A stretch of DNA of 64,000 nucleotides from Bradyrhizobium semiaridum (GTDB lineage: Bacteria > Pseudomonadota > Alphaproteobacteria > Rhizobiales > Xanthobacteraceae): contig NZ_JAGKJJ010000012.1 of assembly GCF_020329505.1 (NCBI RefSeq), forward strand, positions 124,001-188,000, given 5' to 3'. The notes under the pieces were generated by a model. It was not told the DNA's origin, did not search any database, and was given only the letters and a program-made list of their open reading frames with translations. Shown in pieces: positions 1-64,000 of this stretch (positions are counted from its first letter, which is position 1; every line of letters begins with the position of its first letter). The position numbers were made by a program, and so were the translations under genes.

Positions 1-93
1 ATCCTCGCCGCCTGCGGCCAGCTCAAGTCGGAGACCGAAAAGCTGTCCGCCCGCGAGCGCCAGGCGCTCCGCGCGATGGCGATGACGGATTGA
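1..93 (+). CDS. rlmN: RlmN 23S rRNA/tRNA adenine-C2 methyltransferase, C-terminal 30 residues
   Basis: The reading frame open at the left edge ends with TGA at 91-93 and gives a 30-residue tail. It contains the stretch AACGQL, which matches the end of the RlmN radical-SAM methyltransferase, where the last catalytic cysteine region reads similarly in E. coli. RlmN methylates A2503 of 23S rRNA and A37 of some tRNAs. Only the tail is visible, so the radical SAM motif cannot be checked and the call rests on this short match. Confidence 0.6.
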
Positions 94-121
94 GTGTTGT
101 GGCGCGCCGCCGTCTCCACAT

Positions 122-200
122 CGTCATTGCGAGGAGCGGAGCGACGAAGCAATCCACGTCCCGGCAAGCTCAGAGCTGGATTGCTTCGTGGAGCCTGTCA
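122..200. repeat. Palindromic intergenic repeat (GTCATTGCGAGGAGC type)
   Basis: A unit beginning GTCATTGCGAGGAGCGGAGC, with AAGCAATCCA and its complement TGGATTGCTT forming the two arms. A second copy lies at 751-835, so the small membrane-protein gene 251-742 is bracketed by two copies. The right arm of this copy is degenerate. Confidence 0.7.
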
Positions 201-250
201 TCCGGCAGCGCATTGCGCTGACCGGGTGGCTCGCAAGACGGGGAAATAGT

Positions 251-742
251 ATGGCGCTGATCGGCCGCCTGTTCGTCGTCGCCTTTGCCTTCCTGATGGC
301 CTGCTTCGCGGCCGGCGTCATCGTGGTCGTCGCGGTGCTCTATCCCGAGATCAGCGATCTCGCCGGCGGCCCGATCGACCAGAGCGCCGTCAATATCGTC
401 CTCGGCTTCGGCTTCATCTTCATTTCCGGCTTCGCGCTGCTGCCCGCCCTCATCATCGTGCTGATCACCGAGGCGTTCAGCATCCGCAGCGTGCTGGCCT
501 ACGCCGTCGGCGGCGCGCTGGTCGGTGCGGCCTGCTATCTCGGCCTCGTGCCGTTCGATTCCGACATGATGCAGTTCCACGGCATCGTGCGGCGGCACAT
601 GGAGATCATGACCGGCGCCGGCATCGTCGCCGGCCTCGTCTACTGGCTGATCGCCGGCCGCGCCGCCGGCGTCTGGCGCGAGCCGCGGCGTCCCTTGCAG
701 CCACCTCCGCCGCTGCCCTCGCAATCGCGACCGCAGCCGTGA
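251..742 (+). CDS. Small integral membrane protein, function unknown
   Basis: A 163-residue protein with about four hydrophobic segments: roughly residues 5-30, 50-75, 85-110 and 125-145. It ends in a short basic, proline-rich tail (PPPPLPSQ). The ATG at 251 is preferred over an in-frame ATG at 188 because 188 lies inside the upstream palindromic repeat and the protein from 251 opens directly with a membrane segment; GGGGAAA just upstream can serve as ribosome-binding site. I recognise no catalytic motif. It stands alone between rlmN and a PAP2 phosphatase, all on the plus strand, with a repeat on each side. A conserved hypothetical inner-membrane protein is the most that can be said. Confidence 0.7.
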   Translation: MALIGRLFVVAFAFLMACFAAGVIVVVAVLYPEISDLAGGPIDQSAVNIVLGFGFIFISGFALLPALIIVLITEAFSIRSVLAYAVGGALVGAACYLGLVPFDSDMMQFHGIVRRHMEIMTGAGIVAGLVYWLIAGRAAGVWREPRRPLQPPPPLPSQSRPQP

Positions 743-750
743 TCCATCCC

Positions 751-835
751 GTCATCGCGAGCAAAGCGAAGCAATCCATCGCTCTGCGCGCACGGAAGCA
801 TGGATTGCTTCGTCGCTTCGCTCCTCGCAATGACG
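751..835. repeat. Palindromic intergenic repeat (GTCATTGCGAGGAGC type), second copy
   Basis: The arms read GAAGCAATCCAT and ATGGATTGCTTC, with outer ends GTCATCGCGAG and CTCGCAATGAC. Same family as 122-200. It fills most of the gap between the membrane-protein gene and the PAP2 gene and could fold as a long hairpin in the transcript. Confidence 0.75.
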
Positions 836-878
836 GCAGGGGTTTTCTTGCCCCGCCACCTCGGCTAAACCGCGCGCC

Positions 879-1661
879 ATGAACCGGACCGGACTTGTCA
901 TCGCGCTGGCGCTGGCGCTCGTCATCGGCATCCTGTTCGGGATTTATCCCGAGCTCGACCTGAAGCTGGCGGCGGTGTTCTACGATGCCGCGCAAAAAAC
1001 CTTTCCGCTGAAGCTCGATGCGGTGGCATCGTTCGCGCGCGATGCGGCGATGTGGATCGCCTGGGCGCTGGTGCTGCCGGCGATCGTGACCATCGTGGTG
1101 AAATTCATTCGGCCGGACCGACCGATGCTGATGTCGGGCCGCGCCGCGGTGTTCCTGCTCACCACGATGCTGCTCTCCGCGGGTGTGCTGACCAACTTCA
1201 CCTTCAAGAGCTATTGGGGCCGGCCGCGGCCGGTGGCGGTGGCCCAGTTCAACGGCACGCAATCCTTCGTGCCGTGGTGGGACCCGCGCGGCGCCTGCGC
1301 GCGCAACTGCTCGTTCTTTTCGGGCGAGGGCGCCACCGCGTTCTGGACCTATGCGCCGGCAGCGCTGACGCCGCCGCCCTGGCGGCCGCTGGCCTTTGCC
1401 GCGGCGACGGTGTTCGGCGTCGTCACCAGCGGGCTCAGGATGGCGTTCGGCGGCCATTTCTTCACCGATGTCGCGATCGCCGGCCTGGTGTCGTTTTTCG
1501 TCGTCTGGCTGTTCTACGCCCTGATCTATCGCTGGGCGGCGACCCGGCTGACCGACGAGCAGGTCGATGCGGCGCTGACCCGGCTGGCGCAGCCCGGCTA
1601 CCGGCTGATGCAGCGCTGGCGCGGGCGGGCGCAGACCGAATCCGGCGAGCGTCAGGCCTGA
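879..1661 (+). CDS. PAP2-family membrane phosphatase
   Basis: A 260-residue protein of the type 2 phosphatidic acid phosphatase family. The three family motifs are visible in order: K-x6-RP in KSYWGRPRP (about residues 109-117), SGE in FFSGEGA (about 147-153) in place of the usual PSGH, and R-x5-H-x3-D in RMAFGGHFFTD (about 186-196) with the catalytic histidine. Several hydrophobic segments place the active site at the outer face of the inner membrane. Family members remove phosphate from lipid phosphates such as phosphatidic acid, undecaprenyl-PP or lipid A; the SGE variant recalls lipid A phosphatases, but the substrate cannot be read from sequence. It precedes argG with no evident functional link. 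Confidence 0.85.
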   Translation: MNRTGLVIALALALVIGILFGIYPELDLKLAAVFYDAAQKTFPLKLDAVASFARDAAMWIAWALVLPAIVTIVVKFIRPDRPMLMSGRAAVFLLTTMLLSAGVLTNFTFKSYWGRPRPVAVAQFNGTQSFVPWWDPRGACARNCSFFSGEGATAFWTYAPAALTPPPWRPLAFAAATVFGVVTSGLRMAFGGHFFTDVAIAGLVSFFVVWLFYALIYRWAATRLTDEQVDAALTRLAQPGYRLMQRWRGRAQTESGERQA

Positions 1662-1692
1662 TTAAAGGCGTGCCCAGCCCGGCGAAATTTGA

Positions 1693-3075
<1,383 letters not shown>

Positions 3076-3102
3076 TCGCGCAAACGTCGCAACAAACTCA
3101 GT

Positions 3103-3215
3103 GTCGTCCCTGCGAAAGCAGGGACCCAGAACCACGAATGCTGATCGCTTTGCGACGCCGGAACGACGAGTCTCTTCCGCCGCGGAGTATGGATCTCTGC
3201 TTTCGCAGGGACGAC
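3103..3215. repeat. Palindromic intergenic repeat (GTCGTCCCTGCGAAAGCAGG type)
   Basis: The left end reads GTCGTCCCTGCGAAAGCAGG and the right end TGCTTTCGCAGGGACGAC. These are inverted copies of the same unit around about 60 bases of spacer. It separates argG from the convergent TetR gene and may act as a transcription stop or mRNA stabiliser. Related units occur at 13409-13435 and 52165-52205. Confidence 0.8.
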
Positions 3216-3233
3216 ATCGGGAGAGACCATGAG

Positions 3234-3821
3234 CTACTTCACCCTGAGCGCGTCCAGCAGCGAACGGAACGCGCGGGCGTAATCCGCGCCGCTCTTGCCG
3301 ATGTCCGGCCCGGCCGACACCGCGACCGCGGCTTCCGTCACCGCGCCGAGCAATAGCCGCGCCAGCGGCTCGATCGGCTGCTTTGCGATGACGCCGGCCT
3401 CCATCGCCGCTGACAGCGCGCGCGGAAACTTGCCGCCGAAATGCTTGGCGTCGATCTCGCGCCAGCGCTCCCAGCCGAGCACCGCGGGGCCGTCGCGCAG
3501 GATGATCTGGCCGGTCGGACCTTTTGCGCAGGCCGCGAAATAGCCCTGCGTGCCCGCCGCCATCGCGGCCAGCGGATCGTTCTCGGCGCGCGAGATGCGG
3601 TCGAGATCGGCGACGAGATCGAGCGAGACCTGCTCGAACACCGCGGCGAATACCGCCTCCTTGGTCGCGAAGTGATGATAGACCGCGCCTTTTGCCACGC
3701 GCGCGCCCGCGGCGATGTCATCGATCGTCGCCGCCGCAAAGCCGCGTTCGCCAAAAATGCGCCGCGCCGCCTTGACGATGGCCGCTCTGGTCTTCTCGCG
3801 CCGCTCGGCCTGGGTTGCCAT
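3234..3821 (-). CDS. TetR/AcrR-family transcriptional regulator
   Basis: A 195-residue regulator. The N-terminal helix-turn-helix is clear: TRAAIVKAARRIFGERGF, then ATIDDIAAGARVAKGAVYHHFATKEAVF, at about residues 10-60. The C-terminal two thirds would form the ligand-binding and dimer domain. The start at 3821 (MATQAERREK) is chosen over an in-frame ATG at 3857 because the DNA-binding domain begins only a few residues later. The gene is divergent from the SnoaL-like gene at 3919, and two near-identical inverted repeats lie between them at 3864-3903. It therefore probably represses itself and that gene; the ligand is unknown. Confidence 0.92.
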   Translation of the reverse strand: MATQAERREKTRAAIVKAARRIFGERGFAAATIDDIAAGARVAKGAVYHHFATKEAVFAAVFEQVSLDLVADLDRISRAENDPLAAMAAGTQGYFAACAKGPTGQIILRDGPAVLGWERWREIDAKHFGGKFPRALSAAMEAGVIAKQPIEPLARLLLGAVTEAAVAVSAGPDIGKSGADYARAFRSLLDALRVK

Positions 3822-3863
3822 GATCGTATCTCTAGCCCAGTTCCCTCCCCGCGCCAATTGACT

Positions 3864-3903
3864 TACCGACCTTCAGTCGATAAATACCGACCAATAGTCG
3901 GTA
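3864..3903. promoter_or_regulatory. Two tandem TetR-type operators
   Basis: Two inverted repeats with the layout TACCGAC-N5-GTCGGTA. The site at 3885-3903 is perfect (spacer CAATA). The site at 3864-3882 has one mismatch (GTCGATA, spacer CTTCA). Their centres are 21 bases apart, two turns of helix, so two dimers could bind the same DNA face. They lie between the divergent TetR gene and the SnoaL-like gene, and the right site ends 15 bases before the latter's ATG. Confidence 0.85.
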
Positions 3904-3918
3904 AATGGAGACGTCGCC

Positions 3919-4284
3919 ATGCCCTCACTGAAAACGCTGCAGGCCTTCGCCGACACGGTCGAATCCAACGACCATGTCGGTGCCATCAAGAATTTCTACG
4001 CCGCGGATGCCCGCACCCAGGAGAACGACGGCGAATGGCGGGTCGGGCGCGAGGCGCTGGCGGCGCGCGAGGCGGCGGTGCTGGCCGCGGTCGCCGGCGT
4101 CAAGACCACGCGGCTCGGTCCGCTGCTGCTCGACGGCGATCATTCCGCGATCTGCTGGCGCTTCGAATTCACCGCCAAGGACGGCAAGGTCCGCGCCATG
4201 GAGGAGGTCGCCTGGCAGACCTGGCGCGGCGAGGAACTGGTCGAGGAGCGCTTCTTCTACGATCCGCAGCAGATGGCGCGGTGA
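3919..4284 (+). CDS. SnoaL-like (NTF2-fold) small protein
   Basis: A 121-residue protein fitting the SnoaL-like/NTF2-like superfamily. It starts with a helical stretch followed by an FYAADARTQENDGEWRVGREAL segment typical of the cone-shaped fold, and then alternating strands that include ICWRFEF and EEVAWQTW. Family members range from polyketide cyclases and isomerases to small-ligand binding proteins, so no reaction is assigned. It is divergent from a TetR gene and sits right behind two tandem operators, so expression is probably induced when that regulator binds its ligand. The ATG at 3919 follows a GGAG at about nine bases. Confidence 0.8.
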   Translation: MPSLKTLQAFADTVESNDHVGAIKNFYAADARTQENDGEWRVGREALAAREAAVLAAVAGVKTTRLGPLLLDGDHSAICWRFEFTAKDGKVRAMEEVAWQTWRGEELVEERFFYDPQQMAR

Positions 4285-4403
4285 GGTCGGCGGCGGCGGT
4301 GGCCTTGCGGCAATACGACCCGGCACGGCCTCATTGCAGCGTCATCCGCGACCGCTAGCCTCTGCCGTCGCGCAACGGAGATGCGCGAAGGCGGAGCACC
4401 ACC

Positions 4404-6161
4404 ATGATCAGGCAATTTGCCACCGCAGCAGCCACGCTGCTGCTGTCGGCCACGGCAGCGCTGGCCCAAACCATCTTTCCGATCGACCGCGCCGATATCC
4501 TCGCCGGCGCGAAATTCGATTTCAAGGTAGAGTTTCCCGATGCGGTCGATCCGGCGAAGCTGAAGGTCACGCTGAACGGGACTGATTACGCCGCGGCGTT
4601 CGGCCAGAGCGGTAGCTTCATCGCGCGCGAGGCCGGTAAGGACCAGTCGGCACTGCTGCTGCGCGATGTCGTGCTCGACAAGCCCGGCGCGGTCACGGTC
4701 GAGGTCAGCGACGGCACGCGAAGCCGTGCGGTGACGTGGACGGTCTATGACACGCCTGCGCGCAAGGCGAGGAACGTGATCCTGTTCATCGGCGACGGCA
4801 TGTCGCCGGCGCATCGCGCCGCGGCACGGATCCTCTCCAAGGGCATCGCGGAGGGCAAGAGCCGCGGCAAGCTCGCGATCGACGACATGCCGCAGATGGC
4901 GCTGGTCGCCACCGCAGGTTCGGACTCGATCATCACGGATTCGGCCAACGCCGCCAGCGCCTACGCCACCGGCCACAAGGCCGCGGTCAACGCGCTGGGC
5001 GTCTATGCCGATCGCACGCCCGATCCGCTGGATGATCCGAGGGTCGAGACCATCGCAAGTGTGGCGAAACGCAAGCTCGACCTCGCCATCGGCATCGTCA
5101 CCAACACCGAGGTGGAGGATGCGACGCCGGCGGCAATGATCGCGCACACTCGCCGCCGCGCCGCCTATGATGCGATCGTCGCGCAGTATTTCGACGCTAG
5201 GCCCGATGTGCTGATGGGCGGCGGCAGCGCCAATTTCCTGCCGAAATCCGCGCGCGGTTCGAAGCGCGCGGACGAAGTCGATTATCTCGCCCGCTTCCGC
5301 GAGGCCGGCTATCCGATCGCGACCACGCGAAGTGAGCTCAACACGCTCGCGGCGAAGCCCGACACCCGCCAATTGCTCGGCCTGTTCGCCACCGGCAACA
5401 TGGACGGCGTGCTCGACCGCAAATTCCTCAAGCGCGGCGGAGTGACAAAATTCCCCGAGCAGCCGGACCTGACCGAGCAGGTGCAGGCCGCGCTCAATAT
5501 CCTGTCGAAGCATAACGCCGGCTTCTTCCTGATGGTGGAATCCGGCCTGATCGACAAATACGCCCATCTGCTCGACATGGAGCGCGCGGTCTACGACACC
5601 ATTATGCTCGACAATGCGGTGCGGCTGGCGAAGGACTGGGCCAAAGCGCGCGGCGATGACACGCTGATCCTGGTGGTGGCGGACCACAACCATCCGAACA
5701 GCCTGGTCGGCACCATCAACGACGACATGAGCGTGACGCCGAACGTACCGCTGCGCGAGCGCGTTGGGGTCTACGAGAAGGCCGGCTTTCCGAACTATCC
5801 GGCGCCCGACGCCGAAGGCTATCCGTCGCGGGTCGACGTCAGCCGGCGGCTTGCGATCTTCTCCGCCAGCCTGCCCGACCATTACGAGACGTTCCGCCCG
5901 AAGCTCGACGATCCGAACGAGCCGACGGTGAAAGGCGATGCGCCCGACACCTTCAAGGCCAACGACAAATACAAGGACGTGCCCGGCGTCCTGCTGCGCT
6001 TCGGCAATCTGCCGGCGATGATCGGCGCCAGCGTGCATTCCGGCGAGGACGTCATCCTCACCGCGACCGGCCCCGGCAGCGAGCGCGTCCATGGTTCGAT
6101 GGACAACACCGAGGTGTTTCGGGTGATGGCCGAAGCATTGGGGCTGGGTGCAGGGAAGTAG
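4404..6161 (+). CDS. Exported alkaline phosphatase
   Basis: A 585-residue protein of the classical alkaline phosphatase family. A signal peptide ends near TAALAQ (residues 1-22), which sends it to the periplasm. An Ig-like region of about 90 residues follows, then the catalytic domain from VILFIGDGMS (about 126-135, metal-binding Asp). The nucleophile is the serine of TDSANAASAYATG at about residue 180. Later metal ligands are in VESGLIDKYAHLLDMERA and VVADHNHPN. It hydrolyses phosphate monoesters, presumably for phosphate scavenging. No clear PHO box was found in the 120 bases upstream. Confidence 0.92.
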   Translation: MIRQFATAAATLLLSATAALAQTIFPIDRADILAGAKFDFKVEFPDAVDPAKLKVTLNGTDYAAAFGQSGSFIAREAGKDQSALLLRDVVLDKPGAVTVEVSDGTRSRAVTWTVYDTPARKARNVILFIGDGMSPAHRAAARILSKGIAEGKSRGKLAIDDMPQMALVATAGSDSIITDSANAASAYATGHKAAVNALGVYADRTPDPLDDPRVETIASVAKRKLDLAIGIVTNTEVEDATPAAMIAHTRRRAAYDAIVAQYFDARPDVLMGGGSANFLPKSARGSKRADEVDYLARFREAGYPIATTRSELNTLAAKPDTRQLLGLFATGNMDGVLDRKFLKRGGVTKFPEQPDLTEQVQAALNILSKHNAGFFLMVESGLIDKYAHLLDMERAVYDTIMLDNAVRLAKDWAKARGDDTLILVVADHNHPNSLVGTINDDMSVTPNVPLRERVGVYEKAGFPNYPAPDAEGYPSRVDVSRRLAIFSASLPDHYETFRPKLDDPNEPTVKGDAPDTFKANDKYKDVPGVLLRFGNLPAMIGASVHSGEDVILTATGPGSERVHGSMDNTEVFRVMAEALGLGAGK

Positions 6162-6251
6162 GTGCGAACGACGCGTTGTTGTCGCGCCCTCGCTGTACCC
6201 CGCAAGCGGGAGGGGCATATTTCCCGCGCGAAGGCTTGCGAGCGTTCCACA

Positions 6252-6280
6252 AACAAATGGCCGGGATCGCTCCCGGCCAT
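6252..6280 (-). terminator. Rho-independent terminator after the OmpA-like gene
   Basis: A hairpin with arms ATGGCCGGGA and TCCCGGCCAT (6257-6280) around a four-base loop. On the minus strand it is followed by TTTGTTTG. It lies 25 bases beyond the stop codon of the OmpA-like gene. Confidence 0.75.
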
Positions 6281-6304
6281 GTCGTGTCTTGCTCGGTTGC
6301 TCGT

Positions 6305-8512
6305 TCAACGCGGCGGTGCGGCGGAGGCGGTGCCGCCGTTGAGCAGCGGGGTGATGCGGCGGACGGTGACGCGCCGGTTGATGCGGCTCGGCCCGTCGGT
6401 CTGCTCCTTGAGATACTGCTCGCCATAGCCCTGCGACGTCAGGTTCTCGGCCGGCACGTTGAACTGCTGGGTCAGCAATTCGGCCGCGGCCTGCGCCCGG
6501 CGGTCCGACAGCGACAGATTATCAACGTCGTTGCCGACCGCGTCGGTGTGGCCCTCGATCAGGAACACCTCGCTCGGGTTGCGCTGGATCGCACGGTTGA
6601 TGCCGTCGGCGATCGTCTGCAGCTTCGCGGCCTGGTCCGGCGGGATGGTCCACGATCCGGTGTCGAACGTGATGGTGTCGATGTCGACGCTCGGCATCCG
6701 CATGCGGACGTTCGGGCTGTAGCGGATCTCGTCAAGCGAGTAGCGGCGCTCGATCCGCTCCACCGGCGGCGCCTCCATGGTCTGGTAGATGACATCCGGC
6801 GGCGCATCCTCCGCGCTGACGATGTAGCGGTCGTAGGGGATGTTGACCACCGGCGGCGGCACGTCGACATAGAAGCCGCCGACCGCGCGCGGATCGCGGT
6901 AGCTGTTGTCGATGATCACGAGCTCGCGGCCGCCGCGATCCCTTCGGATCCGGCGCAGCATCTGGCCGTCGGGGCCGACCACCGTGATGATCTCGCTGCC
7001 GTCGGGCCGCACCACGACGGTGCGGGTCTCGCCGCCGATCGTTTCGGTGCGAATGTCGCGCGCGCCGTAGCGGAAGCGATAGACGTCGTCGCCGCGGACA
7101 TAGGCCTGTCCGCTCGGGTCGCGCACGATGATGCGGTCGGGTTCGGTGTAGATGGTGCGGCCGTCCTCGACCACCTCGCGCCGCTCCCTGTGCAGGTCGG
7201 CGATGGTGCCGCCGATGATCGCGCCGGCGACCACGCCGGCACCGACCGCAGCACCGATGGCGAGCGGCTTGATGTTGTCATGACGCGGCGGCGGCGGCAG
7301 CGGCGCCGTCACCTGCGGCGCGCGTTGGAAGGCCGGCGCGACCGTCGGCGGAGCGTTTTGCGCGCGGCCGGGCGGCGGCGTTGCGGCTGCAGAGCCGGGC
7401 ACCACAGTCGGCGCGGTGGCGCCGTCACGACGCACCAGCGGCGCGCCGGGTTGCGCCGCCTGCGGGGCGGCTGGCGCTCCGGCAGCTGGCGCTCCAGCCG
7501 GTGGCGTGGCAGCGGCGGGAGCCTGTCCGGGCACGCCCGGCCGCACCGGCGCTTGGGCGCCGCCAGGTGCAGGCGGTGTGGCTGTGGGAGCGGGCTGCCC
7601 CGGTGCTGGCGTGGCTGCGCCAGGCGGTGTGCCCGGAGCCGGCCTTGCACCAGGCGGGGTCGTGCCCGGCTGCGGGCGAGCACCGGGACCCGGTGCCGGC
7701 GCAGCGGCGGGCGGTGTCGCACCCGGCTGCGGACGCGCACCCGGTGCGGGGCTCGGCGTAGCCGCGGGCGGTGTTGCGGCTGGCGCAGGCGTTGCGGCCG
7801 CGGGAGGAGTTGCGCCTGGCTGTGGCCGTGCACTCGGCGCGGGGCTCGGCGTGGCCGCGGGAGGCGGTGCACCTGGGGTTGCGGGACGCGCGGCGGGTCC
7901 GGCTCCCGGCGGCGGAGTCGCCGGACGCTCCGGCGTTGCGGCAGCCGGCGGTGTCGGAGAGGGACGCGCTGGCGCAGCAGCGGGCGGCGGCGTCGGAGAC
8001 GGGCGTGCGGGCGCGGCCGCCGGAGGCGGGATCGGCGTGGGATGCGCAGGTGCGGCCGCAGGCGGCGGGGTCGGAGCCGGCCTTGCAGGTGCAGCCGCGG
8101 GCGGAGCGGGTGGTGTCGGATGTGCCGGGGCAGCTGCGGGCGGCGGCGTCGGGGCCGGCCGCGCCGGTGCGGCTGCAGGCGGAGGAGGTGGCGTCGGCCG
8201 TGCCGGGGCGGCAGCGGGCGGCGGGGCAGGCGGCGTGGGCCGTGCCGGGGCCGCCGCGGGCGGCGGTGCGGGATGCGGCGCGGCGGCCGGCGGTTGCGCC
8301 GGGCGTGCCGGCGGCGCACCTGCCGGCGGCGTCGGGTGCGCCGGACCGCCCGGTGCGGGCCGGGCCTTCGGCTTGCCGTCGGGTCCGGTTTCCTCTTTCG
8401 GCTGCGCCTGCGCGACGACCAGCGGCGAAGTTTGCGCGTGCGATGCTGAGGCGGCGAATTGCATCACCGTCAGCGCTGTCGTGGCAAGCAGCACGAGACG
8501 AAGCTTTGTCAT
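6305..8512 (-). CDS. Proline/alanine-rich OmpA-family outer membrane protein
   Basis: A 735-residue envelope protein in three parts. A signal peptide (MTKLRLVLLATTALTVMQFA, ending at SHAQ) is followed by a very long Pro/Ala-rich region of roughly residues 35-390 built from degenerate PTPPPAAAPARP-like units. Next comes a small hydrophobic glycine-zipper segment (IGAAVGAGVVAGAIIGGTIA) and a region of repeated YVRGDDVYRFRYG/RTVVVRPDGSEI-like strands. The C-terminal OmpA domain (last ~120 residues: FDTGSWTI, EGHTDAVGN, LSDRRAQAAAELL, INRRVTVRR) binds peptidoglycan. Start 8512 is chosen because it yields the signal peptide. The protein probably ties the outer membrane to the cell wall, with the Pro/Ala region spanning the periplasm. 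Confidence 0.88.
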   Translation of the reverse strand: MTKLRLVLLATTALTVMQFAASASHAQTSPLVVAQAQPKEETGPDGKPKARPAPGGPAHPTPPAGAPPARPAQPPAAAPHPAPPPAAAPARPTPPAPPPAAAPARPTPPPPPAAAPARPAPTPPPAAAPAHPTPPAPPAAAPARPAPTPPPAAAPAHPTPIPPPAAAPARPSPTPPPAAAPARPSPTPPAAATPERPATPPPGAGPAARPATPGAPPPAATPSPAPSARPQPGATPPAAATPAPAATPPAATPSPAPGARPQPGATPPAAAPAPGPGARPQPGTTPPGARPAPGTPPGAATPAPGQPAPTATPPAPGGAQAPVRPGVPGQAPAAATPPAGAPAAGAPAAPQAAQPGAPLVRRDGATAPTVVPGSAAATPPPGRAQNAPPTVAPAFQRAPQVTAPLPPPPRHDNIKPLAIGAAVGAGVVAGAIIGGTIADLHRERREVVEDGRTIYTEPDRIIVRDPSGQAYVRGDDVYRFRYGARDIRTETIGGETRTVVVRPDGSEIITVVGPDGQMLRRIRRDRGGRELVIIDNSYRDPRAVGGFYVDVPPPVVNIPYDRYIVSAEDAPPDVIYQTMEAPPVERIERRYSLDEIRYSPNVRMRMPSVDIDTITFDTGSWTIPPDQAAKLQTIADGINRAIQRNPSEVFLIEGHTDAVGNDVDNLSLSDRRAQAAAELLTQQFNVPAENLTSQGYGEQYLKEQTDGPSRINRRVTVRRITPLLNGGTASAAPPR

Positions 8513-8740
8513 GTCTTGGAATCCCCGGCGGAAGATCTGGCAGGAAGCTAAAACGAGAGAACCGAACAATTCGGCAGGACGATGAACCGCCAGCCGTGAG
8601 GCCGCAATGTGGCGACTGACTAGCTGTAGCCGCACTTTATTTCGACATCATAACGAGTTGCAGCCGCATTTGTTCACGGCGCATTCAGACGCAACGTTCG
8701 GACATGGAATGATCCGCGGCAGAACCGAGGCAGATCTGCT

Positions 8741-9037
8741 TTATCGCGGACGAAGCTGATCCGTCGCCGGTGGCGGACCGGGTGGTGGTGCAGGCGGCCC
8801 GCGCACCGGCAACTCTTCCGGCGTGTTGCCAGGCAGTTCGTCTGGCCGCGCCGGTTCACCGGGCTCGCGCACCGGTGTGGGAATCTCCGGCCGAGGATTG
8901 CCCGGAGGAATTCCGGGCGGCGGTTCGCGCGGCGTGCCCGGCGTTGCCGGTGGAATTTCCGGCGGCTCGGTCGGCACCGAGGCGAGGATCCCGGAAGTCA
9001 GCAGCGTCTCGTCGATGCCGTCGCGGACAGCGGTCAT
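8741..9037 (-). CDS. Small proline-rich protein, function unknown
   Basis: A 98-residue protein (MTAVRDGIDETLL...) whose last ~70 residues are dominated by Pro with Glu and Gly: PEIPPATPGTPREPPPGIPP, then PGNPRPEIPTPVREPGEPAR. No signal peptide or membrane segment is evident. Starts at 9049 (MERS) or 9082 (GTG) are possible; 9037 is the first from which the sequence looks protein-like. Such Pro-rich short proteins are usually disordered. It precedes the OmpA-like gene on the same strand, separated by about 230 bases. Real but of unknown role; low-complexity sequence keeps confidence moderate. Confidence 0.5.
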   Translation of the reverse strand: MTAVRDGIDETLLTSGILASVPTEPPEIPPATPGTPREPPPGIPPGNPRPEIPTPVREPGEPARPDELPGNTPEELPVRGPPAPPPGPPPATDQLRPR

Positions 9038-9100
9038 TGATCGCTCCATCGGACATTGAAACGACAACGGATCGCGCCGCACGACGTTCCAGCACCGCGT

Positions 9101-9487
9101 TCATTCCGGAGCGTGGCAGACCGCCTCGATATTGTGACCGTCGGGATCGCGCACGAAGGCGCCGTAATAGTTGGCGTGATAATGCGAGCGAATGCCGGGC
9201 GGACCATTGTCGGTGCCGCCAGCGGCTATCGCGGCCTTGTAAAAGGCATCGACGGTGGCGCGGTCATTTGCCGTGATCGCGATATGCACCGGCTTGTTCA
9301 TCGCGCCTTCGCCGCCGATCCAGAAGTCCGGCTTGCCATTGGCGCCGAAGCCGGCCGCGGGTTCATGCCCGGTCAGCTCTGCCGGCACTTCCTTGATCAG
9401 GCTGTAGCCGAGCGGCGCCAACGCCTTTTCATAGAACGCCTTTGCGCGCGCGTAGTCGGAGACGGAAAAGCCGATATGGTCGATCAT
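9101..9487 (-). CDS. VOC-family (glyoxalase/dioxygenase fold) protein
   Basis: A 128-residue protein opening with MIDHIGFSVSDYARAKAFYEKALAPLGY, the standard first beta-alpha-beta module of the vicinal oxygen chelate superfamily. The second module contains PVHIAITANDRATVDAFYKAAIAAGG. The final strand carries DPDGHNIEAVCH with a likely metal-ligand Glu, and H4 of the first strand is another candidate ligand. Members include glyoxalases, ring-cleaving dioxygenases and fosfomycin-resistance proteins; this single-domain form cannot be assigned a substrate. It is a lone minus-strand gene. Confidence 0.88.
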   Translation of the reverse strand: MIDHIGFSVSDYARAKAFYEKALAPLGYSLIKEVPAELTGHEPAAGFGANGKPDFWIGGEGAMNKPVHIAITANDRATVDAFYKAAIAAGGTDNGPPGIRSHYHANYYGAFVRDPDGHNIEAVCHAPE

Positions 9488-9534
9488 CGCGAGCCTCCTT
9501 TATGGTGACGCATGTCTGTCCACGTTCCTCGCTT

Positions 9535-9660
9535 CACCTCCCCTTGAAAAGGGGAGGTCGCTTTGCTCGTCAGAGCAAAGCGGGTGAGGATCTATCTCTC
9601 CACCGACATCGTCGCCGGTGGCTGACCCCGACCCCGACCATCCCCCTTGCAGGGGGAAAG
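9535..9660. repeat. Intergenic repeat (CTCCCCTTGAAAAGGGGAGG type)
   Basis: The unit reads CTCCCCTTGAAAAGGGGAGG, then GCTTTGCTCGTCAGAGCAAAGC, then an inverted end CCCCTTGCAGGGGGA. Two nested hairpins are visible. A related copy, with GCTTTGCTCTTCGAGCAAAGC, is at 27136-27200. Confidence 0.75.
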
Positions 9661-9685
9661 AAGACCGATCCGCATGGGAGCGGGA

Positions 9686-10513
9686 TCACTCCCGCACGAG
9701 CAGCGTATTGCTCCGCGTGCGGCCCTGCTCGACGTAACCACGCGCGCGCATGTCCGCAATGCAGTCGTCGGTCCATTCGTGCTTCGACAGATGCTCGATC
9801 ACGACCGCGCGCGGCCACAGCGCTCGCGGCGCGTCGCGGAAGAAGCCGGTGAGCACGCGATCTTCAAATCCTTCGACATCGATCTTCATCGCGTCGACAT
9901 GTGTCGCGCCGGCCTCTTCGAGGATCCGTTGCAGCCGCAGCGACGGTACGCTGTAGGCCTTGCCCGAGGGCGTGCCGGTGACGATGTGGCTGGCGCCGAG
10001 ATTGTCGCCGTCGGTCTCGATCATCAGCTCGCCATCGGCAGGGCCCGCGGCCGCCGCGACGAGCCGCACCTGCGCAAAGCCCGAGGCCTGGGCGTTGAAG
10101 GCGAGCCGCGCATGCGTCAACGGATGCGGCTCGATCGCGATCACCTGGCCGGTCGGCCCGACATCGCGGGCCAGCGCCAGCGCATAGGTGCCGACATTGG
10201 CGCCGAGGTCGACGAAGATGCCGCCGGCGCCGACGTGGCGGCGCAGGAAGTCGAGCTCGACCAGATTGTAGTCGGGGTTGAACAGCGCGCCGCGCTCGGT
10301 CGCGCTGGCCTGATGAAAAAAGCGGAACGAGGCGCCCTGATACGTCACGTCGAGCGGCCCTGCCCCGAACAGATTGACCAGCCGTGACAGCCACGGACGG
10401 AACGCGCCGCGCTTCAGGCCGGTCGCATGCGCCAGGCGGATGATGGCGGCCTGCGCCGCATTCGGCGCAAACGTGCCGAACGGCGCGGGCGGCGTATCGT
10501 TGTTCGGGATCAA
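9686..10513 (-). CDS. FkbM-family SAM-dependent methyltransferase
   Basis: A 275-residue protein. The FkbM core begins with the SAM-binding motif I FVDLGANVGTYALALA (about residues 96-111), followed by VIAIEPHPLTHARL (motif II acidic loop, about 120-133) and the family hallmark MKIDVEGFEDRVL (about 206-218). FkbM-type enzymes O-methylate sugars, polyketides or polysaccharides; the acceptor here is unknown. The stretch before residue 90 is variable and may choose the substrate. It is downstream of, and on the same strand as, the ABC transporter gene with a gap of about 70 bases, so co-transcription is possible but unproven. Confidence 0.88.
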   Translation of the reverse strand: MIPNNDTPPAPFGTFAPNAAQAAIIRLAHATGLKRGAFRPWLSRLVNLFGAGPLDVTYQGASFRFFHQASATERGALFNPDYNLVELDFLRRHVGAGGIFVDLGANVGTYALALARDVGPTGQVIAIEPHPLTHARLAFNAQASGFAQVRLVAAAAGPADGELMIETDGDNLGASHIVTGTPSGKAYSVPSLRLQRILEEAGATHVDAMKIDVEGFEDRVLTGFFRDAPRALWPRAVVIEHLSKHEWTDDCIADMRARGYVEQGRTRSNTLLVRE

Positions 10514-10584
10514 GCTTCAGCCTCGTCGAAAGCGGCGCATGCATAACCGGTTTTGGCGGAAGCGCCAACGGCCGTGGCCGCCCC

Positions 10585-12639
10585 TTACGCCGCCTTGCCC
10601 GATGCGCGCCGCTGCCGCAGGAAGCGCCCGAGCAGCCGCCGCTTGCCCTTGCGCGGGATCAGGTCGACGTCGCTGACGAGCTTGGCGCCGCCCTTGCGCC
10701 GTTCCAGCACGATCTTGCGGCTGTGGAACGCTTCCAGCTCGGCGCGATGGCCGACGCTGACGATGGTCGCCCGCGGCATTTCCTTCGTCACCGTCTCCAT
10801 CATCTTGTCCTGGCTCTTCTCGTCGAGCGCGGAGGTCGCCTCGTCGAGCACGATGATGTCGGGATTGTGCAGCAGCAGACGAGCGAAGGCCAGCCGCTGC
10901 TTCTCGCCGCCGGACAGGGTCTGGTCCCACGGCGCTTCCTCCTCGATCCTGTCCTTGAGATGGTCGAGCCCGACCTTCTTCAGCGCTTCGCCGATCTCCT
11001 CGACGGTCCAGTCTTCCGCGGCGCCCGGATAGGCCACCGCGCGCCGCAGCGTGCCCGACGGCACGTAGGGCTTTTGCGGCAGCATGAACAGACGGCGGTC
11101 GGCGTGCAGCCCGACGCTGCCGCCGCCCCACGGCCACAATCCCGCGATCGCCCGCACCAGCGTGCTCTTGCCGGTGCCGGATTCGCCGGCGACCAGCAGC
11201 CGCTCGCCCGGCGCGATCGCGACTTCGGTCTCACCGACCACCGCCGTGCCGTCATCGAGCGTGACGGAGAGATCATTCAGGCTCAGCATGGTCTCGCCCT
11301 CGGTCTCGCCGCGCTTGATGCGGCCGAAGCCGTCGCCGCTCTCGGCGCGCTCCAGACCGTCGAGCGACATCATCAGCGAGGCGATGCGGCGCGCGCACGC
11401 GTTCCAGTCGGCCAGCCGCGGATAATTGTCGACCAGCCAGCCGAACGCGTTCTGCACGATGGTGAAGGCGGAGGCCGCCTGCATCACCTGTCCCAGCGAC
11501 ATGCTGCCGTCGAGGAATTTCGGCGCGCATAGCAGCAGCGGGACCACCGGCGCGATCAGGTTCGATCCTTGCGACACCAGCGTCGTGCGCATGTGCTGTC
11601 CGGCGAGCCGCGCCCATTGCCGCAATACGTTCGAGAACGTCCGGTCGATGCCGTCGCGCTCTTCGGCCTCGCCGCCGAGCAGCGCGATGCTCTCGCCGTT
11701 CTCGCGCACGCGGGTCAGGGTGTAACGCAGTTCGGCCTCGGCCTGGTTCTTGTCCTCGGAAATCTGCACGAAGCTGCGGCCGATCGCCGTGATCGAGCCG
11801 GATGCGATCGCGGCATAAAGGATGGCGACGATGACAAGGAAGCCGGGGATGGTCACGGAGGAGCCGCCGAGCGTCAGTGTCAGCGCGCCGCCGATGGTCC
11901 AGAGCACGACGATGAAGGTGATTGCGGACAGCAGCGCGGAGGTCACGCCGGCGACGAAATCGACCGGCGAGTCGGTTGCGATCCGCAGATCCTCGGCGAT
12001 GCGGTATTCCGGGTTCTTGTGGTCGCCGTCGACGAGGTTGAGCTGGTAGTAGCGCCCGTTGGTCAGCCAGCGCGACACCACCGCGTTGGTCAGCCAAGCG
12101 CGCCAGCGCCGCTGAATGCCCATGCGGGCGAACACCTGCGCCACGCCCAGCAGCACGCTGCCGAACGCGAGCGGAAAGAAGATCGCGGTCAGGTAATAGA
12201 CGGTCGCCGCATCGCGCTTCTCGATTGCATCGAAAATCGCGCGATTCCAGACATTGATGCCGTACTGCACGGCGACGTTGGCGACGATGAGCAGCAGCAA
12301 GCCGATCGTGAACAGCCACGCCAGCCGATCGCCGTTCTCGCCCCAATAGCCGCGCGCGCTGATCCAGAACCGCGTCAGCAGGTATTCCTTGCGCGCCTGC
12401 TCGGCCTCCTCGGGTGACAGTTCGGGGTCGGGTTCGAGCGCCTCGGGCGGCGGCGGCTCGACATGGTCGCCATCCTCGGTGGTCACGTCGACGAGCTCGG
12501 AGGTGTCGTCGGCTGCTTGCTGCGCGGAATCCTTGCCGTTCGCATCGGCCGGCTTCGCCTCGGCGCGCTTGGCGGAAGACGACGCCTCGGCGGACGACCC
12601 CTTCACCTGCGATCCGGATTTGGCCGCGACCTTGCCCAT
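10585..12639 (-). CDS. ABC transporter with fused permease and ATPase, SbmA/BacA-ABCD type
   Basis: A 684-residue fused half-transporter. The N-terminal ~90 residues are charged and cytoplasmic (Lys/Glu/Asp-rich). A six-helix permease domain of the SbmA/BacA-like class (about residues 110-400, with YLTRFWISARGYW and YRIAEDLRIATDSPVDF as family signatures) follows. The nucleotide-binding domain is last: Walker A GESGTGKST, signature LSGGEKQRLAFARLLL, Walker B IIVLDEATSALD, and a distal histidine in SVGHRAEL. It acts as a homodimer in the inner membrane. Relatives import peptides or move very-long-chain fatty acids. The start at 12639 (MGKVAAKSG) is preferred to 12654. Confidence 0.9.
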   Translation of the reverse strand: MGKVAAKSGSQVKGSSAEASSSAKRAEAKPADANGKDSAQQAADDTSELVDVTTEDGDHVEPPPPEALEPDPELSPEEAEQARKEYLLTRFWISARGYWGENGDRLAWLFTIGLLLLIVANVAVQYGINVWNRAIFDAIEKRDAATVYYLTAIFFPLAFGSVLLGVAQVFARMGIQRRWRAWLTNAVVSRWLTNGRYYQLNLVDGDHKNPEYRIAEDLRIATDSPVDFVAGVTSALLSAITFIVVLWTIGGALTLTLGGSSVTIPGFLVIVAILYAAIASGSITAIGRSFVQISEDKNQAEAELRYTLTRVRENGESIALLGGEAEERDGIDRTFSNVLRQWARLAGQHMRTTLVSQGSNLIAPVVPLLLCAPKFLDGSMSLGQVMQAASAFTIVQNAFGWLVDNYPRLADWNACARRIASLMMSLDGLERAESGDGFGRIKRGETEGETMLSLNDLSVTLDDGTAVVGETEVAIAPGERLLVAGESGTGKSTLVRAIAGLWPWGGGSVGLHADRRLFMLPQKPYVPSGTLRRAVAYPGAAEDWTVEEIGEALKKVGLDHLKDRIEEEAPWDQTLSGGEKQRLAFARLLLHNPDIIVLDEATSALDEKSQDKMMETVTKEMPRATIVSVGHRAELEAFHSRKIVLERRKGGAKLVSDVDLIPRKGKRRLLGRFLRQRRASGKAA

Positions 12640-12874
12640 GGGATTGCAACGCAAGGGAAATCAAACGGTTCCGTCGTCGGGTTCCCGATTCGTCGCTTCG
12701 CCGCAGTTCTCGCGGGCAGCAGTCCAGAGGTGCGGCGCGCTTCCCGCATGTGCGGATGATCTTGCCAATTCAAGGGCGGTGTCGCGCTGTGGCGGACGAG
12801 CCTGCTCGCTGTGAACGCGCCGTGTCATCCGTTAGGCTGCGGCTGCCGAGGTCCGCGGCGCCAGGAGACCAGGG

Positions 12875-13327
12875 ATGCGCCTTTCAGACAGCGTTACGGT
12901 GAGCCGAACCGCCGGCGAGATCTTCCGCTTCATGACCGAGCCGCAGAATCTGGCCAGATGGGATCGCAGCGTCGTCAAGGTGATCGAGACGTCTTCACGA
13001 CCGGTGAACGTCGGTACCACGTTCGACACCATAGGTCCCTCGATACGGGGCAAAGAAGGTCTCAAAACATCCTACGAGGTCCTCCGGATCGAGCCGGACC
13101 GCCACCTCGAGGTGCGCGTCACGCACTCGAACTTCTTCAAGACAGCGGTCTGGTGCACCGAGCTCGAGCCGCTTGGCGAGGCGACCCGCCTGGTCTGCGC
13201 CGTCGACCTCACATTGCGTTTGCGCTACCTGCCGCTTGCGCCGGTGCTGCTTCTCAACAAAGGCGCGATCACGCGGGACCTCGGCTATCTCAAGGCGGAA
13301 CTCGAGCGCGGCGATATCGTCAGCTGA
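12875..13327 (+). CDS. SRPBCC-superfamily (START-like fold) protein
   Basis: A 150-residue protein with the typical opening of polyketide cyclase/dehydrase-like SRPBCC proteins: VTVSRTAGEIFRFMTEPQNLARWDRSV, then strands VGTTFDTIG, LEVRVTHSNFFKTAVWCTELEP and a final amphipathic helix (LLLNKGAITRDLGYLKAELE). The fold encloses a hydrophobic pocket. No catalytic residues are diagnostic, so only ligand binding is inferred. The gene stands alone on the plus strand between two long minus-strand genes, with 235 bases upstream free of other genes. Confidence 0.8.
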   Translation: MRLSDSVTVSRTAGEIFRFMTEPQNLARWDRSVVKVIETSSRPVNVGTTFDTIGPSIRGKEGLKTSYEVLRIEPDRHLEVRVTHSNFFKTAVWCTELEPLGEATRLVCAVDLTLRLRYLPLAPVLLLNKGAITRDLGYLKAELERGDIVS

Positions 13328-13408
13328 ACACGTTGCTTGGGCTCCGTCAGCCGCAAGCGGGAAGCAACCTGATCGGTGCGCCTCCGAGCACAACAAGACC
13401 CCGTAGCT

Positions 13409-13435
13409 ATGGGTCCTCTGCTTCCGCAGGGACGG
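13409..13435. repeat. Partial copy of the GTCCCTGCGAAAGCAGG repeat
   Basis: The segment ATGGGTCCTCTGCTTCCGCA followed by GGGACGG resembles one end of the repeat seen complete at 3103-3215. Only one arm is recognisable. It lies between the SRPBCC gene and the end of the histidine kinase gene. Confidence 0.5.
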
Positions 13436-13469
13436 CAGTTCTGGATGCTGCCGTACGCGGAAAACTCCC

Positions 13470-15629
13470 TCACCCCGCCGCGGCCTGATCCCGCCGCTGT
13501 CGGCGTGCGCGCACGGCCTTGTGCAGCACGCGGGCGAGTTGCTCGGCGGAATAGGGCTTTTGCAGCAGCTCGAAGCCGGGGCTGCCCTGCTGTGACAGCA
13601 CCTGGCTGTAGCCGGAGGCGAGCACGATCGGCAGGTCGAGCCCGCCCTTTCGGATCTCTTGCGCGAGTTCGATGCCGCTCATGCCGGGCATCACGACATC
13701 GGTGAACACGAGGTCGAAGCGGTTGGGGTCGACGGCGAGCTCCTCCAGCGCATGGGTGGCGCTCTCGACCAGCACGCAGGTGCAGCCGAGCTGGGTCAGC
13801 GTGTCGGCGGCGAACTGGCCGACCTCGGCATTGTCCTCGACGATCAGCACGGAGGCGCCGCGCTGATCGACCGAAGCCATATCCTCGGCAAGCAGCGATG
13901 CGGGGCGCGCGGCGGTGACACGCGGCAGATAGAGCGTGAAGGTCGCGCCCTTGCCGACCTCGCTCGCCACGTTGACCTCGCCGCCGGACTGCCGGGCGAA
14001 GCCGAACACCTGCGAAAGGCCGAGGCCGGTGCCCTGTCCGACCTCCTTGGTGGTGAAGAACGGCTCGAAGATGCGCCCGAGCATGTCCTGCGGAATTCCG
14101 ACCCCGGTGTCGGTCACGGACACCGCGACATGGCCGTGCGGGTTCGCCGCATCGGGCGCCGCGGGTTCGAGTCCGTTCGCCAACGGCAGACCATTGGTGC
14201 GGCGCACGGTGATCGTGAGCTTGCCGACGCCGTCCATCGCATCGCGGGCGTTCACCGCCATGTTGATCACGGCGGTCTCGAACTGCCCGGCATCGGCGTT
14301 GACGAGGCAAGGCTCGTCCGGCACCTGCGCCGTGATCTCGATGCGCGAGCCTATCAGCGTTGTGAGCATCTCGCTCAGGGTCCGCACGTTCTGGCACACG
14401 TCGAACACCTCGGGCTTGAGCGATTGCCGGCGCGCGAAAGCGAGCAACTGGCCCGTCAGCTTGGCGGCGCGGCCGACGGTGTCGGAGATCGCCTCGATGT
14501 AGCGCAGCCGCCGCGGTTCGGGCAGGTCCTGCCGCCGCAGCATGTCCACCGAGGCGCGGATCACGGTGAGGAGATTGTTGAAGTCGTGCGCGACGCCGCC
14601 GGTGAGCTGTCCGAGCGCCTCCAGCCGCTGGCCGTGGCGCAGCGCGTCCTCGGCCTCCTCGCGCCGGTTGGCTTCCTCGTGCAGGCGCTGGGTGCGCCGG
14701 AGAGCGAGCGCGAGCAGGCCGAACATCAGCGCGGTGGCCGGGATGCCGAAGATCAGGTGCTGGCCCACCGTCGTGACCCAGCGCGAGCGGATCGCCGAGG
14801 TCTCGAGGCCGGCGCTGACATAGACCGGGTACTCCGCGAGCCGCTGGTAGCGCATGCGCCGCTCGATGCCGTCGGCCGGGGACTTGATCGTCATGGTGCC
14901 GGACAGCGGGTTGGCGACCAGCTGTTGCCCGAGTGGTCCGCTCGGCTCGAACCGAACCTCGTGATCGACCGGCGGGAAGTGGGCCAGCACCGAGCCGTCG
15001 GTCCTGATCAACGCGAGGAAGCTGCCGGGCTCGCGGCCGATCCGCGCATAGAAATTCTCGAAATATTCCGGCAGCACCGAGGCCTGGATCACGCCGGCAA
15101 AGCTGCCGTCCCCATTGCTGCGGCGCCGGCCGACGCCGAAGAAACGCGCCCCCTGGTAGGGCAGGCGGGGTGTCAGCACGTCGCCGATAAAGGTGCCGAT
15201 GTCGCGATCGGTGTGGATCCGGAAATAATCCCGGTCGGAGAAATCGATCGTGGGCGCCGGCGCCACCAGGCTGTTGACCAGTGCATGGCCCTTGGCGTCG
15301 AAGACCCAGACCGATTTGACCTGGGGAAGGGTGCCGATGAGCTGTCGCAGCCGCTGATGCAGAGCCCGCTCGCGCGCGGCGATCGCAGCGTCCGGCATGT
15401 CGCGGACGATCTCGGCGATTTCGGACAGGCTGTGGTCGATGGTCTCGAACACCTTGAGCGCGTGCTCATGGGCGACGTCAAGCGTCCGCTCGATCTCCCG
15501 GTCGGCCGCCTCGTCGGTCGAGATCCATGACATCGCGGCGGCAAACACGAACAGCGCCAGCGGGAGGGCCAGCGACGCGGCCATCATCCATTGCAGCAGT
15601 CTCAGCGAATTGCGTTGTGCGGGTTGCAC
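13470..15629 (-). CDS. Hybrid sensor histidine kinase/response regulator
   Basis: A 719-residue membrane sensor. TM1 is at about residues 13-33 (MMAASLALPLALFVFAAAM). A periplasmic Cache-like sensing domain follows, then TM2 (LIFGIPATALMFGLLALAL). The kinase core has the H-box LGQLTGGVAHDFNNLLTV with phospho-acceptor His, and ATPase boxes INMAVNARDAM, VTDTGVGIP, and GTGLGLSQV. A C-terminal receiver domain has its phospho-acceptor Asp in DLVFTDVVMPGMSG. Start choice: GTG at 15629 with GGAG eight to eleven bases upstream; the ATG at 15893 would add 88 Arg-rich residues that look non-coding. No separate output regulator is adjacent, so the partner and signal are unknown. Confidence 0.88.
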   Translation of the reverse strand: MQPAQRNSLRLLQWMMAASLALPLALFVFAAAMSWISTDEAADREIERTLDVAHEHALKVFETIDHSLSEIAEIVRDMPDAAIAARERALHQRLRQLIGTLPQVKSVWVFDAKGHALVNSLVAPAPTIDFSDRDYFRIHTDRDIGTFIGDVLTPRLPYQGARFFGVGRRRSNGDGSFAGVIQASVLPEYFENFYARIGREPGSFLALIRTDGSVLAHFPPVDHEVRFEPSGPLGQQLVANPLSGTMTIKSPADGIERRMRYQRLAEYPVYVSAGLETSAIRSRWVTTVGQHLIFGIPATALMFGLLALALRRTQRLHEEANRREEAEDALRHGQRLEALGQLTGGVAHDFNNLLTVIRASVDMLRRQDLPEPRRLRYIEAISDTVGRAAKLTGQLLAFARRQSLKPEVFDVCQNVRTLSEMLTTLIGSRIEITAQVPDEPCLVNADAGQFETAVINMAVNARDAMDGVGKLTITVRRTNGLPLANGLEPAAPDAANPHGHVAVSVTDTGVGIPQDMLGRIFEPFFTTKEVGQGTGLGLSQVFGFARQSGGEVNVASEVGKGATFTLYLPRVTAARPASLLAEDMASVDQRGASVLIVEDNAEVGQFAADTLTQLGCTCVLVESATHALEELAVDPNRFDLVFTDVVMPGMSGIELAQEIRKGGLDLPIVLASGYSQVLSQQGSPGFELLQKPYSAEQLARVLHKAVRARRQRRDQAAAG

Positions 15630-16000
15630 GGGCGCTCCGGCTCCGATGCCGAGCTTAACGCAAACCACCGCGCCGGAGGAAGAAAAACCCCACTTGCGGT
15701 TGCGGCGCGCGACCCGGCCCGTTGCCGGTCGTGGATAGCGAGGAGCGACCGCGATCGATAAATTGCGAGCCAATCCGCCCGGCGCCGAGCCTCGTCGTCG
15801 ATGCGTCGGAGCGTCACGGCGGCCCGAGGCCGCGGCATGCCCGGTGGGGCTGCACGGTGACTTCACGACCTCGTCAGCTGCCGCCGCAGTCAAGCGAAAA
15901 ACCGGCCGGGATGGCGTTGGCGTACGCTGTTTTTAGCGGTTCTAAAACCTGCGATGGGCAAATGCTTGATTCTGTGCCTACCTGCTGAAAGACAAGCCAC
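15630..16000. other. Intergenic region between the histidine kinase and feoA
   Basis: About 370 bases with no convincing gene. The last 80 bases hold the iron-box-like palindrome at 15931-15947 and presumably the feoA promoter. The kinase promoter should lie at the other end. The Arg-rich in-frame extension of the kinase (to 15893) covers part of it but is not considered coding. Confidence 0.6.
15931..15947. promoter_or_regulatory. Irr/ICE-like iron control box upstream of feoA
   Basis: A perfect inverted repeat TTTTAG-CGGTT-CTAAAA. Its right half includes TTCTAAA, the half-site of the rhizobial iron control element bound by Irr. The left half departs from the TTTAGAA consensus at two bases. 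It sits 53 bases before the feoA ATG, where a regulator could cover the promoter. The assignment follows known Bradyrhizobium iron biology and is not demonstrated here. Confidence 0.55.
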
Positions 16001-16276
16001 ATGACAAGCGATCCAAACAACTCCCAGGACATCCGGCTCGGACATGCGGATCGCGGTTTTGTCGGCAAAATCACCAGGCTCGATGCGCTGGTGACGGGCT
16101 CATCGCTCTCGCCGCAGGAGCTGGAGCAGCGTCTGGTCGAGATGGGATTCGTCGAGGGCGCGCGCGTGGAAATCCTGCACGAGGGCACGATCCGGCGGGA
16201 TCCGATCGCGGTGCGCGTCGACAGCACCACCATCGCGCTGCGGCGGAGCGAAGCCATGGCTGTGATCGTCGAATGA
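16001..16276 (+). CDS. feoA: Ferrous iron transport protein A
   Basis: A 91-residue SH3-like cytoplasmic protein that assists FeoB. Typical FeoA features are seen: an N-terminal segment leading to ITRLDAL, the LEQRLVEMGFVEGARVEILHEG core (about residues 46-67), then DPIAVRVDSTTIALRRSEA, and a final short strand VIVE. The stop overlaps the feoB start (ATGA at 16273-16276), which indicates translational coupling. The start follows an AAAGA-like weak ribosome site. An Irr-box-like palindrome upstream suggests iron regulation. Confidence 0.95.
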   Translation: MTSDPNNSQDIRLGHADRGFVGKITRLDALVTGSSLSPQELEQRLVEMGFVEGARVEILHEGTIRRDPIAVRVDSTTIALRRSEAMAVIVE

Positions 16277-18150
16277 CAACTGCGTCCCTGCGCCTTGCGC
16301 TGGTCGGTGCGCCGAACACCGGCAAGACCTCGCTGTTCAACCGGCTGACCGGCAGCACCCAGAAGGTCGCCAACTATCCGGGCGTCACGGTCGAGCGCAA
16401 ATCCGGCAGCTTCGTCACGCCGGAGGGCCGCAGCGTCACCGTGCTCGATTTGCCCGGCACCTATTCGCTGCGCGGCCGCAGTCCGGACGAGGAGATCACC
16501 CGCGACATCGTGCTCGGCCGCTTCAAGGGCGAGGCGGTGCCCGACCTCGTGCTCTGCGTAGCCGACGCCACCAATCTGCGGCTGACGCTGCGGCTGGTGC
16601 TGGAGCTGAAGCAGATCGGCCGGCCGATGCTGCTGGTGCTCAACATGATCGACATCGCCAGACGCCGCGGCGTGACGATCGACCTCGAGCGGCTGTCGCA
16701 GGAACTCGGGCTGCCGGTCACAACCGCGGTCGCGGTGCGCAAGGGCGGCGTCGACGACCTGCTGAAACGGACCGACGAGCTGATGGCGCGGGTGCAGGAA
16801 GCGCAGGCGGCCAGTCAGTGGACCGCGCCGACGATCGCGGATCTCAAGGCCGCGCAGCGCGAGGCGGACCGCATCATCGCCGCGAGCGTGACCCTGCCGG
16901 CCAAGCCGGACACGCTGACCAACCGGATCGATGCGGTCGTGCTGCATCCGGTCTGGGGCCTCGCGATCCTGGCGCTGATCCTGTTCGTGATGTTCCAGGC
17001 GGTGTTCAGCTGGGCCCAGCCGGCGATGGAGCTGCTCTCGGACAGCTTCTCCGCGCTCGGGCAATGGATCCACGATGTGCTGCCGGAAGGCTGGGGCCTG
17101 CTGCAAAGCTTCCTGCAGAACGGCGTGATTTCGGGCGTCGGCAGCGTCATCGTGTTCCTGCCGCAGATCATCATCATCTTCCTGTTCATCCTGCTGCTGG
17201 AAGATTTCGGCTATATGGCGCGCGCCGCGTTCCTGATGGACCGCATCATGGGCGGCGCCGGGCTGCACGGCCGCGCCTTCATCCCGCTACTGTCGAGCTT
17301 CGCCTGCGCGATTCCCGGCATCATGTCGACGCGGGTGATCGACAATCCTCGCGACCGGCTGACCACGATCCTGATCGCGCCGCTGATGACCTGCTCGGCG
17401 CGGATCCCGGTCTACACGCTGATCATCTCGGCCTTCGTGCCGGCGACCAAGGTGTGGGGTTGGATCAATCTGCAGGGGCTCGTGATGTTCGGGCTCTATG
17501 CCGCCGGGATCACCAGCGCGCTGACCGTCTCGGCGGTCGCAAAATTCTTCCTTTGGCGCGATCACGCGCCGGCGCCGTTCATGCTGGAATTGCCCGACTA
17601 CAAGGTGCCGCGGCTGCGCAGCATAGCGATCGGGATATTCAACCGCGCCAAGGCATTTCTCTACCGCGCCGGCACCACGATCCTGTCGATGATGGTGCTG
17701 ATCTGGTTCCTGGCCTCGTTCCCGACTGCGCCCGCGGGCGCCGAGGGGCCGGCGATCAACTACAGTTTTGCGGCAATGATCGGCCATGCGCTGGAGCCGC
17801 TGCTGCGGCCGATCGGCTTCAACTGGCAGATCGCGGTGGCGCTGATCCCGGGCATGGCGGCGCGCGAGGTCGCGGTCGCGGCGCTCGGCACGGTCTATTC
17901 GATCGAGGGCGGCAAGGAGGCGGCCGACGCAATCGGCCAGGTGCTGGCGCAGAAATGGACGCTGGCGACCGCGCTGTCTCTGCTGGTCTGGTACATCTTC
18001 GCCCCGCAATGCGCCTCGACGCTGGCGGTGATCCGCCGCGAGACCGGCAGCGCGAAGTGGATGGTGGTGACGTTCGTCTACATGCTCGCGCTGGCTTACG
18101 TGGCGAGCTTCCTGACCTTCAACCTGGCGCAGGCGCTGGGCATCCATTGA
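16273..18150 (+). CDS. feoB: Ferrous iron transporter B
   Basis: A 625-residue inner-membrane Fe(II) importer. The N-terminal G-protein domain has G1 GAPNTGKTS (residues 11-19), the switch region VTVERKSG, G3 DLPGTYSL (about 61-68), and G4 NMID (about 123-126). A helical linker is followed by a polytopic domain with two Gate motifs containing conserved cysteines: SSFACAIPGIM (about 347-357) and APLMTCSARIPVY (about 371-383). The last third carries further helices ending YVASFLTFNLAQALG. It lacks a long C-terminal FeoC-like extension. It overlaps feoA by four bases and the two form one operon. Confidence 0.97.
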   Translation: MTTASLRLALVGAPNTGKTSLFNRLTGSTQKVANYPGVTVERKSGSFVTPEGRSVTVLDLPGTYSLRGRSPDEEITRDIVLGRFKGEAVPDLVLCVADATNLRLTLRLVLELKQIGRPMLLVLNMIDIARRRGVTIDLERLSQELGLPVTTAVAVRKGGVDDLLKRTDELMARVQEAQAASQWTAPTIADLKAAQREADRIIAASVTLPAKPDTLTNRIDAVVLHPVWGLAILALILFVMFQAVFSWAQPAMELLSDSFSALGQWIHDVLPEGWGLLQSFLQNGVISGVGSVIVFLPQIIIIFLFILLLEDFGYMARAAFLMDRIMGGAGLHGRAFIPLLSSFACAIPGIMSTRVIDNPRDRLTTILIAPLMTCSARIPVYTLIISAFVPATKVWGWINLQGLVMFGLYAAGITSALTVSAVAKFFLWRDHAPAPFMLELPDYKVPRLRSIAIGIFNRAKAFLYRAGTTILSMMVLIWFLASFPTAPAGAEGPAINYSFAAMIGHALEPLLRPIGFNWQIAVALIPGMAAREVAVAALGTVYSIEGGKEAADAIGQVLAQKWTLATALSLLVWYIFAPQCASTLAVIRRETGSAKWMVVTFVYMLALAYVASFLTFNLAQALGIH

Positions 18151-18213
18151 TGCCCAGCCAACCAGGAAAGCCTAAAGCAGGATGAGGTGGGGTTGGGTTG
18201 GAGCGGCAGCGGC

Positions 18214-18249
18214 GGGTTCACCTCTCCTTGGGAGAGGTGGGCCGAACCC
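18214..18249. repeat. Short palindromic hairpin between feoB and sdhB
   Basis: The hairpin CACCTCTCC-TTG-GGAGAGGTG (18219-18239) is flanked by GGGTTC and GAACCC. It lies between the convergent feoB and sdhB ends and could serve as a transcription stop for either, though no T-run follows. It is a member of the CTCTCC/GGAGAG repeat group found elsewhere in the window. Confidence 0.6.
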
Positions 18250-18284
18250 GCGGTCAAACCGATTCAACGTAACTTCAGCCCGCT

Positions 18285-19070
18285 TTAGATCTGGCGCTCG
18301 ACCATCTTGAGCTTGAGCTCGGCGATCGCCTCGGAGGGGTTGAGGCCCTTCGGGCACGCCTTGGCGCAGTTCATGATGGTGTGGCAGCGATAGAGGCGGA
18401 ACGGGTCCTCGAGATTGTCGAGCCGCTCGCCGGTCGCTTCATCGCGGGAATCGGTGACCCAGCGCGTCGCCTGCAGCAGCGCGGCCGGGCCGAGGAAGCG
18501 CTCGCTGTTCCACCAGTAGCTCGGGCATGAGGTCGAGCAGCAGGCGCACAGAATGCATTCGTAGAGGCCGTCGAGCTTCTCGCGGTCCTCATGGCTCTGC
18601 CGCCATTCCTTCTGCGGGGTCGGCGTCGTGGTCTTCAGCCACGGCTCGATCGAGGCGTACTGGGCGTAGAAGTTGGTGAGATCGGGGACGAGGTCCTTGA
18701 CGACCGGCTGATGCGGCAGCGGGTTGACTTTCACCGCGCCGCCGGAGGCGACGTCGTGCATCGACTTGGTGCAGGCCAGCGTGTTCTGGCCGTCGATGTT
18801 CATCGCGCAGGAGCCGCAGACGCCCTCGCGGCAGGAGCGGCGGAAGGTCAGCGTCGGGTCGATGTGGTTCTTGATCCAGATCAGGCCGTCAAGCACCATC
18901 GGGCCGCAGTCGTGGACGTCGACGTAATAGGTATCGACGCTCGGATTCTTGCCGTCGTCCGGGTTCCAGCGATACACCCGGAATTCGCGCGTCTCGGTGG
19001 CGCCGGCCGGCTTCGGCCAGGTCTTGCCGCCGCTGATCCTCGAATTCTTCGGAAGTGCGAATTCAACCAT
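18285..19070 (-). CDS. sdhB: Succinate dehydrogenase iron-sulfur subunit
   Basis: A 261-residue subunit of complex II carrying three Fe-S clusters between FAD and quinone. The [2Fe-2S] ligands lie in [21 protein letters not shown], the [4Fe-4S] ligands in [16 protein letters not shown], and the [3Fe-4S] ligands in [17 protein letters not shown]. The first cluster is in the N-terminal ferredoxin-like domain and the others in the C-terminal domain. It is the last gene of the sdhC-sdhD-sdhA-sdhB operon, 18 bases after sdhA. Normal length and all cysteines present. Confidence 0.98.
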
Positions 19071-19088
19071 GCTTGCTTGCCTTCGTTA

Positions 19089-20930
19089 TCAGTAGACCCG
19101 CGCCTTCGGCGGGATGTACTGCACGTCGTTGGTCATCGTGTAGCTGTGCACCGGGCGGTAATCGATAGAGGTCTTGCCGGCCGGATCGATCCACGTCAGC
19201 GTGTGCTTCATCCAGTTCTTGTCGTCGCGGTCCGGGAAATCCTCGCGCGCATGCGCGCCGCGGCTCTCGGTGCGGTTGGCGGCCGAGTCCATCGTCACCA
19301 CCGCCTGCACGATCAGATTGTCGAACTCCAGCGTCTCGATCAGGTCGGAATTCCACACCAGCGAGCGGTCCGACACCGCGATGTCACTGACGCCGCCATA
19401 AACCTTGTGGATCAAATTCTGGCCTTCGCTCAGCACCTCGCCGGTGCGGAACACCGCGCAATTGTTCTGCATCACGTGCTGCATGCTGTCGCGCAGCTTC
19501 GCGGTCGGAGTGCCGCCGGAGGCGTGGCGGAAGTGATCGAGCCGGTCGAGCGCGCGGTCGGACCCATCCTTCGGCAGCTCCGGCTGCTTGGCGTTCGCGG
19601 TCAGCTTCTCGGCGAGCCGCAGCGCCGCGGCGCGGCCGAACACCACGAGGTCGATCAGCGAGTTCGAGCCGAGGCGGTTGGCGCCGTGCACCGAGACGCA
19701 GGCGGCCTCACCGATCGCCATCAGGCCCGGCACCACCGAATTGTCGTCGCCGTTGCGCTTGGTCAGCACCTCGGCGTGGTAGTTCGTGGCGATGCCGCCC
19801 ATGTTGTAGTGCACCGTCGGTACGATCGGGATCGGCTCGCGGGTGACGTCGACATTGGCGAAGATCTTGGCGGATTCGGAGATGCCCGGCAGCCGCTCAT
19901 GCAGCACCTTCGGATCGAGGTGATCGAGGTGCAGGAAGATGTGATCCTTCTTCTTGCCGACGCCGCGGCCCTCGCGGATCTCGATCGTCATCGCGCGCGA
20001 GACGACGTCGCGCGAGGCGAGGTCCTTGGCGGAGGGCGCGTAGCGCTCCATGAAGCGCTCGCCTTCGGAGTTGACGAGATAGCCGCCTTCGCCGCGGGCG
20101 CCTTCGGTGACGAGGCAGCCCGAGCCGTAGATGCCGGTCGGGTGGAACTGGACGAACTCCATGTCCTGCAGCGGCAGACCGGCGCGCAGCACCATGCCGC
20201 CGCCATCGCCGGTGCAGGTGTGCGCCGAGGTGCAGGACGCGTAGGCGCGGCCATAGCCGCCGGTCGCCAGGATCGTGGTCTGGGCGCGGAAGCGGTGCAG
20301 CGTGCCGTCGTCGAGCTTGAGCGCGATCACGCCGCGGCAGACGCCCTGGTCGTCCATGATCAGGTCGATGGCGAAGAACTCGATGAAGAACTCGGCCGAG
20401 TGGCGCAGCGACTGGCCGTACATCGTGTGCAGCATGGCGTGGCCGGTGCGGTCGGCGGCGGCACAGGTGCGCTGCGCCTGGCTCTTGCCGAAGTCGATGG
20501 TCATGCCGCCGAACGGGCGCTGATAAATCTTGCCGTCCTCGGTGCGCGAGAACGGGACGCCCCAATGCTCGAGCTCGTAGACCGCGTCGGGCGCGTTGCG
20601 CACCATGTATTCGATCGCGTCCTGGTCGCCGAGCCAGTCCGACCCCTTGACGGTGTCGTACATGTGCCAGCGCCAGTCGTCCTGATGCATGTTGCCGAGC
20701 GAGGCCGAGATGCCGCCCTGCGCCGCCACGGTGTGCGAGCGGGTCGGGAACACCTTGGTGATGCAGGCGGTGCGCAGGCCGGCTTCCGAGCAGCCGACCA
20801 CGGCGCGCAGGCCGGCGCCGCCGGCGCCGACCACGACGACGTCGTAGGTATGATCCTGAATCGGGTAGGCCTTGCCGTTCGTGGCCGGGCCACTGCCGTT
20901 GGTGGCCTTGCCGTTACCTTCACCGGCCAT
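19089..20930 (-). CDS. sdhA: Succinate dehydrogenase flavoprotein subunit
   Basis: A 613-residue catalytic subunit that oxidises succinate to fumarate in the citric acid cycle. The FAD-binding dinucleotide fold is at about residues 29-45 ([16 protein letters not shown]). The flavinylation histidine lies in [12 protein letters not shown] (about 67-78). Active-site segments include [23 protein letters not shown] and the loop [22 protein letters not shown] and [24 protein letters not shown] bind FAD. A short low-complexity N-terminus ([14 protein letters not shown]) precedes the fold. It lies three bases after sdhD and is followed by sdhB. Confidence 0.98.
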
Positions 20931-20933
20931 GGG

Positions 20934-21326
20934 TCAAACTCCCGATGACAATTTGAGGATTGCGTAGATCGAGGCCATGGCGACCGCGATGCAGAAAAAG
21001 TTGTTGGCCATGACGCTGGCGAGCTTCAGCTTCTCGTTATGGATGTAGTCCTCGATCACGACCTGCATGCCGATCTTCATGTGCCAGACGCTGGCGACGA
21101 TGAAGAGCAGCAGGATGATGGCGATCGGGATCGAGCCGAGGATCTGCGCCGCGCCGGCGTGGTTGCGGCCGAGCAGCATGATCACCACGACGATCACCGG
21201 GACGATCAGCAGCACCATCGCGACCGCGGTGAGGCGCTGCCGCCAGAAGTCCTTGGTGCCGGAATGCGAGGAGCCGAGATTGCGGACGCGCGCCAGGGGC
21301 GTGCGCATCGACGACGGGCCGCTCAT
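20934..21326 (-). CDS. sdhD: Succinate dehydrogenase membrane anchor, SdhD
   Basis: A 130-residue anchor with three transmembrane helices: VAMVLLIVPVIVVVIMLL, ILGSIPIAIILLLFIVASVWH, and NNFFCIAVAMASIYAILKL. The histidine of SVWHMKIGMQVVIEDYIH matches the haem b/quinone region of alphaproteobacterial SdhD. The start at 21326 (MSGPSSMRTPL) is selected because its ATG overlaps the sdhC stop (21323-21326). An in-frame ATG at 21401 would lie inside sdhC. It pairs with SdhC to anchor SdhAB and reduce ubiquinone. Confidence 0.95.
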   Translation of the reverse strand: MSGPSSMRTPLARVRNLGSSHSGTKDFWRQRLTAVAMVLLIVPVIVVVIMLLGRNHAGAAQILGSIPIAIILLLFIVASVWHMKIGMQVVIEDYIHNEKLKLASVMANNFFCIAVAMASIYAILKLSSGV

Positions 21327-21721
21327 CGTCCACCTCCAACGGCATAGGCAATGATCCAGACCAGCACGGTGGCCGAGATGCCGGCGATCAGCGCGCCCCA
21401 CGTCAGGGCCTCGCGCTCATTGGCCTTGAAGCCGTAGCCGAGGTCCCAGACCAGGTGGCGAATGCCGCTGAACAGATGGTGCATCAGCGACCACGTGTAG
21501 CCGAACACGATCAGCTTGCCGATCAGGCTGCCGGTGAAGGCCTGGACGTTGGCGTAGGCGCTGGGGCCGGAGGCGGCGGCGATCAGCCACCAGGCGAGCA
21601 GCAGGGTGCCGAAATACAGCGCGATGCCGGTGGCTCGGTGGACGATGGACAGCGCCATCGTCAGCGTCCACCGATAGGTCTGCAAATGGGGCGAGAGAGG
21701 TCGTTCGATCCTGGCGGTCAT
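21323..21721 (-). CDS. sdhC: Succinate dehydrogenase cytochrome b556 subunit, SdhC
   Basis: A 132-residue membrane anchor and first gene of the operon. The motif RPLSPHLQTYRWTLTMALSIVHRATGIALY contains the SPHL and SIVHRATG signatures of the cytochrome b556 subunit. The histidine in WSLMHHLFSGIRHLVWDLG is the expected haem ligand region. Three hydrophobic helices are visible. It overlaps sdhD by four bases, implying coupling. About 190 bases lie upstream before the LysR gene end and should contain the operon promoter. Confidence 0.96.
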   Translation of the reverse strand: MTARIERPLSPHLQTYRWTLTMALSIVHRATGIALYFGTLLLAWWLIAAASGPSAYANVQAFTGSLIGKLIVFGYTWSLMHHLFSGIRHLVWDLGYGFKANEREALTWGALIAGISATVLVWIIAYAVGGGR

Positions 21722-21881
21722 CGGCGGGCTTTATGTTGTGTGGGACCGCGGCCGGCCCATCGGGGAACGCGGTAGATGAATTCTATTTACGGAGTCGGAT
21801 CACGCCGCGCAACGGCCAAATAGCCTTCGTTCGAACCGAAGTTCATTGTTAGCGCAGCCGAATTCTGGTTGATCCGCAGTC

Positions 21882-21891
21882 TGGTATACCA
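21882..21891. promoter_or_regulatory. Perfect palindrome TGGTATACCA upstream of sdhC
   Basis: A ten-base perfect palindrome of the form often bound by GntR/FadR-type regulators. It is 160 bases before the sdhC start and just beyond the end of the LysR gene. Short palindromes occur by chance, so this is only a candidate operator. Confidence 0.3.
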
Positions 21892-21911
21892 TACGCCACC
21901 AAGGAATGAAT

Positions 21912-22859
21912 CTAGATATCTGCCTCGCTGGCGACGCCTGCCGCAGGTGACGAAGCTCGGCGGAACCTGTCGATCCCGCGCCAGCGTTCCACCAGATAAT
22001 CGACGAATGCCCTGATCTTAGGCGATGCCAGCCGCGACGGCTGGAAGGTCAGATGCAGCGGCGTCGGCGCTGGTTCGTAGCCGATCAGGAGGCGCTTCAG
22101 CCGGCCCGCCGCGAGGTCATCCTCGACCTGCCAGGATGGCGCGCGGACGATGCCCGCGCTGTCGCGGGCGGCGCCGACCAGCGCGTCGAGGCTATTCATC
22201 CAGAGCCGACCGGATATGCGGAATTTGCGACCCGTCCTGCTGCCGTCGTCAAAGCGCCATTCCGCTCCGCCGGGCGTTTCCGAGAACACCAGGCAGTCGT
22301 GCGCGGCAAGATCCTGCGGCGTCTGCGGCTCACCACGCTGCGCCAGGTACTCGGGCGAGGCGCAGGTGATCATGCTGATGTCGGCGAGGTGCCGCGCGAT
22401 CAGTTGCGAATCGCGCAGCCGGCCGATGCGGATCGCAAGCTGGATATCCTCCTCGACCATGTCGACCGGCCGATCGACCAGCAGGAGGTCGACGGACAGC
22501 GCAGGATAGCGGCGCAGGAATTCGGCCAGCATCGGCGCAATCACCAGCCGTCCGATCAGGCTCGGCGAGCTGACGCGTATCCGCCCGGACGGCTGGTGTG
22601 GGTCGCGCGCCAGTGCGGCCTCGATCTCCTTCACCTCGCCGAGGATCGATCTGGCGCGCTCGTAGAGGATGCGGCCATCGTCGGTGAGCGCGAGCTGGCG
22701 GGTGGTGCGCAGCAGAAGACGCGTGCCGAACTGCGCCTCCAACGCGCTGATCTGGCGGCTGACCGCGGTCAGCGAGCTCGGCAGCGAGCGTGCCGCGGCC
22801 GACAGGCTGCCGGTCTCGACCACCCGCACGAAGGTTGCCATGGCGGCGAGCTGATCCAT
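21912..22859 (-). CDS. LysR-family transcriptional regulator
   Basis: A 315-residue LysR regulator. The N-terminal winged helix (MDQLAAMATFVRVVETGSLSAAARSL...TAVSRQISALEAQFGTRLLLRTTRQLALTDDG) occupies residues 1-65. The effector domain follows, with GRIRVSSPSLIGRLVIAPMLAEF and the DLAAHDCLVF strand. Start 22859 (MDQL) is chosen over 22907 because the HTH begins directly after it. The subgroup resembles regulators that control a divergent target; the divergent neighbours here are a small membrane ORF and a TauE-type exporter, which are possible targets. Confidence 0.94.
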   Translation of the reverse strand: MDQLAAMATFVRVVETGSLSAAARSLPSSLTAVSRQISALEAQFGTRLLLRTTRQLALTDDGRILYERARSILGEVKEIEAALARDPHQPSGRIRVSSPSLIGRLVIAPMLAEFLRRYPALSVDLLLVDRPVDMVEEDIQLAIRIGRLRDSQLIARHLADISMITCASPEYLAQRGEPQTPQDLAAHDCLVFSETPGGAEWRFDDGSRTGRKFRISGRLWMNSLDALVGAARDSAGIVRAPSWQVEDDLAAGRLKRLLIGYEPAPTPLHLTFQPSRLASPKIRAFVDYLVERWRGIDRFRRASSPAAGVASEADI

Positions 22860-22965
22860 GGTCCCATCCTTCCGTATTCCGCAAGAGAATCTGCCGAATT
22901 GAAACAATACCCCCGCATATCAGAAGGGTCTAGCCTGCCGGCCGCAAAAGCCGAGGGGGCGCGAC

Positions 22966-23214
22966 ATGGCGTCGTTTCCGAACCGATCAAAGCCGCTGGC
23001 ATGGCGAAGGAGCGCGCGCCGTGCGAGCGCCGACGATCCGGCCACCCTGCTTGTGTTCTCCTGCGTCGGCTTGCTAGTCGATGTCGTGGCGCTGCTGGTG
23101 CAGGGCGCGGCACACTCGGTCCCACTCCACTTTGCCTTGGTCGCGGGCGCCGCTCCGGTGGCAGCCCTGGTCGCGCGGTGGCTGGCCGATCGCGCTGACG
23201 CAGGCGGATGCTGA
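22966..23214 (+). CDS. Possible small membrane protein, function unknown
   Basis: An 82-residue frame with a basic N-terminus (NRSKPLAWRRSARR) and two hydrophobic segments: TLLVFSCVGLLVDVVALLV and FALVAGAAPVAALVARWLA. It lies 19 bases before the TauE-like gene and points the same way, so it could be a leader gene of that unit. It has no recognised motif and the strong G+C bias makes short open frames common. The call is tentative. Confidence 0.4.
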   Translation: MASFPNRSKPLAWRRSARRASADDPATLLVFSCVGLLVDVVALLVQGAAHSVPLHFALVAGAAPVAALVARWLADRADAGGC

Positions 23215-23233
23215 AGCTGGGAATGGGTTGGGA

Positions 23234-24097
23234 ATGATGATGGCTGGCCTCGACGTCGCCGAGCTTGTCGAACTCGCATTGCTGCTGATCGCGGTCGGGG
23301 CACTGTCCGGATTTCTCGCCGGCCTGTTCGGAATCGGCGGCGGCGCCATCCTGGTCCCGGTGTTCTATGAATGCTTCCGCCTCGCGGGCGTGCCGCTCGA
23401 GGTGCGGATGCCGCTCTGCATCGGCACCTCGCTCGCGATCATCATCCCGACCTCGCTGAGCTCGTTCCGGGCCCATTATCGCCGCGGCGCGGTCGACATG
23501 ACGATCCTGAAGCGCTGGTGGCTGCCGATCCTGATCGGCGTTGCGGCCGGCAGCGTCACCGCGCGGTTCGCGCCGGAGCGGCTGTTCAAGATCGTGTTCG
23601 TGATGGTGGCATGGTCGGCAGCGGCGCGGTTGCTGCTCGCGCGCGAGACCTGGAAGCTCGGCGACGACGTGCCGAAGGGTTTTCTGATGCGCGTCTACGG
23701 TTTCTTCGTCGGCCTGTTGTCGACGCTGATGGGGATCGGTGGCGGCCTGTTCGCCAATCTCCTGATGACCTTCTACGGCCGGCCGATCCATCAGGCGGTC
23801 GCGACCTCATCGGCGCTCGCCGTGCTGATCTCGATCCCCGGCGCGCTGGGCTACATCTATGCCGGCTGGCCTGCCGCCGCACGCTTTCCGGACGTCGCCG
23901 CGCTACAACTGCCGTTCGCGCTCGGCTATGTCTCGCTGATCGGCGCGCTGCTGGTGATGCCGACCACGCTGGTCACCGCGCCGCTCGGCGTGAAGGTCGC
24001 GCACGCGCTGTCGAAGCGGGCGCTCGAGATGGCGTTCGGCGCGTATCTTTTCATTGTCGGCGGACGGTTCGTCATCAGCCTGCTCGGGGGAAGATAA
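23234..24097 (+). CDS. TauE/SafE-family sulfite/anion exporter
   Basis: A 287-residue polytopic protein of the TauE/SafE (UPF0721) family with about eight membrane helices. The two halves repeat a signature: GFLAGLFGIGGGAILVPVFY near the start, and GLLSTLMGIGGGLFANLLM near residue 160. Members carry sulfite, sulfoacetate or other small anions out of the cell. Three consecutive ATG codons at 23234, 23237 and 23240 make the exact start uncertain; the longer open frame back to 23081 is dominated by Arg/Trp and looks non-coding. It is divergent from a LysR gene that may control it. Confidence 0.9.
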   Translation: MMMAGLDVAELVELALLLIAVGALSGFLAGLFGIGGGAILVPVFYECFRLAGVPLEVRMPLCIGTSLAIIIPTSLSSFRAHYRRGAVDMTILKRWWLPILIGVAAGSVTARFAPERLFKIVFVMVAWSAAARLLLARETWKLGDDVPKGFLMRVYGFFVGLLSTLMGIGGGLFANLLMTFYGRPIHQAVATSSALAVLISIPGALGYIYAGWPAAARFPDVAALQLPFALGYVSLIGALLVMPTTLVTAPLGVKVAHALSKRALEMAFGAYLFIVGGRFVISLLGGR

Positions 24098-24101
24098 GCG
24101 T

Positions 24102-24188
24102 GTAGCCCGTAGCCCGGATCGAGCGAAGCGCAGTCCGGGGCCGGTCCCTCAGCGCGATAACCCCGGATTACGCTTGATCCCGGCTACG
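24102..24188. repeat. Palindromic repeat (GTAGCCCGGATCGAGCGAAGCG type)
   Basis: The left end is GTAGCCCGGATCGAGCGAAG and the right end is ACCCCGGATTACGCTTGATC followed by CCGGCTACG. A related unit lies at 47913-47990. It fills the whole gap between the exporter and the low-G+C orphan gene, touching the latter's stop codon. Confidence 0.75.
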
Positions 24189-24189
24189 G

Positions 24190-24690
24190 CTAATTGGGGC
24201 GCGTTTGCTTGTGTCTGATTTCGCTGTGACCCCACATTCGTAGATCGCCTACGCCGTCAAAATGGCCTGCCTCGGCTAAAGCAACGATGCGGGCCGCAAT
24301 GACCTCACCATCGTCAATGGGCAAAGCTTTTTCTCGGAATGTCTTGAGGACGCCTGTGATCACCTTGGCCATCTTTTGCCATTGCGGTTTTACGACCTCG
24401 AAGATGATTTGGTCGATCTCGTCGACCGGCACGGAAGCAGGGAGTGAAACCTTGCTCCATCGGAGCGTGCTGCAGATTACTCCCCGTTCGGAGGGCCTCA
24501 GTTCCGGATGCTGTCCATAAACATAGGGAAGCAATCGTCGGTTCGCGATGTCGAAAAGCTTGCCGATTTCAGCCCCCAGGGCGTCTCGTTCGTGCTCGTC
24601 GAGGGTCCCCACGGCACGGGAAACGAGATTGATCGCCTTGTCCAAGTCCAATAAGCGCTTCTTGAGTTCGAGCGCCTGCTTCTTATCCAT
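24190..24690 (-). CDS. Protein of unknown function with atypical base composition
   Basis: A 166-residue soluble, helix-rich protein (MDKKQALELKKRLLDLDKAI...), with heptad-like charged leucine-rich spacing in the first 60 residues. I do not recognise the family. Its codons use A/T at third positions far more than the neighbours; for example, bases 24361-24420 contain only 29 G+C of 60. The start at 24690 is preferred over 24774 because the longer version overlaps the matB coding end. It follows matB by 19 bases on the same strand and ends against a palindromic repeat. Composition suggests recent acquisition. Confidence 0.7.
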   Translation of the reverse strand: MDKKQALELKKRLLDLDKAINLVSRAVGTLDEHERDALGAEIGKLFDIANRRLLPYVYGQHPELRPSERGVICSTLRWSKVSLPASVPVDEIDQIIFEVVKPQWQKMAKVITGVLKTFREKALPIDDGEVIAARIVALAEAGHFDGVGDLRMWGHSEIRHKQTRPN

Positions 24691-24709
24691 CGCAACGCTC
24701 CGGATTGGG

Positions 24710-26236
24710 CTATTTCGAATAAATATCCTTATACGTATCCCGCAGAATATTCTTCTGCACCTTGCCCATCGCATTGCGCGGCAATTCGTCCACTACGAAG
24801 ACGCGCTTCGGCATCTTGAATTTGGCGAGCCTCCCGTCGAGCGCCTTCAGCACCGAGGCCTCGCTGACATCGGCGCCCTTGTTGCAGACCACGACGGCGG
24901 TGACGCCCTCGCCGAAATCGGCATGCGGCACGCCGATCACGGCCGATTCGACCACGCCGGGCATGGCGTCGATCTCGCTCTCGATCTCCTTCGGGTAGAC
25001 GTTGAAGCCGCCCGAGATCACGAGGTCCTTGCCGCGTCCGAGGATGTGGACGTAGCCCCTGTCGTCGATCTTGCCGAGGTCACCGGTGATGAAGAAGCCG
25101 TCGTCGCGGAATTCGGCCTTGGTCTTTTCCGGCATCCGCCAGTAGCCTTTGAACACGTTCGGGCCCTTCACCTCGATCACGCCGATTGTCTCCGGCGCCA
25201 GTTGCTTGCCGGTTTCGGGGTCGGCGACCCGCACCGAGACGCCGGGCAGCGCGAAGCCGACCGCGCCGGGGACGCGGTCGCCGTCATAGGGATTGCTTGT
25301 GTTCATGTTGGTCTCGGTCATGCCGTAGCGCTCCAGCACGGCATGACCGGTACGCGCGGACCATTCGCGGTGGGTGTCGGCGAGCAACGGCGCCGAGCCC
25401 GAGATGAACAGCCGCATGTGCTTGGTCGCCTCCTTGTTGAGGCCGGGGTTCTGCAACAGGCGGGTATAAAAGGTCGGCACTCCCATCATCACGGTCGAGC
25501 GCGCCATCAGCTTGAGGATCAGGTCCGGATCGAACTTCGGCACGAAGATCATCGAGGCGCGGGCGAACAGCGTCACGTTGCTGGCCACGAACAGGCCGTG
25601 GGTGTGGTAGATCGGCAGCGCGTGGATCAGCACGTCCTTGTCGGTGAAGCGCCAGTAATCGACCAGCGAATACGAGTTCGATGCCAGATTGTCGTGCGAC
25701 AGCATCGCGCCCTTGGAGCGGCCGGTGGTGCCGGAGGTGTAGAGGATCGCGGCGAGATCGTCATTGCTGCGCGGAACCGTCGCGAACTCCTCAGCTGCCT
25801 TGTCGGCGGCCTCGGTGAGCGAGCCCTTGCCGGTCGGATTGAGGGTCTCGACCTTCGCACCGACCTTGGCCGCGATCGCCTTGATGCCCTCCAGCTTGGC
25901 GGGGTCGCAGACGACCAGCGACGGCTCGGCGTCGGTGATGAAGTATTCGAGCTCGTTCAGCGTGTAGGCGGTGTTGAGCGGCAGATAGACGGCACCGGCC
26001 CGCACGGTGGCGAGATACAGCACGAGGCCCGCGACCGATTTCTCCGTCTGCGCCGCGACGCGATCGCCCGGCTTCACCCCGCGGTCAACCAGCACATTCG
26101 CCATCTGTCCGGCGCGCGCGATCAAATCGCCGTAGGTGATGCGGCTGCCGTCGAGCTGCTCGATCGCGAGCCGGCTGGGGTCGTCGAGGCCGTCGAACAG
26201 GCGGGAAAACAGGTTGGCGTTGGTGGTCGTGTTCAT
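24710..26236 (-). CDS. matB: Malonyl-CoA synthetase
   Basis: A 508-residue acyl-adenylating enzyme that joins malonate and CoA using ATP. It closely resembles the characterised Rhodopseudomonas palustris and Rhizobium MatB. Visible motifs: P-loop-like ILYTSGTTGRSKGA (about residues 165-178), LPIYHTHGLFVASNVTL, ERYGMTETNMNTSNPYDGDRVPGAVG, GDLGKIDDRGYVHILGRGKD, and C-terminal LPRNAMGKVQKN. The lysine of the last (P-x4-GK) is the catalytic residue and, in R. palustris, an acetylation target. Malonate is abundant in legume nodules. No matA, matC or matR lies next to it; an SDR gene is divergent 86 bases away. Confidence 0.95.
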   Translation of the reverse strand: MNTTTNANLFSRLFDGLDDPSRLAIEQLDGSRITYGDLIARAGQMANVLVDRGVKPGDRVAAQTEKSVAGLVLYLATVRAGAVYLPLNTAYTLNELEYFITDAEPSLVVCDPAKLEGIKAIAAKVGAKVETLNPTGKGSLTEAADKAAEEFATVPRSNDDLAAILYTSGTTGRSKGAMLSHDNLASNSYSLVDYWRFTDKDVLIHALPIYHTHGLFVASNVTLFARASMIFVPKFDPDLILKLMARSTVMMGVPTFYTRLLQNPGLNKEATKHMRLFISGSAPLLADTHREWSARTGHAVLERYGMTETNMNTSNPYDGDRVPGAVGFALPGVSVRVADPETGKQLAPETIGVIEVKGPNVFKGYWRMPEKTKAEFRDDGFFITGDLGKIDDRGYVHILGRGKDLVISGGFNVYPKEIESEIDAMPGVVESAVIGVPHADFGEGVTAVVVCNKGADVSEASVLKALDGRLAKFKMPKRVFVVDELPRNAMGKVQKNILRDTYKDIYSK

Positions 26237-26322
26237 GCAACATCCCCGAGGGGCGAAAGGGCCGGTAAGAGTCCGGCTGGATTAGCAAAAACGCCCTTCG
26301 AAAAGCAACGGAGACAGATTGC

Positions 26323-27084
26323 ATGACAAACAATGGGAAACGCGTGGCCTGGGTGACCGGTGGCGGCAGCGGAATCGGCGAATCCGGGGCCGAGTTCCTG
26401 GCCGCGGACGGCTGGACGGTGGTGGTCTCCGGCCGCCGCAAGGCAGAGCTCGACCGCGTGGTGGCCAACATCACGAAAAAGGGCGGCAAAGCCGAGGCGA
26501 TCCCGCTCGACGTCAGCAACAAGGCCGATGTCAACAAGGCGGCGGACGCGATCGTCGCCAAGCATGGCCGCATTGACCTCCTGGTCAACAGCGCCGGCAT
26601 CAATGTGCCGAAGCGCAGCTGGGCCGACATGGATCTGGAAGGCTGGGACAAACTGGTCGAGGTCAACCTCAACGGCGTGCTGTACTGCATGCGGGCGGTG
26701 CTGCCGACGATGCGCAAGCAGCAGGACGGCTGCATCATCAACGTCGCCTCATGGGCCGGCCGCCACGTCTCGAAGATGCCGGGCCCGGCCTACACCACGA
26801 CCAAGCACGCGGTGCTGGCGCTGACCCATTCCTTCAATATGGACGAATGCGTCAACGGCCTGCGCGCCTGCTGCCTGTCGCCGGGCGAGGTCGCAACGCC
26901 GATCCTGAAATTGCGCCCCGTGGTGCCGAGCGAGGCCGAACAGGCGAAAATGCTGCAGCCCGAGGATTGCGGCCGCACCATCGCCTTCGTCGCCAGCATG
27001 CCGGCGCGAGTCTGCATGAACGAGATCCTGATCAGCCCGACCCACAATCGCGGATTTATTCAAACGCCGGCGAACAGGGATTAG
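26323..27084 (+). CDS. Short-chain dehydrogenase/reductase
   Basis: A 253-residue SDR. The nucleotide motif is TGGGSGIG (about residues 12-19), NSAGI (about 88-92) is the NNAG-like motif, and the catalytic Ser/Tyr/Lys are seen in NVASWAGRHVSKMPGPAYTTTKHAVL with Y-x3-K. RKAELDRV after beta-2 suggests NADP preference (an Arg follows the strand). The C-terminal part is a little divergent: CLSPGEVATPILKLRPVVPS. The substrate is unknown. It is divergent from matB and convergent with the MFS gene, so a role near malonate metabolism is possible but only by position. Confidence 0.92.
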   Translation: MTNNGKRVAWVTGGGSGIGESGAEFLAADGWTVVVSGRRKAELDRVVANITKKGGKAEAIPLDVSNKADVNKAADAIVAKHGRIDLLVNSAGINVPKRSWADMDLEGWDKLVEVNLNGVLYCMRAVLPTMRKQQDGCIINVASWAGRHVSKMPGPAYTTTKHAVLALTHSFNMDECVNGLRACCLSPGEVATPILKLRPVVPSEAEQAKMLQPEDCGRTIAFVASMPARVCMNEILISPTHNRGFIQTPANRD

Positions 27085-27135
27085 GCTCCCCTCGTCTGGG
27101 GGGCGGCCACGGGTGACGCTATCCGGAGAGAGTTG

Positions 27136-27200
27136 ATCCCCACCCGCTTTGCTCTTCGAGCAAAGCGATCTCCCCTTACAAGGGGGAGGTGGAGCAGCGT
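27136..27200. repeat. Intergenic repeat (GCTTTGCTC-GAGCAAAGC type)
   Basis: The hairpin CGCTTTGCTC-TTC-GAGCAAAGCG is followed by a CTCCCCTTACAAGGGGGAGG hairpin. Same unit as at 9535-9660 in reverse order. It lies between the convergent SDR and MFS genes. Confidence 0.75.
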
Positions 27201-27209
27201 TGCTCAAGA

Positions 27210-28610
27210 TCATTCGATGATCTCGTTCAGCTCCTTGCCGGAATGCTCTGGCACGAACAGGAAGACGCCAATCGCCATCGCTATCATCAGCACGGGGATG
27301 CAGAGGAACGCGAGCGCGAACGAGCCGGTGTGCTGCTGGAGCGCGATCGAGACGAATGGGAACAGCACGAAGCCGACGAAATAGGCGATCGCCCAGACCA
27401 CGCCATTGGCCGCGCCGCGGATGCGGGTCGGAAAGATCTCGGCGGTCAGCGTCGTGCTCGGACCCCAGAAGCCGAGGAAGCCGAGGCACCACAGCAGCCC
27501 GAACGTCCACAGCAGGAGGCGGTCCTCGGAATAGACCCAGAGCGTCATGAACACCGCGCCCTCGATCAGCGTGATGATGAAGGCGCGGCGGCGGCCGATC
27601 TTGTCGATCAGCCAACCGACCAGGCACAGCCCGAGGAAGCCGCAGAGACCGTAGAACACGTAGAACAGGCTGTATTCGGCCGTCGACCAGTGCTTCTCGG
27701 TCGACAGATAAAGCGGCATCCAGGAGCCGACGGTGCCGTAGATGCAGGTCGAGGCGCAGGCGACGAACAGCGCGACCAGGGTTGCAGGCAGCACGTCGGG
27801 CATGAACACTTGGCGGATACCGACCGATTTGGCCTTGCCGAACCAGGCGCTATCCTCGGTGCTGACCGTGCCGCCGCGCGCCAGCGTGTCCGCGATGCGC
27901 CGCTTGCGGTCCTGCGCGCGCACCCAATAGGGCGATTCCGGGCAGGTCGAGCGGATATAGATCGCGAGCAGTGCGATCACGCCGGGCACCATGACCGCGA
28001 CACGCCAGCCGTAGCTGGCGGCGACCAGCCCGGTGATGGCACCCGCGAGCGTGGCGCCGAGGCACCAGGCCGATCGCGTGATGGTGATCACCCGCCCGCG
28101 CAGCCGCGCCGGCCAGGTCTCGGCCACCAGCATCGAGCCGAGCGACCACTCGCCGTTGAGCGCGAAGAACAGCAGCGAGCGCGCGATCACGAACACCGTG
28201 AAGGTCGGCGACAGCGCCGCGACCGGCATCAACAGCGAGAACAGCGCGATGTTGACGGCGAGCAGCGTGCGGCGGCCGAACCTGTCCGCCAGCCAGGGCC
28301 AGAAGTATAGGCCGGCAATGCCGACGAAGAGCGCGATCTGCATGCCGGAGCGATATTCCGGCAGGCTCAGCTGAAATTCCTTGATCACCATCGGCGAGAC
28401 CAGCGCGAAGATCACGCCGTCCATGCCGTCAAAGCCCCAGCCGAGCGCGTTGGCGGTGGCGATGTGCCAGTGGGTTTTCGTAACCTCGGTGCTGCCGGCG
28501 ACGGCGCGGTAATTGGCGTATTGCAGGTGGTGCCGCTCGAGCGGGCCGGTGTCGCTGCCGGCTTGGTCCGCCGCAGACGCGGCGTGTTGGTCCGCCGTAA
28601 TGCTGCTCAT
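27210..28610 (-). CDS. MFS transporter, sugar/aromatic-acid porter type
   Basis: A 466-residue transporter with twelve predicted helices. The MFS loop signature between helices 2 and 3 is GLYFWPWLADRFGRRTLLAVN (D-RFGRR). A second copy between helices 8 and 9 is GWLIDKIGRRRAF. The N-terminal 40 residues are polar and cytoplasmic. Start 28610 (MSSITADQH) has a strong GGGAGG ribosome site seven bases upstream. The family moves sugars, organic acids or aromatic acids with protons. The substrate is not predictable from sequence; closeness to matB invites a dicarboxylate but nothing shows it. Confidence 0.9.
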   Translation of the reverse strand: MSSITADQHAASAADQAGSDTGPLERHHLQYANYRAVAGSTEVTKTHWHIATANALGWGFDGMDGVIFALVSPMVIKEFQLSLPEYRSGMQIALFVGIAGLYFWPWLADRFGRRTLLAVNIALFSLLMPVAALSPTFTVFVIARSLLFFALNGEWSLGSMLVAETWPARLRGRVITITRSAWCLGATLAGAITGLVAASYGWRVAVMVPGVIALLAIYIRSTCPESPYWVRAQDRKRRIADTLARGGTVSTEDSAWFGKAKSVGIRQVFMPDVLPATLVALFVACASTCIYGTVGSWMPLYLSTEKHWSTAEYSLFYVFYGLCGFLGLCLVGWLIDKIGRRRAFIITLIEGAVFMTLWVYSEDRLLLWTFGLLWCLGFLGFWGPSTTLTAEIFPTRIRGAANGVVWAIAYFVGFVLFPFVSIALQQHTGSFALAFLCIPVLMIAMAIGVFLFVPEHSGKELNEIIE

Positions 28611-28935
28611 GATCGCCTCCCATTTGCCGCCGCCTTTGAGGCGTGCCGCAACCTCAGGCTGAAGCAATTGCAGCGCTGCGGCAAGCGAATTGCTCGCGGC
28701 GGTGCACTGGTCTTGCCGTGGAGTGGAATTGGTTTTGGCGCACCGCAGACATTGCGCGTACGCAAGGCGTCATCGCCGGTTTCAGGAATCACAAAGAATT
28801 ATTTCCGGAAACCGTCCGGACAACTCCCCGTAGCTCGGCCAACGACGACGCACTCACCAGCCACCTCGCGCCGTTGTTGCCCCTTCATGACCGGCGCAGA
28901 GCCGCCGGACAGCTGACCCATTGGGAGATGAAACC
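28611..28935. other. Intergenic region between the MFS gene and the fasciclin gene
   Basis: About 325 bases holding two divergent promoters. The MFS ribosome-binding site lies at the left end. An ECF-sigma-like promoter for the fasciclin gene lies at 28807-28832. No gene is convincing in this stretch. Confidence 0.6.
28807..28832 (+). promoter_or_regulatory. ECF-sigma-like promoter for the fasciclin gene
   Basis: GGAAAC (28807-28812), 16 bases, then CGTA (28829-28832). The shape fits extracytoplasmic-function sigma promoters, with AAC in the -35 and CGT in the -10. The neighbouring cytochrome b operon has GTAACG-N16-CGTA at 29614-29639. Prediction by pattern only. Confidence 0.4.
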
Positions 28936-29490
28936 ATGTCGAAGCGTATTGCATATCTCGCCGCCGCCGCCTTCAGCGCGCTCGCGATCACTGCCACCGT
29001 CATTGCGTCCGCTCGCGCCGAGGAGAAGACCGTGATGGTCGGCGGCGCGGCGATGTTCCCGTCCAAGAACATCGTCCAGAACGCCGTCAACTCTAAGGAC
29101 CACACCACGCTTGTCGCCGCGGTGAAGGCCGCGGGCCTCGTCAGCACGCTGGAAGGCAAGGGCCCGTTCACGGTGTTCGCGCCGACCAACGCCGCCTTCG
29201 GCAAGCTGCCGGCCGGGACCGTCGACAACCTGGTCAAGCCCGAGAACAAGGCGACGCTGACCAAGATCCTCACCTACCATGTGGTGCCCGGCAAGCTCGA
29301 GGCGTTCGACCTCACCGACGGCAAGAGGCTGAAGACCGCCGAGGGCGAGGAACTCACCGTCAAGAAGCAGGACGGCAAGGTCTGGATCGTCGACGCCAAG
29401 GGCGGCAGCTCGATGGTGACGATTTCGAACGTCAACCAGTCCAATGGCGTCATCCATGTGGTCGACACCGTGCTGATGCCGGCGACGTAA
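28936..29490 (+). CDS. Exported fasciclin (FAS1) domain protein
   Basis: A 184-residue periplasmic or secreted protein. The signal peptide is MSKRIAYLAAAAFSALAITA, ending near SARAEEK. One FAS1 domain follows: TLVAAVKAAGLVSTLEGKGPFTVFAPTNAAFGKLP (H1 box), LTYHVVPG (YH motif), and SNGVIHVVDTVLMP (H2 box) at the end. FAS1 domains mediate adhesion or protein binding; in rhizobia a related protein (Nex18) is a symbiosis factor. The ATG at 28936 follows GGGAG. It is expressed alone, with its own terminator at 29534-29568, but its promoter resembles that of the next operon. Confidence 0.92.
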   Translation: MSKRIAYLAAAAFSALAITATVIASARAEEKTVMVGGAAMFPSKNIVQNAVNSKDHTTLVAAVKAAGLVSTLEGKGPFTVFAPTNAAFGKLPAGTVDNLVKPENKATLTKILTYHVVPGKLEAFDLTDGKRLKTAEGEELTVKKQDGKVWIVDAKGGSSMVTISNVNQSNGVIHVVDTVLMPAT

Positions 29491-29533
29491 CACCCGGCGG
29501 CCTCCTTCGGTCCCTGACGGGACGAGCAAAACG

Positions 29534-29568
29534 GCGAGCCGGGCAACCCCGTCCCGGCTCGCATTTTT
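29534..29568 (+). terminator. Rho-independent terminator of the fasciclin gene
   Basis: The stem GCGAGCCGGG / CCCGGCTCGC has a nine-base loop and is followed by ATTTTT. It lies 44 bases after the stop codon. Confidence 0.9.
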
Positions 29569-29613
29569 GTGACCGCGATAGACGGCGTGCATCGAACTGA
29601 TAACCCTGATCCT

Positions 29614-29640
29614 GTAACGGAACGCGGGTTCCGGGCGTAT
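29614..29640 (+). promoter_or_regulatory. ECF-sigma-like promoter for the cytochrome b/Moco operon
   Basis: GTAACG (29614-29619), 16 bases, then CGTAT (29636-29640), followed by the ATG at 29673. The spacing and the CGTA element match the pattern upstream of the fasciclin gene. The sigma factor itself is not in the window. Confidence 0.45.
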
Positions 29641-29672
29641 AAGCCAGTAACGACCCCAAGCAGAGAATTCCC

Positions 29673-30305
29673 ATGTCGAGCCTTGCCGTCAGTGACGACC
29701 ACGCAGACACCGCGACACCGGCGAGGGTGATCCAGCCCGCCTGGGTGCGGGTGGTGCACTGGGTCAATGCCGTTGCCATGATCCTGATGATCATGTCCGG
29801 CTGGCAGATCTACAATGCCTCGCCGCTGTTCAACTTCAGTTTCCCGCGCAGCATCACGCTCGGCGGCTGGCTCGGCGGCGCGCTGCTCTGGCACTTCGCC
29901 GCGATGTGGCTGTTGATGGTCAACGGCCTGGTCTATCTGATCCTCGGCCTCGTCACCGGCCGCTTCCGCCGCAAGCTGCTGCCGATCATCCCCCGCGGCG
30001 TGATCTCCGACACCAAGGCGGCGCTGACCTTCAAGCTCTCGCATGCCGATCTCACGAGGTACAATCAGGTACAGAAGCTGCTCTATGCCGGGATCATCCT
30101 CGTCGGAATCGTCATCGTGCTGTCCGGCCTGTCGATCTGGAAGCCGGTGCAGCTGCACTGGCTGGTGTCGCTGTTCGGCGGCTACGACTTCGCACGCTAT
30201 GTGCACTTCGCCTGCATGGCGCTGATCGTCGCCTTCCTCGTGATCCATGTCGCGCTCGCGGTCTTGGTGCCGAAGAGCCTGCGCGCCATGATCATTGGAC
30301 GCTAA
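29673..30305 (+). CDS. Membrane cytochrome b (YedZ/thiosulfate-reductase-like)
   Basis: A 210-residue di-haem cytochrome b of the b561/Ni-hydrogenase b-type superfamily. Four helices are seen: VHWVNAVAMILMIMSGWQIY, LLWHFAAMWLLMVNGLVYLILG, LLYAGIILVGIVIVLSGLSIW, and VHFACMALIVAFLVIHVALAV. Each carries histidines placed to bind haem (VVHWVN, WHFAAM, HF, VIHVAL). It lies 14 bases before the molybdopterin oxidoreductase gene and presumably passes quinol electrons to it across the membrane. Same operon, with an ECF-like promoter upstream. Confidence 0.88.
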   Translation: MSSLAVSDDHADTATPARVIQPAWVRVVHWVNAVAMILMIMSGWQIYNASPLFNFSFPRSITLGGWLGGALLWHFAAMWLLMVNGLVYLILGLVTGRFRRKLLPIIPRGVISDTKAALTFKLSHADLTRYNQVQKLLYAGIILVGIVIVLSGLSIWKPVQLHWLVSLFGGYDFARYVHFACMALIVAFLVIHVALAVLVPKSLRAMIIGR

Positions 30306-30319
30306 GAAGGAGATCTGTC

Positions 30320-31105
30320 ATGGGCCGCCTGCGCAAGCTCCTGATCCCCGGCGTCGACAAGAAGCTCTTGGTCCGCGACGCCGTGAAGACCATGCCGGAC
30401 CTGACGCGCCGCCGCTTCATCACCATGGGCGCGAGCCTCGGCTCGCTGACCTTGCTGACCGGCTGCGACGTCGTCGATTCGTCCTCGGCCGAGGAGATGC
30501 TGAAGAAGGTCTCGAAATTCAACGACGCGGTGCAGGCCTGGATGTTCAATCCGAATGCGCTGGCGCCGACCTTCCCCGAGAGCATGATCACCAAGCCGTT
30601 CCCGTTCAACGCCTATTACGATCTCGACGACGCGCCGGATATCGACGGCAAGGAGTGGAAGCTGGAGGTTCGCGGCCTGGTCGACAACAAGAAGTCCTGG
30701 ACGCTGGACGAGCTCTACCAGCTGCCGCAGGTCAAGCAGGTCACGCGCCACATCTGCGTCGAGGGCTGGAGCGCGATCGGCAGCTGGACCGGCACGCCGC
30801 TGCGCGACTTCCTCAAACTCATCGGCGCCGACACGCGCGCGAAATATGTCTGGTTCCAGTGCGCCGACAAGGACGGCTACAACTCGCCGCTCGACATGCC
30901 GAGCGCGCTGCATCCGCAGACCCAGATGACGTTCAAATTCGCCGACGAGATCCTGCCGCGCGCCTACGGCTACCCGATGAAGATCAGGGTGCCGACCAAG
31001 CTCGGATTCAAGAACCCGAAATACGTGATCTCGATGGAAGTCACCAACGAGTACAAGGGCGGCTACTGGGAAGACCAGGGGTACAATTCGTTCAGCGGCA
31101 GTTGA
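30320..31105 (+). CDS. Tat-exported molybdopterin-dependent oxidoreductase, sulfite-oxidase/MsrP type
   Basis: A 261-residue enzyme. The Tat signal is LTRRRFITMGASLGSLTLLTGC (about residues 27-48), ending at a lipobox-like LTGC, so it may be lipid-anchored in the periplasm. The sulfite-oxidase-family Moco domain contains VRGLVDNKKSWTLDELYQLP, and the Moco-ligand cysteine in RHICVEGWSAIGSW. C-terminal YPMKIRVPTKLGFKNPKYV is typical. Family members oxidise sulfite or reduce methionine sulfoxide in periplasmic proteins. Paired with a cytochrome b, it is probably a reductase such as MsrP-like, but the substrate is inferred. Good AAGGAG site before the ATG. Confidence 0.88.
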   Translation: MGRLRKLLIPGVDKKLLVRDAVKTMPDLTRRRFITMGASLGSLTLLTGCDVVDSSSAEEMLKKVSKFNDAVQAWMFNPNALAPTFPESMITKPFPFNAYYDLDDAPDIDGKEWKLEVRGLVDNKKSWTLDELYQLPQVKQVTRHICVEGWSAIGSWTGTPLRDFLKLIGADTRAKYVWFQCADKDGYNSPLDMPSALHPQTQMTFKFADEILPRAYGYPMKIRVPTKLGFKNPKYVISMEVTNEYKGGYWEDQGYNSFSGS

Positions 31106-31108
31106 GGA

Positions 31109-31185
31109 GGCGAATAGCGAATGGTGAGTGGCGAATGGGCAAGCGCGTTCTGCTCCCTACTCGCTATTCGCCATTCGCCTTTTTT
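31109..31185. repeat. Inverted repeat with T-run after the Moco gene
   Basis: The left arm GGCGAATAGCGAATGGTGAG and right arm CTCGCTATTCGCCATTCGCC pair imperfectly, followed by TTTTTT at 31180-31185. It can terminate the plus-strand operon. The right arm also encodes the last codons of the minus-strand MFS gene (31164 onward). Confidence 0.7.
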
Positions 31186-32360
31186 GGCCCCACTTTCCGC
31201 TGGAACGCCGATAGTAGCGCCCCCAGCGCCAGCATCGCCGCCGAGACGTTCAGCGCGAACGACAGGCTGCCGACGGCGTCGGTGATGGCGCCGACCACGA
31301 TCGGGCCCAATGTCTGGCCGATGCCGAAGGCGATGGTCATCGCGGCGATCGCGGTCGGCCAGGATTCCGGCGGGTAGTTGAAGCGCACGAAGGCGGTGGT
31401 CGAGCCAACCACCGCGAAAAAGGCGACGCCGAACACCAGCGCAGAGATTGCGAGCAGCAGCGGCGAATGGCCGAAGATCGGCAGTGCCGCGCCGAGCGCA
31501 TTCATGCCGAGAATGATCGTGGTGGCGAGCCCGCCGCGGTCGAGCGCCAGCACGCGGCGCCAGACCCAGGGCGTGACGAAGGCGGAAAGGCCGATCAGGC
31601 TCCAGAACGCGCTCTGGGCCGCAGCGCCGCCGCCGCCGTCGCGGACATAGGCGATCATGAAGGTCATGTAGGCGATGTAGCCGGCGCCGAACAGGAAATA
31701 GCCGGCGAGATAGATCAGCACCGGCTTCACGGCGAATTTCGTGCGGACGATGCCGCCGGTCGCGGCATCGGCATGGAACGGCGCGAGCAGCAGCGGCACG
31801 GTCATGACGACCGAGAGCAGCGTCATCGCCCACCACACGATCCACCACGAGCCCGCGCCAAAGCCCTGCAACACGAACGGCGCAACGAGGCCGGAGGCCA
31901 GGATGCCGATGCCGGGGCCGGCATAGAACAGGCTGAGCAGGAAGTTGGCGCGCTCCGGGCGCGACTGCGCGATGGTCGCGGCCAGCGCGCCGCCGCCGAC
32001 GAAACCGATCGCGGCGGCAAAGCCGGCCAGCAGCCGAGCGAAGCTCAGCACCGCGAAATTCCCGGAGATGGCGCACAGCGCCAGCGACAGCACGCAGGCC
32101 AGCGTCGACCAGCGTACCGAGGCGGCAAGGCCGAAGCGCTGGATGATGCGCGAGGCGAGCAGCGCGCCGACGAGGTAGCCGGCAGCATTGATCGTGTTCA
32201 TGAAGCCGGCGGCGGAATAGGACCAGGCCAGCGAGCCGCGCATGTCGGGCAGGACAAGCGAATAGGCAAAGCGGCCGATGCCGAGCCCGACGGTCGGTGC
32301 CAGCGACAAGATCAGAATCAGCCGCGCGGGATGCGGGTAGGACGGGGCGGGGGCTCTCAC
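31164..32360 (-). CDS. MFS transporter, YbfB/YjiJ family
   Basis: A 398-residue twelve-helix protein. The opening LILSLAPTVGLGIGRFAYSLVLPDMRGSLAWSYSAAGFMNTINAAGYLVGAL is characteristic of the YbfB/YjiJ (DUF1228) family of MFS proteins. Later helices include GYFLFGAGYIAYMTFMIAYVRD. The transported compound is unknown. The final seven or so residues come from the right arm of a palindromic repeat, so the C-terminus may have been remodelled by repeat insertion. The start at 32360 has no strong competing ATG. Confidence 0.88.
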   Translation of the reverse strand: MRAPAPSYPHPARLILILSLAPTVGLGIGRFAYSLVLPDMRGSLAWSYSAAGFMNTINAAGYLVGALLASRIIQRFGLAASVRWSTLACVLSLALCAISGNFAVLSFARLLAGFAAAIGFVGGGALAATIAQSRPERANFLLSLFYAGPGIGILASGLVAPFVLQGFGAGSWWIVWWAMTLLSVVMTVPLLLAPFHADAATGGIVRTKFAVKPVLIYLAGYFLFGAGYIAYMTFMIAYVRDGGGGAAAQSAFWSLIGLSAFVTPWVWRRVLALDRGGLATTIILGMNALGAALPIFGHSPLLLAISALVFGVAFFAVVGSTTAFVRFNYPPESWPTAIAAMTIAFGIGQTLGPIVVGAITDAVGSLSFALNVSAAMLALGALLSAFQRKVGPKKANGE

Positions 32361-32672
32361 ACTTCACTCCGGCAATGCGCGCATTGTGGCAGGCCGCGGC
32401 GATCCTGCCCAGCACCGGGCGCTGCAACGGTGTTTTGCGAAATAGGCAATCGGGCGATCGGCGCCAGCGCATACGGCATGGCGTCAGCTACCCGCGCGGG
32501 GTGCCTTGCCAATCGGTGCCGGGCGTTTTAGCACTCCGGCCAGATTTCATTGGCTGGTCATGCCCGGGCTTGACCCGGGCATCCATCCGCCTTCAGAGGC
32601 TTTTCGAAGCGGGATGGATTGCCGGGTCAAGCCCGGCAATGACGGCAAAACAGCTATCCAGAGGTAACGACC
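32361..32672. other. Intergenic region between the YbfB-type MFS gene and leuB
   Basis: About 310 bases between divergent genes. The right-hand part contains the palindromic repeat 32557-32645. The remaining ~200 bases should contain both promoters. No gene or leader peptide is evident. Confidence 0.6.
32557..32645. repeat. Palindromic repeat (GTCATGCCCGGGCTTGACCC type)
   Basis: The left end is GTCATGCCCGGGCTTGACCC and the right end GGGTCAAGCCCGGCAATGAC. Arms also pair in the inner part (GGATTGCC/GGCATCC). It lies 28 bases before leuB, so any leuB transcript starting upstream would include it. Confidence 0.8.
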
Positions 32673-33785
32673 ATGGCGACCCATAAACTGCTGCTTCTCC
32701 CCGGCGACGGCATCGGCCCCGAAGTGATGGCCGAGGTGCAGCGCCTGATCGACTGGCTGAATGCGCAGGGCATCGCGAAATTCGAGACTGAGACCGGCCT
32801 GGTCGGCGGCTCGGCCTATGACGCGCACAAGGTGTCGATCTCCGAAGCGGACATGGCCAAGGCGACCGCGGCCGATGCCGTGATCTTCGGTGCGGTCGGC
32901 GGTCCGAAGTGGGACAGCGTGCCTTATGAGGTGCGCCCCGAGGCCGGCCTGCTGCGGCTGCGCAAGGATCTCGGCCTGTTCGCCAACCTGCGTCCGGCGG
33001 TGTGTTATCCGGCGCTGGCCGAAGCCTCCAGCCTCAAGCGCGACGTGGTCGAGGGTCTCGACATCATGATCGTGCGCGAGCTCACCGGCGGCGTCTATTT
33101 CGGCGAGCCGAAGACCATCACGGATCTCGGCAACGGCCAGAAGCGGGCGGTCGACACCCAGGTCTACGACACCTACGAGATCGAGCGCATCGGCCGCGTC
33201 GCCTTCGACCTGGCGCGCAAGCGCAGGAACAAGGTGACGTCGATGGAGAAGCGCAACGTCATGAAGTCGGGCGTGCTCTGGAACGAGGTCATGACCCAGG
33301 TCCACGCGCGCGAATACAAGGACGTCACGCTGGAGCACCAGCTCGCCGATTCCGGCGGCATGAACCTCGTCAAGGCGCCGAAGCAGTTCGACGTCATCGT
33401 CACTGACAATCTGTTCGGCGACATGCTGTCCGACATCGCAGCGATGCTGACCGGCTCGCTCGGCATGCTGCCGTCGGCCTCGCTCGGTGAGATCGACGCC
33501 AAGACGAAGAAGCGCCGCTCGCTGTTCGAGCCGGTGCACGGTTCGGCGCCCGACATCGCAGGCAAGGGCCTCGCCAATCCGATCGCGATGATCTCCTCGT
33601 TCGGCATGGCGCTGCGCTACTCGTTCGACATGGGCGAACTCGCCGACAAGGTCGATGCCGCGATCGCTGCCGTGCTCGCCAGCGGGCTGCGCACCGCCGA
33701 CATCAAGTCGGAAGGCGCCACCGCCGTCAGCACCACGCAGATGGGTGAGGCGATCCTGAGGGAATTGCAGAAGCTGCACGCGTAA
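32673..33785 (+). CDS. leuB: 3-Isopropylmalate dehydrogenase
   Basis: A 370-residue NAD-dependent beta-decarboxylating dehydrogenase that converts 3-isopropylmalate to 2-oxoisocaproate in leucine synthesis. Family motifs in order: [15 protein letters not shown] (residues 5-19), [22 protein letters not shown] (substrate Arg residues), [32 protein letters not shown] (metal-binding Asp residues), and [20 protein letters not shown]. Full length. leuD and leuC lie 6-12 kb away on the opposite strand, so the pathway genes are near each other but not one operon. Confidence 0.98.
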
Positions 33786-33833
33786 GGAGTGCAGCAACCA
33801 CGACAATGTCGTCCCGGTACGCGTGCACAAACA

Positions 33834-33862
33834 AAAATGGCCGGGCTGAGCCCGGCCATTTT
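33834..33862. terminator. Bidirectional rho-independent terminator
   Basis: The hairpin AAAATGGCCGGGC-TGA-GCCCGGCCATTTT has 13-base perfect arms, with A and T runs at the ends. It sits between convergent leuB and the minus-strand gene 33887-34291 and can stop both transcripts. Confidence 0.95.
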
Positions 33863-33886
33863 CACGTCGGCAGATCGCCGAAATTC

Positions 33887-34291
33887 TCAGTACAGCGGGA
33901 AATTCCGCGGATAGCCGCCGAGATCGCCGGGCGGGCTGAGCGGCTGGCGGTCGATCGGCTGGTTCTTGTTCTCGCGCGCGAAGGAGGGATAGCCGACGTC
34001 AGGCGGATAGGCGTAGTCGTTGAACTTGCGGTCGCCCGGCAGCACTTCGGTGCCGGCATCGAGCCAGGAACGCGTGGTGACGTAGACGCGGGTGCGCGGG
34101 CCCTGCTGGTAGACGCGGTTCGGGCCCTGCGCGCCGTAATAGCGGCGGCCGTCGCGGTCGTACTGGTCCTGCTGCTTGCGCTTGCTCGGCGACTGCGCGC
34201 TGGCCGCGGTGACACTGAGCGCGGTTGCGGTGACCGCAGCCGCAGCAAGCAACACCACGAGCTTGTTCGCGGCAGGGAATTTCAAGGTCAT
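33887..34291 (-). CDS. Exported small protein, function unknown
   Basis: A 134-residue protein with a clear signal peptide (MTLKFPAANKLVVLLAAAAV... ending near TAASAQ). The mature part is polar and Tyr/Pro/Arg-rich (QYDRDGRRYYGAQGPNRVYQ, and GDLGGYPRNFPLY at the end) with no cysteine. No recognised domain. The start at 34291 gives the signal peptide; a start at 34345 would add 18 residues before it. Its transcript ends at the shared terminator 33834-33862. Probably a periplasmic protein. Confidence 0.75.
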   Translation of the reverse strand: MTLKFPAANKLVVLLAAAAVTATALSVTAASAQSPSKRKQQDQYDRDGRRYYGAQGPNRVYQQGPRTRVYVTTRSWLDAGTEVLPGDRKFNDYAYPPDVGYPSFARENKNQPIDRQPLSPPGDLGGYPRNFPLY

Positions 34292-34481
34292 CGCATCCTC
34301 GTCAGTACGGCCCCCGGGTTGGGGCTGGCGCGTCGCCAAAATCACTTGGAACGCATTGTAGCCGCGATGGGTAGGCCGTCACTAGGTCAATTGCGCCACA
34401 CCGCCGGACATAATGCGGCATAAAGCGCAAAAGTTTCATGAAAACCAGTGCCTTGCCCAGGTCCCTGCCACCATGTCGCCA

Positions 34482-35279
34482 TCAAAAGGCGCCGCGCAGC
34501 CGCGGGTTCTCGCTGCCCATGACCCAGTCGGACGACAGCGCCGGGGCGCCGGCGGTAACGCAGTCGGTGCGCTTCAGCTCGGCATGTGCGAACAGCCCGG
34601 CCAGCCGCGGGTCGTTGCCAGCCGCCAGCAGGGTCAGCCGGTTCAGCATGCAGGCGATCGCGGCGCGTTGGGCCGGCAGGCTGGCGCGCTGGCAGGTCCA
34701 GCCGGAGATCCGGACATCAGGCGCATCGACCTGTTTGAGGAAGCCGAGGCAGCCTCGGCCGCCCTCGCGTTGCGCCGGGCGCAGCAGCGTCACGCTGCCG
34801 AACTTGCTGTCGATGATCCCGGCGGCCTCGAGTTCGCGGACGCCGCCGGGGTCGAGCCGCCCGGCAAGCTCGGCGATCGCGGGGCCTGTGGCCTCGCCGC
34901 CCGGACGGTAGATTTCCAGTTCGGCGGCCGGCGCGCCGCCGGCATCGGCCCAGCGGAAGACGTCCTTGCGGCCGCCCTCCGGATGCCGGAGCACTTCGTA
35001 ACTCTCTGTTTTATCTCGTGGATCGAGCCGACTCACGACGAAGGCGGGCACCGGACGGCTGGCCGGGCTCCAGCCCGCGGCGGTGCCGGGCGCCGCCATC
35101 GCCGTTGCGTCCGGCAGCTGCTTCCATAGATAGTTGCCAAGGGCGACGAACAGCGCGAGCACGGCGACATAAGCGAACAGGCGGGAGAAGGTGGCGTACA
35201 CCTCGTCGACGAAACTCGTCAGCGCCGACGCAATTTCCGTATGATGGGGTGCGGCCCGATCGGCCTGAAATAAACGCAT
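34482..35279 (-). CDS. Membrane-anchored protein of unknown function
   Basis: A 265-residue protein with a single membrane helix near residues 35-55 (LFAYVAVLALFVALGNYLW) and a long periplasmic domain. The domain holds VSRLDPRDKTESYEVLRHPEGGRKDVFRW and ends with a Cys-containing region: GCLGFLKQVDAP, GWTCQRASLP, IACMLNRL, and TDCVTAG, giving four cysteines that might form disulfides. No family recognised. The start at 35279 is chosen over 35327. It is divergent from asd with about 115 bases between. Confidence 0.75.
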   Translation of the reverse strand: MRLFQADRAAPHHTEIASALTSFVDEVYATFSRLFAYVAVLALFVALGNYLWKQLPDATAMAAPGTAAGWSPASRPVPAFVVSRLDPRDKTESYEVLRHPEGGRKDVFRWADAGGAPAAELEIYRPGGEATGPAIAELAGRLDPGGVRELEAAGIIDSKFGSVTLLRPAQREGGRGCLGFLKQVDAPDVRISGWTCQRASLPAQRAAIACMLNRLTLLAAGNDPRLAGLFAHAELKRTDCVTAGAPALSSDWVMGSENPRLRGAF

Positions 35280-35394
35280 CAAAACGCTCAATTGCACGCG
35301 ACGTTGTCTTGACGGGGTTTCTCGCATAGAAGCGCTGCCTCTTCCCTTTCCGCTGTCAGCGGGGGAACAGGCATTTTTCGTCGGAGAGTGAACG

Positions 35395-36429
35395 ATGGGT
35401 TACAAAGTCGCGGTGGTCGGTGCGACCGGCAATGTCGGGCGCGAAATGCTCAACATTCTCGACGAGCGCAAATTCCCCGCCGACGAGGTCGTCGTGCTGG
35501 CCTCGCGCCGCAGCGTCGGCATCGAGGTCTCCTATGGCGACCGCACGCTGAAGGTGAAGGCGCTCGAGCATTATGACTTCTCCGACGTCGACATCTGCCT
35601 GATGTCGGCCGGCGGCTCGGTCTCGAAGGAATGGTCGCCCAAGATCGGCGCCGCCGGCGCGGTCGTGATCGACAATTCCTCGGCCTGGCGCATGGACCCC
35701 GACGTGCCGCTGATCGTGCCCGAGGTGAACGCGGACGCCGCCGCGGGCTTCACCAAGAAGAACATCATCGCCAATCCGAACTGCTCGACCGCGCAGCTCG
35801 TCGTCGCGCTGAAGCCGCTGCACGACAAGGCGACCATCACCCGCGTCGTGGTCTCGACCTATCAATCGGTGTCGGGCGCCGGCAAGGATGCGATGGACGA
35901 ACTGTTCTCGCAGACCAAGGCCGTCTACACCAATGACGAGCTGGTCAACAAGAAATTCCCCAAGCGCATCGCGTTCAACGTCATCCCGCACATCGACGTC
36001 TTCATGGAAGACGGCTTCACCAAGGAAGAGTGGAAGATGATGGCGGAGACCAAGAAGATCCTCGATCCGAAGATCAAGCTCACCGCGACCTGCGTGCGCG
36101 TGCCTGTCTTCGTCGGCCATTCCGAGGCCGTCAATGTCGAGTTCGCCAACCCGATCAGCGCGGATGAGGCGCGCAACATCCTGCGCAACGCGCCGGGCTG
36201 CCTCGTGATCGACAAGCACGAGCCGGGCGGCTACGTCACGCCCTATGAGGCCGCCGGCGAGGACGCCACCTATATCAGCCGCATCCGCGAGGATGCGACG
36301 GTCGAGAACGGCCTGTCGTTCTGGTGCGTGTCGGACAATCTGCGCAAGGGCGCGGCGCTCAACGCCGTGCAGATCGCCGAGGTCCTGATCAACCGCAAGC
36401 TGATCACCGCCAAGAAGCAGGCGGCTTAG
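35395..36429 (+). CDS. asd: Aspartate-semialdehyde dehydrogenase
   Basis: A 344-residue enzyme making aspartate semialdehyde, the branch point for lysine/diaminopimelate, methionine and threonine. NADP-binding motif GATGNVGREML is at residues 9-19. The active-site cysteine lies in NPNCSTAQLV (about residue 130). GAGKDAMDEL and RVPVFVGHSEAVNVEF (with substrate-binding Arg and His) are also typical. Same pathway as dapF at 53816. It ends at the first base of a palindromic repeat (36429-36477). Confidence 0.97.
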   Translation: MGYKVAVVGATGNVGREMLNILDERKFPADEVVVLASRRSVGIEVSYGDRTLKVKALEHYDFSDVDICLMSAGGSVSKEWSPKIGAAGAVVIDNSSAWRMDPDVPLIVPEVNADAAAGFTKKNIIANPNCSTAQLVVALKPLHDKATITRVVVSTYQSVSGAGKDAMDELFSQTKAVYTNDELVNKKFPKRIAFNVIPHIDVFMEDGFTKEEWKMMAETKKILDPKIKLTATCVRVPVFVGHSEAVNVEFANPISADEARNILRNAPGCLVIDKHEPGGYVTPYEAAGEDATYISRIREDATVENGLSFWCVSDNLRKGAALNAVQIAEVLINRKLITAKKQAA

Positions 36430-36477
36430 AGCATGATCCGGAAAAGTGTGAAGCGGTTTTCCGGAAAGATCATGCTC
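36429..36477. repeat. Palindromic repeat (GAGCATGATCCGGAAAAG type)
   Basis: The arms GAGCATGATC and GATCATGCTC are perfect ten-base complements, with CCGGAAA and TTTTCCGG as an inner pair. The asd stop codon overlaps its first base. This unit is widespread in Bradyrhizobium; a diverged relative is at 58921-58975. Confidence 0.85.
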
Positions 36478-36523
36478 AAACAAGAGAGCTAAACGCGAGA
36501 TTGGCGGTCAGGAAGCGCGTGCG

Positions 36524-37078
36524 ATGGCGGAAGAACCGGCGACCTACCGGCCCAATCCGGCGCTGAAGCGCGTCGAGACCGGTTTCGAGAACCTGCTGTT
36601 CAACAGCCGATGGCTGATGGCGCCGTTCTATTTCGGCCTCGTCATCAGCCTCGCGGCGCTGCTGCTGAAGTTCTGCATGGAGCTTTGGCACTTCATCCTG
36701 CATGTGCTCGACGCCAAGGAATCCGACATCATCCTCGGCGTGCTGTCGCTGATCGACATCTCGCTGACCGGCAATCTGATCCTGATCGTGGTGTTCTCCG
36801 GCTACGAGAATTTCGTCTCCAAGATCGATCCGGCCGGGCACCCGGATTGGCCGGACTGGATGACCAAGGTCGATTTCGGCGGCCTGAAGCAGAAGCTCCT
36901 GGCCTCGATCGTCGCCATCTCGGCGATCCAGGTGCTCAAGGCGTTCATGAATATCGACACCGCATTCGATCCGAGCAAGCTCGGCTGGCTGGTCGGTGTG
37001 CACCTGGTGTTCGTGGTGTCCGCCTTCATGCTGTCGATCTCCGACCGCTGGGGCGGCGGCGGTCACGGCGGCGAATAG
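36524..37078 (+). CDS. UPF0114/YqhA-family inner membrane protein
   Basis: A 184-residue protein of the YqhA (UPF0114, TIGR00645) family. Four membrane segments are visible: WLMAPFYFGLVISLAALLL, ILGVLSLIDISLTGNLILIVVFSGY, LASIVAISAIQVLKAFM, and LVGVHLVFVVSAFMLSI. Conserved family residues include FNSRWLMAP and GNLILIVVFSGYENFVSK. The role of the family is not established. It follows asd after a palindromic repeat and converges with the carbonic anhydrase gene. Confidence 0.9.
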   Translation: MAEEPATYRPNPALKRVETGFENLLFNSRWLMAPFYFGLVISLAALLLKFCMELWHFILHVLDAKESDIILGVLSLIDISLTGNLILIVVFSGYENFVSKIDPAGHPDWPDWMTKVDFGGLKQKLLASIVAISAIQVLKAFMNIDTAFDPSKLGWLVGVHLVFVVSAFMLSISDRWGGGGHGGE

Positions 37079-37091
37079 TTTCATTCGCCTC

Positions 37092-37736
37092 TTACAAGGC
37101 GTCGCGGACGCTGATGAATTCCTTGGCGACCCGATCGAGCACGAACAGCGAGCCTTCGGCGACGCCGAAATAGGCGCCGTGCAACTGCATCTCGCCGCTC
37201 TCGACACGCTCGCGGACGAACGGGAAGGTCATCAGGTTCTCGAGCGAGCGGAACACCGCAGCCTTCTCGATCCGGGTCACGAAGTCCTGCATGGTCTCGT
37301 GCTCGCGCTGCTCGACGACCTCGCCCGGCTTGATGAACATCTGCATCCACTTGCCGATGAAGTCGCCCGGCGTGAGCGGCTTGATCTTGTCGACAAAGGC
37401 GCGGATGCCGCCGCATTGGGCATGGCCCAGCACCACGACGTTCTTCACCTTCAGCACGGTCACGGCATATTCCAGCGCGGCCGAGACGCCGTGGGCGTTG
37501 CTGTCGGGCTGGTAGACCGGAACCAGATTGGCGATGTTGCGCACGACGAACAATTCGCCCGGACCGGCATCGAAGATCACTTCCGGCGAGACGCGGGAAT
37601 CGCAGCAGCCGATCACCATGGTCTCGGGAGACTGGCCGCGCTCGGACAGTTCCCGGTAGCGCGACTGCTCGGTCGGCAGGCGCTGCGTGGCGAAGGCCTT
37701 GTAGCCTTCGATCAACTGTTTCGGAAAGAATTTCAT
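37092..37736 (-). CDS. Beta-class carbonic anhydrase
   Basis: A 214-residue enzyme that interconverts CO2 and bicarbonate. Zinc ligands and catalytic dyad are visible: CCDSR (about residues 43-47, with Cys and the Asp-Arg dyad), and GHAQCGGIRAF (about 104-114, His and Cys). Other family features are VVRNIANLVP and HGVSAALEYAV. Length fits the bacterial beta class. The frame stays open 1.2 kb upstream, but only the part from MKFFPKQL has carbonic anhydrase sequence, so 37736 is taken as the start. It is divergent from the CoA-lyase gene. Confidence 0.95.
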   Translation of the reverse strand: MKFFPKQLIEGYKAFATQRLPTEQSRYRELSERGQSPETMVIGCCDSRVSPEVIFDAGPGELFVVRNIANLVPVYQPDSNAHGVSAALEYAVTVLKVKNVVVLGHAQCGGIRAFVDKIKPLTPGDFIGKWMQMFIKPGEVVEQREHETMQDFVTRIEKAAVFRSLENLMTFPFVRERVESGEMQLHGAYFGVAEGSLFVLDRVAKEFISVRDAL

Positions 37737-37883
37737 GGCGCCTCTGGCTAACCACATGCGCATGTCTGGAGCAAGACTTTCGGTTTCGGGGCTGGAATGA
37801 TAGCGGCAGGGCTTGAAAAGCGGCGCCGTATCGGTGCCTAAACAATGGACATTCGCCGCGCCCGAGCCCTTGAGGAGATCGCC

Positions 37884-38762
37884 ATGACCCGTCCGCGCCG
37901 CAGCCTGCTGTTCATGCCCGGATCGAACGCGCGGGCGCTGGAAAAGGCTCGTACGCTGCCGGCCGACGGCATCATCCTCGATCTGGAGGACTCCGTTGCG
38001 CCCGACGCCAAGGCGGTGGCCCGCGAGCAGATCGCCAAGGCGGTCGCCGCCAAGGGGTTCGGCAAGCGTGAGGTGCTGATCCGCATCAACGCGCTCGACA
38101 CGCCCTGGTGGGTCGACGACATCGGCATGGCCGGCAAGGCGCAGCCGGACGGCATCCTGGTTCCCAAGATTTCGACCATCGAAGACCTCAACGCCGTCGC
38201 CGACCGGCTGAGCGACATCAATGCGCAGGCCTCGATCCGGGTCTGGGCCATGATCGAGACCGCGCGAGCGGTGCTCGACGCCGACAAGCTCGCCGCCGCC
38301 TCGAAGGATTCCGAGACGCGGCTCGCCGGCTTCGTGTTCGGGCCGAACGACATTGCGCGCGAGACCCGGATTCGGATGAAACCGGGCCGCGCCGCGATGA
38401 TCCCGATGATCACGCATTGCATCCTGGCGACCCGCGCGCACGGGCTCGAGATCCTCGACGGTCCCTACAGCGACATCAGCAATATCGACGGCTTTGCCGA
38501 GGAATGCGCGCAGGGCCGCGATCTCGGCTTCGACGGCAAGACGCTGATCCATCCGAGCCACATCGACGCCTGCAACGCCATCTTCACGCCGCCGGAGGCC
38601 GAGGTCGCCGAGGCGCGCAAGATCATCGCGGCGTTCGAAAGGCCGGAGAACGCCGCGCGCGGCGCGATCCAGCTCGACGGCCGGATGGTCGAGCGCCTGC
38701 ACGCCGAAATGGCCAGGCGCACCATCGCGATCGCCGATGCGATCGCCGCGATGGGGCATTGA
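37884..38762 (+). CDS. CoA-ester lyase, HpcH/HpaI-CitE family
   Basis: A 292-residue TIM-barrel aldolase. It shows RRSLLFMPGSNARALEKA (phosphate/CoA loop), IILDLEDSVAPDAKAVAR (metal-binding Glu/Asp), ILVPKIS, VWAMIETARAVLDA (with the second metal-ligand Glu), and DGKTLIHPSHIDACN near the C-terminus. Such enzymes cleave or form malyl-CoA, citramalyl-CoA or related esters. A carbonic anhydrase is divergent. The ATG at 37884 has GAGGAG ten bases upstream; the frame from 37845 is less likely. Substrate not determined. Confidence 0.9.
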   Translation: MTRPRRSLLFMPGSNARALEKARTLPADGIILDLEDSVAPDAKAVAREQIAKAVAAKGFGKREVLIRINALDTPWWVDDIGMAGKAQPDGILVPKISTIEDLNAVADRLSDINAQASIRVWAMIETARAVLDADKLAAASKDSETRLAGFVFGPNDIARETRIRMKPGRAAMIPMITHCILATRAHGLEILDGPYSDISNIDGFAEECAQGRDLGFDGKTLIHPSHIDACNAIFTPPEAEVAEARKIIAAFERPENAARGAIQLDGRMVERLHAEMARRTIAIADAIAAMGH

Positions 38763-38772
38763 TCGAGCGGCC

Positions 38773-38924
38773 GCTTCGCTTTTCCCCTTGTGGGAGAAGG
38801 TGGCGCGAAGCGCCGGATGAGGGGTTGTCTCCGCTTGCGAGATGCTCTCGTATGGAGAGAACCCCTCACCGGCTTCGCGTTGCGAAGCCACTCTCTCGCA
38901 CAAGGGGAGAGGGTGCAGCGGTAT
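38773..38924. repeat. Long imperfect inverted repeat (CCCCTTGTGGGAGAAGG type)
   Basis: The left part CCCCTTGTGGGAGAAGG, then GGTGGCGCGAAGCGCCGGAT and GAGGGGT, matches inverted parts at the right: ACCCCTCACCGGCTTCGCG, then CACAAGGGGAGAGGG. It resembles the large CTCTCCC/GGGAGAG units at 59593-59780 and 62110-62340. It separates the lyase from the convergent glycosyltransferase-like gene. Confidence 0.75.
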
Positions 38925-39713
38925 CTAGCCGCCGAACTTCTCCGCCGCCCAGGCGTAGAGGCTGCCCTTGATCGGCGCGTCTTTACCGCGGCCCTTGGGC
39001 GAGATGTGCAGGCCGATGATTTCGGGATCGTTGAGGTAGCGCGAAAAATCCGACGGCTCGAAGAACAGCTTCGGCTCGGCATGCACGGCATAGAACGACC
39101 GCTTCGGCAGCGCGTATTGCAGCTCGCCTTCGCGGCGCGCCAGCGCCGTGAGCGCGGCCGGCCCATAGATTGCGATCCGGATGTCGGAGAGGCGGTTCGA
39201 TTTGCCGCGCAGCCGGCGCATCGCGAAGGTCACGCGGTGCCGCAGTGCGAGCCAGTCGGGCGTCAGCTCGTTCTGTTTCATCAGCGCCTCGAAGGCGCGC
39301 ACGATCGGATCATCCGGCGCCAGATACAGCACCGAGTTGCCGAGCTGCCGCGGCCGCTCCCAGGCGAAATATGGCTTGGCCGGATCGATCTCGACCGGCT
39401 TCAGCAGCAGCACGTCGGCGTCGAGCCAGACCCCGGCGCGCTGCGCCATCAGCCGCATGCGGAAGAAGTCGCTGAACTGCAGGATGGTCCAGTCGCGCCA
39501 TGAACCGTCCGGCTGCGCCGGGCGCAGCTTCTCGGCGAACGCATGCGGCAGCACGGCCTCGGCCTCGGCATTGTCGACGCCGTCGGGCAGGCCGGGGATC
39601 GGGTCGAAGCTGTAGACCGTGACCTTGTGGCCGGCCGCCAGCTGCGAGCGCAGGCAGGTCCGGCGCAACGCATCCATCGGGCCATGCCAGAAGGTGACGA
39701 CGTCAGGCAACAT
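38925..39713 (-). CDS. Glycosyltransferase-like protein with DXD motif
   Basis: A 262-residue protein. It opens with FWHGPMDALRRTCLRSQLAAGHKVTVYSFDP, then the nucleotide-sugar/metal motif WLDADVLLLKP (DAD, about residues 99-109), matching the DXD region of GT32-like (TcdA/TcdB-related) transferases. A C-terminal domain has EPKLFFEPSDFSRYL. The start at 39713 (MLPDVVTFWHG) is preferred over 39782, as the longer version overlaps the leuD terminator. A role in surface polysaccharide is likely but the acceptor is unknown. Confidence 0.75.
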   Translation of the reverse strand: MLPDVVTFWHGPMDALRRTCLRSQLAAGHKVTVYSFDPIPGLPDGVDNAEAEAVLPHAFAEKLRPAQPDGSWRDWTILQFSDFFRMRLMAQRAGVWLDADVLLLKPVEIDPAKPYFAWERPRQLGNSVLYLAPDDPIVRAFEALMKQNELTPDWLALRHRVTFAMRRLRGKSNRLSDIRIAIYGPAALTALARREGELQYALPKRSFYAVHAEPKLFFEPSDFSRYLNDPEIIGLHISPKGRGKDAPIKGSLYAWAAEKFGG

Positions 39714-39757
39714 GCGGCCAGCTATAAGCAGTTTTGCCGCGGCGGCAAAAGGGCAAA

Positions 39758-39787
39758 CAAAAACCCCGGCGCCTGCTGGCACCGGGG
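39758..39787 (-). terminator. Rho-independent terminator of leuD
   Basis: On the minus strand the stem CCCCGGTGCC / GGCGCCGGGG (one G-U pair) has an AGCA loop and is followed by TTTTTG. It lies 20 bases after the leuD stop. Confidence 0.9.
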
Positions 39788-39807
39788 CCTTGATGAATAG
39801 ACGACCG

Positions 39808-40410
39808 TCAGGCCCAGGCGCGTTCCCTGAGCTTGGCCTCGTAGGCGTCGATCGAACTCTTCTTCTCCATCGTCAGGCCGATGTCGTCGAGGCCGTTGAT
39901 CAGGCAGTGCTTGCGGAACGGGTCGATCTCGAACTTCACCTTGCCGCCGTCGGGACCGCGGATCTCCTGGTTGGGGAGGTCGATGGTCAGCGTCGCGTTG
40001 GCGCCGCGCTCGGCATCGTCGAACAGCTTGTCGAGGTCTTCCTGCGAGACGCGAATCGGCAGAATGCCGTTCTTGAAGCAGTTGTTGTAGAAGATGTCGC
40101 CGAACGAGGTTGAGATCACGCAGCGGATGCCGAAATCGAGCAGCGCCCAGGGCGCGTGCTCACGGCTCGAGCCGCAACCGAAATTGTCGCCGGCGACCAG
40201 CACCTTGGCGTTACGATAGGCCGGCTGGTTGAGGACGAAATCCGGGTTCTCGCTGCCGTCGTCCTTGTAGCGCTGTTCGGAGAAAAGCCCCTTGCCAAGG
40301 CCGGTGCGCTTGATGGTCTTGAGGTACTGCTTCGGAATGATCATGTCGGTGTCGACATTGATGATCTTCAGCGGCGCCGCGACGCCTTCCAGCGTGGTGA
40401 ACTTGTCCAT
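39808..40410 (-). CDS. leuD: 3-Isopropylmalate dehydratase small subunit
   Basis: A 200-residue swivelling domain subunit that with LeuC isomerises 2- to 3-isopropylmalate. It contains [39 protein letters not shown] (residues 1-39), [27 protein letters not shown] (the [10 protein letters not shown] signature) and [17 protein letters not shown]. Normal length. Here leuD has its own terminator and lies about 3.4 kb from leuC, on the same strand. Confidence 0.98.
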
Positions 40411-40497
40411 CGGAGCAACTTCCCGGTCAAAAAATGGGAGATAAGAGCCCGGTATTTATCGCGAATGTGACAGCGGTAAAAGGGCCATTTCCGCAGG

Positions 40498-40600
40498 GCT
40501 GGAGCTCCCGTTCCGATTAGATCGGACCGGGAGCTCCAGCTTCCTTCTTGGACGTGTTTTCTTCACGCGAACCGGGTCCCACTTCGCTGGAAGACGCTCT
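40498..40600. repeat. Perfect long palindrome plus Bradyrhizobium repeat
   Basis: A 43-base palindrome (40498-40540) has arms GCTGGAGCTCCCG / CGGGAGCTCCAGC and inner arms TCCGAT / ATCGGA around TAG. It is followed by a unit reading GTTTTCTTCACGCGAACCGG then CCCACTTCGCTGGAAGACGC, a common Bradyrhizobium repeat. The last bases overlap the metallopeptidase stop codon. Confidence 0.85.
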
Positions 40601-41000
40601 AGTCCCCCGCATCCGCTTCAATCGCCTCCATATCGGCGTCGGACAGCCCGAAATGGTGGCCGATTTCATGGATCAGGACGTGGCGTACGATGTGGCCGAG
40701 GGTCTCGTCGTGCTCCGCCCAGTAGTCCAGGATCGGCCGGCGGTAGAGCCAGACCAGGTTGGGCAGCCGGGCGACGTCGCGATGGCTCTGCTGAGGCAGG
40801 CCGACGCCATGGAACAGGCCGAGCAGATCGAATTCGCTCTGCGCCTGCATCTCGTCCAGCACCTCGTCGGTCGGAAAATCATCGACCCGGATGATCACGC
40901 CCTCGCAGAGGGTCCGGAAGGTCTTCGGCAGGCGCTCGAACACCTCGTGCGCCATGGCTTCCATTTCGGCCAGCGAGGGGGCTTTGGCTGTGGTCCACAT
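40599..41000 (-). CDS. Zincin-like metallopeptidase family protein
   Basis: A 133-residue cytoplasmic protein of the small metallopeptidase family with HExxH. The zinc motif is HEIGHHFGL (about residues 115-123), preceded by ILDYWAEHDETLGHIVRHVLI. The N-terminal half has FERLPKTFRTLCEGVIIRVDDFP, typical of these proteins. Substrates are unknown, and proteolytic activity is assumed from the motif only. The stop codon lies in a palindromic repeat. Start ATG 41000 after GGAGT. Confidence 0.88.
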   Translation of the reverse strand: MWTTAKAPSLAEMEAMAHEVFERLPKTFRTLCEGVIIRVDDFPTDEVLDEMQAQSEFDLLGLFHGVGLPQQSHRDVARLPNLVWLYRRPILDYWAEHDETLGHIVRHVLIHEIGHHFGLSDADMEAIEADAGD

Positions 41001-41103
41001 GACACTCCTTTAGCGCGAGTGCGGTCCGCCGCGCCAGCGCGGTTGACCTTGGCGGCGCAATGGGAGACCGTGCGGCCCGATAACGGGGTCTCGGGTGGCG
41101 CAA

Positions 41104-41415
41104 ATGAAACGGATCGTGGCGACAGCGCTGTTGGCGGCATCGGTCGGGCTCTCGCTTCCGGCGGCGGGCGCGCAGGCGCAGAGCGCGCAGGATGGCGTCC
41201 GCGTGGCCCAGGCCGCGCCGGAGCGGGTGGTCGAACGCCGCCGGCTGCGGCGCATTCCGATCTACCGGCCCGATCATTGGGAACCGGACGTGATCCCGCG
41301 CTACAATCCCGGTCCGAATGCCGTGCGCGATTGCACCGCGACCTATGTGCAGGAGCACCGGCCGAGCGGCACCGTGATCACGCCACGCATGAACTGTTTC
41401 TGGCGGCCCGGCTAG
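41104..41415 (+). CDS. Small exported protein with basic N-terminal region
   Basis: A 103-residue protein. The signal peptide (MKRIVATALLAASVGLSLPA) ends near AGAQAQ. The mature part has APERVVERRRLRRIPIYRPDHWEPDVIPRYNPGPNAVRDC and two cysteines (in DCTATY and NCFWRPG) that could pair. No domain recognised. The ATG 41104 is preferred to GTG 41095. First of four small exported proteins in the next 2.3 kb, all on the plus strand. Confidence 0.7.
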   Translation: MKRIVATALLAASVGLSLPAAGAQAQSAQDGVRVAQAAPERVVERRRLRRIPIYRPDHWEPDVIPRYNPGPNAVRDCTATYVQEHRPSGTVITPRMNCFWRPG

Positions 41416-41635
41416 CGCATTCTCGATCGAGCGGATTGTTTCTCGCGAGACACGAAAATCGTGCGCTCGCGTGGGAACCTGACGCCGCCTAGCGGCATTC
41501 ACCATCGTGGCGCAGTCATTCTCCATTCACGTCGTCCGCATTCTGCTTGCGATCTGCGTCGCGGCAACGGGGGTCGATTCGATGTTCGGATCGTCGTTGC
41601 GAGACGTGACATCCAGAAAATCGAGGAGACGACAG

Positions 41636-41869
41636 ATGAAGGTGACGAAGGTTCTGGGGCTTGCCGCTGTCGGCGCGGTGCTTGCGCTCGCGGCACCGGC
41701 CGAGCGCGCGCAAGCGTTCTCGCTTGCGACTCCGGGTGCCGTGGCAACGGTTCAGGACAATGCGAACCCGACCACCACGCAAGTGCGCTGGCATGGCGGC
41801 CGCGGATGGCACCGCGGGTGGCATCGCGGATATCACCGCGGCTGGCATCGTCGTCACTGGCGCCACTGA
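41636..41869 (+). CDS. Small exported His/Trp/Arg-rich protein, TPGAV family
   Basis: A 77-residue protein. A signal peptide of about 27 residues ends near RAQA, then SLATPGAVATVQDNANPTTT and QVRW, then a tail of repeated WHRG/YHRG units (HRGWHRGYHRGWHRRHWRH). The segment before the tail aligns without gaps to the Gly-rich protein at 42785. The tail has histidines and tryptophans in regular spacing and may bind metal. A strong GAGGAG ribosome site precedes ATG 41636, and a terminator lies at 41899. Not assigned to any characterised family. Confidence 0.75.
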   Translation: MKVTKVLGLAAVGAVLALAAPAERAQAFSLATPGAVATVQDNANPTTTQVRWHGGRGWHRGWHRGYHRGWHRRHWRH

Positions 41870-41898
41870 TCGCGCGGCGTTTCAGCGCAGTTGAGACA

Positions 41899-41930
41899 CA
41901 GGCCCGTGGGCAGCGGGCCTGTTGTCGTTG
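41899..41930 (+). terminator. Rho-independent terminator of the WHRG-repeat gene
   Basis: The stem CAGGCCCG / CGGGCCTG (41899-41921) has a seven-base loop and is followed by TTGTCGTTG. It is 30 bases after the stop codon. The T-run is interrupted, so strength is uncertain. Confidence 0.7.
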
Positions 41931-41997
41931 TCAGCCACGAAAGCGGCAGATTCGCACGCGCGAGATGACTCTCATCGCAATCTGTCAGGAGTTGATC

Positions 41998-42309
41998 ATG
42001 ATGAGACGGATCGGTGTTGCCGCGGTCGCCGGCGCGTTCGCATTGGCGGCGCCTGCAGCCGCACATGCTGCGTCACCGGCCAAGCCGCAAGCTGCCGCCC
42101 AACAGCGGCACGCCGGCAAGGCGACGGACTTCAGCGCGCAGCATCATCACCGCCGTTACCATCATCACCACCATCACTACGGCCACCGGCCGTACGACCG
42201 GCCCTACGTCTATCGGCCCTACTACTACGGACGGCCTTACGCCTACCGGCCGTATCCGTACGCCGTGCCGGCGCCATTCACGTTCGGCTTCGGGTTCGGC
42301 CCATTCTGA
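41998..42309 (+). CDS. Small exported His/Tyr/Pro-rich protein
   Basis: A 103-residue protein with a signal peptide (MMRRIGVAAVAGAFALAAPA, ending at AHAASP). The mature part starts with an Ala/Gln-rich linker, then a His cluster (QHHHRRYHHHHHHYGHR), then repeats of RPY/RPYYYGRPYAYRPYPY and a Phe/Gly end (FTFGFGFGPF). No cysteine. The run of histidines can bind transition metals, but function is not known. ATG 41998 and 42001 are adjacent; AGGAG lies nine bases before. Confidence 0.75.
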   Translation: MMRRIGVAAVAGAFALAAPAAAHAASPAKPQAAAQQRHAGKATDFSAQHHHRRYHHHHHHYGHRPYDRPYVYRPYYYGRPYAYRPYPYAVPAPFTFGFGFGPF

Positions 42310-42784
42310 TCGCGCACGCGATGCGTGTTGCGCATGACGTGAGAGAAGCGAGCAGCTCCGATTGATCGAAGCTGCGAGTGGTCGGTCATCTTGAGAGCAT
42401 GTGAGTGTATGACTCGCGAGCGGCGCCGGATATTCAACGTCGTCCTGGCGAAAGCTAGGCCCCATTACCCCAGCAGCTGGTTGTTGCGTGACGTTGGGCC
42501 GCAATCCCGCTCTCAATCAAATTCGGTGGTTATGGGTCCTGGCTTTCGCCAGGACGACGGCGTGGTGAGACCGCTCATCACGACGCTATCACCGTCACCG
42601 TGAGATGCACGATGACATCGACCGTCACGACGGTTCCTTCCGGACGTTTCGTCGCACCTCTTGCGTGTTCATGGCGCATTCACTTCGGCCTTTCTAGCGT
42701 CATGCCGGGAGCGACTGCAATGAACGCGTGAAGCCAGCTGCTGTGCAGCGCGGTTCTCATTGTCGTTGTCAGGGAGGTTGAGAA
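42310..42784. other. Intergenic region with a repeat
   Basis: About 475 bases without a convincing gene. A palindromic repeat occupies 42438-42558. The last ~200 bases before 42785 should include the promoter of the Gly/His-rich protein. No clear sigma-70 or ECF promoter was recognised. Confidence 0.6.
42438..42558. repeat. Palindromic repeat (GTCGTCCTGGCGAAAGC type)
   Basis: The left end GTCGTCCTGGCGAAAGC and right end GGCTTTCGCCAGGACGAC are inverted copies about 80 bases apart. It resembles the unit at 3103-3215. Confidence 0.8.
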
Positions 42785-43405
42785 ATGAACGAGAGCTATC
42801 TGGGACGCGGGCTGCGCCGCGTCGGCGTCGCGGCGGCCGCGATCGTCGCGCTGTCGATCGCCTCGCAGCAGCGCGCCGAAGCATTGTCGCCCATGACCCC
42901 GGGCGCGGTGCCTGCGGCGAAGCACGCAAGCGACGCGATCACGACGCAGGCCCGCCATGGTCCCGGCGGCGGAGGCGGCTTCCATGGTGGTGGAGGTTTC
43001 CGCGGCGGCGGTGGTTTTCACGGCGGTGGTTTCCGCGGCGGCGGATTCCACGGCGGCGGGATGCACGGTGGAGGCTTCCGAGGTTTCCACGGTGGAGGCT
43101 TCCGCGGCTTCCATGGCGGCGGCGTCCGCATCGCGCCCGCCTTCCACGGCGGCTTTCGCCATGGCGGGTTCCATCGCCATTACGGTGGCTACCACCGCTT
43201 CTATGGCGGCGGCTATCGCTACGCCTACCGGCCGCATTTCCGCCGGCACTACCATCACCGGCGCTTCTTCTACACGCCGTCCTATTACTACCCGGCCTAC
43301 TATCACCATCGCCGCTGCCGGGTGATCTGGACCTATTACGGGCCGCGCCGAATCTGCCGGCCGTGGTACCGCCATCACTACTACCGGCCCTACGGCTATT
43401 GGTAA
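42785..43405 (+). CDS. Exported Gly/His/Tyr-rich protein, TPGAV family
   Basis: A 206-residue protein. A signal-like N-terminus (GRGLRRVGVAAAAIVALSIA) ends near RAEALS. The segment RAEALSPMTPGAVPAAKHAS plus DAITTQARHGP aligns without gaps to the protein at 41636. A Gly-rich block follows, built from GGGF[HR]GGG repeats. The C-terminal third is rich in His, Tyr and Arg (RHYHHRRFFYTPSYYYPAYYHHRRC) and has two cysteines (RRC and RRIC). It ends in a terminator. Predicted disordered and secreted; the role (metal binding, adhesion or matrix) is open. Confidence 0.8.
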   Translation: MNESYLGRGLRRVGVAAAAIVALSIASQQRAEALSPMTPGAVPAAKHASDAITTQARHGPGGGGGFHGGGGFRGGGGFHGGGFRGGGFHGGGMHGGGFRGFHGGGFRGFHGGGVRIAPAFHGGFRHGGFHRHYGGYHRFYGGGYRYAYRPHFRRHYHHRRFFYTPSYYYPAYYHHRRCRVIWTYYGPRRICRPWYRHHYYRPYGYW

Positions 43406-43420
43406 GGGCGGAAATGACAG

Positions 43421-43446
43421 CGGGCGCCAAACGGCGCCCGTTTGTT
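43421..43446 (+). terminator. Rho-independent terminator of the Gly/His-rich gene
   Basis: The stem CGGGCGCC / GGCGCCCG has an AAAC loop and is followed by TTTGTT. It begins 16 bases after the stop codon. Confidence 0.9.
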
Positions 43447-43465
43447 CGGTCCATGCCGTGCAGGC

Positions 43466-43675
43466 CTAATCCCGGTCGGTGAGCTTCCAGGGCTTGACCT
43501 TCCACGGCGTCAGGTTTTCCAGCCGCCACTGTGTCCAGCGCTCCGGCGGCCAGTGGCTGAGGCGCGAGGTCTCCTTCACGACCGGCAGCGGATCGACGAT
43601 GCGCGGCGCCGCGCGGCGGCGCTTCTGCCGCGTCGCCTCGCTGATCATATCGACGAAATCGGACTTGTCCGCCAC
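43466..43675 (-). CDS. Small conserved basic protein, function unknown
   Basis: A 69-residue cytoplasmic protein starting at GTG 43675, with GAGGAG in the right place upstream (43681-43690). The N-terminus is acidic (ADKSDFVDMISEATRQ), the middle is basic (KRRRAAPRIV), and the C-terminus is Trp/Pro-rich (WPPERWTQWRLENLTPWKVKPWKLTDRD). No domain recognised. The good ribosome site and the composition support a real gene. It faces the Gly/His-rich gene, and the terminator lies between them. Confidence 0.65.
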   Translation of the reverse strand: MADKSDFVDMISEATRQKRRRAAPRIVDPLPVVKETSRLSHWPPERWTQWRLENLTPWKVKPWKLTDRD

Positions 43676-43802
43676 GGCCGGCTCCTCGCGAGACTTGAAT
43701 TCGCAAGGGCCAGTGTGCGTGCCGGCCGTTAACGACCCGTTTCCGCAACGGCTCGAGCTTGAGACAAGAGCCGCAGCGTTTTCGAGCGAACTGCTCCGAC
43801 AA

Positions 43803-45209
43803 CTACCGCCAGTCGCGCACGTCGACGAAGTGGCCGGCGATCGCGGCGGCGGCGGCCATCGCGGGCGACACCAGATGGGTGCGGCCCTTGAAGCCCTGGC
43901 GGCCCTCGAAGTTGCGGTTCGAGGTCGAGGCGCAGCGCTCTTCCGGCTTCAGCTTGTCCGGGTTCATCGCAAGGCACATCGAGCAGCCCGGCTCGCGCCA
44001 GTCGAAGCCGGCCGCAATGAAGATCTTGTCGAGGCCTTCGGCTTCCGCCTGCTCCTTCACGATGCCCGAGCCCGGCACGATCATCGCGTTGACATTGGCG
44101 TTGACGGTCTTGCCCTCGGCGATCTTCGCCGCGGCGCGCAGGTCCTCGATGCGGCCGTTGGTGCAGGAGCCGATGAAGACGCGGTCGAGCTTGATGTCGG
44201 TGATCTTCGTCCCCGCGGTCAGGCCCATGTATTTCAGCGCGCGGTGCTTGGAGAGGCGCTTGGCCTCGTCCTCGATCTTGTCGGGGTCGGGCACGTAGCC
44301 AGTCACCGAGATGACGTCCTCGGGGCTGGTGCCCCAGGTGACGATCGGCGGCAGCTTGGCCGCGTCGAGCCGGATCTCGTGATCGAAATGCGCGCCCTCG
44401 TCGGAGCGCAGCGTCTCCCAGTAGCGCATCGCGGCGTCCCAGGCGGCGCCCTTCGGTGCCTTCGGCCGGCCGCGCAGGAAGTCGAACGCCTTCTGGTCGG
44501 GCGCGACCAGACCGGCGCGCGCGCCGCCTTCGATCGACATGTTGCAGACCGTCATGCGGCCTTCCATCGAGAGCGCACGGATCGCCTCGCCGGCATATTC
44601 CAGCACGTAGCCGGTGCCGCCGGCGGTGCCGATCTCGCCGATGATCGCCAGGATGATGTCCTTGCCGGTGACGCCGTCCGGCAGCTTGCCGTCGACCACC
44701 GCGCGCATGTTCTTGGCCTTCTTCTGGATCAGCGTCTGCGTCGCCAGCACGTGCTCGACCTCCGAGGTGCCGATGCCGTGAGCGAGCGCGCCGAACGCGC
44801 CGTGCGTCGAAGTGTGGCTGTCACCGCAGACGATGGTGGTGCCGGGCAGCGTGAAACCCTGCTCGGGGCCGATGACGTGGACGATGCCCTGGCGCTTGTC
44901 GAACTCGTTGTAATACTCGATGCCGAATTCCTTGGCGTTCTCTGCCATCACCCGCATCTGCTCGATGCTTTCAGGATCGGGATTCGGCTTCGAACGGTCG
45001 GTGGTCGGGATGTTGTGGTCGACGACGGCGAGCGTCTTCTCCGGTGCGTGCACCTTGCGGCCGGCGGCGCGCAGGCCTTCGAACGCCTGCGGCGAGGTCA
45101 CCTCGTGCACCAGATGGCGATCGATGTAGAGCAGGCAGGTGCCGTCCTCGGCTTCGTGCACCAGATGGTCGTTCCAGATCTTGTCGTACAGCGTGGTCGG
45201 TTTGGACAT
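43803..45209 (-). CDS. leuC: 3-Isopropylmalate dehydratase large subunit
   Basis: A 468-residue [4Fe-4S] aconitase-like subunit of the leucine pathway. Cluster cysteines are seen in [16 protein letters not shown] (about residues 345-360) and in [12 protein letters not shown] (about 405-416). [45 protein letters not shown] and [20 protein letters not shown] are family blocks. It works with LeuD. It is downstream of rplS on the same strand but separated by a terminator and 345 bases, so it has its own promoter. Confidence 0.98.
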
Positions 45210-45497
45210 GAGCTTGAGCTCCAGAAGAAATTCGGTGGTGAATGGCGTTGAGCGCGGTCGGCGCGCGGGCAGGCGAAGGCGTCCGGGCAGCGTTACGCTG
45301 CGTGCGTAAGCTCTGACGTCGCCGACGTCGCAAAGCGTCCGAAGAACCGGCCGGGCAGCCGCGAGCGATCGTCGATCACGACGCGCTGGCAGGGCTGGCT
45401 GACTTGATCCGGAACCATTCTAAATTTCTAACACAGGGCTCGCGCCCGCGACAATCGATCGATGTGCGGGCCTCTACGTGAGATAGGTATGCCGCAA
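45210..45497. other. Intergenic region upstream of leuC
   Basis: About 290 bases between leuC and the rplS terminator. I searched for a leucine-rich leader peptide with attenuator and saw none convincing. The stretch should contain the leuC promoter; AT-rich bases around 45420 (TCTAAATTTCTAAC) are the best candidate. Confidence 0.45.
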
Positions 45498-45529
45498 CAA
45501 AAAAGCGCGGGGCAGGTCCCCGCGCTTTC
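45498..45529 (-). terminator. Rho-independent terminator of the rplS operon
   Basis: On the minus strand AAAGCGCGGGGA / CCCCGCGCTTTTTT is a strong stem with a short loop and six Ts. It lies 25 bases after the rplS stop codon. Confidence 0.95.
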
Positions 45530-45553
45530 GGTCGCATTCCGCTTCGGAATGGA

Positions 45554-45934
45554 TTACTCGCCGACGGCGGCCTGACGGTCCTGCTTCTCGACGATGCGGG
45601 CCGACTTGCCGCGCAGGCTGCGCAGGTAATAGAGCTTGGCGCGACGGACCTTGCCGCGGCGGACCACCTTGATCGAGTCGATCATCGGCGACATCACCGG
45701 GAACACGCGCTCGACGCCTTCGCCGTAGGAGATCTTGCGGACGGTGAAGCTCTCGTTGAGGCCGTGGCCGGAGCGGCCGATGCAGACGCCTTCATAGGCC
45801 TGCACGCGGGTGCGTTCGCCTTCGACCACCTTGACGTTGACGATCACGGTGTCGCCGGGGCCGAATTCCGGAATGGTCTTGGTGGCGGCGAGCTTGTCGA
45901 ACTGCTCTTTTTCGAGCTGCTGAATCAGGTTCAT
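45554..45934 (-). CDS. rplS: 50S ribosomal protein L19
   Basis: A 126-residue ribosomal protein at the 30S-50S interface. It shows the family blocks [54 protein letters not shown] and [24 protein letters not shown]. The ATG at 45934 gives the usual N-terminus ([11 protein letters not shown]); a longer in-frame opening to 46108 is not typical. It is last in the ffh-rpsP-rimM-trmD-rplS block. Confidence 0.97.
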
Positions 45935-46044
45935 CTGAAATTCTCCATCGGCGGCGCGCCCAGCCTGCGCGGGCTGCGCAAACGTCCTTCTATCCTGCGC
46001 GTGTGCGGATTTGGGCGCTGCTATACGGCAAAGCCGCGGGTTTG

Positions 46045-46791
46045 TCACCCGTCTGTCGTGTTTTTTGTACCGCCCCGCGGCGCTTTTTGGCCGGATTTTC
46101 GGGCCCACAGGTCGGGGCGCCGGGCCGCCGTCAGCGCCTCGGACTGCGCCAGCCGCCAGGCCGCAACCTTGGCGTGGTCACCCGATATCAGGATTTCCGG
46201 GATCTGCCTGCCCTCGAAGTCCTGCGGACGGGTATATTGCGGGTATTCCAGTAGTCCTTCGGAGAAGCTTTCCTCGGTTCCGGAGGCCTGTTTGCCCATC
46301 ACCCCCGGCAGCAGCCGGACGCAGGCGTCGATCAGCGCCATCGCGGCGATTTCGCCGCCGGACAGCACATAATCGCCGATCGAGACCTCCTCCAGCGAGC
46401 GGGCCTCGATCACCCGCTGGTCGATGCCCTCGAAGCGGCCGCAGACGATCAGCGGGCCGGGCCCGGCCGCGAGTTCGATGACCTGCGCCTGGGTCAATGG
46501 CCGTCCGCGCGGGCTCATCAGGAGGCGGGGGCGCCCGGGGGCAATGCCGGCGGCGTCGATCGCGGCGGCCAGCACGTCGGCGCGCAGCACCATGCCCGGG
46601 CCGCCGCCGGCCGGCGTGTCGTCGACGCTGCGGTGCTTGTCGGTCGCCGACGCCCGGATGTCGCGCGCCTCCAGTGACCAGAGGCCGCCGGCCAGCGCCT
46701 TGCCGGCCAGACTCACGCCGAGCGGCCCCGGAAACATGTCCGGAAACAGCGTCAGCACGGTCGCCCGCCAGGATGTCGGCTCGGATGTCAT
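46045..46791 (-). CDS. trmD: tRNA (guanine-N1)-methyltransferase
   Basis: A 248-residue SPOUT-class enzyme that methylates G37 of tRNAs to prevent frameshifting. The family signatures are [13 protein letters not shown] (near N-terminus), [18 protein letters not shown], the SAM knot [13 protein letters not shown], and [30 protein letters not shown]. The C-terminal domain is slightly Gly/Lys-rich and short. It is followed by rplS and, unusually, preceded by a dehydrogenase gene rather than rimM. Confidence 0.97.
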
Positions 46792-46800
46792 GGCCTCTGG

Positions 46801-47883
46801 TTACGGCACCACGGCCGTGAGGTCGAGGCTTTGCATCATGGCGGCGGCATCCACGGCGCGGCGGAAGTCGCCGAGCTTGAACGCCGCGACGTTGATCTTG
46901 GAGAGGTCGAGCAGGCCCTCGGCCGCCAGCGTCGCGAGCTGGCCCGGCGCCGTGCGATCGTACATGAACTGCCCGACCACCTCCCAGTCGTTGGCCAGCA
47001 TCTCGCGGAACGACAGTTCGAGCGGCACCTCGGCGCTGCCCATCAGCACCATCCGCCCGCCACGCCGCAGCGCGCGCAGACAGGACAGCGTGGTCGAGGT
47101 GCTCTTGGCGGCGCCGAGCAGGTCGAGCGCGACGTCGGCGCTGCCGCCGGCGGCGCGGCGGATGATCGGCTGGTCGCTCGCCGGATCGCCGGTGACGACG
47201 GCCGGAACCACGCGCGGGCCGAACGCATCGCGCAATTGCTCGAGCGCGGCCTGCTTGCGGCCGGCGGCGACGACGCGGCCGGCGCCCATCGCGACCGCGA
47301 GCATCACGCCGCCGGAGCCAAAATAGCCGGTGGCGCCGTTGATGATGATGGTCTGCCCGCCGCGCAGGCCAGAGCGCTGCAGCCCGCCGAACGGCACGAT
47401 CAGCTTGGCCAGTCCGATCAGCTCGCTCGCCGGCCTGTCATCGAGATTGGCCAATGGTGTGACGCAGGCCGCCGGCCAGTGCGCGATCTCGGCGAAGACG
47501 CCGTCGCGCCAGCGCGCCTGCAACGCCAGCGCCTCCGGCGTCGTCACAGTGGCGGTCAGGCCGATCAGGATCTGCGGCGGATCGCGATCCGGCACGTCGC
47601 CGCGCAGATGCGGGCTCAGGAAGACGCGGTCGCCGCTCCTGACATGAGTGACGTTCTCTCCGGCGGCGACGACACGCGCGATCGCGTTGGTGCCGGGCAC
47701 GAACGGCATCGGCGGCAGGCTGTAGGGCAGCGCGCCCGACAGCAGTCTGTCGGTGTAGGACAGCACCATGCCGGCTTCGATCCGGACGATGACGCCATCG
47801 GGTGCCGGTTTAGGCGTTGCGACATCTTCGAAACGAAGATCATTGTGGGCGTGCAGCCGCCAGGCCTTGTGCGTGCTTGTCAT
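46801..47883 (-). CDS. MDR-family oxidoreductase (quinone-oxidoreductase type)
   Basis: A 360-residue medium-chain dehydrogenase/reductase. The nucleotide motif is INGATGYFGSGGVMLAVAMGAGRVVAAGR (about residues 178-206). The zinc-type catalytic Cys and the structural four-Cys lobe are absent; the corresponding site reads SYTDRLL. It is therefore probably a zinc-independent quinone or enone reductase type using NADPH. It sits between rimM and trmD in the ribosomal block, same strand, nine bases before trmD, which is not the usual order. Upstream is a palindromic repeat, consistent with later insertion. Substrate unknown. Confidence 0.88.
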   Translation of the reverse strand: MTSTHKAWRLHAHNDLRFEDVATPKPAPDGVIVRIEAGMVLSYTDRLLSGALPYSLPPMPFVPGTNAIARVVAAGENVTHVRSGDRVFLSPHLRGDVPDRDPPQILIGLTATVTTPEALALQARWRDGVFAEIAHWPAACVTPLANLDDRPASELIGLAKLIVPFGGLQRSGLRGGQTIIINGATGYFGSGGVMLAVAMGAGRVVAAGRKQAALEQLRDAFGPRVVPAVVTGDPASDQPIIRRAAGGSADVALDLLGAAKSTSTTLSCLRALRRGGRMVLMGSAEVPLELSFREMLANDWEVVGQFMYDRTAPGQLATLAAEGLLDLSKINVAAFKLGDFRRAVDAAAMMQSLDLTAVVP

Positions 47884-47912
47884 TGGGATGCTCCGTCACC
47901 GTCACCGCTTAC

Positions 47913-47990
47913 GTAGCCCGGATGGAGCGAAGCGCAATCCGGGGCCGCTGTAACCGCGGATAGATAGTCCGGATTTCGCGGAGACTGTTA
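47913..47990. repeat. Palindromic repeat (GTAGCCCGGATGGAGCGAAGCG type)
   Basis: GTAGCCCGGATGGAGCGAAG, then CGCAATCCGGGG, with a weaker right side (ATAGTCCGGATTTCGCGG). Same family as 24102-24188. It lies between rimM and the dehydrogenase gene. Confidence 0.7.
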
Positions 47991-48046
47991 TCGGGCGCGC
48001 GTTAGCGCGACCCGTTGGCTTTATCAGCGCTACGAGTTTCGGTCGA

Positions 48047-48568
48047 TTACGCCGCCGACGGATCGTCGCCCTCGATCTCCTGCGGCAGCTCGATCACGAC
48101 GCGGCCGGCGGCGAGATCGACTGATGGCACCACGGCGTTGGTGAAGGGCAGCAGCATCGTCGCGCCCTGCGGCGGGGCGATCTCGATGATGTCGCCGGCG
48201 CCGAAATTATGGATCGCGATCACCTTGCCGAGCGGCTGCTCGGCCGTCGTCACCGCGGCGAGCCCGATCAGGTCGGTGTGGTAGTATTCGCCGTCGTCGG
48301 TGTCCGGCAGCCGGTCGCGCGGCACGTAAAGCTCGAGGCCGTTGAGGCGCTCGGCATCATCGCGCGTGGCGACGCCTTTCAGCGTCACCACCAGGTGATC
48401 CTTGGCTTCGCGGACATGCGTGACCTCGAACTGGCGCTTGCCGTCCCTGGTTATCAGCGGGCCGTAATCCTTCACGGCCAGCGGGTCTTCGGTGAAGGTC
48501 CACAGCCTGACGGCGCCGCGCACGCCATGCGCAGCGCCGATACGGGCGACACAGACCGGCGCAGCCAC
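48047..48568 (-). CDS. rimM: Ribosome maturation factor RimM
   Basis: A 173-residue 30S maturation factor. The N-terminal barrel starts [25 protein letters not shown], with [34 protein letters not shown]. The PRC-barrel C-terminal half has [31 protein letters not shown] and [23 protein letters not shown]. It acts on 16S rRNA folding around S19. 17 bases separate it from rpsP, as expected for one operon. Confidence 0.96.
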
Positions 48569-48585
48569 CGCAGCAGCCGCTCAGC

Positions 48586-48918
48586 TTACGCCTTGGCGGC
48601 GGCTTCGGCCTGCGCCTTGCGTTCCTTGCGCGGCACGGCCTTCTCGGGGTTGTTGCGCGGGGTGCGCTTCTTGACGCCGGCGGCATCGAGGAAGCGGGTC
48701 ACGCGGTCCGACGGCTGCGCGCCCTTGGCGAGCCAGGCCTTCACCTTGTCCATGTCGAGCTTGAGGCGGGCCTCGCTGTCCTTCGGCAGCAGCGGGTTGA
48801 AGTGGCCGAGACGCTCGATGAAGCGGCCATCGCGCGGGAAGCGCGAGTCGGCGACGACGACGTGATAGACCGGACGCTTCTTGGTGCCTGCGCGAGCAAG
48901 GCGGATCACAACGGACAT
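48586..48918 (-). CDS. rpsP: 30S ribosomal protein S16
   Basis: A 110-residue 30S protein. [43 protein letters not shown] is the canonical N-terminus, and [23 protein letters not shown] is typical. An Ala/Lys/Glu-rich tail ([13 protein letters not shown]) extends the end, as is common in alphaproteobacteria. Start of the second group in the block; ffh is upstream, separated by a palindromic repeat. Confidence 0.97.
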
Positions 48919-48966
48919 TCAGTTCTCCTAAGTAAGTTGTTTGATCGGTAGAGGTTCAGTTAGCTC

Positions 48967-49069
48967 GTCATTCCGGGGCGCGAGCGCAGCGAGCGAGCCC
49001 GGAATCCATAACCACGACCGGGAGTATGGATTCCGGGCCCGCGCCAAGAGGCGAGTCCCGGAATGACGA
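48967..49069. repeat. Palindromic repeat (GTCATTCCGGGGCGCGAGCG type)
   Basis: The left end GTCATTCCGGGGCGCGAGCG and right end GGCGAGTCCCGGAATGAC are inverted. The centre pairs GGAATCCATA / TATGGATTCC. It lies between ffh and rpsP. Confidence 0.85.
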
Positions 49070-49093
49070 GAGGGAGACAGCGAGCAAGCTTCC

Positions 49094-50641
49094 TCATTTC
49101 TTCTTGCCCGGGAAGCCGCCGAGGCCCGGCAGCATCGGCTTCCCGGAAAGACCGGTGAGCCCCGGCACGTTCGGCAGGCCGCCGCGCAAGCCGGGCGGAA
49201 GATCCTTCGGCAGATTGGGCAGGCCGGCGCCGGCGCCGCCCTGCATCTTCTCGGCCAGCGCCTTCATCTCTTCCGCCGACGGCGGCTTCATGCCGCCGCC
49301 AAAGCCCATCGCCTGCGCAATGCCGGCCAGCGGGCCGCGCTTGCCGCTTCCCATGGCCTTCATCATGTCGGCCATGTTCCGGTGCATCTTCAAGAGCTTG
49401 TTGACCTGTTCGACGTTCTGGCCGGAGCCCGCGGCGATGCGCTTCTTGCGGCTCGCTTTCAGAATGTCCGGGTTCTTGCGCTCCTGCCGCGTCATCGAAT
49501 CGATGATCGCGACCTGGCGCTTCAGGATTTTGTCGTCGATGCCGGCGGCGGCGATCTGGTTCTTCATCTTGGCGATGCCGGGCATCATGCCCATCAGGCC
49601 GCCGATGCCGCCCATGTTCGCCATCTGCTGCAACTGCTCGCGCATGTCGTTGAGGTCGAACTGGCCCTTGCGCATGCGCTCGGCGGTGCGCGCGGCCTTC
49701 TCGGCATCGATATTCGCCGCGGCCTTCTCGACCAGCGAGACCACGTCGCCCATGCCGAGGATGCGGCCGGCGATCCGGCTCGGATGGAAGTCTTCCAGCG
49801 CATCGGTCTTTTCGCCGGTGCCGATCAGCTTGATCGGCTTGCCGGTGACCGCGCGCATGGATAGCGCCGCGCCGCCGCGGCCATCGCCGTCGACGCGCGT
49901 GAGCACGATGCCGGTGAGGCCGACGCGCTGGTCGAACGAGCGCGCGAGGTTGACCGCGTCCTGGCCGGTGAGGCTGTCCGCGACCAGCAGCACTTCGTGC
50001 GGGTTGGCGGCGGCTTTGATGTCGGCCGCCTCCTTCATCATGTCTTCGTCGAGCGTGGTGCGGCCGGCGGTGTCGAGCAGCACGACGTCGTAGCCGCCGA
50101 GCTTACCGGCCTCCAGCGCGCGCCTTGCGATCTGCGGCGGCATCTGGCCGGCGACGATCGGCAAGGTCGGAATGTCGAGGTCGCGGCCGAGCACCGCGAG
50201 CTGCTCCATCGCCGCCGGGCGATAGACGTCGAGCGAGGCCATCAGCACCTTGCGCTTGTCGCGCTGGACCATACGCCGCGCGAGCTTTGCGGTGGTAGTG
50301 GTTTTGCCGGAGCCCTGCAGGCCGACCATCATGATCGGCACCGGCGGCACGGAATTGATGTCGATGGTCTGGCCATCGGAGCCGAGCGTCGTGACGAGCT
50401 CGTCATGGACGATCTTGACCACCATCTGGCCCGGCGTCACCGACTTGACGACGGTGGCGCCGATCGCCTGCTCGCGGACCCGTTCGGTGAAGCTGCGGAC
50501 CACTTCGAGCGCGACGTCGGCCTCGAGCAGCGCGCGACGCACCTCGCGCATCGCGGCATCGACGTCCTTCTCGGTCAGCGCGCCGCGCCCCGTCAGACGA
50601 TCGAGAATGCCACCAAGCCGTTCCGACAGATTGTCGAACAA
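49094..50641 (-). CDS. ffh: Signal recognition particle protein Ffh
   Basis: A 515-residue SRP GTPase that with 4.5S RNA recognises signal sequences and membrane proteins on ribosomes. The N domain (residues 1-90) is followed by the G domain: G1 GLQGSGKTTTTAKLA (about 107-121), G3 DTAGRTTLDEDMM, and G4 TRVDGD. The Met-rich M domain (MGGIGGLMGMMPGIAKM... then NMADMMKAMGSGKRGP) ends with a Gly/Pro/Lys tail. The start is TTG at 50641 with AAGGA ten bases upstream; longer in-frame openings run into a palindromic repeat. The receptor ftsY is at 57960. Confidence 0.96.
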   Translation of the reverse strand: MFDNLSERLGGILDRLTGRGALTEKDVDAAMREVRRALLEADVALEVVRSFTERVREQAIGATVVKSVTPGQMVVKIVHDELVTTLGSDGQTIDINSVPPVPIMMVGLQGSGKTTTTAKLARRMVQRDKRKVLMASLDVYRPAAMEQLAVLGRDLDIPTLPIVAGQMPPQIARRALEAGKLGGYDVVLLDTAGRTTLDEDMMKEAADIKAAANPHEVLLVADSLTGQDAVNLARSFDQRVGLTGIVLTRVDGDGRGGAALSMRAVTGKPIKLIGTGEKTDALEDFHPSRIAGRILGMGDVVSLVEKAAANIDAEKAARTAERMRKGQFDLNDMREQLQQMANMGGIGGLMGMMPGIAKMKNQIAAAGIDDKILKRQVAIIDSMTRQERKNPDILKASRKKRIAAGSGQNVEQVNKLLKMHRNMADMMKAMGSGKRGPLAGIAQAMGFGGGMKPPSAEEMKALAEKMQGGAGAGLPNLPKDLPPGLRGGLPNVPGLTGLSGKPMLPGLGGFPGKKK

Positions 50642-50690
50642 TGCCGTTGTCCTTCGTTGCGCCCGCAGGCACTCGCCTCGTTCACTTGCC

Positions 50691-50790
50691 GTCATACCCA
50701 GCGAAAGCGGGGTATCCAGTACGCCGCGGCTCATCGGTTCAAGCCAGCTGCCTCTGGAATACTGGATCACCCGCTTTCGCGGGTGATGAC
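50691..50790. repeat. Palindromic repeat (GTCATACCCAGCGAAAGCGGGG type)
   Basis: The left end GTCATACCCAGCGAAAGCGG and right end CCGCTTTCGCGGGTGATGAC are inverted, with GTATCCAGTA / AATACTGGAT as the inner arms. It starts 50 bases before the ffh start codon. Confidence 0.85.
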
Positions 50791-51093
50791 CAGATAGTTT
50801 GCCTTGGTAACGAGCCAAGACGATGGTCCAAACACTTTCGCGCCCGAGGGCGCATCGCGCTGTCGGGCGTTGGCCTCCGGCCTCCAGGACCGGTCGGCGG
50901 GTCGAAAAGACGGATCTTTCCGAGAAAGTGGCCGCCTTAAACGCTGCGGGGGCCGGAAAGTCAAGGCAAGTTTGGCGGCAGTCTTTCCGGCTCGACCCCT
51001 AAGACACTGAATTTGCGAGGTTTTGCTGTAGAAGTTCCGAATCCGGCAGGGCCACCCATATAACCGGAGCCTGCCTCCTGTTCTGGAACCCGC
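50791..51093. other. Intergenic region between ffh and the MBL-fold gene
   Basis: About 300 bases between divergent genes. It includes a hairpin, CGCCCGA ... TCGGGCG, near 50840-50870 and should hold both promoters. An open frame at 50804-51010 (67 residues, Arg/Gly/Ser-rich) is not judged real. A small RNA cannot be excluded but nothing specific supports one. Confidence 0.45.
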
Positions 51094-52158
51094 TTGCCCG
51101 TCACCCGCCGCCGTATCCTCGCAACCCTGGCCGGAGCCGCCGCAGCGATCGGCGTGCCCTCGATCTGGATGTCATCCATGAAAACCTATGACGGTCCCGT
51201 CTCCGATCATTTTGACGGCCGGCACTTCTTCGATCCGGACGGATCGCCGCCGAAATCGCTCGGCGAGGTGCTGCGCTGGCAGTTCGGCGGCGGCCGCAAG
51301 CGGTCGGCCTGGCCGGACTGGGTTCCGAGTCCCTACGCCGATACGCCGCCGCCGCGGGTCGACGGCAGCGGGGTGCGGCTGTCGTTCGTCGGCCATGCGA
51401 GCTGGCTGATCCAGACCGCGGGCCTCAACATCCTCGTCGATCCGGTCTGGTCGATGCGCGTCTCGCCGTTCAGCTTCGCCGGACCGATGCGGCACAACGA
51501 TCCCGGCATCGCGTTCGAGAAGCTGCCGATGATCGATGTCGTGCTGGTCTCGCACGGTCACTACGACCACCTCGACGTCGCGACGCTGTCGAAGCTCGCT
51601 GCGACGTCAGCGCCGCGCGTGGTCACGCCGCTCGGCAATGATGTGACGATGCGCGCGGCGGACGACGCGATCAAGGCCGAGGCATTCGACTGGCATCAGC
51701 GCGTCGAGCTCGGAGGTGGTCTTGCCGTGACGCTGGTGCCGACGCGGCACTGGTCCGCGCGCGGGTTGTTCGACCGCAACAAGGCGCTGTGGGCGAGCTT
51801 CGTGCTGGAGACGCCGGCCGGCAAGCTCTACATCGTCTGCGATTCCGGCTACGGCAACGGCGTGCATTTCCGCCGCGTCGCCGAGGCGCACGGCCCGCTG
51901 CGCCTCGCGATCCTGCCGATCGGCGCCTACGAGCCGCGTTGGTTCATGCGCGATCAGCACATGAATCCGGAAGACGCGGTGAAGGCGCTGGCCGATTGCG
52001 GCGCCGCGCAAGCGCTGGCGCATCACCACGGCACGTTCCAACTGACCGATGAGGCGATCGACGCGCCGGTGATCGCGCTCGGCGAGGCGCTGGATGCCGC
52101 CAAGGTGCCGCGCGAAAGATTCTTGACGTTGAAGCCCGGCCAGGTGTTCGAGATTTAG
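51094..52158 (+). CDS. Tat-exported metallo-beta-lactamase-fold hydrolase
   Basis: A 354-residue protein starting at TTG 51094. The N-terminus, VTRRRILATLAGAAAAIG, is a twin-arginine signal. The metal site is SHGHYDHLD (HxHxDH, about residues 151-159), with further ligands in RHWSAR and the Asp in IVCDSGYGNG. Other parts are typical of the UlaG/NAPE-PLD-like subclass: FVGHASWLIQTAGLNILVDPVWS, and AILPIGAYEPRWFMRDQHMNPEDAVKAL. Such enzymes hydrolyse phosphodiesters or lactones; the substrate is unknown. It is divergent from ffh. Confidence 0.88.
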   Translation: MPVTRRRILATLAGAAAAIGVPSIWMSSMKTYDGPVSDHFDGRHFFDPDGSPPKSLGEVLRWQFGGGRKRSAWPDWVPSPYADTPPPRVDGSGVRLSFVGHASWLIQTAGLNILVDPVWSMRVSPFSFAGPMRHNDPGIAFEKLPMIDVVLVSHGHYDHLDVATLSKLAATSAPRVVTPLGNDVTMRAADDAIKAEAFDWHQRVELGGGLAVTLVPTRHWSARGLFDRNKALWASFVLETPAGKLYIVCDSGYGNGVHFRRVAEAHGPLRLAILPIGAYEPRWFMRDQHMNPEDAVKALADCGAAQALAHHHGTFQLTDEAIDAPVIALGEALDAAKVPRERFLTLKPGQVFEI

Positions 52159-52164
52159 AATGCT

Positions 52165-52205
52165 GTCGTCCCTGTGGTTATGGTCCCTACTTTCGCAGGG
52201 ACGAC
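52165..52205. repeat. Short palindromic repeat (GTCGTCCCTGTGGTTATGG type)
   Basis: GTCGTCCCTG and CGCAGGGACGAC flank a short centre. It is a compact copy of the 3103-3215 family. It separates the convergent MBL-fold and SIMPL genes. Confidence 0.8.
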
Positions 52206-52213
52206 GCCGTGAT

Positions 52214-52918
52214 TTATTGCTTGGGCCTGATCGCCCAGGACACGCTCACCGTCACCGACAGCGTTTCCTCGCCCTGTGCGACCGGCGCGCCGCTCGCCGC
52301 CATCGGCGCGGCCATCTTGCTGCGATACATCGGCACCGGCGCGCTGCCTTCCTCGGAAACGCTGAGGGGATCGCCGAGCGTGACGCCGGCGGCCTTGGCG
52401 TAGATCTCCGCCTTGCGGCGGGCGTCGGCCACCGCCTTTTCGCGCGCCTCGTCGAGCACCTTGGAAGCCTGCGACACCACGAAGTTGATGCCGCCGATCT
52501 CGTTGGCGCCGGCGCCGACCAGCGTGTCGATCACGCCGGCGACCTTGGCGACGTCGCGCACCTTGATGGTGACGCGGTTGCTGGCGCGGTAGCCGTTGAT
52601 CGCGGCCGGGCCGCCGCCCGCGCGATCGGGCGCATATTTCGGCTGCAGCGACAGCCGCGAGGTCTGGATGTCCTTGTCGTCGAGGCCGGCGCCCTTCAGC
52701 GCGGCCAGCACTTTCGCCATCGCCGCGTTGTTGGCTTCGGCCGCCTCGCGCGCGGTCTTCGCATCCGATGTCACGCCGCCGTCGATCACGGCCTGGTCAG
52801 GCGCCACCGAGACGGTGGCTTCGCCGGTGACGGAAATCGCCGGCGGCGGCACCTGCGCGAGCGCCGGTGCGGCGAGCAAACAGAGGGCGAGGGAGGCGAG
52901 CGGCAGGGTCAGTTTCAT
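52214..52918 (-). CDS. SIMPL-domain (DUF541) exported protein
   Basis: A 234-residue protein. The signal peptide is MKLTLPLASLALCLLAAPALA. The SIMPL domain follows: ISVTGEATVSVAPDQAVIDGGVTSDAKTAREAAEANNAAM near the start, then IQTSRLSLQPKY, YRASNRVTIKVRDVAKVAGVIDTLVGAGANEIGGINF, and the C-terminal ALGVT-like segment. It is periplasmic; family members are linked to envelope stress, including oxidative stress. It follows the GyrI-like gene by five bases, so both are likely co-transcribed. Confidence 0.9.
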   Translation of the reverse strand: MKLTLPLASLALCLLAAPALAQVPPPAISVTGEATVSVAPDQAVIDGGVTSDAKTAREAAEANNAAMAKVLAALKGAGLDDKDIQTSRLSLQPKYAPDRAGGGPAAINGYRASNRVTIKVRDVAKVAGVIDTLVGAGANEIGGINFVVSQASKVLDEAREKAVADARRKAEIYAKAAGVTLGDPLSVSEEGSAPVPMYRSKMAAPMAASGAPVAQGEETLSVTVSVSWAIRPKQ

Positions 52919-52923
52919 GGCTC

Positions 52924-53631
52924 TCATTTCAGTGGCACGTAAACGTTGATCACCAGCTTGTCTTCCGCGGTCTTCAGCGGGTCGGTGATGTATTCCTCGA
53001 TGAAGGTGTCCTTAGCCTCGAGTTTCTTGTCGTCGAGGTGATTGGTGATCGCCTCATAGGTGTTGTCCATGTTGTCGTAGGAGCCGCGATGGACGAATTT
53101 CAGCGCCTTGCCGTCCGGCGAAGTGCCTATGCTCATGCTCTTGCCGAGGTTCTTGACGTCCTGATCGACCGGGAATTCGGCGATGAAGGTGAAGCCGGTA
53201 TCGTCGGTCGAGGTGTACACGATCATCGGATTGCCTGAGGGCTTGACGTTCTCCTTGGCGAGCTGCGCGGTGAGCTGCTTGAACGCCTCGATCAGGGCAT
53301 CGAACGCCGAATCCCAATTGGCGTTGCCCTTCAGCATCACGACCTTCTTCGGCTCTAGCGTGAATGGCTCGCCAAAGGGGTCGGCGGCCTGCACCGGCGC
53401 GGCCGGCGGCGGGGTCGGGGTCTGGGATGCGGCCGGGCTGTCCGCCGGCGATTTGGTTTCGGCCGGCGGCGGCACCGGGGTCGGCGTTGCTGCGGGCGCG
53501 GGCGTCGGGCTTGCCGCGGGTGCAGGCGAGGGCGTCGCCGTCGGCGATTGGGCGGATGCCGGGCCTGCCAGTGCCATTGCGGCCATAGACATAGCGACCA
53601 GGGCCGCGCGGAACGTGCTGATGCGGTTCAT
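52924..53631 (-). CDS. Exported GyrI-like (effector-binding fold) protein
   Basis: A 235-residue protein. Signal peptide MNRISTFRAALVAMSMAAMA ends at PASAQS, then a Pro/Ala/Thr-rich linker (residues ~30-95: PTPAPAATPTPVPPP and similar). The C-terminal domain has KKVVMLKGNANWDSAFDALIEAFKQLTAQLAKENVKPSG, then strands DTGFTFIAEFPVD, HRGSYDNMDNTYEAITNHL, and FIEEYITDPLKTAEDKLVINVYVPL. This is the AraC effector-binding/GyrI fold. Combined with export, it may bind a small amphipathic molecule in the periplasm. The start at 53631 yields the signal peptide. Confidence 0.85.
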   Translation of the reverse strand: MNRISTFRAALVAMSMAAMALAGPASAQSPTATPSPAPAASPTPAPAATPTPVPPPAETKSPADSPAASQTPTPPPAAPVQAADPFGEPFTLEPKKVVMLKGNANWDSAFDALIEAFKQLTAQLAKENVKPSGNPMIVYTSTDDTGFTFIAEFPVDQDVKNLGKSMSIGTSPDGKALKFVHRGSYDNMDNTYEAITNHLDDKKLEAKDTFIEEYITDPLKTAEDKLVINVYVPLK

Positions 53632-53815
53632 TCGGTATTCTCCATCCCCAACCTCAAAACGGCCGCTTGAGCTGTCCCGGCGCACGGTCCGCGAGGCGCG
53701 ATAGTCCTAACACGCAAGTTCTGCTTTCGTCCCATGACAGATGCGTCATGCGGCCATTGAGACTGGCCAATGCGCTACCACTCGCCATATAACCGGGCAG
53801 AAATTGGGAAAATCG

Positions 53816-54688
53816 ATGAGCGCGCTCGCCAATCACGCATTCGCCAAGATGAACGGCATCGGCAACGAGATCGTCGTCATCGACCTGCGCGATTCCAGGG
53901 CGTCTGTGACGCCGGAGGAGGCGCGCGCGATGGCCTCGCCCGCCGGCGTGCCCTACGACCAGCTGATGGTACTCCAGCCGCCGCGGCTCGACGGCACCGA
54001 GGCGTTCATCAAGATCTACAACAACGACGGTTCGGAAGCCGGTGCCTGCGGCAACGGCATGCGCTGCGTGGTGCGGCGGATCTTCGAGAAGACCGGTCAG
54101 ACCACGGCGACCTTCGAGACCCGTGCCGGCCTGCTCAATTGCTGGCAGGGACCGGCGCCCGATCTCTACACCGTCGACATGGGCGCGCCGAAGTTCGGCT
54201 GGAAGGATATTCCGCTGGCCGAGGAATTCCGCGACACCCGCTACATCGAGCTGCAGGTCGGGCCGATCGACAATCCGGTGCTGCATTCGCCGTCGGTGGT
54301 TTCGATGGGCAATCCGCACGCGATCTTCTGGGTCGATGACGTCGCGGTCTACGATCTCGAACGCTTCGGGCCGCTGCTGGAAAATCATCCGATCTTCCCG
54401 GAGCGCGCCAACATCACGCTGGCCCATATCGTCGATCGCGACCACATCACGATGCGGACCTGGGAGCGTGGCGCCGGGCTGACCAGGGCCTGCGGCTCGG
54501 CGGCCTGTGCGACGGCGGTCGCTGCGGCGCGACTGAAGCGCGCCAACCGCATCGTCGAGATGACGCTGCCCGGCGGCAAGCTTGGCATCGAGTGGCGCGA
54601 GCGCGACGATCACGTGCTGATGACCGGCACCGCCGACTTCGAATATGAGGGACGTTTCGATCCGGCGCTGTTCGCCAGCGTCGCCTGA
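53816..54688 (+). CDS. dapF: Diaminopimelate epimerase
   Basis: A 290-residue cofactor-independent epimerase that turns LL- into meso-diaminopimelate for lysine and peptidoglycan. The two catalytic cysteines are in ACGNGMRC (about residues 77-84) and [11 protein letters not shown] (about 222-232). [15 protein letters not shown] at the start is the family signature. The ATG at 53816 is chosen; 53741 would add 25 non-conserved residues. mtaB follows by 18 bases. The upstream pathway enzyme asd is at 35395. Confidence 0.97.
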
Positions 54689-54706
54689 CCGGGCTCGGGA
54701 TTGCTC

Positions 54707-55960
54707 ATGGGCGTCGATGTCGTCACCTTTGGCTGCCGCCTCAACACGTTCGAATCCGAAGTGATCCGGCGCGAGGCCGAGCAGGCTGGCCTCGCCGACA
54801 CCATCGTCATCAACAGTTGCGCCGTCACCAATGAGGCGGTGGCACAGGCCCGGCAGTCGATCCGCAAGCTGAAGCGCGAGCGCCCTGCCGCGCGTATCGT
54901 CGTCACCGGCTGCGCCGCACAGACGCAAGCCGAAATGTTTGCGGAGATGGCCGAGGTCGACCGCGTCGTCGGCAACGACGAGAAGATGCGCGGCGAGGCC
55001 TGGCGGGCGACGCGCACGGCGTTCGACATCGGTGCCAGCGAGAAGGTCGCCGTCGCCGACATCATGGCGGTGACCGAGATGGCGCCGCATCTCGTCGACG
55101 GCTTCGAGCGCGGCCTGCCGCGGGTGTTCGTCCAGGTGCAGAACGGCTGCGACCATCGCTGCACCTTCTGCATCATTCCTTACGGCCGCGGCAATTCGCG
55201 CTCGGTGCCGATGGGTGCGGTGGTCGATCAGGTCCGCACGCTGGTCGAGCGCGGCCATGCCGAGATCGTGCTGACCGGCGTCGATCTCACCAGCTACGGC
55301 GCCGATCTGCCTGGCACACCGAAGCTCGGCCAGTTGACCCAGCAGATCCTGCGCCATGTGCCCGAATTGAAGCGGCTGCGCATCTCATCGATCGATTCGA
55401 TCGAGGCGGACCGCGACCTGCTCGATGTCATCGCCGACGACGCGCGGCTGATGCCGCATCTGCATCTGTCGTTGCAGTCCGGCGACGACATGATCCTGAA
55501 GCGGATGAAGCGCCGGCACTCGCGGCAGGACGCGATCGAGTTCTGTGCGCAGGTGCGCCGGCTGCGGCCGGACATCGCGCTCGGCGCCGACATCATCGCG
55601 GGCTTTCCGACCGAGACCGAGGAGATGTTCGCGCGCTCGCTCGATCTGGTCGAGGCGTGCGATCTAACCTTCCTGCATGTGTTTCCCTACTCGAAGCGCC
55701 CTGGAACGCCGGCCGCGCGGATGCCGCAGGTTGCAGGCGGCGCGATCAGAGAGCGCGCCAAACGTCTGCGAGCGGCGGGTGAAGCGGCGCTGCGGCGGCG
55801 GCTCGCAGCGGAAGTGGGTGCGACACGCGACGTGCTGATCGAGAGCGACAGGCAGGGCCGCACAGAGCATTTCCTGCCGGTGGTGATCAGCGACGATACG
55901 CCCGGCATGGTGCGGCGGCGCGTCGTCGCCGGCCATGATGGCGAGCGTCTCACCGTCTGA
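54707..55960 (+). CDS. mtaB: tRNA ms2t6A methylthiotransferase MtaB
   Basis: A 417-residue radical SAM enzyme that adds a methylthio group to t6A37 of tRNAs. The N-terminal UPF0004 domain has three Cys around residues 9, 36 and 72 (GCRLNT, NSCAVT, GCAAQT). The radical SAM cluster motif is CDHRCTFC (about residues 146-153). Later blocks include DIALGADIIAGFPTET and FLHVFPYSKRPGTPAARM, and a TRAM-like C-terminus. Same operon as dapF, an arrangement seen in many alphaproteobacteria. ATG 54707 is preferred to TTG 54701. Confidence 0.93.
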   Translation: MGVDVVTFGCRLNTFESEVIRREAEQAGLADTIVINSCAVTNEAVAQARQSIRKLKRERPAARIVVTGCAAQTQAEMFAEMAEVDRVVGNDEKMRGEAWRATRTAFDIGASEKVAVADIMAVTEMAPHLVDGFERGLPRVFVQVQNGCDHRCTFCIIPYGRGNSRSVPMGAVVDQVRTLVERGHAEIVLTGVDLTSYGADLPGTPKLGQLTQQILRHVPELKRLRISSIDSIEADRDLLDVIADDARLMPHLHLSLQSGDDMILKRMKRRHSRQDAIEFCAQVRRLRPDIALGADIIAGFPTETEEMFARSLDLVEACDLTFLHVFPYSKRPGTPAARMPQVAGGAIRERAKRLRAAGEAALRRRLAAEVGATRDVLIESDRQGRTEHFLPVVISDDTPGMVRRRVVAGHDGERLTV

Positions 55961-55974
55961 ATTGGTAGCGAACC

Positions 55975-57105
55975 CTAGCGCTTGCTGGGCGGCGGCGATT
56001 GCGTTGCGCGGACTTGCCAGAAGCGTAACAGGCGGTCGGCGTTGTCGCGCGTCAATCTCGCATACTGGCTCTTGGCGTTGGCCAGCTCGGTCGGTCCCAT
56101 GGTGCCGGTGGAATAGCGGCATTCCATGATCGCCGCGGTGGTCTCCCAGCTCAGCCCGGCGAAGCGGCAGGGCACCAGCAGGCCTTCGCTGCGCAGGCTT
56201 TGCATCAAAGGTCGGATTACCTCGATGCTCGATTGCGCGAGATAGGCCAGAGCAACCACCGTCTCCTCGTATTTGCGCTGCCTGGCGAAGGTGAGCAGGG
56301 CGGCCTCAAGCTCGCCGCGCTCCCTGAGCTTCGCGACGTACCGCTTCGCCGCCGTGAAGTCGCGGACCCGCGACATGTCGCGCTCGACGCCGGCCGCGAC
56401 CGCGGCAATCGCATGGCGGATTTCCTCGAACAGATGCGGCGGCGCGCGTTCCAGCAGCCGGCTGCGAACCTCTTCGGTCGCATCATGCAGCAGTTGCAGG
56501 CGGAGCTCCGACGGCAGGTCGGCGCGGATGCCGGTCTCGACGGCAAGGTCCGGATCGTGTTCCGCCTGGGCGAGGATGACGACGAAGCCGCTCGCCGACA
56601 CTTTGGCGCCGGGATTGCCGACCACCCGCCGGCTCACGCGGGTGAAACGGCGCGCCAGCAGCGCGTCGGTGACGGCCTCCTTCAGCCACCAGCGGCCGGC
56701 AATGGCGAGCAGATGCTGCTCGCTCTTGGTCCGCGCGATCCCGACCAGATCCTCCTCGCTCAGCCGCGAGGATTCCTGCAGCATCGGCCGCGCGATCCGG
56801 ATCTCGTCATTGCTGGCAAGGCGGCGAACCAGCGCGGGCGGCGCCTGCGCCACCGGCGCCAGTTGCTCGCTGATCTCCGCAAGCGCCATCCGGGCGCTGA
56901 GATCGGCGAGCGCGCGCAGCTCGATGGTCTTGACCAGCCGCTCGAGCACATTGTCGAACAGCTCGATCTGCTCGGCGTTGAAGCTGCCGGCGGAGGTGAG
57001 GAACAGATTGGTGACGCGCTTGGCCGTCGCCATGCACTTTTCGGGCGAACCAGCGCGGATCGCTGCTTCGACCTCGTCGACAATGGCTTGTCCGGCATTC
57101 TGCAT
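55975..57105 (-). CDS. DUF2336-domain protein
   Basis: A 376-residue helical protein of the DUF2336 family, common in Bradyrhizobium and relatives. Family-like features are the N-terminal FDNVLERLVKTIELRALADLSARMALAEI, RLASNDEIRIARPMLQESSRLSEEDLVGIARTKSEQHLLAIAGR, and later repeated HEAT-like helices (DALLARRFTRVSRRVVGNPGAKVS). No catalytic motif. It has no known biochemical role. It converges with mtaB (14-base gap). The C-terminus (LRFWQVRATQSPPPSKR) is short and basic. Confidence 0.85.
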   Translation of the reverse strand: MQNAGQAIVDEVEAAIRAGSPEKCMATAKRVTNLFLTSAGSFNAEQIELFDNVLERLVKTIELRALADLSARMALAEISEQLAPVAQAPPALVRRLASNDEIRIARPMLQESSRLSEEDLVGIARTKSEQHLLAIAGRWWLKEAVTDALLARRFTRVSRRVVGNPGAKVSASGFVVILAQAEHDPDLAVETGIRADLPSELRLQLLHDATEEVRSRLLERAPPHLFEEIRHAIAAVAAGVERDMSRVRDFTAAKRYVAKLRERGELEAALLTFARQRKYEETVVALAYLAQSSIEVIRPLMQSLRSEGLLVPCRFAGLSWETTAAIMECRYSTGTMGPTELANAKSQYARLTRDNADRLLRFWQVRATQSPPPSKR

Positions 57106-57208
57106 TGCTCGTCCTGAGCCCGTCGCGGCGCTTTTCTAAAGCCGGTTTGCAGGACTACAGGACGGGGCTGAACGTTCGGTAAAGGATAACGGTCCGTAAA
57201 AGTGCGGT

Positions 57209-57910
57209 TTACTCGCCGTTCCAGCCGCAGGCCGTGAGCCGCTCCCGCATATGTTCCGGCGCCGGTGCGACAACTTGCACCGGGTCCTTATGCCGCGAGA
57301 TCGGGATGCCGATTTCGCGCGAATGCAGATGCAGGATCGGCTCGCCGAAACGCGGGCCGTTGCCATAGATGTTGTCGCCGACGATCGGCCAGCCGGACGC
57401 GGCCGAATGCACCCGCAGTTGGTGCGTGCGGCCGGTGACCGGCTCCATCGCGAGCCACGCGAGGCCATTGCCGCGCCCCAGCACCTTCCAGTTGGTAACC
57501 GCCTTCTGCCCGTCCGGATCGGGCTTCTGCCACCAGCCGCGTTCGGCATTGAGCCGGCCGAGCGGCATGTCAATCATGCCTTCGTCCTCGGCGGGGCCGC
57601 CTTCGACCACGGTCCAGTAGGTCTTGGAAATCTTGCCGTGCTTGAACAGCAGCCCGAGCGAGGCGGTCGCCTTGCGGTGGCGTCCCAGGACGAGGCAGCC
57701 GGACGTGTCCTTGTCCAGCCGATGCGCCAGCACCGGCGGCCGCGGCAGGCCGAACCGCAGCGCGTCGAACGATGCCTCGAGATTGGGCCCGCCCTTGGGG
57801 CCGCGATGCACCGGCAGCCCGGCCGGCTTGTCGATCACCAGCATCAGCCCGTCGCGGTGGAGCACCCGCGCCTGGATTTGTTCTGGGGTCAATGAGGGAA
57901 CATCGATCAA
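57209..57910 (-). CDS. RluA-family 23S rRNA/tRNA pseudouridine synthase
   Basis: A 233-residue enzyme of the RluA family. Catalytic Asp lies in HRLDKDTSGCLVLGR (HRLD signature, about residues 63-77). Other blocks: LMLVIDKPAGLPVHRG (N-terminal), GRTHQLRVHSAASGWPIVGDNIYG, and LHLHSREIGIPI. There is no N-terminal S4 domain, which fits the shorter RluA/TruC-like type that acts on rRNA or tRNA. The target base is unknown. It is divergent from ftsY with 49 bases between. Confidence 0.93.
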   Translation of the reverse strand: MIDVPSLTPEQIQARVLHRDGLMLVIDKPAGLPVHRGPKGGPNLEASFDALRFGLPRPPVLAHRLDKDTSGCLVLGRHRKATASLGLLFKHGKISKTYWTVVEGGPAEDEGMIDMPLGRLNAERGWWQKPDPDGQKAVTNWKVLGRGNGLAWLAMEPVTGRTHQLRVHSAASGWPIVGDNIYGNGPRFGEPILHLHSREIGIPISRHKDPVQVVAPAPEHMRERLTACGWNGE

Positions 57911-57959
57911 TTCGTCGAGACTTTCGTTTGTGGGGCGAAACGGCTAACACACCCCCACC

Positions 57960-58907
57960 ATGAACGATACCACTGCGGAACCTCCCAAGAAGAGCTGGTG
58001 GCAGCGGCTGACCAGCGGCCTGAAGCGCACCTCGGGTGCGATCGGGACCGCCGTCGCCGATCTCGTCATCAAGCGCAAGCTCGACCGCGCCATGCTCGAT
58101 GACATCGAGGATGTGCTGCTGCGCGCCGATCTCGGCACCGAGGTTGCGGTGCGGATCGCCGATGCCGTCGGCAAGGGCCGTTACGACAAGGCGATCTCCG
58201 AGGACGAGGTCAAGTCGGTGGTCGCGACCGAGGTCGAGAAGGTGCTGGCACCAGTGGCGAAGCCGCTGGCAATCGATGCGTCGAAGCGTCCGTTCGTCAT
58301 CCTGGTCGTCGGCGTCAACGGCTCCGGCAAGACCACGACGATCGGCAAGCTCGCTGCGAAATTCGCCGCCGAGGGCCGCACGGTGATGCTCGCCGCCGGC
58401 GACACGTTCCGTGCCGCCGCGATCGAGCAGCTCAAGGTCTGGGGCGAGCGCACCAAATCGCCGGTCATCGCCGGAGCCCAGGGCTCGGATTCGGCAAGCC
58501 TCGCCTTCAGCGCGCTGACGGCAGCGAAGGAACAGCAGCGCGACGTGCTCTTGATCGACACCGCCGGCCGGTTGCAGAACAAGGCCGAGCTGATGAACGA
58601 GCTCGAGAAGGTGGTGCGCGTCATCAAGAAGGTCGACACCTCGGCGCCGCATGCGGTGCTGCTCGTGCTCGACGCCACGGTGGGACAAAATGCGCTGTCG
58701 CAGGTCGAGGCGTTTCATCGTACGGCAGGCGTCACCGGCCTCGTGATGACCAAGCTCGACGGCACCGCGCGCGGCGGCATCCTGGTCGCGCTGTCCGAGA
58801 AGCACAAGCTGCCGGTGCACTTCATCGGCGTCGGCGAAGGCGTCGAGGATCTCGCGCCGTTCACCGCGAAGGATTTTGCCAAGGCGATTGCCGGGATCGA
58901 GGCATGA
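57960..58907 (+). CDS. ftsY: Signal recognition particle receptor FtsY
   Basis: A 315-residue SRP receptor GTPase at the inner membrane, partner of Ffh. There is a short basic N-terminus ([17 protein letters not shown]) rather than the long acidic A domain of E. coli. N domain [29 protein letters not shown] domain G1 [15 protein letters not shown] (about 119-133), [17 protein letters not shown]4 [10 protein letters not shown], and [14 protein letters not shown]. Full length. It docks ribosomes at SecY with Ffh. Confidence 0.97.
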
Positions 58908-58920
58908 CCCCGACCCGAAG

Positions 58921-58975
58921 GGCCGCGTCAGCGCAAAGTGGCGTCCGGTTTTCGGATCAGGTCATGCCTCAAGCC
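58921..58975. repeat. Palindromic repeat related to the GAGCATGATC unit
   Basis: CCGGTTTTCGGATCAGGTCATGCCTC on the right half resembles the 36429-36477 unit. It lies between ftsY and yciB. The left arm is weaker (CGCAAAGTGGCGTCCGG). Confidence 0.6.
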
Positions 58976-58989
58976 AAGATAGAGAATTG

Positions 58990-59592
58990 ATGGACAAGAC
59001 CCAGCCGCATCCGCTGTTCAAGCTCGCCACCGAACTCGGGCCGTTGCTCGTGTTCTTTGTCGTGAATGCAAAATATCATCTGTTCGCGGCGACCGGCGCC
59101 TTCATGGTGGCAATCGTCGCGGCGATGATCGCGTCCTATGTGGTGACGAGGCACGTGCCGATCATGGCGCTGGTGACCGGCGTGATCGTGCTGGTGTTCG
59201 GCACCCTGACGCTGGTGCTGCACGACGAGACCTTCATCAAGGTCAAGCCGACCATCATCTACGGCCTGTTCGCCGCCGTGCTCGGCGGCGGGCTGCTGTT
59301 CGGCCGCTCCTTCATCGCCATCATGTTCGACCAGGTGTTCAACCTGACGCCACAGGGCTGGCGCATCCTGACGCTGCGCTGGGCGCTGTTCTTCGCCGGC
59401 ATGGCGGTTCTCAACGAGATCGTCTGGCGCACGCAGTCGACCGATTTCTGGGTGAATTTCAAGGTGTTCGGCGTGACGCCGATCACCATGATCTTCGCCA
59501 TCGCCCAGATGCCGCTGACCAAGCGCTATCACCTCGAGCCGGCCTCGCTGGAGGCCAGCGAGGCGGATGCGGGTGATGTGCGGAAGGGATGA
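58990..59592 (+). CDS. yciB: Septation protein A / YciB-type inner membrane protein
   Basis: A 200-residue protein with five membrane helices: [69 protein letters not shown] and [16 protein letters not shown]. The family signature [15 protein letters not shown] is at the start. The [19 protein letters not shown] segment is conserved. The family is tied to cell-envelope synthesis and intracellular septation in enterics. ATG 58990 is chosen because it starts before the conserved LFKLATELG; the frame back to 58876 is not conserved. Downstream of ftsY and co-directed. Confidence 0.9.
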
Positions 59593-59780
59593 GCCCCGCT
59601 CTCTTGTCCGCCGAAGCCCGCCTTCGGGCGAAGGCGGATGCGGGGAGAGGGTTGGGGTGAGGGGCTCGCGCCACGAGCGAAGTCGCAGTTGGGTGAGTAG
59701 CTCGCACGGCCCTCACCCGAAAATTGCGCTTCGCGCGAATTTCGACCTCTCCCGTAAAGGACGGGGAGAGGGTGAGCGGC
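59593..59780. repeat. Long inverted repeat region between yciB and ccmG
   Basis: GGGGAGAGGGTTGGGGTGAG and the inverted CCTCACCC... CCCCTTCTCCC-like parts, with CTCTCCCGTAAAGGACGGGG then AGAGG at the right end. It also includes the hairpin CTTCGGGCGAAG. Like 62110-62340 and 38773-38924. Confidence 0.7.
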
Positions 59781-59785
59781 ATGGC

Positions 59786-60379
59786 TTATGTCCCCGCAGC
59801 CAGCGCCTTCTCGATCTCGGCCTTCAGCACGGTGTTGACATTGTCCGGCGTTACCGGGCCGACCAGCTTGTAGACGATCTTGCCCTCGCGCCCGACCACG
59901 AAGGTCTCGGGCACGCCATAGACGCCCCATTCGATCGAGGCGCGGCCGTTGCCGTCGACGCCGACGATGCCGAACGGATTGCCGTAGCGGCCGAGGAAGC
60001 GGCGGGCATTCTCGGGCGAGTCCTTGTAGTTGATGCCGATGATCTGGAAGCGCTTGTCCTTGGCGAGCTCGGTCAGCAGCGGCGCTTCGTCATGGCAGGG
60101 CACGCACCACGATGCCCAGACGTTGACGACCGAGACCTTGCCCTTGAACGCTGCGGGATCGAGGCCGGGCACCGGCGCGCCGTCCTTCGCGAGGCCGTCG
60201 AGCGCGGGCAGGGCGGTCTGCGGCGCCGGCCGGCCGATCAGCGCCGAGGGGATTTTCGAGGGATCGCCGCCATAGAGCCGCAGCAGGAACAGCCCGGCGA
60301 GGGCGAGGAAGATCACCAGCGGCAGCACCACCAGCAGGCGGCGGGCTTGCGGCGGGCTGTTGGTCACCTGCTCGCTCAT
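59786..60379 (-). CDS. ccmG: Thiol:disulfide interchange protein CcmG/DsbE
   Basis: A 197-residue periplasmic thioredoxin-like protein anchored by an N-terminal helix ([21 protein letters not shown]). The active site is WCVPCHDE (about residues 92-99). Other features: [50 protein letters not shown]. It keeps the haem-binding cysteines of apocytochrome c reduced. It overlaps ccmD by four bases (60376-60379), showing tight coupling. Confidence 0.96.
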
Positions 60380-60555
60380 CGAATATCCGCCGCGCTGCGG
60401 CCGGAGCGGCGCGTCACGCCGCTGGCCTCGATCTCTTTCAGCCGGGCCTGCTGGTGGCGATAGTCGGCGATGATCCAGATGATCAGCAGCAGCACCACCG
60501 CCGTCACCAGCGCGTAGGACGTCACGATGAAGGACGCGTAAGGGCCGAGCGACAT
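60376..60555 (-). CDS. ccmD: Haem exporter protein D
   Basis: A 59-residue single-helix membrane protein. [44 protein letters not shown] is the canonical CcmD core: a periplasmic start, helix 10-30, and cytoplasmic basic tail. It helps release holo-CcmE from CcmABC. Start 60555 (MSLGPYA) is preferred to 60597. Located between ccmC and ccmG with small gaps. Confidence 0.9.
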
Positions 60556-60559
60556 CGCG

Positions 60560-61342
60560 TTACGCCGCTCCGATTTCTTTTGATGCGGTGACGTCACGCA
60601 AGCCGGTGCGTGCTTCGCTCGTGCGGCTGGCCTGCATCATCTGCAGGCTGCGCACGCGGCGGCGCAGGATCTCGTTGCGCATCGCCGCCAGATGCAAGGT
60701 GATGAACAGCAGCGAAAACGCGATCGCCATCACCAGCAGCGGCCACAGGAACGCCTTGTCGAGCGTCGATCCGCCGGCGCGAAACACCGAGGCCGGCTGA
60801 TGCAGCGTGTTCCACCAGTCGACCGAGAACTTGATGATCGGGATGTTGATGGCGCCGACCAGCGTCAGCACCGCGGCGGCCCGCGCGGCGCGCGAGGGAT
60901 CCTCGACCGCGCGCCACAGCGCCATCAGGCCGAGATACATCAGGAACAGGATCAGCACCGAGGTCAGCCGCGCATCCCATTCCCAATAGGTGCCCCACAT
61001 CGGCCGGCCCCACAGCGAGCCGGTGACCAGCGCAAGGAAGGTGAAGGCGGCGCCGATCGGAGCGGCGGCTTTCGCGGCGACGTCGGCGAGCGGATGCCGC
61101 CACACCAGCGTGCCGAGCGCGGCGACGCTCATCACGCCCCAGACGAACATCGACAGCCACGCATTCGGCACGTGGATGAACATGATCTTGACCGTGGCGC
61201 CCTGCTGGTAGTCATCCGGCGCCATCGCCGACTGGTAGAGGCCGATCGCCAGCAGGATCGCGGTCGCACCCGCCAGCCACGGCAGGATCCGCGTGGTCAG
61301 CGCCAGGAATCGGGTCGGGTTGGCGAGGTCGGTCAGCGTCAT
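60560..61342 (-). CDS. ccmC: Haem exporter permease CcmC
   Basis: A 260-residue six-helix membrane protein with the tryptophan-rich haem-handling motif [28 protein letters not shown] (about residues 110-137). Conserved histidines lie in [12 protein letters not shown] (about 53-64) and [14 protein letters not shown] (about 180-193). It presents haem to CcmE at the periplasmic face. The start at 61342 ([11 protein letters not shown]) is chosen, as the frame back to 61456 adds a non-conserved stretch. Five bases before ccmD; 76 bases after ccmB. Confidence 0.97.
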
Positions 61343-61418
61343 GGCACCCGTGATAGTCGTCTGATGTGTCGCGGGCAATCGGCCAATCTCCACTCGTCGA
61401 GAATTGATCTGCAACTTT

Positions 61419-62087
61419 TCAGTCCAGCCCGTGCCGCAGGCTGGCGGCGGCGGCAAACGGCCCGATCACCAGGCTGACGAGCGACAGCGCGCACAGGATC
61501 GAGAACGGTGTTCCAAACGATACGGGTCCCGATATGGCCGCCTGCGAGGCCGCAACGCCGAAGATCAGCACAGGGATCGACAGCGGTAGCACCAGCACCG
61601 CGAGCAATAGGCCGCCGCGATGCAACGTCACCGCCAGCGCCGCGCCGATCATGCCGGTGAAGGTCAGCGCCGGTGTTCCCGCCAGTAGCGTCAGCGCCAC
61701 GGCAAGGGTCGCGGTGCCATCGAGATTGAGCAAGAGGCCGAGCGCCGGGGTTGCAACGATCAGCGGCAGGCCGGCGGCGAGCCAATGCGCCAGCGCCTTG
61801 GCGGCGCAGGCCAGTTCCAGCGGCGTCCGGCTCATCACGATGAGGTCGAGCGAGCCGTCCTCGTGATCGGCGGTGAACAGGCGATCGAGCGTCAGCAGGC
61901 TCGCCAGTAGCGCACCGAGCCAGAGGATCGCCGGGCCGAGCCGCGACAGCAGCGCCAGGTCAGGGCCGACCGCGAACGGCATCAGCACGGTGACCGTGAG
62001 AAAGAACAGCACTCCGATCAGCGCTCCGCCGCCGACACGCAGCGCGATGCGGATGTCGCGGCGGATCAATGCCCCGAGCGCAGTCAT
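61419..62087 (-). CDS. ccmB: Haem exporter permease CcmB
   Basis: A 222-residue six-helix membrane subunit of the CcmAB ATP-driven complex that releases CcmE from CcmC. It shows RRDIRIALRVGGGALIGVLFFLTV at the N-terminus, then LDRLFTADHEDGSLDLIVMSRTPLELACAAKALAHWLAAGLPLIVATP (family block), and GTPALTFTGMIGAALAVTLHRGGLLLAVLVLPLSIPVLIFGV. Upstream lies a ~280-base repeat-rich gap, then ccmA. Confidence 0.96.
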   Translation of the reverse strand: MTALGALIRRDIRIALRVGGGALIGVLFFLTVTVLMPFAVGPDLALLSRLGPAILWLGALLASLLTLDRLFTADHEDGSLDLIVMSRTPLELACAAKALAHWLAAGLPLIVATPALGLLLNLDGTATLAVALTLLAGTPALTFTGMIGAALAVTLHRGGLLLAVLVLPLSIPVLIFGVAASQAAISGPVSFGTPFSILCALSLVSLVIGPFAAAASLRHGLD

Positions 62088-62109
62088 GCGAAGCGCTCGC
62101 TGTGCTGGA

Positions 62110-62340
62110 GGGAGCCAATATGTGGCTGCGAACCTGCTGCGCTCCCTCCCCCCTTGCGGGGCAGGGCGGGGGAAAGGGGTGGCTCCGGACGAGATGAATC
62201 AGGAGAGCGTTGCTCCGCCAATCCCGGGCGCTGATCGACGGACACATCGAGAGGGCACGTCGTGTGGCACCCCTCGCCCTGACCTCGAGAGCGAGCTTCG
62301 CTCGCCTCGGACCCCGCAAGGGGGGAGGGGACGGTGAGAC
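62110..62340. repeat. Long inverted repeat region between ccmA and ccmB
   Basis: CTCCCTCCCCCCTTGCGGGG and GCAAGGGGGGAGGGGACGG are inverted, with further pairs such as GGCGGGG and CTCGAGAGCGAGCTTCGCTC. It separates ccmA and ccmB, which usually adjoin in this cluster. Related to 59593-59780. Confidence 0.75.
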
Positions 62341-62370
62341 TTGCGCATGACGGCAAGAAGGGGAGCGCGG

Positions 62371-62973
62371 TCATGCCGCGCCTCCCATCCGCAATTCGCG
62401 CGCATCGAGCCCGAGCGGTAGATGGGTCGCCGCAATCACGATGCCGCCGCCGGCGAGATGCTCTCGCATCAATCCGACGAACAGCGCTTGGCCGGCCGCA
62501 TCGAGCGCCGATGTCGGCTCGTCCAGCAGCCAGACCGGCCGCCGCACCGAGAGCAGGCGCGCGATCGAGAGGCGGCGGCGCTGGCCGGCGGAGAGATAGG
62601 CGGCCGGCAGATGCGTGGCGTGGTCGAGCGCCACGGCCGCCAGGCATCCGGCCGTGTCCTTCGGCTCGCCGCCGAGGAATTCGTGCCAGAACGACAGATT
62701 CTCCAGCACGGAAAGTGCCGGCTTCAGCGCGTCGCGATGGCCGAGATAATGGGCCTGTTCGGGCAGGCTCAGCTCGGCATCGCCGCCGTCGAGCGCAACC
62801 AGTCCCTCGGCCGGCACCAGCAGCCCGGCGATCACCCGCAAGAGCGAGGTCTTGCCCGCGCCGTTGGGGCCGGTGATGGCGAGCGCCTCGCCCGAGACGG
62901 CCGCAAAATCCAGCCCGGAAAACACCTCGCGCCCGCCGCGCACGCATTTCAGATTTTGCCCCGAGAGCCGCAT
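62371..62973 (-). CDS. ccmA: Haem exporter ATP-binding protein CcmA
   Basis: A 200-residue ABC ATPase. Walker [13 protein letters not shown] (about residues 36-47), signature [15 protein letters not shown] (about 130-144), Walker [14 protein letters not shown] (about 149-161), and H-loop ATHLPLG. It powers release of haem-loaded CcmE with CcmB. First gene of the ccm cluster on the minus strand and divergent from acnA. The start at 62973 ([10 protein letters not shown]) is preferred over 63048. Confidence 0.96.
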
Positions 62974-63068
62974 GCTTCTCCTTGTCACAGCCCTCTGAAA
63001 TGTTTCGCTACCGCGTGAGAATTTTTGGGTCGCGCAACGCTGGCGCACGCTCGTCGGTGTGGCGGCGC

Positions 63069-63087
63069 TTCTAGAAAGGTTCTATAA
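63069..63087. promoter_or_regulatory. Irr/ICE-like inverted repeat upstream of acnA
   Basis: TTCTAGAA-AGG-TTCTATAA: the core TAGAA-AGG-TTCTA is a perfect inverted repeat (63072-63084). It resembles the rhizobial iron control element of TTTAGAA/TTCTAAA half-sites. It lies between the divergent ccmA and acnA starts, 124 bases before acnA. A role in iron control of aconitase is plausible; it is not proven. Confidence 0.45.
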
Positions 63088-63211
63088 GCCCGGAACTTGA
63101 TGCAGCACACAATCGGCGGCCGCAAGCCACCCAGGCTTGTCCATCTAGCCAGCGCGCCACCGGTGTTTAGCTACCCTTTCGGGGTATAAACTAAGAATTG
63201 GGATTCCTCGC

Positions 63212-64000
63212 ATGACCTCGCTCGACAGCTTCAAATGCCGCAAGACCTTGAAGGTCGGTGGCAAATCCTACGTCTATTACAGCCTGCCGCAGGCAGAGAA
63301 GAACGGACTGAAGGGCATTTCGAAGCTGCCATATTCGATGAAGGTTCTGCTGGAGAACCTGCTGCGCAACGAAGACGGCCGCACCGTCAAGAAGGACGAC
63401 ATCGTCGCGGTGTCGAAGTGGCTGAAGAAGCGCCAGCTCGAGCATGAAATCGCCTTCCGCCCGGCCCGCGTGCTGATGCAGGACTTCACCGGCGTGCCGG
63501 CGGTGGTCGATCTCGCCGCGATGCGCAACGCGATGCAGAATCTCGGCGGTGATGCCGAGAAGATCAACCCGCTGGTGCCGGTCGATCTCGTCATCGACCA
63601 CTCGGTCATCGTCAACTTCTTCGGTGACAACAAGGCGTTCGGCAAGAACGTGGTCGAGGAATACAAGCAGAACCAGGAGCGCTACGAGTTCCTGAAGTGG
63701 GGCCAGAAGGCGTTCTCGAACTTCTCGGTGGTGCCGCCCGGCACCGGCATCTGCCACCAGGTCAATCTCGAATATCTCGCGCAGACAGTGTGGACCAAGA
63801 AGGAGAAGATGACGGTCGGCCGGAAGACCGGCACCTTCGAGGTCGCCTATCCGGATTCGCTGGTCGGCACCGATTCGCACACCACCATGGTCAACGGCCT
63901 CGCCGTGCTCGGCTGGGGCGTCGGCGGCATCGAGGCGGAAGCCTGCATGCTCGGCCAGCCGCTGTCGATGCTGCTGCCGGAGGTCGTCGGCTTCAAGCTG
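63212..64000 (+). CDS. acnA: Aconitate hydratase A, N-terminal part (cut by window edge)
   Basis: Citrate to isocitrate isomerase of the citric acid cycle, carrying a [4Fe-4S] cluster. The frame runs from ATG 63212 to the window end without a stop: 263 codons. [25 protein letters not shown] is the usual AcnA start. [50 protein letters not shown] and [15 protein letters not shown] and [26 protein letters not shown] are family blocks. The cluster cysteines lie beyond the edge. Divergent from ccmA with an iron-box-like repeat between. Confidence 0.95.

Follow-up and report, generated by a model that had tools for sequence, protein, structure and literature searches.

Small plus-strand genes between leuD and leuC

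To describe the locus, we translated its reading frames within a window of 64,000 nt from Bradyrhizobium semiaridum (NZ_JAGKJJ010000012.1, assembly GCF_020329505.1), the whole stretch of DNA analysed here. Four plus-strand frames were confirmed, at 41104-41415, 41636-41869, 41998-42309 and 42785-43405, and each of the four proteins begins with a stretch that, judged by eye, resembles a signal peptide. These are the four small genes with signal peptides listed in the initial annotation, which had also reported a run of histidines in the middle gene, found in gene 3, and unlike tails in the short and long genes, borne out in these two genes. The features of the locus are as follows.

41104..41415, plus strand: gene 1, putative small exported protein of 103 aa with a predicted C-terminal hairpin (translation, tblastn, alignment)
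41323..41406, plus strand: predicted beta-hairpin of gene 1, residues 74-101, Cys77 facing Cys98 (AlphaFold, block pLDDT 89-96)
41517..41533, plus strand: degenerate direct repeat before the short gene, its half-sites spaced by about 7 bp as against 11 (aligned with eight relatives)
41636..41869, plus strand: short-type head gene, 77 aa, WHRG tail (translation, head profile)
41702..41791, plus strand: shared head of the short gene, residues 23-52 (ungapped head alignment, shuffles)
41998..42309, plus strand: gene 3, putative small exported His/Tyr/Pro-rich protein with an ATDFSAQ motif and C-terminal FGFGFGPF
42438..42559, no strand: inverted repeat in the gap from gene 3 to the long gene, arms of 46 nt with 80% complementarity
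42666..42700, plus strand: candidate operator before the long gene, with an element resembling a -10 box, TGTTCATGGCGCATTCACTTC-N8-TAGCGT
42785..43405, plus strand: long-type head gene, 206 aa, with GGGF[HR] repeats, a Tyr/His/Arg stretch and a predicted C-terminal hairpin
42869..42958, plus strand: shared head of the long gene, residues 29-58 (ungapped head alignment, shuffles)
43316..43357, plus strand: C-terminal beta-hairpin predicted in the long protein at residues 178-191, Cys178 facing Cys191 (AlphaFold)

The inverted repeat is a neighbour and probably no part of the system, and an Rfam scan over 40400-43900 returned one match, at E 0.096 and under its gathering score. The head genes of the window sit between leuD/gene 1 on one side and leuC on the other, and this chromosomal place is constant over 11 genera. 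In 100 of 114 regions, the window included, the series leuD, gene 1, head gene(s) and leuC is complete; leuD and gene 1 are placed and oriented as expected in 108 of them and leuC in 104. Both head genes occur in 46 regions, the short one alone in 29 and the long one alone in 37, and in some genomes gene 3 accompanies them. Gene 1 lies outside the head family. Its homologues, detected by tblastn in 111 of 115 regions including the window, carry a TD.SAQ motif that is missing from the window copy, and no match to gene 1 was obtained outside the genus among 199 genomes. The leuD–leuC order, the predicted hairpins and the upstream repeat were all absent from the initial annotation.

The shared head and its two lines

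In both head genes of the window a signal peptide, recognised by eye, is followed by a head of the form RA.A.S...PG/T....TT.V[RH]. The two heads align without gaps over 30 positions with 13 identities, including RAxAxS, TPGAV, TTQ and R; the match described in the initial annotation is real. When one head was shuffled 100,000 times, with 11 offsets allowed per shuffle, the BLOSUM62 score of 58 was never reached (top shuffled score 43) and 13 identities were reached once, so that the comparison with shuffled sequences which the initial annotation had proposed places the head score beyond their range. The RAxA portion resembles a signal-peptide end, so that about 25 residues of the mature proteins would be shared. 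A profile built from long-type heads alone picks up the short type (E 4e-12 for the window protein). When the genome was searched with the head profile, both head genes scored, gene 3 did so weakly (E 5.9e-4), and the remaining eight matches had E 0.397 or worse, 150 of 166 candidates having been scored. A likeness due to chance or composition is almost certainly the wrong explanation: signal peptides by themselves look alike, as the mostly partial matches outside the family suggest, but the shuffles and the detection of the short type by the long-only profile already refute it, and the cross-genus profile matches, the synteny and the common direct repeat oppose it as well.

The wider profile search, likewise proposed earlier, found further members. 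Within the genus, 99 of 117 genomes matched the head query, at least one of them through the short type only, and across the taxonomic family the head profile matched 111 of 296 genomes, which represent 14 of the 47 genera; in three of these genera the matches were weak (E above 1e-5 only). One region, fetched on a match of E 0.0065, holds no head by profile. Outside the family, the head profile gave matches in 16 genomes of the order sample, all at E 0.0011 or worse and mostly partial, and the C-terminal profile gave matches in 3 of 199 genomes, at E 0.002-0.01 and with an internal stop in each; the long protein had no match in the plasmid collection. Judged by these sequence searches, the head genes are an old, family-restricted set.

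On a tree of 156 heads, calculated from 51 columns and with a bootstrap that had not settled, the tail type changes 2 times, against a mean of 52 for shuffled tail types. The two tail types are therefore old and mostly separate lines that have kept their composition, and the short and long genes are, by their sequences, paralogues from an old duplication. Three long-type heads group on the short side of the tree with weak support. Swapping of tails between heads was considered and rejected on the head tree, which favours the two old lines. Of the family suggested initially, the common head exists, whereas the modular arrangement of a common head plus a variable tail does not agree with two changes of tail type. 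Since these ancient sister genes lie at the same leucine-gene spot across many Bradyrhizobium relatives, mostly with the same kind of candidate control site, the cluster represents a real gene family. Mean pN/pS within the genus was 0.47 for the long head, 0.53 for the short head and 0.32 for the long C-terminal element. Values near 0.5 denote weak constraint; the pairs lack independence, and up to two long members may have been misfiled in the short set.

The upstream direct repeat and its candidate reader

An 11-bp direct repeat, RTTCA-N6-RTTCA, is located within 300 nt upstream of 70 of 76 short genes and 79 of 83 long genes, and, of the 46 regions with both head genes, 36 show it before each of the two. 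It was found upstream of none of the 111 gene 1 homologues and, for gene 3, in 0 of 18 cases; the background was 73 of 3000 random 300-nt windows from the same regions, real sites included. In most relatives the repeat consists of two [AG]TTCA half-sites 11 bp apart at the -35 position, with a TAnnnT element resembling a -10 box at constant distance. In the window, an intact repeat precedes the long gene and none precedes the short gene, so that shared control is not supported in this genome. A related pattern yielded 30 sites in 11 genus genomes (0 in the backward-read control): ten before head genes, seven of these by coordinates, ten before other small exported proteins and ten without a recognised small exported gene behind them. 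Three sites (L250, L264 and L267) appear by eye to lie inside coding sequence. With another pattern, 19 sites were found among the matches listed for 13 genomes (backward control 1), and the sole site of this kind in the B. semiaridum genome does not precede a recognised exported gene. Within the genus, two further families of small exported proteins likewise have the repeat in front of them.

We infer that the repeat serves as an operator, read by a regulator that would be of the OmpR/PhoB type. PhoB-type promoters have two half-sites 11 bp apart in place of the -35 element and a -10 at fixed distance, the half-site of PhoB being TGTCA. The repeat described here would share this architecture, with the half-site [AG]TTCA in place of TGTCA. 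Two envelope regulators were compared through their published sites. For CenR of Rhodobacter sphaeroides, a TGA-N8-TGA site is reported before many genes of exported proteins, with 28 of 31 sites co-directional with transcription and just upstream of -35 (PMC9275681). An 11-bp-period direct repeat and an OmpR-family reader are common features, and on the opposite strand our site reads TGAA-N7-TGAA; however, it would then run against transcription and take the -35 place. With spacing that fits the opposite strand only and a different position, CenR is a doubtful candidate. ChvI belongs to the same class of envelope regulators, but its published sites, N-GCC-N8-GCC in S. meliloti and TTGC-N3-GCAA in Caulobacter (PMC9731502), differ from our repeat, and it was rejected on them. 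A further parallel is BA14K, a small secreted Brucella protein whose expression is reported to drop upon deletion of cenR or essRS (PMC10746171). Like the putative exported proteins described here it is small; it comes from a related member of the order and depends on an envelope-stress regulator (PMC10746171), but none of the four window proteins has a Pfam or NCBIfam match of the BA14K type.

Tail composition, predicted hairpins and possible roles

Nothing usable was obtained from Pfam, NCBIfam and PADLOC for the proteins and alignments scanned, and a literature search, conducted mostly outside subscription journals, returned nothing for four sequence motifs and no description of these proteins among the papers listed. 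The initial annotation knew of no described function, and the curated-family search for the window proteins was indeed empty. A match to the twin-arginine model TAT_signal_seq was limited to 1 of 31 long members (E 0.093), with none for the window protein, which thus does not qualify as a Tat substrate. Short tails (76 sequences) consist of 43% His, 25% Arg and 13% Trp, with 660 Arg and 0 Lys in 2639 residues. In the 10,504 residues of the long tails, Gly accounts for 28%, Arg for 15%, Tyr and His for 13% each and Phe for 8.5%; 1543 Arg stand against 23 Lys and 15 acidic residues, and 73 of 82 long tails have no Asp or Glu. The long tail closes with a conserved element, CR[VI][IV]WTYYGPR[RK][IV]CR, where a Tyr/His-rich end had first been noted. 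This element contains the predicted hairpin, in which C178, T183, G186 and C191 are invariant in 31 sequences; the block 181-190 has pLDDT 89, the adjoining blocks 58-60, and the model, with a mean pLDDT of 50, is poor beyond the hairpin. In gene 1, Cys77 and Cys98 are invariant in 30 aligned sequences, and its AlphaFold model had no PDB match at E 0.001 or better.

We tentatively propose, as a reading somewhat short of an even chance, that the locus encodes exported envelope proteins under an OmpR/PhoB-type regulator, with tails that bind envelope polyanions. A response regulator of this family would act at the direct repeat and recruit RNA polymerase; the proteins would be exported by Sec and cleaved after AxA, and the mature head with its disordered, Arg-rich, nearly acid-free aromatic tail would remain in the periplasm or outer layers. 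There the tails would most likely bind polyanions (LPS, capsule, peptidoglycan acids, DNA), with Arg and aromatic residues making the contacts, histidines could add metal or pH sensitivity, and the Cys-paired hairpin closing the long protein and gene 1 may form a folded, oxidised cap. The preference for Arg over Lys is a physical hint to the binding partner.

In line with the metal binding suggested in the initial annotation, the histidines could also be read as a periplasmic metal buffer: Cu, Ni or Zn would be bound by the His-rich short protein, by gene 3 and by the Gly/His-rich long protein, to be released or sequestered there. The His content of the short tails (median 0.42 per protein) and the His run in gene 3 favour such a buffer, which we nevertheless consider rather unlikely: the His fraction varies from 0.16 to 0.69 in short and from 0 to 0.25 in long tails, of the 27 residues in the window's short tail only 7 are His, while 8 are Arg and 5 Trp, and the scan of five flanking genes revealed no recognisable transporter or regulator of metals. 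A match to the zinc-uptake protein ZrgA (E 0.098, 1 of 14 short members) is probably low-complexity noise. Unlikely, too, is a structural coat or condensate, in which the Gly/Tyr/His/Arg proteins would build a surface or periplasmic layer in the manner of glycine-rich wall proteins and sulfur-globule proteins. The long tails, rich in Gly, Arg, Tyr, His and Phe with few Lys or acids, would suit it, and 10 of 31 long members weakly match the Pfam 'Glycine rich protein family' (PF07172, best E 3.4e-5). These matches may reflect glycine content alone, and neither head nor hairpin defines PF07172; the window long protein has none, and a Gly/Tyr part is missing from the short protein. The cationic, Trp-rich short tails and the predicted hairpin of the long protein, whose Cys are paired and which carries Arg at either side and may resemble animal hairpin peptides, would fit exported antimicrobial-like peptides that harm competitors. 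This we regard as very unlikely, as the genes stay in place over 11 genera, the four hairpin residues are invariant, a general scan of the five flanking genes recognised no immunity or dedicated export gene, and the defence library gave no match.

In a broader reading, distinctly improbable at present, the locus would be the best-conserved portion of a regulon for envelope responses in Bradyrhizobium and its family, where one OmpR/PhoB-type regulator would switch on several unrelated small exported families through the [AG]TTCA 11-bp repeat, and their Arg- and aromatic-rich, nearly Lys- and acid-free products would form a condensate-like envelope coat. Small exported low-complexity proteins are hard to study because little links them to a process, and here a fixed place in 11 genera, two old lines, a predicted fold and a conserved DNA site offer such handles. 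Identification of the reader of the site would reveal the inducing condition.

Homology of the heads and setting of the locus

The four plus-strand reading frames claimed in the initial annotation are all present, flanked by two minus-strand gene blocks on contig C14 of the 6.7-Mb host genome. The aconitase-type neighbours, which we take to be leuD and leuC, lie on either side.

39808-40410, minus strand: leuD-like gene (match to the aconitase C-terminal domain)
40599-41000, minus strand: zincin-like metallopeptidase gene, on the side of the leuD-like gene
41104-41415, plus strand: gene 1
41636-41869, plus strand: short gene (head with WHRG tail)
41998-42309, plus strand: gene 3
42785-43405, plus strand: long gene (head with GGGF[HR]/Tyr tail)
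43466-43675, minus strand: short open frame without Pfam match, on the leuC-like side
43803-45209, minus strand: leuC-like gene (match to the aconitase family)

The ungapped likeness reported between the short and long heads proved real, with 13 of 30 positions identical. None of 100,000 shuffles reached the real score, so that it falls outside the shuffled range, and one reached 13 identities. A profile of long-type heads alone, run against the 10,583 reading frames in the retrieved regions, detected the short gene of the window at E 4.3e-12 and other short members at E 5e-19 to 4e-6. Since the shuffles fall short and the long-only profile finds short members, the likeness of the two heads is homology.

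As first-look candidates were scored up to a limited number per genome, all genome counts are lower bounds. A 49-residue query from the long gene matched at least 99 of 117 genus genomes (E 0.01), at least one of them (G003) through a short-type gene alone, and at least 14 of 119 genomes of a family sample. The profile search suggested for further members of the head family found them, with 26 rows, in at least 111 of 296 family-sample genomes (E 0.001), spread over 14 of 47 genera; for three genera (g9, g12, g21) all matches were at E above 1e-5. In a sample of the order, at least 26 of 297 genomes matched at E 0.01. Ten of these belong to the same family and score E 1.5e-16 or better; the 16 from beyond the family score E 0.0011 or worse, mostly as partial matches. 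In the own genome the head profile picked out both head genes and, with a weak E of 5.9e-4, gene 3, the eight other hits all being at E 0.397 or worse; the long protein had no match in a plasmid collection.

Gene order was compared in 115 regions around matches, hand-picked for spread (75 from head-query hits in the genus and family samples, 40 from head-profile family hits; the set includes the window and omits the 3-kb L058). One region (L111) had no head by profile. The leuD-like gene and gene 1 stood at the expected place and strand in 108 of the 114 head-bearing regions and the leuC-like gene in 104; 100 regions had all three neighbours so placed, and the order leuD, gene 1, head gene(s), leuC was found across 11 genera. 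Among the 14 exceptions, three stop at a contig end on the side of leuD (L067, L198, L199), L207 lacked leuD and gene 1, and in eight only the leuC match was missing within the stretch fetched. The remaining exceptions, L224 and L225, encode exported proteins with a distant likeness to the head (E 3e-5 and 1e-5) and Cys-containing tails, with no leu genes within the stretch fetched; they may connect the family to a broader class of small exported proteins. Corrected classification puts both types in 46 regions, a short gene alone in 29 and a long gene alone in 37.

In L057 (G069) and L067 (G089) some 3 kb separate the short gene from the long one, vs the usual 1 kb or so, which suggests an insertion between them. 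The long gene of L116 (G121) enters a stretch of N flanked by unlike sequence and is therefore unreadable as one protein. Between gene 3 and the long gene lies an inverted repeat (42438-42559) with 46-nt arms and outer ends CGTCGTCCTGGCGAAAGC and GCTTTCGCCAGGACGACG, whose only matches within the window are its own two arms; it presumably resembles a repeated intergenic element of the genus.

Paralogous lines, tails and C-terminal ends

In a tree built from 156 heads over 51 columns, with many unresolved forks and an unsettled bootstrap, 2 changes of tail type suffice; shuffled labels require 52 on average. Tails thus did not swap freely among heads: the common head of the initial annotation is supported, its variable tail as a modular part is not, and each head line, apart from a single weakly placed exception, has retained its own tail kind.

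In the short tails, taken from residue 51 onward in 76 proteins, His makes up 43%, Arg 25% and Trp 13%; their 2639 residues include 660 Arg, 18 acids and not one Lys. The long tails, taken from residue 61 onward in 82 proteins, have Gly at 28%, Arg at 15%, His and Tyr at 13% each and Phe at 8.5%; among 10,504 residues there are 1543 Arg, 23 Lys and 15 acids, and 73 of the 82 contain neither Asp nor Glu. Such Arg/aromatic tails would bind polyanions of the envelope; a structural coat, an antimicrobial function and metal binding through His are alternatives given lower weight. Literature searches, with thin coverage of subscription journals, yielded no description of these proteins and no paper for the motif text.

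The window repeats draw on mixed synonymous codons (for Gly of the long gene, 27 GGC, 12 GGT, 6 GGA, 4 GGG), which suggests that the tail repeats are maintained as protein and are not freshly copied DNA. Genus mean pN/pS was 0.47 for the long head, 0.53 for the short head and 0.32 for the long C-terminal element, from sequence pairs that are not independent and a short set that may include up to two misfiled long members.

In the AlphaFold model of the long protein, strands 178-183 and 186-191 form a predicted hairpin with its two Cys opposite each other (pLDDT 89 for block 181-190, 58-60 for adjoining blocks, 50 for the whole model), and Cys178, Thr183, Gly186 and Cys191 are kept in 31 of 31 aligned long members. 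The gene 1 protein, not a member of the head family, is likewise predicted to end in a hairpin (strands 74-86 and 89-101, block pLDDT 89-96) with Cys77 opposite Cys98, both invariant across 30 sequences. The proteins are probably exported by Sec, and from this presumed export and the predicted Cys geometry we infer that both hairpins would form disulfides. The motif TD[VFL]SAQ, followed by basic residues, is common to gene 1 and gene 3 in many relatives; in the window gene 3 has it and gene 1 lacks it.

A conserved direct repeat upstream of both paralogues

Both paralogues are preceded by CATTCA-NNN-CGC[AG]TTCACGTC, then eight bases and TAnnnT, mostly about 95-130 bp ahead of the chosen start codon. 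The direct repeat RTTCA-N6-RTTCA, a candidate operator of two half-sites with an 11-bp period, lies within 300 nt upstream of 70 of 76 short and 79 of 83 long genes (corrected counts), and at both genes in 36 of the 46 regions having both types. Random windows of the same regions contained it in 73 of 3000 cases, real sites included, and mononucleotide shuffles gave 0.05 and 0.1 expected. It was found upstream of none of 111 copies of gene 1 (a few cut by contig ends or with uncertain start) and none of 18 of gene 3. It is missing at four long genes, those of L199, L200, L202 and L208; in all but L208 the long gene trails a repeat-bearing short gene by about 250 bp, thus the two may be co-transcribed there.

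The long gene of the window has a site at 42666-42700 with three mismatches to the full pattern, none being expected by chance. No intact repeat was found upstream of its short gene, where near relatives such as L107 read CATTCACATCCCATTCACGTC and the window reads CATTCTCCATTCACGTC, the half-sites being about 7 bp apart vs 11; the short genes of L056, L074, L104, L108 and L124 likewise lack the repeat. The repeat-to-start leader of the short gene (41530-41635) shows strong conservation among near relatives (GCGATCTGCGTCGCGGCAACGG, GACGTGACATC), and GGGAGCGAC is conserved in the corresponding leader of the long gene; neither gave a good Rfam match.

Candidate regulator and sites elsewhere

A direct repeat of 11-bp period that takes the -35 place is a typical feature of sites for OmpR/PhoB-family regulators, and a response regulator would control these genes. 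ChvI was rejected as reader of the repeat, as the sites in the accessible part of PMC9731502 do not fit. The CenR site, TGA-N8-TGA in the portion of PMC9275681 available, fits in spacing on the opposite strand only and differs in position. In Brucella, deleting cenR or essRS lowers expression of the secreted protein BA14K (PMC10746171, in part), which makes an envelope-stress regulator acting on the repeat a fair guess. The available sections of PMC10659215, PMC9491525 and PMC10538546 contain no site matching it.

A shorter pattern with one mismatch found 30 sites in 11 genus genomes, and none when read backward. Eight precede the long gene (one read, seven assigned by coordinates; that of the own genome included), two the short gene of the leuD-leuC locus, and two (L248, L252; two genomes) an exported protein with WTPGYW repeats. 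Another eight, in eight genus genomes (L242, L236, L247, L239, L251, L256, L253, L257), precede another small exported Cys/Gly family, GCGPGWYRGPYGGCRP...VCPYGFRWYAGRCRP. The other ten were assigned no gene family, three lying apparently in coding sequence by eye. A related pattern with two mismatches gave 19 sites among those listed for 13 genomes, and 1 in the backward control. In the own genome, the shorter pattern and one other found the long-gene site alone, and the two-mismatch pattern a sole site (L238) without a recognised exported gene. A second RTTCA-N6-RTTCA site of the window lies at 8672-8687 on the plus strand (GTTCACGGCGCATTCA), and in another family of the order (L241, genome G231) a similar site with two mismatches stands before a small Cys-containing exported protein.
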